From: Methanobrevibacter sp. V74
GTDB lineage: Archaea; Methanobacteriota; Methanobacteria; Methanobacteriales; Methanobacteriaceae
Direction of reading: 5' to 3'
Length of the DNA: 34,004 bases
Assembly (NCBI RefSeq): GCF_963082495.1
Contig: NZ_CAUJAN010000009.1
Span: forward strand, 1 to 34,004
The translations under genes were made by a program, and so were the position numbers. The number at the start of each line of letters is the position of its first letter. The stretch's first letter is position 1. The notes under the pieces were generated by a model. That model was not told where the DNA came from. It ran no database searches and was given only the letters and a program-made list of their open reading frames with translations. Positions 1 to 34,004 of this stretch are shown in pieces.

Positions 1-7
1 AAAAAAA

Positions 8-30
8 TCACACAAGTTTTTGAAAGAGCC
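8..30 (+). repeat. IS-end-like dispersed repeat, copy 1
   Basis: The 23-base word TCACACAAGTTTTTGAAAGAGCC, broken here as TCACACAAG + TTTTTGAAAGAGCC, recurs exactly at 10613-10635. It recurs with one change at 8087-8109, and its last 13 bases or so recur at 10153-10165 and 29363-29375. It resembles the inner end of the IS at 1738-3036, read on the minus strand, where CATACAAGTTTTTT is followed by AGAAGAGGG. I read it as a remnant end of a related insertion element. An attachment site is an alternative. Confidence 0.5.
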
Positions 31-81
31 ATTATGAACTAAAACTTATTATAAAAATAGTGTAAAAAAATAATTAAATAC

Positions 82-332
82 TCATTGTTTATCTTTGTGA
101 TAAAAATCTAAAAAGATAATCAAATTTTCATTCTTATTAAAATAATAAGATAACCTATAAGGTTTAACATAAACTTCTCTAGTTCCTTTACGGACATTAC
201 GCATAGGTTTACCAACTAAAGGATTTTCAATAATTTTCTTAATTTGTTTTTTGACCTTATTTTCATTGATTGATCCAATTTGCTAATTATCTTTTTAAAA
301 TTATCATCACAATCAACAATGTATTCTACCAT
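82..332 (-). pseudogene. RelE/ParE-type toxin, one-base frameshift
   Basis: Reading from the ATG at 332, which overlaps the stop of the antitoxin gene (326-328), the protein starts MVEYIVDCDDNFKKIISKLDQSMK. It then runs into an early stop. One frame over, it continues as KKQIKKIIENPLVGKPMRN, VRKGTREVYVKPYRL and SYYFNKNENLIIFLDFYHKDKQ, ending at 82. This is the typical C-terminal half of a RelE-superfamily mRNA interferase. The whole span is 251 bases, one short of 84 codons, so a single base has been lost near 260-270. Restored, the protein would be 83 residues, normal for the family. The toxin is probably inactive, unless the base is a sequencing error. The family call is from motif and gene order. 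Confidence 0.75.
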
Positions 333-547
333 GAGTCCAACTCTTTTAAAAATTGACTTGCAGATACTCCTTTAACACCTCTACTTTCAACACGCTCTAA
401 TGCTTCAGCAGTCCTTTTCTCAAAAATCAAATCTTCATCAACATCATGAACAATATTCAATGCTTCTCTAGCTTTAACTATCCCATAATCACTAGGAATA
501 TCATTTTCAACCATTATACTGTTTTTAGGCCTCAATATATTTTCCAT
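326..547 (-). CDS. Type II antitoxin (RelB/Phd-like) of the broken RelE pair
   Basis: A 73-residue acidic protein encoded directly upstream of the RelE-like toxin, overlapping it by seven bases, the usual antitoxin-toxin order. I place the start at the ATG at 547 rather than the upstream GTG at 556, because AAGGTGG lies just before the ATG and includes that GTG. The C-terminal half (EDLIFEKRTAEALERVESRG, then KGVSASQFLKELDSW) is helical and charged, as expected for the toxin-neutralising part. The N-terminal half would be the DNA-binding or dimer part, but I see no clear motif. In working pairs the antitoxin binds the toxin and represses the operon. Here the toxin is frameshifted, so the antitoxin is probably an orphan. 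Confidence 0.65.
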   Translation of the reverse strand: MENILRPKNSIMVENDIPSDYGIVKAREALNIVHDVDEDLIFEKRTAEALERVESRGVKGVSASQFLKELDSW

Positions 548-605
548 AAAAACCACCTTAGAACTACATTAATAAATTTATCATTATTTTAATTTAAATT
601 TTATG

Positions 606-1520
606 TTATAAATTTTTTCTATCGAAAAATTGAGGATTTAAATCTGCATTAAAATAATGTTTTCGTTTAGTCCAAATAAACCCATCGCCTTTAGTAATTA
701 TTGCAACATCAACATCTCCTCCAACAGTTTCAAGATCTGGTTGAACTTTTCGTTTAAGGGAGGTTACTTTAATTAATGATTCACAAAGATTACTCAATTC
801 ATCAAAGGGCAAAGCACCAATAGACTTAAAAATTGGTATCAAATTTTTTCCCTTTACTTCGTCTATAAAATTATTAAATTTTATAGGTAATACTTTATTT
901 TTAGCGTTAAATGTGTTTATTTCATTGAATATTTCATTTTTAGAATTTTCATCAATATTATTATTAGCATTGATAAACAAATTAAAAATACGCTGAATAA
1001 AATCTTCTTCTTTATCAGTATACTTAAATTGAGAACATAAATTTTTAAATTCTATTTTAGCTTTTTCAATGTGTTCTGATGGAATATTGTCCTGAACTAT
1101 TTTAATAGAATCAAGTGGAAGCATAACATTCATTAATCTATTAAAAAAATCATTTTTACCAAAAGTATAATACTCATTTGAAACAATATCAATGAATTTC
1201 ATAAGCTTGTCTTCAAAAGATTCTTTATATGGAGATTTTGAAGGAATTTTTTGCAGATATTTTTCAAATTCTTCTTTAAAATCAATAGTTTTAGTAATAT
1301 TTTTATCATTAATTTCACTTCTGAATTCTTTTATAATTGTTTCAAAAGGAATATTGAAAAATCTTGCTCCATTGTAGGTCATAATTCCCATAGGGGGATT
1401 ATTAGATAATATGAACAATTTATTCACACCATTATAAATTTTCCTATTATCAATAGTTATTGCACTATCTGTTGCTAATGCAATTGCATTAGGAGTTAAT
1501 ATCATTATTTCTGATGTCAT
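606..1520 (-). CDS. Proteasome-like Ntn-hydrolase-fold protein, function unknown
   Basis: An open 304-residue protein. The start at 1520 is chosen over the in-frame GTG at 1529 because GTGAT just before it can serve as ribosome site. The first 50 residues (ILTPNAIALATDSAITID, then KIYNGVNKLFILSN, then PMGIMTYNGA) follow the pattern of proteasome beta-type Ntn hydrolases: a strand, the A-A/T-D-S/R turn, then a KIF-like lysine and a glycine-rich strand. No N-terminal threonine would be exposed without processing, so peptidase activity is unproven. The middle is charged and helical. The C-terminus (ETVGGDVDVAIITKGDGFIW, then KRKHYF) looks like a conserved second half of this family. A TATA-like TTTATATTA lies about 25 bases upstream. 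I know similar proteins only as uncharacterised; the fold assignment is inference. Confidence 0.55.
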   Translation of the reverse strand: MTSEIMILTPNAIALATDSAITIDNRKIYNGVNKLFILSNNPPMGIMTYNGARFFNIPFETIIKEFRSEINDKNITKTIDFKEEFEKYLQKIPSKSPYKESFEDKLMKFIDIVSNEYYTFGKNDFFNRLMNVMLPLDSIKIVQDNIPSEHIEKAKIEFKNLCSQFKYTDKEEDFIQRIFNLFINANNNIDENSKNEIFNEINTFNAKNKVLPIKFNNFIDEVKGKNLIPIFKSIGALPFDELSNLCESLIKVTSLKRKVQPDLETVGGDVDVAIITKGDGFIWTKRKHYFNADLNPQFFDRKNL

Positions 1521-1737
1521 AATAATCACTTAATTTTAAAATAATATAAAAGTTTTTGTTTAATCTACAAAAACTTATTTCTTTATTAGAATCTCTCTTC
1601 CAAATAATCAACCATTTTCATATATTTTTTTTAATTGTTGATAGTCTGTCATTCATTGTTTTTATTTTTGTTTTTTATATAAAATATGTAATAAAATTTT
1701 TGAAATATGGAGTAAAAATAAAAGTAAATAAAAATAA

Positions 1738-3036
1738 ACCTTGTAGAAACCCTCTTCTAAAAAACTTGTATGGCTCTGTAAATGTTATATAATACATCTT
1801 TGAGTTTTGTTTCTTTATTCTGTAGTCTTGTACTTCTACTAAAATTAACGCCATTAAATCCTTCTTTTTATTACGGAAATCACGCTTTCAACATTCATTC
1901 TTCGTGCATAGACATCATGCCAGAAGATTGTAGCACTATTTAATCTATAATGTCCCTGTTGTCGCACCTTTTTTTTAATGGTATTTGGTCGAATGCTCCT
2001 ACTTCTTCATTTTATGCATTTTTCTTATTTCTTCGGAAATCATATGGCTTTGTCTGCTAGTATGTAATAGGGGGTTTGTATGGTATTAATTGTCTAATTG
2101 AAGGTAATGCGAATTGTGTATCATGTTTTGGACTTTTATTTGCTGCGTAATTTTAGGATCATTCGTGTGTCAACATTTGATTGCAATATTGGTTTTTAAT
2201 GTAAGCTTTTTCGTGATTTGCCTATTATTATGTGCATAATAATTTTATCAGCATAGTCGCTTGTGTGTCCTGTTTCCTCCAATGGCAACTAATTTTACAT
2301 TCTGATGGATGCATAAAAATTAATTAAGTCATTTAAATCTTTTAATTATGGTGTCTGACATTCTTTACAAAGAATTTTTTGAATAGTTGTGAAGTGTGGT
2401 AGCTTATTAAGACCTAGGAATTTTCTTATTTTATCCATAAGTTCCGAACATTCAATTATTTCGCGATAGGTTGTCTTTAAATAGGTTTTCATTGCTAAAA
2501 TAGTGAATAATTGCGGGCTGATTGTACATAATAAATTGCCTGTAATCACAGGAAATACTTTGGAAAAATCCATTTGGAAATAGTTATAGGTTAATTCAAC
2601 AAAATTTAACAGCATATTTTTCATGGTTAGCAATGGAAAATAGTTTTTTCTTCTTGAGTTTCATTTGTTAATTTTAAGTCCAAAATTCGAAAGGTTTAAC
2701 TGTCTTGAATTCAAATAATAATATGGAAAATATTTTATTTTTGTCTTCATATTAATATATATTCTCCATTTTACTATATATAGTTATTTATCGCATTATT
2801 TGAATAGTAGTAAGTTATATTTCAAGTGTAAAAAAATTAAAGCAATTAAATCGCTTAAAATCAAAATCTAAGCATTTTTGGAAAAATTTTTTTGCTAAGT
2901 ACATGTTCAAGTGAAAAATAATAATGAATGAAAAACATGTTAAAATTAAAAATAAAGAATCTATATGGCTTATTTAGACAAAACAACTAAATAAATTCGA
3001 TGTTACCATAAATTTTGATATGGTTTCTACAAGGTT
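1738..3036 (-). mobile_element. Decayed insertion sequence, IS4/IS5-like DDE type
   Basis: The left end is CCTTGTAGAAACC (1738-1750) and the right end is GGTTTCTACAAGG (3024-3036), a perfect 13-base inverted terminal repeat. A deletion derivative at 26911-27066 joins a left-end piece (like 1778-1836) directly to a right-end piece (like 2936-3036). This shows that both pieces belong to one element, and that its right border is just after CAAGG, where the two copies diverge. Another left end survives alone at 10298-10345. I could not identify a convincing target-site duplication. About 370 bases between the transposase start and the right end hold no gene. Confidence 0.75.
1757..2664 (-). pseudogene. 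Transposase remnant (DDE, IS4/IS5-like), multiply broken
   Basis: The coding strand starts at the ATG at 2664 (MKLKKKKLFSIANHEKYAV). After a frameshift it continues as NFVELTYNYFQMDFSKVFP, then PQLFTILAMKTYLKTTYREI, then KFLGLNKLPHFTTIQKIL. This is the typical N-terminal block of an archaeal DDE transposase common in Methanobrevibacter. The rest is scattered over other frames with stops. A recognisable C-terminus (GHYRLNSATIFWHDVYARR, then MNVESVISVIKRR, then KDVLYNIYRAIQVF) ends at a stop at 1757. The restored length of about 300 residues fits the family. It cannot be active as read. Confidence 0.75.
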
Positions 3037-3375
3037 TAAAAATATACTTTTTTATTATATCAATTATATAAAACAAATAATATACCAACTGAAATATCAC
3101 AACCTTATCCACAATTTAATTAACCTGCCAAATCTAAACTATAGTATAGAAAGGTTGAGAGAGAAAGCACAAAAGCAACTGATATTTAGAGTGATAATGA
3201 TAATAATTAAAAAATTTCATCAGGAAAACCTTAAGTTTCTAGAAATGGAGCAATTCAAATAGTTTAAAAAAGGGTTTCTACAAGGTTTTATTTTCAATTA
3301 ATATTGTTTTCATTTCCTGAAATTGCTTTTAAAACTCACTAATACTTTAAATATTTTAAAGCTTAATATATTTTC
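3037..3375. other. Non-coding stretch with one stray IS terminal repeat
   Basis: AT-rich DNA between the decayed IS and the FlaJ-like gene. At 3287-3300 it holds GGGTTTCTACAAGG, the exact reverse complement of the IS left end at 1738, in the same orientation as the nearby right end at 3024-3036. This suggests a nested or duplicated IS end. An open frame at 3020-3262 begins inside the IS end and has no recognisable protein, so I do not call a gene. TTTAAATATTTTAAA at about 3347-3361 could be the promoter of the next gene. Confidence 0.5.
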
Positions 3376-4308
3376 ATGAAATTAAAAACAATAGATTATT
3401 TGGTAGGAATTATTGACAATATTGTTTCAGATAAATATTTATCAAAATTACAGGAATTTTTACTTAGTGGAGCTATTTTTACAGATGCATCGCAAGTTTT
3501 AGTCATGATTATAATTTTTATTTCACTTTCAGATTTAATCTTAGCATTTTCAATCTTGATGTTTAATCTGCCGGAATCTACATTAGTCTTACCGTTATTT
3601 GTAATTCCCGGACTTTTCACATATGTTATTGTAAAACAAGAGAGAAGAGCTCAAGAAATCGAAAAAACCGCTCCTGACTTTTTAAGACAACTTTCAAGCA
3701 TGTTACAAGTTGGACTTAGCTTTGAAAATGCAATGGAAGATATGTCACAGTATGGAGAGGGACCAATGTATGATGAAATGCGTAGGACGATTATTGAAAT
3801 CAGAATGGGTAGGAATTTTGATGAAGCTTGGAGAGCAATGAGTAAACGTTTAAAATCTCGTGAAATAGAGAGGGTCTTTGAGATTATCCTGGATGCAAGA
3901 AAAAGCGGATCTAGTATTACAAATGTTTTGTCAGATGTTTCAGATGATTTAAGAGAGCTACTTGCACTTAAACGGGAAAGAAAATCTGCAGTAATGATGT
4001 CGGTCATGTTTTTGATAATCTCAGCAATTATTGCAACTCCTTTTGCAATAGGTATGGTTAGTGTTTATGCAGGGTTTATGGAAATCTATGGAATGCAGTC
4101 AAATATTGTTTTAACGGCTCCAATTGTTGGCCAAATCTATTTAATCATACATTCTGTTTTAGTTGCATTTATAATTAGTATTATCATGTATGGGGAGCTT
4201 AAAAAAGGAATTAAATTTTCACTGCCACTGGCTGTCGCATCATTTTCAATATTTTATTTTATCTCTAATTTTGGTGGAAGTTTACTTATGGGGGGTTTAT
4301 ATGGATAA
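3376..4308 (+). CDS. FlaJ/TadC-type archaeal pilus membrane platform protein
   Basis: A 310-residue membrane protein of the type II/IV secretion 'F' family (GSPII_F domain). N-terminal hydrophobic segments lie at about residues 40-60 and 70-90. A soluble helical GSPII_F region follows at about 100-205, with PDFLRQLSSMLQVGLSFENA and a conserved RERKSAVMMSVMF near its end. Three hydrophobic segments lie at about 208-235, 250-275 and 280-305. In archaeal pilus and archaellum systems this protein anchors the secretion ATPase and drives filament assembly. No FlaI/TadA-type ATPase gene is next to it here. It overlaps the prepilin-like gene by eight bases, so the two are surely co-transcribed. No ribosome site precedes the ATG, and an AT-rich box lies about 25 bases upstream, so the message may be leaderless. 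Confidence 0.8.
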   Translation: MKLKTIDYLVGIIDNIVSDKYLSKLQEFLLSGAIFTDASQVLVMIIIFISLSDLILAFSILMFNLPESTLVLPLFVIPGLFTYVIVKQERRAQEIEKTAPDFLRQLSSMLQVGLSFENAMEDMSQYGEGPMYDEMRRTIIEIRMGRNFDEAWRAMSKRLKSREIERVFEIILDARKSGSSITNVLSDVSDDLRELLALKRERKSAVMMSVMFLIISAIIATPFAIGMVSVYAGFMEIYGMQSNIVLTAPIVGQIYLIIHSVLVAFIISIIMYGELKKGIKFSLPLAVASFSIFYFISNFGGSLLMGGLYG

Positions 4309-4483
4309 TAAAGGTCAAACATCAGCAGAATTTATTTTACTGTTTGGTGGTATAATGGTTGTGGTTTTACTTGCAATTTACATGTATAAACATTATTTAA
4401 ATGATTTAAATGGTGTAATCGCATCAAAAGAAGTCGATGAATTCAATTATCAGTTAAATGATCTTGGAAGATATTTTAAATGA
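4301..4483 (+). CDS. Class III signal peptide prepilin-like small protein
   Basis: A 60-residue protein starting MDNKGQTSAEFILLFGGIMV. The short positive N-terminus, the KGQ-T-SAEF motif and the following hydrophobic segment match the archaeal class III signal peptide (DUF361 type). This is cut before the Q by the EppA-type prepilin peptidase, leaving the hydrophobic helix as the filament core. The start at 4301 lies within the end of the FlaJ-like gene (eight-base overlap), with GGGGGG about six bases upstream as a strong ribosome site. The mature part is only about 55 residues and acidic, so it is a small pilin or pilin-like subunit. The assignment rests on the motif and the coupling to FlaJ. 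Confidence 0.8.
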   Translation: MDNKGQTSAEFILLFGGIMVVVLLAIYMYKHYLNDLNGVIASKEVDEFNYQLNDLGRYFK

Positions 4484-4491
4484 GGAATTGT

Positions 4492-5052
4492 TTAATGATG
4501 TTTGCCAAATATCCAAAGTGAAATGATTGAAAGTAAACAACACAGGGTGATTGCTGGAGGATAGGCAAGATAACCTATAATCATTCCAATTATCACTAAA
4601 ACAATATTAATAACCAACACATAATCTTTTTCAAGTGACAATATAAGTGCAACATTTCCAGGATCCGAGTCTTTAAGTAATTTTGAAATGAGTTTTGTAA
4701 GAATTGAAGTTATAATAAAACAGAATCCATAAATGAACTGTGAAAAAAAGTTATAAAAATTTTCCGCAACAAAAGTAGTCATGTAAGGGAGTAATGAAAA
4801 TACAAATAATGTAATCCCCATGGTCCAAATAACTTTTGAGTTAATTTTATAAACAACACTAAATAAATTATTGTTGAAATTCCAAAAATTAAAACAAACA
4901 ATGAAACTGATAATATAAATTATGAACTCGTATCTTAAATTAAATAACGCCTCCCAACTGCCGTTTGAAGCCATTGGAATTTCTAAAACAATGATTGTTA
5001 TGATAATTGCTAAAATAGCATCAACTAATGCTTCAAACCTTTCAGTTTCCAT
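4492..5052 (-). CDS. TMEM175-family (DUF1211) membrane protein, second of a pair
   Basis: About 186 residues with roughly six hydrophobic segments. It begins METERFEALVDAILAIIITI. RF followed by a D a few residues later, then an isoleucine-rich helix, is the signature of TMEM175/DUF1211 proteins, whose bacterial and archaeal members form tetrameric potassium channels. The canonical F-S-D is L-V-D here. The start at 5052 is preferred to 5058 because AAGGAGG ends seven bases before it. It overlaps the upstream paralogue by about 11 bases, so the two subunits are likely made together and may form a mixed channel. Its 3' end converges on the prepilin gene with only eight bases between. Confidence 0.8.
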   Translation of the reverse strand: METERFEALVDAILAIIITIIVLEIPMASNGSWEALFNLRYEFIIYIISFIVCFNFWNFNNNLFSVVYKINSKVIWTMGITLFVFSLLPYMTTFVAENFYNFFSQFIYGFCFIITSILTKLISKLLKDSDPGNVALILSLEKDYVLVINIVLVIIGMIIGYLAYPPAITLCCLLSIISLWIFGKHH

Positions 5053-5620
5053 TTTCATGCCTCCTTAGAGCTTTTTCAATAACTATCCATAAAATCACCG
5101 ATAAAAGACAAGAGATATAAATTCCCGGGGTATAAACAGTATATGTCAAAATAAAACCTATAATTAGAATGATCACCGGAAACTGATTGAATAAGTGGAT
5201 AAAATTTTTTTCTTGGATTTCACTGTAAGGATTTGTTTTTGAAATAGTCCAAGTAGAAAGAGTATAAAAAATGTGGGTTACAATAAATAACAGTCCAAAC
5301 ATTGTCTCGGCAGGAATTGAATAAATATTATAAGCTAACCAAAGTGTAAAATAAGGAATTAGGGAAATAACAAAAGTTAATGCTCCATAAAGCCATAATG
5401 TTTTATTGTCAATATGGTCCACTAAGCGAAATATCTCATGATTGGAGTACCAAATGTTGTATAATACTAAAAAACTAATAAAATAAGCAACATAAATTTT
5501 TTGCAGTTCTAAAAGACCGCTCAAAGTTGGGGTTGTTGGTTGGGGGATTTTTAAAACTAAAACTGTAATAATAATTGCAATTATTGCATCAAAAAATGTT
5601 TCAAATCTACTAGTTTCCAT
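5042..5620 (-). CDS. TMEM175-family (DUF1211) membrane protein, first of a pair
   Basis: 192 residues, about six hydrophobic segments. It begins METSRFETFFDAIIAIIITV, the TMEM175/DUF1211 signature with F-F-D in place of F-S-D. It is similar in layout to the next gene downstream but clearly diverged, as expected for an old tandem duplication. The family forms potassium channels; selectivity here is inferred. The intergenic space to the divergent cofA gene is only about 46 bases, so the two promoters must be close or overlapping. There is no clear ribosome site before the ATG, so the message could be leaderless. Confidence 0.8.
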   Translation of the reverse strand: METSRFETFFDAIIAIIITVLVLKIPQPTTPTLSGLLELQKIYVAYFISFLVLYNIWYSNHEIFRLVDHIDNKTLWLYGALTFVISLIPYFTLWLAYNIYSIPAETMFGLLFIVTHIFYTLSTWTISKTNPYSEIQEKNFIHLFNQFPVIILIIGFILTYTVYTPGIYISCLLSVILWIVIEKALRRHENGN

Positions 5621-5666
5621 ACTGCAATATTTAAGTTTTAAACTATAAATTATTAACTAAGGTGAT

Positions 5667-7082
5667 ATGATGGACATGTTAATAGGTGGAAAAAATATAT
5701 CTAGTGAAGATGTACTTGAAGTTAAAAATCCATATGACGGTGATGTAATAGATACAATCCCAATTGCACACAGACAAACTGCAGATTTAGCAATCAGTTG
5801 TGCAAATATTGCTAAATATGAATTAATTGAAATGTCCGCTTTTAAAGTATCAAATAAATTATTCAATGTTGTTGAGAAGTTAAAAGATAAACGTGAAGAT
5901 TTTGCTAAATTGTTAACTTTAGAAGTTGGAAAACCAATAAATGAATCCTTAAGTGAAATGGATAGGTCGATTGAAACTCTTAAACTTGCTGCTGAAGAAG
6001 CAAAAAGAATTTATGGGGAAAGCGTACCTTTGGATGCAGGATTAAATGGTAAAGGATTTTTTGCATTTACACAAAAGCTACCATTGGGGGTAGTTGCTGC
6101 AATAACTCCATTTAACTATCCGTTAAACTTAACAATCCATAAAATTGCACCGGCTATTGCATGTAAAAATACTGTGATTGTAAAACCGCCAACAGAAGCA
6201 CCATTGACAGTAATGAAATTCTGCGAATTATTAAATGAGGAATTTCCAGACGGTGTTGTAAACACAATCACAGGATTTGGTTCTGAAATTGGGGATTATT
6301 TAGTTTGCTCTGAAGGTGTTGATAAAATCTCATTTACTGGAAGTGTAACAACTGGAATAATGATTTCACAAAAAGCAGGAATGAAGAAATTAACTTTGGA
6401 ATTAGGTGGAAATGACCCAATGATTGTCTTGAAAGATGGAAATATTGATAACGCTGTAAAAGGCATAATAAATGGAGCATTTTTAAATGCAGGTCAGGTA
6501 TGTATGGGAGTTAAAAGAATAATTGTTGAAGAGGGCATTGCCGATGAGTTTTGTGAAAGATTAGTTAGTGCAACTGAAAAACTAGTCATGGGTGACCCAT
6601 TAGATAAAACCACCACTCTTGGAACATTAATCAATGAAAATGCAGCTAGACAAGTTGAAGAAACAGTTAATAATGCTGTAAGTGAAGGGGCTAAAATATT
6701 GACTGGAGGTAAAAGGGATGGAGCATTTTATCAGGCTACTGTAATTGATAATGTTAAAACAGATATGGATTTGGTTGTAAATGAAACCTTTGGGCCTGTT
6801 GCACCAATAATTCGTGTTGGAGATATTGATGAAGCGATCAATGTTGCAAATGATACTGAATATGGTCTTCAAGCAGGAGTATTTACCTCAGATTATTCCT
6901 CAGCAATGAGATGCGCTCAGGAAATTGAAGCGGGAACAGTATTCATAAATAAACAATCCACATTCAGAACAGACAACATGCCATTTGGCGGATTTAAAAA
7001 TAGTGGTGTTGGAAAAGAAGGAATAAAATATGCTGTAGAAGAAATGACTAAAACAAAATTAATAGGATTAAATTTAAGGTAA
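5667..7082 (+). CDS. cofA: Lactaldehyde dehydrogenase, F420 biosynthesis
   Basis: A 471-residue NAD(P)-dependent aldehyde dehydrogenase. The fold landmarks are present: the ITPFNYPLNL active-site loop near residue 145, FTGSVTTG in the cofactor site, the general base E in TLELGGNDP, the nucleophile C in NAGQVCMG, ETFGPVAP, and the C-terminal PFGGFKNSG. It follows the pattern of the methanogen enzyme CofA (MJ1411 type), which oxidises lactaldehyde to lactate for coenzyme F420. GGTGAT at 5661 serves several in-frame ATGs (5667, 5670, 5676). The one at 5676, giving MLIGGK, aligns best with the family, so the first three residues may not be translated. TATAAATTA lies at about 5644-5652. A lactaldehyde substrate is inferred from family and organism. 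Confidence 0.85.
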   Translation: MMDMLIGGKNISSEDVLEVKNPYDGDVIDTIPIAHRQTADLAISCANIAKYELIEMSAFKVSNKLFNVVEKLKDKREDFAKLLTLEVGKPINESLSEMDRSIETLKLAAEEAKRIYGESVPLDAGLNGKGFFAFTQKLPLGVVAAITPFNYPLNLTIHKIAPAIACKNTVIVKPPTEAPLTVMKFCELLNEEFPDGVVNTITGFGSEIGDYLVCSEGVDKISFTGSVTTGIMISQKAGMKKLTLELGGNDPMIVLKDGNIDNAVKGIINGAFLNAGQVCMGVKRIIVEEGIADEFCERLVSATEKLVMGDPLDKTTTLGTLINENAARQVEETVNNAVSEGAKILTGGKRDGAFYQATVIDNVKTDMDLVVNETFGPVAPIIRVGDIDEAINVANDTEYGLQAGVFTSDYSSAMRCAQEIEAGTVFINKQSTFRTDNMPFGGFKNSGVGKEGIKYAVEEMTKTKLIGLNLR

Positions 7083-7095
7083 TTTGATCCTTAAT

Positions 7096-7818
7096 TCATT
7101 TTAAATAATTTTCAACAAGATTACGTGTTTCATTTAATGATTCCATTGGAATATTTTTCGGTATTTGTCCAAGTTCACCTTCAACTTCTTTTAAAATATT
7201 ACCATTCATTCCAAGAAACATTCCTTCACTAACAATATCACTAAAGGCTTGTGGCGGCAACAAGGATACTCCTACTTTGTTATCATCTTTAACATTCATA
7301 TCATTTGTTACAACAGTAATTGCTCTTTTTCCAAGATTTACATTACAAAGCATTAAGTCTTCATTTTTCGGATGTTGTGTAACACTCATAACTTCCCCAA
7401 CTTTAATGTCAACTCCAAGAATAGGGTCATTAATAGATCCTAAGGATAGCCTATCTTTTAGGCCAATAATGGAATCTAAGAAAAATCTTACTTTTGCAAT
7501 ATTTTCTTGGGTTTTTTCACGATCTTCTTTAGGCGTATTTCTTAAGAATTTTTTATTCCAATCATCTCCTCCTAAATATTCGATAATCATTAAGGCTTTT
7601 TTATTTAAGGCAGCAACATCTGGTGAATTTACCAATTCATCCCCCTCAAGGTAAGAATAAGTTAATGATTGGAAATCACTATTCATTTGTTTTCCCATAT
7701 CAATTGCTTGTTTTTTATTCCAACTTCCTCTAAAAGAGGCTGTTGGAATAAGGTTTAAATAATTTTCTCTTGCTTTGCTTGCTACTAAAATTCTATAATC
7801 TTTTGTTGTATCCCACAT
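7096..7818 (-). CDS. tRNA-binding (EMAP/OB-fold) protein, COG2517 type
   Basis: 240 residues. The N-terminal half is a helical domain (starting MWDTTKDYRILVASKAREN). The C-terminal 100 residues form a tRNA-binding OB-fold of the EMAP-II/MetRS-beta type: DIKVGEVMSVTQHPKNEDLM, then NVNLGKRAITVVTND, then VGVSLLPPQAFSDIVSEGMFLG. Methanogens carry a stand-alone protein with this layout (COG2517, predicted RNA-binding with a C-terminal EMAP domain). It probably binds tRNA or assists a tRNA-modifying or charging enzyme; the exact role is unknown. It converges on cofA with 13 bases between and looks intact. It marks the left edge of the conserved block before the variable island. Confidence 0.8.
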   Translation of the reverse strand: MWDTTKDYRILVASKARENYLNLIPTASFRGSWNKKQAIDMGKQMNSDFQSLTYSYLEGDELVNSPDVAALNKKALMIIEYLGGDDWNKKFLRNTPKEDREKTQENIAKVRFFLDSIIGLKDRLSLGSINDPILGVDIKVGEVMSVTQHPKNEDLMLCNVNLGKRAITVVTNDMNVKDDNKVGVSLLPPQAFSDIVSEGMFLGMNGNILKEVEGELGQIPKNIPMESLNETRNLVENYLK

Positions 7819-8296
7819 TTAAAGCCCTCTTTAATGTCTATTTTATATTTTTATTTTGTAATCTAATAAATTTTTTGCAAATTCTTTTTGGGTTATTTTT
7901 CTTTCTCTAATGAATCCATTATCTTTGATAATATATTTTTTCGACACAAAACAATCAAATATTTTAAAAAATTATGTGATGAACATATCAAAAGAATAGA
8001 CCATTTCGCTCCAATTAGATTAATTGGTGTTTAAAAACATTAATATCAGAAAAAAAGTTTTTAATGGAAACTTTGTCCAAGTGAAATCATACAAGTTTTT
8101 GAAAGAGCCAATACTATCTTCATAAGTAACTTTAAATATAATATACGCTAAATATTATTTAATTAAAGATTGACAATAAATAACAAATTCATTTTAAAAA
8201 ATAAATATAATAAACACCAATCAAAATCAACAAATAAATAATATTATAATAATGACAAAATAAACCTAAAAAATCAAATTCTTAAATCGAAGACAT
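7819..8296. other. Non-coding boundary region with small gene and IS remnants
   Basis: No intact gene. A frame ending at a stop at 8034 reads FRHKTIKYFKKLCDEHIKR and then IDHFAPIRLIGV, protein-like and perhaps the tail of a dead transposase, but I cannot assign it. At 8087-8109 lies the IS-end-like 23-base repeat (TCATACAAG, then TTTTTGAAAGAGCC). The rest is AT-rich and featureless. The adhesin repeat unit begins at about 8299. Confidence 0.5.
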
Positions 8297-8298
8297 TG

Positions 8299-8406
8299 TA
8301 TTTTAATACAAAAATTTTAAGTCTAGGAACACATAAAGTTATCATAAGTTCTGCAAACAACAAATACACAATATCTTATACCAGAAATATAAAAATAATA
8401 AAATAA
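8299..8406 (+). pseudogene. Adhesin-like C-terminal repeat fragment, left copy
   Basis: Encodes LNTKILSLGTHKVIISSANN then KYTISYTRNIKIIK and a stop at 8404-8406. This is the end of an Ig-like (LGTHKV type) repeat found at the C-terminus of Methanobrevibacter adhesin-like proteins. It matches 27556-27660 almost base for base, and in both places is followed by AAGGAGG and the next adhesin gene. It is therefore the surviving 3' tip of a lost upstream adhesin carried along in the duplication. Confidence 0.7.
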
Positions 8407-8422
8407 AAGGAGGAATATAGTA

Positions 8423-10064
8423 ATGAATAAAATATTAATATCAATGTCATTATTAATTATTTTGATATTCAGCATAGGATTAGTATCAGCTGATGAAAAC
8501 TTCAATGATACAATAGTAGAATACAATACAAATGCTCCAAATCTTTCTTATCCATCTAATATAGATAATGCTCCTTTGGAAAAAACAGGTGGAGTAGTTA
8601 GACATGTAATGGAAGCACTTTTGAAGATATTCAAAAAACAATTAACATAGCAAATGATGATGACACTATTGTTCTTAATGGAACTTATAAAAGCACTGGT
8701 CATCAAATCGTTGTTAATAAAAGCATAACAATCACAAGTGAAAATGGGTACAGTACTTTAGATGCTAATAAAAAATATAGGGCATTATACATACTTTCTG
8801 ACAATGTAGTACTAAAAAACTTAATAATAATAAATGGGAAAGTAGATGGTAATGGTGGATCTATTTTTAACTTTGAAAGTGGACCTGGTAGTGCCATATA
8901 TTGGAAAGGTAATAATGGAACTATAATCACTTCATCAATATATAATAACGAATTTCATAGTTCGGGTTATGGTGGAAGTAGTGCTATTTATTGGGAAGGA
9001 GCAAATGGAACTATTCATAATACCTCCTTCTTCAATAACATAGGATATCATGAGATATTGGGAGCTGCTTCTTATTATAAGTTTTTGGAAGGTGTTGTTC
9101 ATGGAGTTTATACTGGAGATTTATATGAGACTAATTCCTATGAAGTTTCTAATTTTCATCGTGTTGTTGCGAACTCTAAAGGACATTTAACTGCTAATAA
9201 TCTTTACATTGGCTATGGAACACCAGTTAATTTTCTTGTTAAATTTAGTTTAGGAGATATTCCATTTAAAGGAGAAATTGTTAAAGTACACATATTTAAA
9301 AAAGGTTATGATAAAGTATATAACTTAACTATTGGTGATAATGGTTATGGTGTTTTAAAATTAGATAACTTAAATGATGGCGTTTACAATGTTGAATTAA
9401 GTAGTCATGATAAGGACTATTTTGATAATTACTATTTTAACTGATTATAATTATAGTTATAATTATAGTGCTAATGCGATTATTAAAGTTAATAAAGTTC
9501 CAGCATTTTTCAATGTTGATGATTTTAAAACTATATATAATTCAGGAAAATATTTAACTGTTGAACTTAGAGATGTGGAAAATTATTTTAAATCAATTAA
9601 CAATGTAAAATTAGCATTAAAAGTCAATGGCAAAACATATTATGCAACTGTAAAAAACAATATTGCTAAATTCAATGTATCAAAATGGAAAACCGGAAAC
9701 TATAAAGCTTATATTAATATTCTAAACAATTATAAAGCACCAACAGAAAAAATTAATATTCAAATCAATAAAATACCCGCAATTGTAAAAACAAATAAAA
9801 TCACAGCAAAAATCCACAGGGACAAAAAACTAAACATCAAAATAATCAACAAAAAAACCAAAAAACCCGTACCTTTTATCAAAATCAAAGTAAAATGCTT
9901 CAATGGAAAAAAAATACAAAACATACACACTAATAACCGACGAAAAAGGACAAACCCACTTATACACTTGCTGTTTAAAAATCGGAACACACAAAGTAGT
10001 TATAAAATCAGCAAACCAAAATTATGCAATAAGCAAAACAACTAAAGTTAAAATCATAAAATAA
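8423..10064 (+). pseudogene. Adhesin-like protein, left copy, three frameshifts
   Basis: Starts MNKILISMSLLIILIFSIGL-VSA, a clear Sec signal peptide, behind AAGGAGG. Frameshift 1 at 8606-8609 is one A lost compared with the right copy at 27857. Then follows a beta-helix-like region (DANKKYRALYILSDNVVLKN, WKGNNGTIITSSI). Frameshift 2 at about 9430-9445 has TTATAATTATAG-type repeats expanded. Then come Ig-like repeats (NKVPAFFNVDDF, then LALKVNGKTYYATVKN). Frameshift 3 at 9906-9913 has eight A where the right copy has seven, destroying the final LKIGTHKVVIKSANQ repeat. Restored, it would be an exported surface protein of about 545 residues. No membrane anchor is visible. It is paralogous to 27679-29276. 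Confidence 0.8.
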
Positions 10065-10655
10065 GGATTAAACTTATAATCCGGTTTTGTCAATTTGTTG
10101 TTTGGCGAGTTGATTTTAATCTTTTTTTTTGATTTGATTTTTTTTGTTTTTTCTTTGAAAGAGCCATTTATGGGACTGTCAACTTGTTAGGTCTTGAGTG
10201 TGTATTTTGTGTTTATTTTTTTATTTTTCATTTTTTTTTGATGGTTTTTGGGTTTTTTAATCAACCCAGTTAATTTAAGAGATAATTTGAAAAATAACCT
10301 TGTAGAAACCCTCTTCTAAAAAACTTGTATGGCTCTGTAAATGTTGCAGTTTTAGAAATATATTAAACTTATATGGAAATTTGTAAGAAAAACATTACAT
10401 TTTCGTGAAATGCGAATACTTTGCAAATGCTCTCACCCAGCACAATATAAATAGAACAAACGGCTATTTCAAAAACTTAGGTGATTTAAATATCTGCAAG
10501 TTTTTTATTAAAAATTTTTTCTTAATATTTGGAGTTATTTTTATAATTTAACGCTAATTAATCCATTATTTTGAAAAATTTAAATGAATAGATTAATCGA
10601 AAAAATTAGTTATCACACAAGTTTTTGAAAGAGCCGAACAAACAGAAGTGATAGT
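10065..10655. other. Non-coding region with IS end and repeat words before the integrase
   Basis: No gene seen. Contents in order: the downstream end of the long direct repeat (to 10172), T-rich DNA, a solo IS left end (10298-10345), the word TACTTTGCAAATGCTCTC at 10417-10434 (again at 23491-23508), and the 23-base IS-end-like repeat at 10613-10635. The last lies 20 bases before the recombinase start codon. Confidence 0.6.
10298..10345. mobile_element. Solo left end of the IS family at 1738
   Basis: The 46 bases from CCTTGTAGAAACCC through TGTAAATGTT are the same as at 1738-1785, after which the two sequences diverge completely. Only this end of the element is present here, so it is a truncated remnant rather than a mobile copy. 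Confidence 0.75.
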
Positions 10656-11833
10656 ATGGGTAACAACCAACTTTTAAATGAAATACATTTAGCAAACAAC
10701 CACGCCCACGCAACAAGAAAATCCTATAAGATGTCAGTGAACATCTACTGTTCATTTTTTGACATGAGCCTGCACGATTTGTTGCAAGAAGCAGAAGAAG
10801 AGGAAAGCAAAGGAGTAAAATGGAAATTATCTTCCCTAAAAAGGAGACTGATTGAATTTAGACACTATCTTCTTGAAAATTATGCCTACAATTCTTATGT
10901 AAGCATTTTCAATTGCATCATCAACATCTACAGATACTATGACATTGAAATCTACAAACTCCCCAAACTAAACCACAAGGCCATAAAAAAATTCAAACCG
11001 CTTAACTTTAAGGACTTGCCTGACAAAGCAGTAATCAGAGAAGCAATAAACATTTGCTCCCCTCTGATGAAAGCTCTGATTCTTTTTATGTGTTCCAGCG
11101 GTTGTGCAATTCAGGAAGCAACAAACCTGACCATAAACGATTATCTAAAAAGCATTGATGACTACACTAACAAGAGAGATATCTTCGAAGCTATCAATGA
11201 TATTAAAGGCCGTGACGATATTGTTCCAACATGAAATATCTGGAGACAAAAAACAATAAGTATTACATCACATACTCCAGTCCCGAATCAGTCACTGCCC
11301 TTAATTCCTATTTGATTTCTAGAAATGATCCTATTGACGGCAACTCACGACTATTCAAGTACCATAAACAGTATATGCATAAGAGATTCATTGAAATAAA
11401 TAATGAATTGGGTCTTGGAACTACAGGTGATAACGGATATAACCGCTTCAGAAGCCACATGCTTCGTAAGTTTCATGCATCTGCCCTATACAATGACGGC
11501 ATGAGCTTGGACAATGTAAACGATTTGCAGGGCAAATCAAAGAACAAAACAGATGCAGCATATTTCATGATCAATCCCGAAGATTTGAAATATGAATATG
11601 TTAAGCATTTACCGGCTATTACAATAAACAAAGAGGTTGAAAAACTGTCCGTCAAATCTCCAGAGTTTGCACAAATGGAAAATGAAAATCAAGAATTAAA
11701 ATCTGAATTGAATGATCTGAAATCAGAAGTATCCCGTTTAAACAATGTCCAATCACAAATTGATGATGCAGGGCACTGCACAGACATCCAAAGTCAGCAT
11801 CGATTACAACAAACTGAATTCTTACCTTCTTGA
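10656..11833 (+). pseudogene. Tyrosine recombinase/integrase split by one-base deletion
   Basis: The first frame (to 11234, 192 residues) has an N-terminal SAM-like core-binding domain and the start of the catalytic domain. The second (from 11231, 200 residues) holds the rest, with HMLRKFHAS (the H-x-x-R box) and AAYFM with the nucleophile tyrosine. The junction ACATGAAATATC would read on smoothly if it were ACATGGAAATATC (TWKYLETK), so one G is missing. The result is an accidental ATGA stop/start overlap. In the first part the sequence SSGCAIQEATNLT has alanine (residue 151) where most tyrosine recombinases have the first catalytic arginine. The C-terminus is a coiled coil (ENENQELKSELNDLKSEV). 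The gene is GC-richer than its surroundings. It probably inserted this element but now looks dead. Confidence 0.8.
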
Positions 11834-13672
11834 AAAGACAGGCAAGGATTTCTTTGACTTGGAAATGTACAGACACATACCACTTATTGAAGGCGAATAC
11901 AATAGCAATCCATTTTCAAAGGAATATGTTTCTTTAAAATATGTAAATGTTCCCGAAACCGTTGAACTGCATAATCTGGATGCAACCAATAATCGTGAAT
12001 GGATCAGCTGCAAGGCAATGGTTAAAAACATCACTGACATACGTGTTGACTTGAAACTGGCAGTATTTGAATGTGTGAAATGCATGTCACAAACAGTTGT
12101 AGAAGTATCCCGCAACAAAAACATGATAGTTCCAAGTGAGTGTGAAAATTGCAAAAAAGGAAAAATGAGAATTTCAAAGGAAATAAGTGAATTTAAAAAT
12201 TTTCGCATTGCCAAACTAGAAGAGCCACTGGAAATGCGAAAAGGAGGAGTGACACGAGAATTTAAAGGGTATATGCAAGATTATCTTGCATCCCCTTACA
12301 ATAACATTAAAGCAGGTGCCGTAGTTGATTTAACCGGAGAGTTTCTCGTCGAACCATACACAAAAGATGAACTTGAATCCTACGAATTCTTGATTGACAT
12401 CCACAACATCACACCTATAGATGATGCATTTGAGGATTACCTCTTAACGTCTGCTGATAAGGAAATGATAATTGAATTATCCAAACGACAAGCCATCTAT
12501 GAGATATTGGTCAATACACTGGCACCTGAAGTCTATGGCTATGAAACAGTCAAGGAAAGTTTACTTCTGCAACTGTTTGAAGGAGCACGACCTAAAGATG
12601 ACGTATTCAAAACAGACATCATAGATAGGTGGACATCACATATACTTCTTATTGGTGATCTGGAATCGGAAAATCACAACTGATTACAGCAGTCAATAGA
12701 CGAGCTCCTAAAGTGATTAGCATTTCAGGAACCAACACAAGCCAGGTCGGATTAACCACCAGTGCCGTTAAAGATGAACTGACTGGTGGATGGACAATGG
12801 AAGCGGGAGGAGTGATATTAGCCGACAGTGGTTTATTGATAATTGATGAGTTTGACAAGCTTTCACCATCAGCACAGAAAAGCCTGAACGAACCGATGGA
12901 ACAGCTGAGCATATCATCTGCCAAAGCAGGTATTGTTAAGACAATGAGTGCAAGAACAAGCATACTTGCAGCGGCCAATCCCAAATACTCAAGATTCACT
13001 GATTCAAAACCGATTAATGATCAATTGGATATTGCTGAATCAACATTATCCCGATTTGATTTGATATTCGCACTAAGGGATGATATCAGTGAAGCAAAAG
13101 ACCGTGAACTGGCAAGAACCTTGCTGACTAAAAAGACCAATGAAAATACCTTGGAAAGATTAACTGATGAATGTTTTGAAAAATACATTACCTACATGAA
13201 GGCCAACTGCTTTCCTACACTAACAGATGAAGTAATTGAGCTGTTGTCTGAATTTTATGTGGATGTGCGCCAGCAGGCAACTCAAAGCCATGAAGGCAAA
13301 GCTATTACAGCACGAGACCTCAAGTCACTGGAAAGGTTAACGATTGCACGTGCAAAATGTGAAGGGCGAACATTAACAACAATAGGTGATGCGGAAGATG
13401 CCATCAGAATCTATAAAGAAAGTCTGCATAGCTTAGGCTTGAATTTAACAACAGCAGGTGAAATAGTCGGCGTTAAATCAGATAAGGAGATGGAAATCAT
13501 ATTTGATTTTGAAAGGATGATAAAAGCCAAAGTGGATTTTGAAGGACTGCCCTTGTCAAGTGAAAGTATCCATTCTTTAAAAACGGAATGTGGTTTGATG
13601 TGTCATGGAACAAGTCTTGATAAGGAAAGAGTCTTTAGGGAGGCAATGAAGAAAATAGAGAGAATATTTTAA
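11745..13672 (+). pseudogene. Mobile-element MCM replicative helicase, frameshift in Walker A
   Basis: The first frame (11745-12683) is the MCM N-terminal domain. It has a zinc site from C110-x2-C113 and C133-x2-C136, an OB-fold, then the start of the AAA+ domain at HILLIGD. The second frame (to 13672) continues with KSQ-like DNA, ISGTNTSQVGLTTSAVKDE, the Walker B box LLIIDEFDK, AAANPKYSRF and the arginine-finger box STLSRFDLIF, and ends in a helical winged-helix-like region. GGTGATCTGGAATCGG at about 12655-12670 should be GGTGATCCTGGAATCGG (GDPGIGKS), so a single C is lost inside the ATP-binding loop. The start overlaps the end of the recombinase, with no good ribosome site, so the true start is unsure. 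MCM genes next to integrases are typical of archaeal integrated elements. Sampled GC is 28 of 60 at 12721-12780. Confidence 0.85.
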
Positions 13673-13673
13673 G

Positions 13674-13860
13674 GTAGCTATTGAAATTATGGTCATACTG
13701 CTCCTATGGTCATGATTTCAACTATCTTTCATATATCTTTTTAAAAAAACAGTATTACATTAGGATGTGATTAGTAATAAAAAAATTTGAAAAAAATGAC
13801 TGGGTGCATAAGCTTAAATCATGACCATATGGTCATGATGCTCCCATAGCTACTATTTCA
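13674..13860. promoter_or_regulatory. Palindrome-rich operator or origin-like region
   Basis: TCATGACCATATGGTCATGA at 13819-13838 is a perfect 20-base palindrome. The half-site ATGGTCAT also occurs at 13689-13696 and 13706-13713. The second of these belongs to ATGGTCATGATTT, which is also found in the palindrome region read on the other strand. GTAGCTAT-type words lie outside both clusters, in opposite orientation (13676-13683 and around 13845-13853). The region separates the MCM gene from a ribbon-helix-helix-like gene whose start is 54 bases past the palindrome. It is either the operator of that gene or part of the element's replication origin. Confidence 0.6.
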
Positions 13861-13891
13861 AGGATTATGAAAAAAATGGAGGTCAAAGATT

Positions 13892-14344
13892 ATGAGAAAG
13901 GAAGCTATTAAGTTAAGCATTGATAAAGAGGTACTGGACATAGCCAGACAGGAAATGCCAAACATAAGCAGATTCACAGAAGAATGCATGAGAAAATATC
14001 TCGGGATAGGAATCACATTAACCCCTCTGTATAAACAACAGGAACTGCTGGAGACAATAGGTAAATGTCATTTGGAATTGCATTTGATGAATGAACTAGA
14101 ACACATTGAAGAGATGAAAAGAGAAATGGAACTTGAAAAAATAAACTATGCATGGAGATCAGTCTTCACCCATTACAGAGACACCGGAAGAATAAATGAG
14201 GAACTGCTGCAGCATGCGATGAAAGTATTGGACATTGACAGGAAAGATCTAATAGACATAATTGAATTGACATACACTTACTTTCGCCGTGACAGAATCG
14301 ACACAACAGACTGGCAGAAAGTCTATGAAAAATACGGAAACTAA
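13892..14344 (+). CDS. Ribbon-helix-helix-like DNA-binding protein of the element
   Basis: 150 residues, with GGAGGTC ending seven bases before the ATG. The first 35 residues (KEAIKLSIDKEVLDIARQEM, then ISRFTEECMRKYL) match the strand-helix-helix layout of CopG/Arc proteins: alternating strand residues, then two amphipathic helices around PNIS. A charged helical middle follows, with a C-terminal domain containing IDIIELTYTYFRRDR. The acidic and basic helices suggest oligomer formation. It sits right after the 13674-13860 palindrome cluster, and GC content matches the MCM and integrase genes, so it belongs to the same element. Likely jobs are autorepression or copy control. I do not recognise a named family for the C-terminal half. 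Confidence 0.6.
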   Translation: MRKEAIKLSIDKEVLDIARQEMPNISRFTEECMRKYLGIGITLTPLYKQQELLETIGKCHLELHLMNELEHIEEMKREMELEKINYAWRSVFTHYRDTGRINEELLQHAMKVLDIDRKDLIDIIELTYTYFRRDRIDTTDWQKVYEKYGN

Positions 14345-14364
14345 AATTAGGATAACATGTTTAA

Positions 14365-14559
14365 ATGCGAATGCTACCAAATCATGAAATCTGCAAAAAC
14401 AAAAATACCTGCGAGTTTCGGATACCATTAAATCCGGAACTCCTACAAATATATCAACAACTGAAATATGAACTAGCAAAATTAAACACCCTGAAACAAA
14501 GAAAACAGGAGTACTATCAGATAGCTTACGAAATACAGAATAACATGAGTCAACATTAA
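14365..14559 (+). CDS. Small hypothetical protein of the element
   Basis: 64 residues (starting MRMLPNHEICKNKNTCEFRI). It follows the ribbon-helix-helix-like gene by 20 bases in the same direction, so probably the same transcript. Two cysteines lie near the N-terminus (residues 10 and 16), then comes a predicted helix LQIYQQLKYELAKLNTLKQR. The ribosome site is weak (AGGAT, about 15 bases upstream of this ATG). No family recognised. Confidence 0.4.
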   Translation: MRMLPNHEICKNKNTCEFRIPLNPELLQIYQQLKYELAKLNTLKQRKQEYYQIAYEIQNNMSQH

Positions 14560-15653
14560 CGGGAAATTTCAACTAGTGCCAAAAATGAATGTTTTAGGAG
14601 ATAATATAACCAAACCCGAACACGTTTAAGTTGGATTAAACTATAATGATATCATGTTTGACATACAAGATCAAGAAAGCATAATTCGTGAACTAAGAAG
14701 AAAACAACATACTATGTTAAGAACATTGACAAAACTTCTGTGATTTTTTTCAAATTCAATGCCCATATTTTCTCGAACCCGGTTCTATTTGTTCCATATC
14801 CAAAAAACTTCACCAAACAAATGCATATAAATGCTTGTCTAGATCAATCAACATTGTTTTCATACGAATTTGAAGTTTAAATACTTAAATATGTTTAGTT
14901 TAACTTATCATCCCTCAATTGTATTATATTTTTATGATTACTTATGTAAAATCTTTAATATCATATATTAAACTTAATAGATATTTAAATATTTATAATA
15001 TAACTAATTTAATTTTTATATTCCAATTCAATATCATATGATTCTCAAATGAGAATATTGCCAGTTAAATCTTTAGTTTGCAATATTCCTGTTGTGAAAC
15101 ATGAGTCATGTTTTTTCATGAATTTATCCTCAAAAACCTAATTTGATTCAAGATTTCACCACACTATGATACAAATAATTGGAATTTTCAAAAAGTAGCC
15201 ATGACAAATCAAGTTAAAATCAAGATTATCAAACAGCCGACATTCAACACCACCACATAGCTACCACTGATTATTTAATAGCAATGTTAAAAATCTAAAT
15301 TTTTTCCCATCCAATTGTAGTGAAAAATATTTTATGTGGAAAAGTAGCGGTCCATTTCAGTAGTTTAGTATATAAATGAAATCAATAATTTTTGAAAACA
15401 TGAAAATCAGGAAATAATAAAAAACTATTATTTGTCCCTTTGTTTTGAAAATAACTAATTTAAATCATGTTATTCTAGCGGTTCATTTTTAAAATTTTTT
15501 ATGAAACTATAATTTAAATTAAATCTAGATGCAATAATTATAGTATTTAGAGGAATATATTTATTTATTTTAATCATTATTCTATTTATTTTAGGGGGTT
15601 CATTTTTTGGCCAAATTATGGATCACCCCATGAAAATAGTGACTCACCACCCA
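14560..15653. other. Long non-coding stretch with clustered inverted repeats
   Basis: About 1.1 kb with no convincing gene. The only short frames are one of 14 codons at 14587-14631 and one of 29 codons at 14654-14743 (MFDIQDQESIIRELRRKQHT...), both too small to support. AT content is extreme around 14880-15040. Three dyads lie together at 15041-15113 and are listed separately. The words GCGGTCCATTT (about 15342), GCGGTTCATTT (about 15478) and GGGGTTCATTT (about 15595) are similar to each other, without a known meaning. Confidence 0.5.
15041..15113. repeat. Cluster of three inverted repeats
   Basis: ATTCTCA-AA-TGAGAAT at 15041-15056; GAATATTGC (15053-15061) with its complement GCAATATTC (15080-15088) around an 18-base loop; and AAACATGA-G-TCATGTTT at 15097-15113. 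All arms are perfect. They lie in the most AT-rich part of the non-coding stretch, after the mobile-element genes. Such clusters are usual at replication origins and at operator sites; I cannot tell which. Confidence 0.5.
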
Positions 15654-16980
15654 TTAAGCAAAAAAGTAATAAGTTTGTTTAATAGTAATTCTTCTAATTA
15701 AATTCTTATCAAACATCATATTCAAATCATGTTTTGCAGTAGATTTAGAAATACCATGTTGATTTGCATAAGATTCATATGTAAATTGAGCATCTTCATT
15801 TTTCATTTTAAGTAATGCATCAATTTGCCTGTCATTAAGGTTAAACTCTTTAAAGTCTTCTGCGGTTGGATTTTGAGGAAGTATCAGTTTACCGTTTGGT
15901 CCTCTTAAAACTACTCTAAAGTAAAATCCATCCTCAAATTCAGGTTCTGGAAGATTGCTTTTTTTCATTTCATTTCTCATACGGGCGATTCCTGTACCGA
16001 TGTGTTCCATATATTCTGTTGTTTGAAATATTTTACAGATGTTTTCGTTTCTGTGTATCGGGTTTTTTTCAACACCCCAATCTTCAATGGTCATAGGAGA
16101 AGGTAGTTTTCCGGGACTAATTATTTCGATTCTGTCATCATATATGTAAAATGTTATGCAGTTCCTTCTAATGTGTAATCCCTGTGAGCTATTGCATTGA
16201 TGAATGCTTCCCTTACTGCTTTAATTGGATATTCTGGAATTGGTGTTCTTTTCATTCCGGTTACAATTCCACCCATTTTGGTGTTCCTGGAAAAGAAACT
16301 GTCGAATTCCTTTATCAATTTGAAAAATGAGCTTTCTGTAAAATGTTTGTCTATTATTTCAAGTCTTTCGGTACCATTGAAGCGGACCATTTTCACTTCA
16401 TGCTCCAGGTCAAATTTGGACATATCCTTTGCAAAACATAATGCACCTGCTTTGTTGAAATGAAAAACATCATTCTTATCAATTTTACCTGCACCAATAT
16501 ATGCAAGGATTTTATCCAGGCTCCTTTTTCCAAATAGTCCCCGAATGTTATCTTCAACCACATCCAGATAGAGTTCAACAGCCTCTTCATCAACATCATC
16601 AATTGAAGAGTTGTATAATGTCTGATTATCATATGCAACACGTGTCAATCTTTTATCGATTGCATCCTGCAGACTATCTTTAACTGCATCCAGCAATTCC
16701 TCTTTGGTTGTGAAAGTATCATATTAGTTACTTTTCCAATCCTTTCTAAAAATCTTGTGCTGCCCTCATCTCTTGTTTTGCAGTCTTTGACGAAAAAATA
16801 TGCATCGTGCTTATCAGCTATGAAAGTGTTGTATTCATATTCAGTTGCTGAAACACCATCATCGTAGATGTTTCCGTAATGTTGGCCAATCAGTCCAATA
16901 TAAACATCAGCTTCTTCAACTTCATTCAGTAATACTTCATTAGCAGCTTCAGTTTTAGCCCCATCTATTTCAAAAACAAA
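15654..16980 (-). pseudogene. DUF4062-like/GHKL ATPase/winged-helix protein, truncated and frameshifted
   Basis: Read on the minus strand from about 16980: FEIDGAKTEAANEVLLNEVE and EADVYIGLIGQHYGN resemble a DUF4062 domain. A linker follows, then the GHKL-type ATPase domain of AlbA-like regulators (HATPase_c_4): AVREAFINAIAHRDYTLEGN, IEIISPGKLPSPMTIEDWG, EHIGTGIARMRNEM. The last 60 residues are a winged-helix (NDRQIDALLKMKNED, then HGISKSTAKHDLNMMF). One base is missing at about 16715 (ACTAATATG should continue as YDTFTTKEELLDAV) and one at about 16163 (GGAACTGC for GGAAACTGC). The 5' end is lost where an adhesin tail is joined. Such proteins are found among regulators and defence genes. As read it is not functional. 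Confidence 0.75.
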
Positions 16981-17107
16981 CAGTAAAGGTGTTGCAACAT
17001 TTAAAGTTAAACTGACCAAAAAAGGAACCTTTAAGACAACCACTAAGTTTGCAGGTGATTCCTACTACACTGCAAAAAGCACTACAAGTAAAATTATCGT
17101 AAAATAG
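16976..17107 (+). pseudogene. C-terminal fragment of another adhesin-like protein
   Basis: On the plus strand this reads SKGVATFKVKLTKKGTFKTT then TKFAGDSYYTAKSTTSKIIV, K and stop at 17107. It is the typical last Ig-like (Big_3-like) repeat of archaeal surface proteins. It has no start and no upstream coding sequence, because the DNA before about 16976 codes for the ATPase gene on the other strand. A terminator hairpin follows it. It is a leftover of an adhesin different from the 8423/27679 pair. Confidence 0.7.
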
Positions 17108-17124
17108 CTTAAGTGCTATTTTAC
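17099..17124 (+). terminator. Terminator-like hairpin after adhesin fragment
   Basis: GTAAAATAGC, loop TTAAGT, GCTATTTTAC: a perfect ten-base-pair stem overlapping the stop codon of the adhesin fragment and followed by T-rich DNA. It also lies 20 bases past the 3' end of the nuclease-STAND gene on the minus strand, so it could stop both transcripts. Confidence 0.65.
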
Positions 17125-17143
17125 ATTTATTTTATTTTTTAAA

Positions 17144-20100
17144 TTATAATACCAATCTCATTTCATACTCATCGATTAAGTCCTGTAACAAAATAATATG
17201 GGACATATACTCTTCTTTAATAGGCATCTCTTTTTTAACCGCCCTGTAAAATTCTAATTTACTTTCAATAACTCCTGATCCACCACCTATTAATCTTATG
17301 CAACTTTTAGGATTTAAAACATTTCTAAAAACCTCAACATCCTGATTTAACTCTAATAATAATTTTAAAAAATAGATATATTCATCAAGAGAATAACATT
17401 TATATATAGCTTCAAATATTCTTCTCATATATTTCTTATTATTATGATTTTTTGAAATGAATTCTTTTATAAATTCACATTCTTTAACTCCAATTTTTGA
17501 AAGAAATATTGTGAGAGTAGCTAAATAAGAATTATCAATATAATATGAAATAATATCTTCTAATTCTTCATAAGTATAATCCAAGTCCCAAATGAAAGTT
17601 AACTTATAATTTTTATTTCTAAGATTTTTATCTTTGACCTCTCCCAATTCTATAGATTCATATCGAAGAGTCTCATCATTAGGTATTGCCCATTGTAAAT
17701 ATTCCTTTAAAAAACATTTGTCAATAGAACACATCACAGACAATTCGTTGAAATTATAATCATAATGAGAATCTATTGTTTTATTATTAAAATAGAATTC
17801 TTTTAATAATTCAAAATTATCTTTAAAATATTCATGGTATGATTCGCAGAAATCATAATTAAATCTTATAGGTTTATCTTTTGATTTTTCAATCAATACT
17901 TTAGTCATATATTGTATTATGTTAGACGTAGGTAATTTCATATCATCTTTTAGTTTTAAAAACCATTCATTATATTTTAAATATTGATTTAAATCATAGA
18001 AAATAAAATTTCCTGTTGCAGGATGAGTCAAATAGTCAATAAAATTTTCAAATAGTTGTGAAGTAATATCTTGCTCAGGAAGTTCTAAGAAAAATTCCCC
18101 ATTAAGCTTATCTTTTTCAATAGGATCTTTTTCATTTAGCAGATTATAAATTTCTAAAGAAGAAATATTAAGCTCAAATAATTTTTTTATAAAATAAGGC
18201 CTATTAAATAATTCAAACTTGTTGTTTTTATAATAATTAGATACATCCTTAAATTCACGAATATCATTATTTATTAAAACAACAAATAATTCATTAGCAT
18301 ATAACAAAACATAATCTTCATTATCTTTTATCTCATCCATTAGCTTAATTAAATCACTTGCACCAAATCTATCTAAATTTTTAGCAAATTGGATTATAAA
18401 TTTTAATTTTATCAAATTTTTCATATTTATCTAATGCATTAGAACATAAATTAATTTTTTTAATCATACCAAAATCTATAAATTCAAAATCACCATCAAT
18501 ATCAATTGAATATCTTTTTAAGGCAACAAAATATTTAAAGGCTAATTTATTTGGAACATATTGAGTATAATCCAATGTTTCTAAAAAACCATAAATTAAC
18601 GGAAATTCTTCTTGAATGATTTTTTCAACATTTTTATAGATTAACCTGATATATGATTTTAATGTATTGTAAACAAATTCAGGATAACTATCATACATTT
18701 TGAAAAGGTACTTTAATAATCTGGATCTCATTTGCATTAGTTCAGTTGTATAAACGAGCGTAAATTTAAAAAGAGTAACACCTTTACTTGTTGGTTTATC
18801 TTCATGATGATACCATTCTAAAAATCTTAAATTCTTAATAATAAATATGAATAAGTAGTCGACAACGATTGGATTAACATCCATTAAATTATTTTTATCT
18901 TCAATTACATCCATTAACAGATGTTGGAAATGGTATTGTTCATGTTCAACACTGTATCTATCGATTGAATAAATATCCTCTATATTAATCAAAATATCAT
19001 GTGTTAATGATGGGAAGTCCGTGAGTAGTTTTAATGAAAACCTAAGAATAAACTCATGTTGGTTCAGCATGAACAAAAGATTTATCATCCTATCTGTTGA
19101 GTAATGATGTCTCAAATCAGGTATTTTAAATTCTGAAAAATCATATTCTTCTCTTTTCTGGTTTTTATAATAATCCATTATAAAACGCAATGTTTTAGCT
19201 TCATTAAGCCTGTAGAAGATTTCATGGAAAGAAATTTTATATTCATCACCCAAATTCATTTCAATATGATCTAAGATAGTAGAGTATTTATTTTTGAATT
19301 CAACCATTCCAAAAATATTAAATATATCCCATATTTTAGATTTTAATTTGTCAGGATTATCTTTGATTAAAGTCTCAGCAATTTTTTTAAAAAATTAAAA
19401 AAGTCGTTTTCAACAAAAGCCAAATAAGAAATGTAAGTTGATAAAATAGAATCTTCAAAATAATACTTGTTGTCCAGTTCAAAAATTAAATTGCTCTCAA
19501 GTAGCTTTTTTAAATCATTATCCTCTTCGGTTATTTGATAATCAAACAATTCGTTTATTAAATTAATTATTGCAGAATTATCTTTTCCAATAACATCGAA
19601 AAATGAAAAAATAGACAATATTCTTAAAAGATTCTTATCTGAAAAAATATCCCTTAATTTATCATAATCCTTAAAGTAGTTTTTATATATTAATCTTGGA
19701 TTTTTGATGTAGGAAACATCTCTCTTTTCAATTATTGGTTTTATTGCCATTAAGCAGAGTGCAGGATTACCTTTAGATACTTGAACTAATTGATCAATGA
19801 GAATTTGATTAAACCTAAGACCCTCTTGTTTTAATATATCTTCAATAAGGTTTCTCATGAACAGATCTGAATAATTGCCCAATTCAATAGACTCACATGT
19901 GAAATTTCTTAAATTCTGATAAAACATATTTAAGAATTGATTTCTTAAACTAAATATGAATTTAAACTTATTTTCATCATGCATATTGTCTAAATCTTCG
20001 AGAAAGTAAGATAAGTTTGAAAAATCATCAGTATAATCATCTATAATGAATAAAAAATTATCTGATTTATTGATTATTTTTCTAATATTTTCAATTAAAC

Positions 20101-20845
20101 CAGAGGAATATCTCTTTATAACAACTATCCTGTAATTATATATTCTTGAAAATTCACGAGCAATTTCTATTGATAATCTGGTCTTTCCAACCCCTTGAAT
20201 ACCATATAAAAGCAGATAATCATTGTTTGATAACTTTTCAATAGCATCTTTAAATAAATCATCATCTCTGTAAAAATAATTTTTTAAATCAGGCCTAATT
20301 CCGTTTTTACTATTCTGAATAAAAGAATCAAGAGAATAAATTCCTTTCATATTAGGAACATTTGGGATATAACTAGCCAGATTCGGAAAATATTGCAATT
20401 CTACAGATAACCTTTGAATTCCAAATATTGTTAATTTTGTTTCAGAGTTGAATTCACTCACCAATGTTTCCAAGTCTTTAATTTCATTTGGAAGAATCTC
20501 ACTATTGAATATCAAGATGATTTCACTTATATCTGAATTAGAAATTTTGGATTGATCTTCATTGAAACAATGTTTGATATCATCATTTAATTTTTCTATA
20601 AATTTATTAACATTATTATCCCTATTTTTTGTAGTAGCCTCACAAAAAATAAACTCCCCATTATCTTTTTGAAAAAATCCATCAGGAGTTCCTCGAGATG
20701 TTTTATTTTTACCAATAACCGCACCAGGAGCCCTTATGAAATTATATCCTTTAAAATTTAAAAAATCAAAACTTAAATTTTGGAAAGTAGATTCATTTAT
20801 GGATTTTAATCCAGTTTCAATAAGAGATTTGAGTAAATCAAACAT
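17144..20845 (-). pseudogene. Nuclease-STAND NTPase with long helical repeat tail, two frameshifts
   Basis: Three frames join into one gene of about 1,230 codons. First (20845-19367, 492 residues): a restriction-endonuclease-like N-terminus (RGTPDGFFQKDNGEFIFCEA then TTK; D55, E69, K73 as the candidate PD-(D/E)xK site), then a STAND-type P-loop NTPase resembling nSTAND3, with Walker A GIQGVGKT (215-222), Walker B FLFIIDD (264-270) and FKFIFSLRNQF. Near 19383 one A is missing from a run (seven, eight expected). With it the frame reads NFLKKIAETLIKDNPDKLKS and joins the second part (to 18381). Near 18415-18422 one extra base moves the frame to the third part (to 17144). The last 740 residues are helical repeats, the usual sensor part. 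Such proteins are antiphage NTPases of the Avs/STAND kind: the sensor binds a phage protein, the NTPase oligomerises and the nuclease cuts DNA. Confidence 0.75.
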
Positions 20846-21112
20846 AATTATCAGTTTAAAAATTATATTAAAAATAATTTGTGATATTGATTATTATTAT
20901 TATTTTAATATTTTATATTTCCTCTAAATGAAATCGTGTTAGAAATAATTTTAAAATATTATTGTTTTTTAAACATTTAATAATTATTGATATATCATAA
21001 TAAATCGAAACATATCTAGTTAAAGAGAAATACAACTCAGATGAAAAAAATAATAATATAAATTCGCATATATATTAATTGGAAATGTTCTTTAAATTAA
21101 AGGTGAGTGAAC
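20846..21112. promoter_or_regulatory. Divergent promoter region between two defence genes
   Basis: 267 bases, strongly AT-rich, between the start of the nuclease-STAND gene (minus) and the ABC-like ATPase gene (plus). TATATATTAA at about 21069-21078 can serve as the TATA box for the plus-strand gene, and TATTTTATATTTC at about 20908-20920 may belong to the minus-strand gene. GGTGAG at 21102-21107 is the ribosome site of the plus gene. No clear operator palindrome seen. Confidence 0.4.
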
Positions 21113-23340
21113 ATGGATAAAATTTTCATAAATTTAAAAAATTGCCACGGAATTAAACAATTTAAACATACATTTAACTTTGAAAGAACAGGAGTTAAAA
21201 ATGCAAATATTTCTTTAATTTATGCACCTAATGGAATGATGAAAACATCCTTTGCAAAAACTTTAAAAGATATTGGCAATAACAAATCCCCACAAAATCA
21301 AATCAATGACCAACCACTTCATTATAATATTAAAATTTATGAAGATGAAAATTCATTTGAAATAGATAAGGAAGAGGTAAATGAAAGAATTTTTGTAATA
21401 GAATCAATGAACAGAGACTTTTCTTTTGAAAACACAACTCCACTAATTTCAAATAAACAATCAAGAGATGAATACAATGAAATTTTTAATGACTTAATAT
21501 CTAAAAAGAATGAATTTCTTAGTATTATAAAAAATAAAACCAAGATATCTGTTCCTCGAAATGAAGACCCATATGAATTTATTGAAAATAAAATAAATGA
21601 CGATTTAAATAATGATTCCAAATCGTTTCTAGAATTTTTATCTTCATTTTCAGAAGAGTTAGAAAATGATGATTTCCCACTTGATATTGATTCAATAAAA
21701 TATTCTGATTTATTTGATGATCCTATCCTGAAATTATTAAAAGAAGAAGAGATTCAAAACAACATCGAATCATTTTCTAATAATCTAAATAGACTTCTTT
21801 CAAAATCTAAAATTTATGATGTTGAGCATTTTAATCATAATAATGCTAATGATTTAGCAAAATCCATTAAAAAAAATAATTTATTTGAGGTGGGCCATCA
21901 AATCAATTTCAAGGGCGTTAGAAAAAATGTATCTGATTATAATGAATTAAATAATTTATTAGACAAACAAATGAATAAAATTTTTAAAGATACCTCCTTA
22001 AAAGATGATTTTGAAAATATTAATAAAAAATTTTCCAATACAAAAACAAAGAATTTCCAAAATATCTTAGTTGAACACGAAGAAATTATACCTTATCTTG
22101 ACGATATCGATAATTTTAAGAAATCATATTGGATTGCAGTTTTTAATTCAGAAAAAGAACAATTTTTAACAATTATTAATGAGTATAATGATAAACATTC
22201 AGAGTTAGATAGAATTAGATTAGATGCTTTAAATGAACAGACAAAATGGCAAAAGATTATTGAAATATTTAATAAAAGATTTCATGTTCCATTTACACTT
22301 AAATTGGAAAATAAAGAAGATGTTATATTAAAAGAAGATACTCCTCGAATATCATTTTATTATGAATACAATGATGAAGCAATTGAAATTTCATTAGAAA
22401 CCCTGAAAGAAATATCCAGTGCGGGACAGGAAAGAGCAATGTATTTATTAGATATATTATATCAAATCGAAGCGAAAAAAAGCGATAAAGACACACTACT
22501 AATTTTTGATGACATAGCTGATTCATTTGATTATGACAACAAATATGCAATAATTGAATACCTTTATGAGTTATCAAAAAGAGATGCATTTAAAATTATT
22601 CTGTTAACACATAATTTCGACTTTTTTAGAGCATTGAAATCTAGACTGAATTGTAAATACACTTATTTTGCAAGTAAAACCGAATATGGGATTATAAAGT
22701 TAGAAGATAACAATTTTGAATCATCAAATAATATCTTTGTTGAAATTCGAAAAAGAATTAAAGAAAACCCTGAAGATCATATTCGTGACATACTTGCATT
22801 AATACCATTTATTCGGAATTTATATGAATATAATGGAAATCAAGAAAATTTTCTAAAGTTAACTAAAATCTTACATTATGATTTTGATTATAATGAAGTT
22901 CCCCTTTAAATTCACTGACTAATATATACTCAGAATGGAACATTCAAATCCCCAACAACACTGAAAAAATTTATGAGTTAATTTTTCAAGAAGCTGAAAA
23001 AATTACACAAACACGAACAACACAAATCAATATCGTCAACAAGCTCGTTTTGTCAATGGCTATTAGATTAAAAGCTGAAAAGTTCATGTTTGATTATTTG
23101 AATATTACAGATACCTCAGAATTTGACAAAAATCAAACTAGAGAATTATTTAATAAGTTTAAAAATAATTCCAATGAAAATAAAGATATTGAAATACTTG
23201 AACGTGTTGCAATAATGACCCCTGAAAATATCCACGTTAATTCATTTATGTATGAACCATTATTGGATATGAGTGATGCTGCTTTAAAGGACTTGTATTT
23301 TGATGTTTTAGATTTAATTGATAGTTACAATAATTCATAA
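21113..23340 (+). pseudogene. ABC-like AAA_13-type ATPase with coiled-coil insert, one frameshift
   Basis: A large ATPase of the SMC/ABC type related to the RloC/PrrC-like AAA_13 group. The ATG at 21113 (MDKIFINLKNCHGIKQFKHT) is preferred to the GTG at 21107, which lies in the ribosome site. Landmarks: Walker A at about 38-46 (APNGMMKTS, a degenerate form with M for the third glycine); a long charged helical insert; ABC signature at about 433-446 (SSAGQERAMYLL); Walker B near 463 (LLIFDDIADSFD); H-loop near 497 (LLTHNFDF). The frame stops at 22909 with EVPL. One frame over it continues PLNSLTNIYSEWNIQIPNNT to 23340 with no other stop, so one base (probably a C in the run at 22904-22907) is missing. 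Restored length about 742 residues. A defence role is inferred from neighbours. No HEPN or anticodon-nuclease motif is visible. Confidence 0.7.
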
Positions 23341-23574
23341 ATATATAATAGGCAGATGACTTATTTATAAATAGTGAGATTATGTTTGTGGACACAAACC
23401 ATATGGAAAATGCCTTGAAATAAGTAATCCATTATGTTTTCAAATGTCTAATCAAACAACTTGTAGTGAAATATATTATATATAAAAAATTACTTTGCAA
23501 ATGCTCTCTCTAATTCTTTATATACATTATAAACATACTTATCCTATATAATAATATATTAAAAGAGGTTATTT

Positions 23575-23964
23575 ATGTCAAGTGAAAAATTACTTGAAGT
23601 AAATGAAAATATTTTATCTGAATTAACCAAATTAAGAAAAGAAGTTAGTGAGATTAAAAAAGGATTGAACAAATCTAATCCAAACAAACAAAAAAATAAC
23701 GAATCCTATGAGAATTTATTTGATACTGAATTAATGAAGGAAATACTTTCAGAAGAGAAGATGTATAACATTCATAAATTCATGGATTTGCTTGAAAATT
23801 TAAAAAATGGAAAGCCTATTAATAATTATTCCACAGAGGATAACAAAATATCTAGAAAGTTATATACTGAAATTTGTGAGTTGTTAATTAATATTAAAAA
23901 AGGAAATTATGATTCAATTTTAACACTCGATGAAAAATACATATCTGATGAGGATTCCCCTTAA
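23575..23964 (+). CDS. Small acidic coiled-coil protein, unknown function
   Basis: 129 residues, start supported by AGAGG seven bases upstream. It begins with a heptad-like coiled coil (LLEVNENILSELTKLRKEVS, then EIKKGL). A polar linker and a helical C-terminal half follow (LMKEILSEEKMYNIHKFMDL; KLYTEICELLINIKKG), ending acidic. No family recognised. It lies between the ABC-like ATPase and the restriction-modification genes in the same direction, with its own AT-rich upstream region (TATATAATAATATATT at about 23547-23562). It could be a partner or regulator of a neighbour, but nothing in the sequence proves this. Confidence 0.55.
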   Translation: MSSEKLLEVNENILSELTKLRKEVSEIKKGLNKSNPNKQKNNESYENLFDTELMKEILSEEKMYNIHKFMDLLENLKNGKPINNYSTEDNKISRKLYTEICELLINIKKGNYDSILTLDEKYISDEDSP

Positions 23965-24268
23965 GAATAATACCATTAATATTTACAAAGTAAGCAATAA
24001 CAATCATGGTGAATGTATTATTTGAGGAGAAAAAACCAAGATAAAATGAAAAATCAATGCAGGACATATATTAAAATTTACAATATTTAATTTTAATTAT
24101 TTGGAGTTTAAAAAGACATATTATTGATTAATAAACTAAAAATCATTATTATCTCCATATACTACCGATAATTAAGTTATACACGATTTAAAGGATATTC
24201 ATTTATAAATTAATAATATTTAAGTATTATTAATAATATAACTATTAAGCATATTCAGGAGGATTTTT
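23965..24268. promoter_or_regulatory. Upstream region of the restriction-modification operon
   Basis: 304 bases without a gene. TTTATAAAT at 24202-24210 fits a TATA box, with transcription expected to start about 25 bases later. Lying over that point is a perfect inverted repeat, TTAATAATA-TTTAAG-TATTATTAA (24210-24233), a candidate operator or 5' leader hairpin. AGGAGG at about 24259-24264 precedes the methyltransferase ATG. Confidence 0.5.
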
Positions 24269-25750
24269 ATGTTAAATCATATTATTAATATTACTGATCA
24301 ATACTTAGAAAACTTTCCTAAAACTGAAAGAAAAAAAATTGGCCAATTTTTCACATCCAAAAATACTGCTGTTTTCATGGCAGATATGTTTAAGGAAAAT
24401 ATTAATAAAGACTTAACTGTTTTAGACCCCGGTGCAGGTACTGGAATATTATCTGCTGCATTAATTGAAAGACTTCAAAATCTTGATTTAAATTCAATCC
24501 ATTTAGTAATGTATGAAAATGATGAAAATATTCTACCAACCTTAGAATCAAATTGCAAATATTTAATTAAATCTTCCAAAATTCCCCTAACAATTGATTT
24601 AGTTAGAAAAAATTTTATTTTAGATAATGAATTTGAAAATTCCTTATTAAACACTAATACTAAGTTTGATTTAATAATTTCCAATCCACCATATAAAAAA
24701 ATACCTAAAAAAGCCCCTGAATCTCAGAAAATGTTAAAAGTGGTTTATGGTGCTCCAAATTTGTATTTTCTTTTCATGGCAATGTCTCTGCATCTTTTAA
24801 AAGAAAATGGTGAAATGGTATTTATCATACCCCGCAGCTGGACATCTGGAAATTATTTTAAAACATTCAGGAAATATTTATTAAGCCATGGTGAAATTAA
24901 CAATATCCATTTATTTATTAATAGAAATAATTTATTTAAACAAGATTCTATTCTTCAAGAAACAATAATCGTTAAAGTGTCTAAAAGTCATAATAATCCT
25001 GAATTTATTAATGTTTCATCATCAAATGATTTTATGTTCGATGATTTGAAACGATTTAAGTTACCTTATAAATTAGCTGTATCCGAAGATGATAATTCAT
25101 ATATCTTCTTACCAACAAACAAAAGTGAGGTCAATGTTTTAACTCTGTTAAATAAATTCAAATATAATCTCACAGATTTAGGGATTAAATTAAAGACTGG
25201 TTTAACAGTTGGTTTTAGAAATAAGGAGTTGTTATCTGATTATCAATGTCCACAATCCGTACCAATATTCTATCCATGCCACTTTAATGAAGGACTTGTT
25301 AAGTTCCCTGTTGCGACTGAAAAAAAACAGTTTATTTTAAAAGATAAAGCCAATTTACTTCAGGACAATAAAAATTTCCTGTTTTTAAAAAGATTCACAT
25401 CTAAAGAAGAGAAAAGAAGATTGCAACCTGCAATATACTTACATGACTCTTTAAATGAATTTAATTACATTTCAACAGACAATAAGATTAATTTCATTGA
25501 TACAATAAATCAAAATGATTATTTAACACTATCTGAAATTTATGGATTATTTGCCTTATTTAATTCCACAATATACGATAGGTATTATAGGATTTTAGAC
25601 GGCAGCACCCAAGTCAACGCTAGTGAAATAAATTCTATGCCAGTTCCAGATAGAAATTCTTTAAAACAATTAGGTAATAAAATAATTCATTCAAGTAATT
25701 TAACAACACCATATTGTGATATGATATTAGGAGAATTAATTTATGGATAA
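24269..25750 (+). CDS. N6-adenine DNA methyltransferase of a BsuBI/PstI-type system
   Basis: 493 residues, with AGGAGG before the ATG. It opens with a helix and GQFFTSKNTAVFMADM, the typical entry to Eco57I/BsuBI-type gamma-class methyltransferases. S-adenosylmethionine motif I is DPGAGTG (53-59) and catalytic motif IV is NPPY (139-142). A target-recognition half with YHR-like DNA contacts follows and ends in the family-like DGSTQVNASEINSMPVPD. It methylates adenine in the recognition site, protecting host DNA from the partner nuclease. It is fully open, unlike most genes around it. Its last eight bases overlap the endonuclease gene, so the two are translated together. By family, the site is expected to be CTGCAG; the sequence alone cannot prove this. 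Confidence 0.88.
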   Translation: MLNHIINITDQYLENFPKTERKKIGQFFTSKNTAVFMADMFKENINKDLTVLDPGAGTGILSAALIERLQNLDLNSIHLVMYENDENILPTLESNCKYLIKSSKIPLTIDLVRKNFILDNEFENSLLNTNTKFDLIISNPPYKKIPKKAPESQKMLKVVYGAPNLYFLFMAMSLHLLKENGEMVFIIPRSWTSGNYFKTFRKYLLSHGEINNIHLFINRNNLFKQDSILQETIIVKVSKSHNNPEFINVSSSNDFMFDDLKRFKLPYKLAVSEDDNSYIFLPTNKSEVNVLTLLNKFKYNLTDLGIKLKTGLTVGFRNKELLSDYQCPQSVPIFYPCHFNEGLVKFPVATEKKQFILKDKANLLQDNKNFLFLKRFTSKEEKRRLQPAIYLHDSLNEFNYISTDNKINFIDTINQNDYLTLSEIYGLFALFNSTIYDRYYRILDGSTQVNASEINSMPVPDRNSLKQLGNKIIHSSNLTTPYCDMILGELIYG

Positions 25751-26660
25751 TTTAGATTCAGCAAAGGAAATATTAAAAGCAATTGAAATGCCTGAAAGAC
25801 AACAAAATGATATTAGCGCTTATACTTTATTAGCATTATCCCATGTTCGTGAACATGACAATTGGAGTCACGCTACCAATGACTGGATAAGGATACATGA
25901 TATAATAAGATTTATTGATGTTAATTATGATGTTCAATATGCTGAAAATTCACGCGAAACTTTTAGAAAACAAGTTATTCATCAATTTAGAGATGCAGCA
26001 ATTATTGAAGATAATGGAAAAGCCACTAACTCTCCACTGTACAGATATAGATTAACTGAGGAATTTTTAAAGTTAATACAAACTTATGATTCAACTAAAT
26101 GGGATGATTCCTTAAATGAATTTTTATCAAAACACGAATCTTTAATAGATTTATATTCTTCTAAAAGAGAATTATTAAAAAAACCAGTGTTGATTAATGG
26201 AAAAAAATTTAGTTTTTCTCCCGGCTCTCATAATGAATTACAAAAACAAATCATCGAAGAATTTGGTTCTCGTTTTGCACAAGGAAGTGAATGTTTATAT
26301 GTAGGAGATACAGCTAAAAAAGATTTATTAATTAATAATGAAAAATTAGAAGAATTAGGATTTTCAATTTCAACCCATGACAAAATGCCCGATGTTATTT
26401 TATATTGTGAAGATAAAAATTGGATTTATTTTATTGAAGCAGTTACTTCAACAGGACCAATGAATCCTAAAAGAATAGGTGAAATTAACCAGTTAACAGA
26501 AAATGTTGATGCAGGTAAGATTTTTATTACCTCATTTTTAAATTTTAGAACTTTTAAGAGATTTGCTGCAGATTTAGCGTGGGATAGTGAAGTTTGGATT
26601 GCTGAAAATCCTGATCATTTAATCCATTTTAATGGTGATAGATTTTTAGGCCCAAGGTAA
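25743..26660 (+). CDS. BsuBI/PstI-type restriction endonuclease
   Basis: 305 residues, intact. It has an N-terminal helical winged-helix-like domain (TLLALSHVREHDNWSHATND) and a C-terminal nuclease domain. The family signature is PDVILY (P216-D217) followed by WIYFIEAVTSTGPMNPKR, with E232 as catalytic acid; this EAVTS-x-GP block is typical of BsuBI and PstI. The C-terminus (WIAENPDHLIHFNGDRFLGP R) is also family-like. PstI and BsuBI recognise CTGCAG, so the same site is likely. The start overlaps the methyltransferase stop by eight bases, giving coupled synthesis with methyltransferase first. The window has at least five CTGCAG sites, including one inside this gene (26566-26571). Confidence 0.88.
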   Translation: MDNLDSAKEILKAIEMPERQQNDISAYTLLALSHVREHDNWSHATNDWIRIHDIIRFIDVNYDVQYAENSRETFRKQVIHQFRDAAIIEDNGKATNSPLYRYRLTEEFLKLIQTYDSTKWDDSLNEFLSKHESLIDLYSSKRELLKKPVLINGKKFSFSPGSHNELQKQIIEEFGSRFAQGSECLYVGDTAKKDLLINNEKLEELGFSISTHDKMPDVILYCEDKNWIYFIEAVTSTGPMNPKRIGEINQLTENVDAGKIFITSFLNFRTFKRFAADLAWDSEVWIAENPDHLIHFNGDRFLGPR

Positions 26661-27051
26661 AATTCTATACCAACATGCAAATTTATATTAAGCATTAAAT
26701 CCAAATTTAACTACAATAATGTTGCCAGAGAGAGTAAGTAAAACATATTTTTCTACAGAATATGTTAAAACATACAAATAACTGAGAGTTACTAACTTAG
26801 TTTACTTTACTAATTCTTATTTTTTTAACATGACCAACAACTATAACTACCATGTTTTCTAAAGTATTATGCAAGTGAGACCATCAAAGTTTAATATATT
26901 TATTCACCTGTAAATGTTATATAATACATCTTTGAGTTTTGTTTCTTTATTCTGTAGTCTTGTATTTCAATGTTAAAATTATAAATAAAGAATTTATATG
27001 GCTTATTAGACAAAACAACTAAATAGATTCGATGTTACCCTAAATTTTGAT
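26661..27051. other. Non-coding region with internal-deletion IS copy
   Basis: No gene. From 26661 to about 26910 the sequence is AT-rich with no recognisable feature. From 26911 a deleted IS copy runs on to 27066, and its right end has cut into an adhesin gene. Confidence 0.55.
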
Positions 27052-27066
27052 ATGGTTTCTACAAGG
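26911..27066. mobile_element. Internal-deletion derivative of the IS at 1738
   Basis: 26911-26967 (TGTAAATGTTATATAATACA...) repeats 1778-1834 almost exactly. It then jumps to 26968-27066, which repeats 2938-3036 with few changes and ends in GGTTTCTACAAGG. The transposase and the outermost left end (CCTTGTAGAAACC) are gone, so it cannot move by itself as seen. It was helpful in fixing the borders of the complete copy. Confidence 0.75.
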
Positions 27067-27676
27067 TTTAAGATTAATAAAGTTACTCAGGTTGATATTT
27101 CTCCTACTAAGTTAACTACAACATATGATAGTGGAAAATATTTCCAAATCAAAGTTACTAAAGATTCCAAACCAATGGTTGGAGTTAAACTTAAAATTAA
27201 AGTATATGCTGGAAATAAATATAAAACAATCTCCCTCACCACAATAATATGGGAATAGCTAAATATTATTGCTCTAAATTATCCATCGGAACTCACAAAA
27301 TAATTATGGAAAGTGGAGAACCAACTCAATATCTGAAAGCTGATTCAAAAATAAGTACAATAGAAATAAACAAAGCATCTACTACAGTAAATGCTAAAGA
27401 TATAGTTTATAAATATAAAGTAAACAAATATTTCACTGTTAATATTAAAAATAAAGCTACAGGAAAAATAATCACGGGAATAAAAGTTTCTCTCAAAGTT
27501 TACACGGGAAAAACTACAAAACATACACATTAACAACAAACGATAAAGGTACAGTTTATTTAAATACAAAAATTTTAAGTCTAGGAACACATAAAGTTAT
27601 CATAAGTTCTGAAAACAACAAATACACAATATCTTGTACCAGAAATATAAAAATAATAAAAAAAGGAGGAATATAG
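27067..27676 (+). pseudogene. Adhesin-like gene 3' part, cut by IS end, two frameshifts
   Basis: Begins directly at the IS right end, in frame with Ig-like repeats INKVTQVDISPTKLTTTYDS, then VKLKIKVYAGNKYKTISLTT. One base is lost near 27245. It goes on as GIAKYYCSKLSIGTHKIIME and NKASTTVNAKDIVYKYKVNK. One base is lost near 27513, then NYKTYTLTTNDKGTVYLNTK, ILSLGTHKVIISSENNKYTI, to a stop at 27674-27676. The 5' half and signal peptide are missing. It is the upstream neighbour of the right adhesin copy; only its last 105 bases are kept before the left copy. Confidence 0.75.
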
Positions 27677-29383
27677 TAATGAATAAAATATTAATATCCA
27701 TGTCATTATTAATTATTTTGATATTCAGCATAGGATTAGTATCAGCTAATGAAAATCTCAATGATACAATAATAGAAAACAATACGGACGCCCCAAATCT
27801 TTCTTATAATATAGATAATACTCCTTCAGAAAGAATGAGTGGAGCAGTTAGACATGTAAATGGAAGCACTTTTGAAGATATTCAAAAAACAATTAATTCA
27901 GCAAACGATAATGATACTATTGTCCTAATGGAACTTATAAAAGTACAGGTTATCATATTTTTGTTAATAAAAGTATAACAATTACATGTAAAAATATGTA
28001 TGGTGCTACATTAGATGCTAATAAAAAATATAGGGCATTATACATAGTTTCTGACAATGTAATATTAAAAAACTTAAAAATAATAAATGGAAAATTAAAA
28101 GATGGACAAGGGCCTCCTAACGTTTTAGATCATGGTTATGGTGGTGCTATATGTTGGGAAGGTAATAATGGATCTATAATTGATTCAACAATAGAAAATA
28201 ATGAAATTTATGGGGGATGGCATGGTGAAAGTAGTGCAATTTATTGAAAAGGACTAAATGGAACTATAATTCACACACTTTTCTTCAATAATACAGGAAG
28301 TGATGATTTAGGTCTTAATCAGGGATATACATTTTTAAAGGGTATTGTTCATGGGGATTATAGTGGAGATTTATATGATAATAACCCATTTAAAACTTCT
28401 ATATTTAATCGTGTTGTTGTAAATTCTAGAGGATATTTAAATGCTAATAATCTTTTCATTGACTATGGAACACCAGTTAATTTTCTTGTTAAATTTAGTT
28501 TAGGGGATATTCCATTTAAAGGAGAAATTGTTAAAGTACATATATTTAAAAAAGGTTACGATAAAGTATATAACTTAACTATTGGTGATAATGGTTCTGG
28601 TGTTTTAAAATTACTTGATAACTTAAATGATGGCACTTACAATGTTGAGTTAAGTAGTCATGATAAACTTTATAATTATAGTGCTAATGCGATTATTAAA
28701 GTTAATAAAGTTCCAGCATTTTTCAATGTTGATGATTTTAAAACTATACATAATTCAGGAAAATATTTCACTGTTGAACTTAGAGATGTGAAAAATTATT
28801 TTAAATCAATTAACAATGTAAAATTAGCATTAAAAGTCAATGGGAAAACATATTATGCAACTGTAAAAAACAATATTGCTAAATTCAATGTATCAAAATG
28901 GAAAACTGGAAACTATAAAGCTTATATTAATATTCTAAACAATTATAAAGCACCAACAGAAAAAATTAATATTCAAATCAAAAAAATACCCACAATTGTA
29001 AAAACAAATAAAATCACAGCAAAAATCCACAGGGACAAAAAACTAAACATCAAAATAATCAACAAAAAAACCAAAAAACCAGTACCTTTTATCAAAATCA
29101 AAGTAAAATGCTTCAATGGAAAAAAATACAAAACATACACACTAATAACCGACGAAAAAGGACAAACCCACTTATACACCTGCTGTTTAAAAATCGGAAC
29201 ACACAAAGTAGTTATAAAATCAGCAAACCAAAATTATGCAATAAGTAAAACAACTAAAGTTAAAATCATAAAATAAGGATTAAACTTATAATTCTGTTTT
29301 GTCAATTTGTTGTTTGGCGAGTTGATTTTAATCTTTTTTTTTTTTGATTTTTTTTGTTTTTTCTTTGAAAGAGCCATTTATAA
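27553..29383 (+). repeat. Long direct repeat, right copy (about 1.8 kb)
   Basis: Same order and orientation as 8297-10172. Offsets change from 19,256 at the adhesin starts to about 19,210 at the right border, so only small insertions and deletions separate them. It ends with the shared CTTTGAAAGAGCCATTTA, after which core-type DNA (PRC-barrel gene) begins. Confidence 0.8.
27679..29276 (+). pseudogene. Adhesin-like protein, right copy, one frameshift and one stop
   Basis: Signal peptide as in the left copy (MNKILISMSLLIILIFSIGL), after AAGGAGG. One base is lost at about 27925 (GTCCTAATGG versus GTTCTTAATGG). TGG has become TGA at 28245-28247 (left copy TATTGGGAAGG). From there the frame is open to 29276: beta-helix end, KFSLGDIPFKGEIVKVHIFK, then Ig-like repeats ending LYTCCLKIGTHKVVIKSANQ and TTKVKIIK. 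The three frameshift points of the left copy are intact here, so the two copies broke independently. Restored length about 530 residues. A predicted surface or secreted protein. Confidence 0.8.
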
Positions 29384-29451
29384 ATCATAAAGTATTTATA
29401 TTAACAATTAAATAGAATAATACATATTTATTTAAATATTTGGGTGTAAAC

Positions 29452-29856
29452 ATGGTAGAAGTTTCAAAATTACATAGTTTAGATATTTATACTAACACTG
29501 GACATTATGTAGGTCGTGTAGAGGATGTTGTTCTTAATATTAGATTAGGAACTATTTCAAAATTACAGGTAAGGGCTATTGAGCAACAACCAAAACCTGC
29601 TGGGTTTATGAATTCATTTTTAGGTAGCATTCGTGGAGAAATGCCTGAAGATAATAATATGAGGTCTTTCCAAAATGATGTATTAACGGTTGATTTTGAT
29701 AAGGTTCAAGCTATTGGGGATATTATGTTAATTAATCCGAGGGATATGAAAAAAGTAACTCCTGAACCACAAATCCCTGAAGCCACCGTTCCTAAACCGG
29801 AAATACCTCAACCACATAGCGAAACTCAAAGCCAATTTGATGCTGAAAGATTATAA
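29452..29856 (+). CDS. PRC-barrel domain protein
   Basis: 134 residues. I use the ATG at 29452 (MVEVSKLHSLDIYTNTGHYV), because GGGTG five bases upstream gives the ribosome site; an earlier in-frame TTG at 29440 would add four residues. Residues 1-40 and 80-100 form a PRC-barrel (GHYVGRVEDVVLNIRLGTIS; VDFDKVQAIGDIMLINPRD). The last 30 are proline-rich and disordered (PEPQIPEATVPKPEIPQPHS). Archaeal PRC-barrel proteins are linked to RNA handling or cell division (the CdpB group), but this one is not close enough to name. TTTATATTA at about 29395-29403 fits a TATA box. It marks the right border of the variable region. Confidence 0.8.
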   Translation: MVEVSKLHSLDIYTNTGHYVGRVEDVVLNIRLGTISKLQVRAIEQQPKPAGFMNSFLGSIRGEMPEDNNMRSFQNDVLTVDFDKVQAIGDIMLINPRDMKKVTPEPQIPEATVPKPEIPQPHSETQSQFDAERL

Positions 29857-29903
29857 GTAATCTTTCACTAATTCTTTTTTTTAACATTTTTTAGGGCGGT
29901 ACT

Positions 29904-30668
29904 ATGATAGTAGGCATTATAGGATGTGGGGCTATTGCTAATATTATCACTACTAGTATAGTTCCTGAAGATAACGGTATTGAAATTAAATATTTTTTTG
30001 ATAAAGATGTTGAACGAGCAGAAAATTTAGCTAGTTTGGCTGGAGGGATAGCAGTACTTGACTTTGATGATATGTTGGATAAGGTAGATTTAATTTTAGA
30101 ATGTGCTGCGCCGGTTTCAGTTAAAGAATATGCACCTAAAGTGCTAGATCATGGTATTGAAATGATTGTAATGAGTATAGGCGCTTTAATGGATGAAGAA
30201 TTTTTTGCTAAATTGGAGGATCTTGCTAAAAAAAATAATACTAAGCTGCATTTGCCTTCAGGAGCCATTGTTGGTTTAGATGGAATTAAGGCAGTATCCA
30301 AATTCGGTCTTAAAGAAGTAAGTCTGATTACAAGAAAATCACCAAAATCTCTTGGAATGAATATTGATGCTGAAGAAATATTATTTGAAGGAAAAGCTTC
30401 AGATGCTGTAAAAGAATTTCCATTAAATATTAATGTAGCTGCAACAATTAGTCTTGCATGTAAAATGGATATTGATGTTAAAATCATTGCTGATCCAAAA
30501 GTTGACAGGAATGTTCATGAAATTACAGCAAAAGGGGACTTTGGCGAGTTTAAAACAAGAACTGAAAATTTACCTTGTGAAGCCAATCCAAAAACCAGCA
30601 TGTTGGCTGCACTTTCAGCTATTCGTTTACTTAAAAGCTTTAATGAAACCATTAGTGTGGGTATTTAA
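29904..30668 (+). CDS. nadX: L-aspartate dehydrogenase (NAD biosynthesis)
   Basis: 254 residues, behind GGGCGG about five bases before the ATG. It has an N-terminal Rossmann fold with GIIGCGAIAN. The signature LPSGAIVGLDGIKA lies near 135, and the catalytic-region VDRNVHEITAKGDFGEFKTR with the expected histidine. NadX oxidises aspartate to iminoaspartate, which NadA joins to dihydroxyacetone phosphate to make quinolinate. It is the first gene of an overlapping set with thg1 and the JAMM gene; its stop shares a base with the next start. Length is normal for the family. Confidence 0.85.
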   Translation: MIVGIIGCGAIANIITTSIVPEDNGIEIKYFFDKDVERAENLASLAGGIAVLDFDDMLDKVDLILECAAPVSVKEYAPKVLDHGIEMIVMSIGALMDEEFFAKLEDLAKKNNTKLHLPSGAIVGLDGIKAVSKFGLKEVSLITRKSPKSLGMNIDAEEILFEGKASDAVKEFPLNINVAATISLACKMDIDVKIIADPKVDRNVHEITAKGDFGEFKTRTENLPCEANPKTSMLAALSAIRLLKSFNETISVGI

Positions 30669-31390
30669 TGAAAGAGTATGAAGTTTATTCTCCTTTAAAA
30701 GTTCCAAAAAACTCTAAGATAATCGTTAGATTGGATGGAAGGGCTTTTCATAAATTAGCTCATGATTTGGAGTTAGACAAGCCTTATGATGAGAATTTTT
30801 ATAAGGTTATTGCAAGAGTTTGTGAAGATTTATTTAAAGAATTCTCACCACTTTTTGTTTATACTTTTTCGGATGAAATAAGCATACTTTTGGATCGCGT
30901 TCCGTTTGAAGGTAGGGTTGAAAAAATAAATTCAATATTTGCAAGTTTTACCTCTTCATCTTTTGTAATGCATTATAATATAGAATTTAAAAAACCGCCT
31001 GCTTTTGATTCAAGAATAATTCCAATTAATGAAAATGATATTCTGAAATATTTTAAATGGAGACAAGATGAATCTTGGAGGAATTGTGTTAATTCACATG
31101 GAGTTTCATACCTCAAATCAAAATATTCAAATTCTGAAGCTAATGATAAAATAAATGGCATGAAGTTAAATGAAATACACGAATTATTATTCCAAAATGG
31201 CATTAATTTAAATAATGTCAAAACTTATAAGAAACGTGGCATAGCTATTTATAGGAAAGTTAAAAAAATCGAAGGTTTTAATAAAAAAGAAAATAAAAAA
31301 CAAATATCCTATAGAAGTCATGTTTTCACTGATTGGGAATTGCCAATATTTAATGAAACATTCTTTAAAAATATTGATGTGATAAAATGA
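30668..31390 (+). CDS. thg1: tRNA(His) guanylyltransferase (Thg1 family)
   Basis: 240 residues. Starts in the stop codon of nadX (TAATG). Metal-binding acids are in IIVRLDGRAFHK and YTFSDEISILL, a fold shared with palm-domain polymerases. WRQDESWRNCVNSHG and YKKRGIAIYRKV follow the conserved family pattern. The enzyme adds nucleotides in the reverse, 3'-to-5' direction to the 5' end of tRNA(His) or repairs tRNA 5' ends; archaeal members usually use the template base. The next gene's ATG overlaps its end by four bases (ATGA). There is no link in function to nadX that I know of. Confidence 0.85.
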   Translation: MKEYEVYSPLKVPKNSKIIVRLDGRAFHKLAHDLELDKPYDENFYKVIARVCEDLFKEFSPLFVYTFSDEISILLDRVPFEGRVEKINSIFASFTSSSFVMHYNIEFKKPPAFDSRIIPINENDILKYFKWRQDESWRNCVNSHGVSYLKSKYSNSEANDKINGMKLNEIHELLFQNGINLNNVKTYKKRGIAIYRKVKKIEGFNKKENKKQISYRSHVFTDWELPIFNETFFKNIDVIK

Positions 31391-32100
31391 GCTTTATTTC
31401 AAAATTATTTAGAAATGATGATGAATTTAGAGAGGTTAGAGTTGACCGTGAAGTTCTTGAATCAGTAATTTATTATGCAAAAAAAGCATATCCTAATGAA
31501 TTTTTAGCATTCTTTGATGGGGAAATTAAGGATAAAATTCTTTATATCACTAGTTTAATATTTCTTCCAGGAGAAACCTGCGAAACAGGTGCTGTAGTTC
31601 ACACAGAATTAATTCCAATCAATACAAAGTATATGGGGTCTGTTCACTCACACCCTGGACCAAGTGCTAGTCCATCAGATGCTGATTTAACTACATTTTC
31701 TAGGCACGGATACTTCCACATGATTGTATGCCTTCCTTATTCTTTGCAAACTTTTAAGTCATATGACCGTTACGGTCAGCCAGTGGATTATACTTTAGGA
31801 GATTATAGTAGTCTAATTGAGGACAATTCTGAAGATTTCTTCGATGACGATGATGTTGTAACTGATGATGATGAATTTAAACCGGGGTTTTTAGATGAGG
31901 ATGATGATGAATTCTTTAAAACACTTGATGATGAAAGATTAAATAATTATGAAGAATTTGAAAAACGAAATCAAGTTAATTGGGCATCCACCAATCAAAC
32001 AGATATTATTTCCAATACTCAAATGCCAAATCAACAGATAATCAGAATTGAGTTAAATCCTGATGGCACTGTTAAAAAAATTTCAAAAAATGAAAAATAA
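31387..32100 (+). CDS. JAMM/MPN+ metalloprotease with acidic tail
   Basis: 237 residues. The N-terminal 135 residues are a JAMM domain: NEFLAFFDG supplies the acid, and HSHPGPSASPSDAD has the H-x-H-(x)7-S-x2-D zinc site complete. Archaeal JAMM proteases cut ubiquitin-like SAMP proteins from their targets. Residues 140-190 are highly acidic (DDDDVVTDDDEF, DEDDDEFFKTLDDE), an unusual tail that may help to bind a basic partner. It closes with a short structured end (IIRIELNPDGTVKKIS). It overlaps thg1 by four bases. Its transcript ends in the hairpin shared with serA. The substrate is inferred only from the family. Confidence 0.8.
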   Translation: MSFISKLFRNDDEFREVRVDREVLESVIYYAKKAYPNEFLAFFDGEIKDKILYITSLIFLPGETCETGAVVHTELIPINTKYMGSVHSHPGPSASPSDADLTTFSRHGYFHMIVCLPYSLQTFKSYDRYGQPVDYTLGDYSSLIEDNSEDFFDDDDVVTDDDEFKPGFLDEDDDEFFKTLDDERLNNYEEFEKRNQVNWASTNQTDIISNTQMPNQQIIRIELNPDGTVKKISKNEK

Positions 32101-32130
32101 AAAAACAATCATGGTGAAAAATTGTTTTTT
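32100..32130. terminator. Bidirectional terminator between JAMM gene and serA
   Basis: AAAAAACAAT (32100-32109), loop CATGGTGAAAA, ATTGTTTTTT (32121-32130): a perfect ten-base-pair stem with a run of T on either strand. Its first base is the last base of the JAMM stop codon, and its last two overlap the serA stop, so it serves both converging genes. Confidence 0.75.
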
Positions 32131-33700
32131 ATAATTCTAATCCAATAGCTTCATAAACATTATCCAAATCTTGAAGTTCTTTAATTATTTCTTTTGGAAT
32201 TTCTTTGTCTAAAGTTAGAACCATGATGGCTCTTCCACCTTTTTTATCTCTTCCAACTTGCATAATTCCAATGTTAACGTTATGTTCACCTAATTTGGTG
32301 CCAATTTTACCGATACTTCCTGGAACATCTTCATATTTTGCAATAAACATGTGTCCTTTAGGAATAACATCTACCCAGTAACCATTTACTTTTAAAATTC
32401 TTGCTTCGTGTAAGTGGGTACCTTCAGCTGAGAATGAATCAGCTTCACTTTTTGCAATAACTTTGATTAATGATTCATAACCTTTGGCATTGTCTTTTCT
32501 GCCTTCAGTAATGCTAATTCCTCTGTCTTTTGCAACAAGGGATGCATTTACAGCATTAACCGGGGAACTTAAGAAGGGATTAACAGCACCTTGAATTACT
32601 GTTCGGGTTAATATTTCAAGGTTGCTTATTTCAGCTAATTCTCCGCTGTAAACAATTTCAATTTCTTGGATTTTACCATTTACAGCTTGTGAGATGAAAC
32701 TACCTAATTTTTCACATAATTCCATGTATGGAGTTAATTCTTGGTAAGTGTTATTGTCGATACGTGGCATGTTTAAAACATTTTTAGGATTGTTTCCTTT
32801 GGTTAATTCAATAATTTCATCAGCTACAATAATGGCTGCGTCTCTTTGCGCTTCTTTAGTTGAAGCGGCAATATGGGGAGTTAAAACAATATTGTCAAGT
32901 TCGCATAATTTGGAATCTTTTGGAGGTTCATCTTCATATACATCTAAAGCAGCTCCACCAATTTTATCATTAACTAAAGCATCATACAATGCTTCTTCAT
33001 CAATAACTCCTCCACGAGCACAGTTGACAATAAATGCTCCGTCTTTCATTATTTCAAACTGTTCAGTTGAAATTGAATGTTCAGTTTCAGGAGTTAATGG
33101 AACGTGTATTGTAATAAAGTCAGCATTTTTAAGAACGCTATCCAAATCAGTTAATTCAACACCCATTTGTTTTGCAACTTCTTCAGGTAAGTAGGGATCA
33201 TATGCCATTGCATCCATTCCAAAGGCTTTACATCTGTTAACTACTTGGGACCCGATTCTTCCCATACCAATTACACCAAGGGTTTTGTTTCTAAGTTCAA
33301 CACCCATGAATTTTTTCTTTTCCCATTTTCCCTCTTTAACAGATTTATCGGCAATTGATATTTTACGTGCCATACTTAAGATTAATCCCATAGTATGTTC
33401 TGCTACAGTAACAGAAGTGGATTCAGGAGAGTTTACAACCATAATACCTTTTTCTGTTGCAGCATCAATGTCAATATTGTCCACTCCAACCCCTGCTCTT
33501 GCAATAATTTGCAAATTATCTGCTTTTTCAATAATGTCGGCAGTTAATTTTGTTCGGCTTCTTACAACAATTCCATTATATTCGTGTATGGTATTTGCTA
33601 ATTCTTCAGGAGTAATTTCAGTATCCACTACAACATCAGCTACTTCCTTTAAATTTTCAATACCTTTTTCATTAATAGCATCAGCGATAAGTACTTTCAT
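32129..33700 (-). CDS. serA: D-3-phosphoglycerate dehydrogenase
   Basis: 523 residues from the ATG at 33700 ([20 protein letters not shown]). GGTGA just before it makes this start better than the in-frame one at 33721. The substrate and NAD domain carries [29 protein letters not shown], and the catalytic R ([10 protein letters not shown]), E (EDEPP) and H (LTPHIAAST). Then come an intervening (ASB) domain and a C-terminal ACT domain ([20 protein letters not shown]). It catalyses the first step of serine biosynthesis from 3-phosphoglycerate. The ACT domain suggests feedback control by serine. This long form is the one found in methanogens. It looks intact. Confidence 0.9.
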
Positions 33701-33957
33701 ATTTTCACCATAATTTCTCAAATATTCAATAATAAATATTATTTAAGTTTATGTGGTTTATTATATTTAAAATTTCAATATTTTTTAAAAAATAGTATTT
33801 TTTTCACTATTCGAATTTTAATTTTTCATGCAGAGTCGAGGAGGTTACATGATTCAAAATTTCACATGAGCAAATATTGTCAAATGTTAAGCAAATATTT
33901 TTCTTTATATAGTTACTAACCAAACTTTTATTATAGATGACTGACAAATTATAAAAT
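33701..33957. other. Divergent intergenic region, serA and right-edge gene
   Basis: AT-rich with no gene. TTAAATATA-like DNA on the minus strand near 33765 may be the serA promoter. TTTATATA at 33904-33911 lies about 50 bases before the right-edge start. GAGGAGGTTACATG at about 33839-33852 looks like a ribosome site, but the frame it opens is only seven codons long. Confidence 0.4.
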
Positions 33958-34004
33958 ATGTCTGGAAAATCTAAAATTGATGTTTTTAATAAAATGACTA
34001 AAAT
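33958..34004 (+). CDS. Start of an unidentified gene, cut by the window edge
   Basis: MSGKSKIDVFNKMTK, open to the edge of the window. A TATA-like box at 33904-33911 lies at a fitting distance for a short leader, but there is no clear ribosome site before the ATG. Too short to identify. Confidence 0.35.
   Translation, partial: MSGKSKIDVFNKMTK

Follow-up and report, generated by a model that had tools for sequence, protein, structure and literature searches.

A broken Methanobrevibacter gene as a likely member of a widespread Avs-like STAND nuclease family, unnamed in the libraries searched and proposed to act as an antiviral switch

The closest described systems to the gene analysed here are the Avs proteins. 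According to PMC12931631, Avs1-4 are said to cut the genomes of both phage and host with their nuclease effectors once they recognise terminase, portal or some other protein of the phage, while Avs5 carries an nSTAND3 NTPase and a helical C-terminus. Avs4 consists of an N-terminal nuclease, a STAND NTPase and a long C-terminal region, as do the proteins we describe, and PD-Lambda-4 A is of similar length to them at 1264 aa. Our window, the whole stretch of DNA that was analysed, comprises 34,004 nucleotides of Methanobrevibacter sp. V74 (contig NZ_CAUJAN010000009.1). We consider it likely that the gene at 17144-20845 is a broken copy of a widespread Avs-like STAND nuclease family of ~1,240 residues, unnamed in the libraries searched, for which we propose a role as an antiviral nuclease switch.

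The three minus-strand ORFs between 17144 and 20845 make up a single gene that was under constraint until recently and is broken as sequenced. ORF A (19367..20845, 492 aa) encodes a nuclease-like domain, an nSTAND3 NTPase and a winged-helix-like region, its last residues lying beyond the first frame break. ORF B (18381..19307, 308 aa) holds the first part of a helical sensor in another frame and ORF C (17144..18424, 426 aa) the second part. The nearest copy, P0001, is an intact single open frame of 1234 aa from the same genus (genome G086), on the contig of locus L028 from the uncultured Methanobrevibacter isolate RUG13476. By tblastn, its residues 1-485, 485-816 and 818-1234 are colinear with window frames -2, -1 and -2 (the latter two segments aligning to the stretches of ORFs B and C), with protein identities of 87, 83 and 80% in that order. 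This end-to-end alignment of all three frames to one protein in a relative bears out the original prediction of a single gene of about 1,230 codons. At the DNA level the window gene is 88% identical to its orthologue, and a whole-stretch alignment contains two indels only, both frame-changing, near 19394 and 18393. The dN/dS values against P0001 are 0.16, 0.23 and 0.30 for the three pieces, all of which are therefore constrained coding DNA, far beyond chance.

The frame breaks may stem from either decay or sequencing error. We put at roughly even the chance that the gene is an inactive remnant, a decaying, idle copy within a family that may be defensive. Besides its two frame breaks, the 34-kb contig shows damage in PDC-S46, in an extra MCM and, apparently, in a DUF4062-HATPase gene, and the gene survives in G085 as a stub and in G100 as a degraded one; against this, dN/dS is 0.16-0.30 and in-frame indels are absent, so that any decay would have to be recent, and a local sequencing error may be at work, one break lying among A/T runs and the other not. 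Mean ORF length (265 aa in the window, 219-369 aa in eight other 20-kb regions of the genome) does not decide between decay and error, because two of the eight regions fall below the window.

Several features of the surrounding DNA deserve description in their own right. The extra MCM helicase gene (window 11745-13672) is split into two ORFs of different frame, and the other MCM of this genome, on contig C4, is intact and open over 673 codons. Possibly the whole contig belongs to an element that is mobile or degraded. G085 carries the same island (S46, small gene, methyltransferase, endonuclease) with only a 38-residue stub match at the gene's expected start (L025 8668-8781), a deletion or replacement junction, and in G100 the degraded stub lies beside a different family member.

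The N-terminal nuclease-like domain spans residues 1-165 (20351..20845, minus strand), and the original prediction took D55, E69 and K73 as its catalytic residues. D55 (20681-20683) is kept in all 71 aligned rows, partly by construction because peptide patterns near residues 46-55 and 358-366, the second of which takes in G359-N360, served as queries in our genome scan; E69 (20639-20641), which like K85, D269 and the P-loop lies outside those patterns, is kept in 70. Position 73, by contrast, is K in only nine of the 71 rows, and K85 (20591-20593), present in all 71, appears the likelier catalytic lysine. The structure model places strands at 56-59 and 65-71 and a helix at 79-93; taken with the near-invariant D55, E69 and K85, this secondary structure, modelled as part of the larger protein, may be that of a PD-(D/E)xK fold, which has an alpha-beta core with D and E on adjacent strands and a conserved lysine. 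No significant sequence match to solved nucleases was obtained for it, and up to E 0.01 the window domain was matched neither by an Mrr profile, which the original prediction had named for comparison, nor by any other in Pfam or PADLOC.

Segmented negative-strand RNA viruses possess cap-snatching endonucleases in which a PD is followed by an E-x-T and, on the helix after that, by a lysine. The catalytic order in our family resembles theirs, with a lysine 10-16 residues past E69 in all 71 rows, on model helix 79-93, and the commonest Pfam match in the 46-row nuclease-domain alignment was L_protein_N (9/46 domains, best E 1.6e-4, the window domain not among them). An effector that cuts RNA or single-stranded nucleic acid instead of dsDNA would fit these observations, but we regard it as decidedly unlikely, since the matches are weak and confined to a minority of members, a shared fold does not fix the substrate, and the Avs1-4 nucleases are said to cut phage and host genomes (PMC12931631). 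DNA is the substrate that we continue to favour.

The STAND NTPase and winged-helix-like region follows at residues 166-480 (19406..20350, minus strand), with GxxGxGK at 215-221 and DD at 269-270. Pfam nSTAND3 (PF20720) matches ORF A at E 1.2e-9 and 38.5 bits, above its curated cut-off of 27.2, in agreement with the P-loop STAND NTPase originally predicted; by this profile the window NTPase is nSTAND3, which is a domain family only and silent on effector or sensor. Half of the eight sequences scanned reached the cut-off (ORF A, P0001 at 33.1, P0005 at 33.7 and P0006 at 38.6 bits), with P0002 (27.0), P0008 (26.0) and P0003 (19.0) below it and P0004 showing no listed nSTAND3 match and an NB-ARC match above that model's own cut-off. 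G215, G218, G220, K221, D269, G359 and N360 are each found in 71/71 rows, D270 in 68, R301 in 69 and P361 in 46; we take the motifs concerned to be a P-loop, Walker B, TxR-like and GxP-like. Fold matches of the region are to STAND and AAA+ proteins, and ORF A has weak NTPase matches in PADLOC to mad8 (7.1e-5) and IetA (1.3e-3). Beyond the NTPase, the model's secondary structure at 395-463 would suit a winged helix, and a repeat superstructure follows.

That superstructure, the C-terminal ~750 residues (479-1234 of P0001), models as an alpha-solenoid with generic matches only, which upholds the predicted helical repeats and corrects their length from ~740 residues. The sensor has no family of its own in the libraries searched, as had been anticipated. 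Mean pairwise identity is 0.40 for both the nuclease and the NTPase and 0.26 for the sensor, and judged by these alignments the sensor changes faster than the other two parts. The nuclease-STAND-helical-repeat layout is seen in the intact orthologue, and each intact homologue that was read combines a STAND part with an N-terminus of nuclease type, which in two of them is a different, Avs4-type nuclease.

Structural comparison supports the proposed likeness to Avs. For the N-terminal half, Foldseek ranks Avs4 in complex with phage portal first (8dgf, E 4.4e-12), although the TM-score is low (0.33 by query) and good scores also go to clamp loaders and RuvB; the 50 VIA matches listed, which mostly cover residues ~170-480, do not include Avs4. 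The NTPases of Avs4 and the family align (E 3.5e-5), whereas no profile alignment is found between Avs4 and the window-type nuclease, the sensor of one Avs4 protein is not alignable with that of the family (hhalign probability 0.3, E 0.22), and that Avs4 measures 1,587 aa against ~1,240 aa here. P0001 has no PADLOC match up to E 0.1, the Avs1-3 and Avs5 profiles of PADLOC 2.0.0 included, and its one NCBIfam match is at chance level and not to an Avs model. Avs5 shares the nSTAND3 domain and helical C-terminus, and its structures 9jap and 9nc9 appear in the fold matches; by description, its SIR2 effector, as opposed to the nuclease-like effector of the family, sets it apart. The NTPase region of PD-Lambda-4 A aligns with ours (E 2e-11) and its sensor does not (E 0.4); its PADLOC model leaves P0001 unmatched and matches P0006 weakly (E 0.028).

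In two archaeal relatives, P0005 (G076) and P0007 (G100), the NTPase and sensor are those of the family and the nuclease is different. P0005 matches the PADLOC Avs4 model over residues 3-311 (E 8.2e-48) and the NCBIfam Avs4 model over residues 4-233 (175 bits, where the cut-off is 1500), and is 40.8% identical over residues 4-154 to Avs4 of enterobacterial plasmids. The N-terminus of P0007 aligns closely with that of P0005, the Avs4 profile matches themselves being those of P0005. In a tree of NTPase and sensor alone both proteins group with P0001 (99/99) within the archaeal clade, and an AU test of a group picked after the first, quick tree had been seen rejected the four window-type archaeal rows as one clade (p-AU 0.0075). 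That quick tree warned of long branches meeting at the placement of P0005 and P0007, whereas a mixture-model tree flagged no long end branch and kept the placement. As far as alignments and trees can show it, these two relatives have exchanged a window-type nuclease for one of Avs4 type while keeping the chassis. Convergent to the Avs4-type member in G076 is a gene for a 1184-aa protein (L022 3860-7411) with no Pfam match up to E 0.01.

This exchange, together with the nSTAND3 domain of Avs5 (PMC12931631) and the fold matches to Avs4 and Avs5, might be taken to mean that the family is a divergent member of one of these named Avs types, with the same sensor and target class. We consider this very improbable, given the missing PADLOC and NCBIfam Avs matches of P0001, the restriction of P0005's Avs4 match to the nuclease and NTPase start, the sensor comparison with one Avs4 and the difference in length, Avs5 being weighed by description. 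Membership of Avs4 itself was rejected on the same profile and sensor results. The family is instead probably new and Avs-like, with its own nuclease head and its own sensor, and probably serves abortive antiviral defence.

The genome scan matched 180 stretches, 107 of them relatives. By title, 76 of the best 80 of these 107 are bacterial and four archaeal, so 'archaeal', as the sensor was first described, is not the family's character. Seven full-length proteins were read and many full-length ORFs are of similar size, for a family of ~1,240 aa. Among 138 genomes of the same taxonomic family, ORF A is matched in nine (own genome and the stub included) and ORF C in seven (own included), and the orthologue is matched in eight of 151 genomes of the phylum, including the own genome and one probable contaminant. 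The 73 tree rows include 45 from Bacteroidota, six each from Pseudomonadota and Bacillota, three from Ignavibacteriota and one each from Cyanobacteriota, Planctomycetota, Balneolota and Methanothrix. Members also occur on Leptospira plasmids (13 records). A single supported clade (100/100), adjacent to one of Bacteroidota, unites the six Methanobrevibacter-type rows, and the Methanothrix row is placed elsewhere, which suggests that the family moved more than once between Archaea and Bacteria. No homologue was found in the phage sequences searched or in viral contigs scanned with one degenerate pattern, and Pfam, NCBIfam and PADLOC searches returned no model of the family's own. The L073 member, in the binned Methanobrevibacter genome G021, is identical to a protein from a Dysgonamonadaceae bin at all but one of 1279 residues, and L073 is probably a contaminant contig.

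For the 71-row count, eleven of the 80 loci were dropped as cut, short, broken or near-duplicate (L058, L068, L074, L075, L083, L086, L090, L096, L099, L102 and L103), as was L072, which is absent from the ORF match list. P0001, P0002 and P0006 represent L028, L029 and L073; L026, P0003 and P0004 were added, the near-duplicate L027 was left out, and P0005 and P0007 were aligned and not counted. The alignments for folding comprised 67 and 65 rows, that of the nuclease domain 46.

The gene had been placed between other defence genes, and this holds on one side. Divergent from it lies a PDC-S46 defence candidate (21107..23340, plus strand; PADLOC E 1.5e-159 for the first ORF), broken once near 22903 as judged by tblastn of the G085 copy, which spans two frames; the intact copy in G085 has 741 aa and stands beside the same restriction-modification pair. 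That pair comprises an open type II DNA methyltransferase (24269..25750, plus strand; Pfam Eco57I 6.1e-21, PADLOC MTase_II 5.3e-112) and an open BsuBI/PstI-type restriction endonuclease (25743..26660, plus strand; Pfam 1.5e-59). On the other side are ORFs with DUF4062 and HATPase_c_4 profile matches (15657..17043, minus strand), apparently one broken gene. The middle ORF (16154-16696), between those with HATPase_c_4 and DUF4062, matches the PADLOC pAgo model (E 2.1e-11).

Across the family, members tend to adjoin defence genes more than control regions of the same genomes do. At 1e-30, 132 ORFs flanking 18 family loci match 106 PADLOC models, against two models (SspA and DndA) for 142 ORFs in 18 control regions, hand-picked on the same contigs at least 34 kb from the family gene. 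Eighteen of 20 genomes entered this comparison, L030 and L040 being left out for their short contigs. We take the two control matches to be housekeeping-like cysteine desulfurases. The models are redundant (of 25 listed, 24 are Gabija and one RT/helicase, with 2-3 proteins behind each), so that they give a clear contrast and not a count of defence proteins. Individual neighbours include PD-Lambda-4_A beside a Leptospira plasmid member, a DpnII-type pair beside the member in G065 and a TIR gene beside that in G086. FRG-domain genes lie near three archaeal members (L019 3878-4867, L020 9048-10235, L018 6420-7490), and two of them immediately precede the family gene in its own orientation, at distances of ~15 and ~180 bases. 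One neighbour cluster is common to six loci, its two scanned members being integrases, and no partner gene is widely shared among the family loci. In four Bacteroidota loci (L060 at 6850-7987, L046, L051 and L093) the family gene is immediately preceded by two small genes, possibly an accessory pair; the second, in L060, has a nucleoside deoxyribosyltransferase match below cut-off.

STAND proteins also serve in transcription and signalling, and a regulator or stress switch with no tie to viruses would be in keeping with that. The invariant nuclease residues, the defence-gene neighbourhoods and the effector exchange with Avs4 make this reading most improbable, and we return to antiviral defence. 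In our model, the NTPase would be held off at rest until a viral or other foreign protein bound the alpha-solenoid C-terminus. ATP-dependent assembly would then follow, by STAND and Avs precedent, and the clustered N-terminal PD-(D/E)xK-like domains, using D55, E69 and probably K85, would cut nucleic acid, most likely DNA, thereby killing or arresting the infected cell. We infer, in short, that the solenoid senses, the NTPase assembles and the nuclease cuts. A bolder proposal, which we think unlikely but worth stating, is an unnamed, cross-domain class of STAND immune receptor with a cap-snatching-like endonuclease (PD..ExT..helix-borne K), exchanging effectors with Avs4 and sensing a virus structure assigned to no Avs, that of methanogen viruses included.

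The nuclease swap on a conserved NTPase-sensor chassis amounts to a natural domain swap, by which effector and sensor functions could be separated by test. If our reading is right, Methanobrevibacter and many bacterial phyla would have in common a compact Avs-like receptor family whose sensor is named by none of the libraries searched, and this family would be a concrete candidate for the means by which methanogens recognise viruses that infect them.
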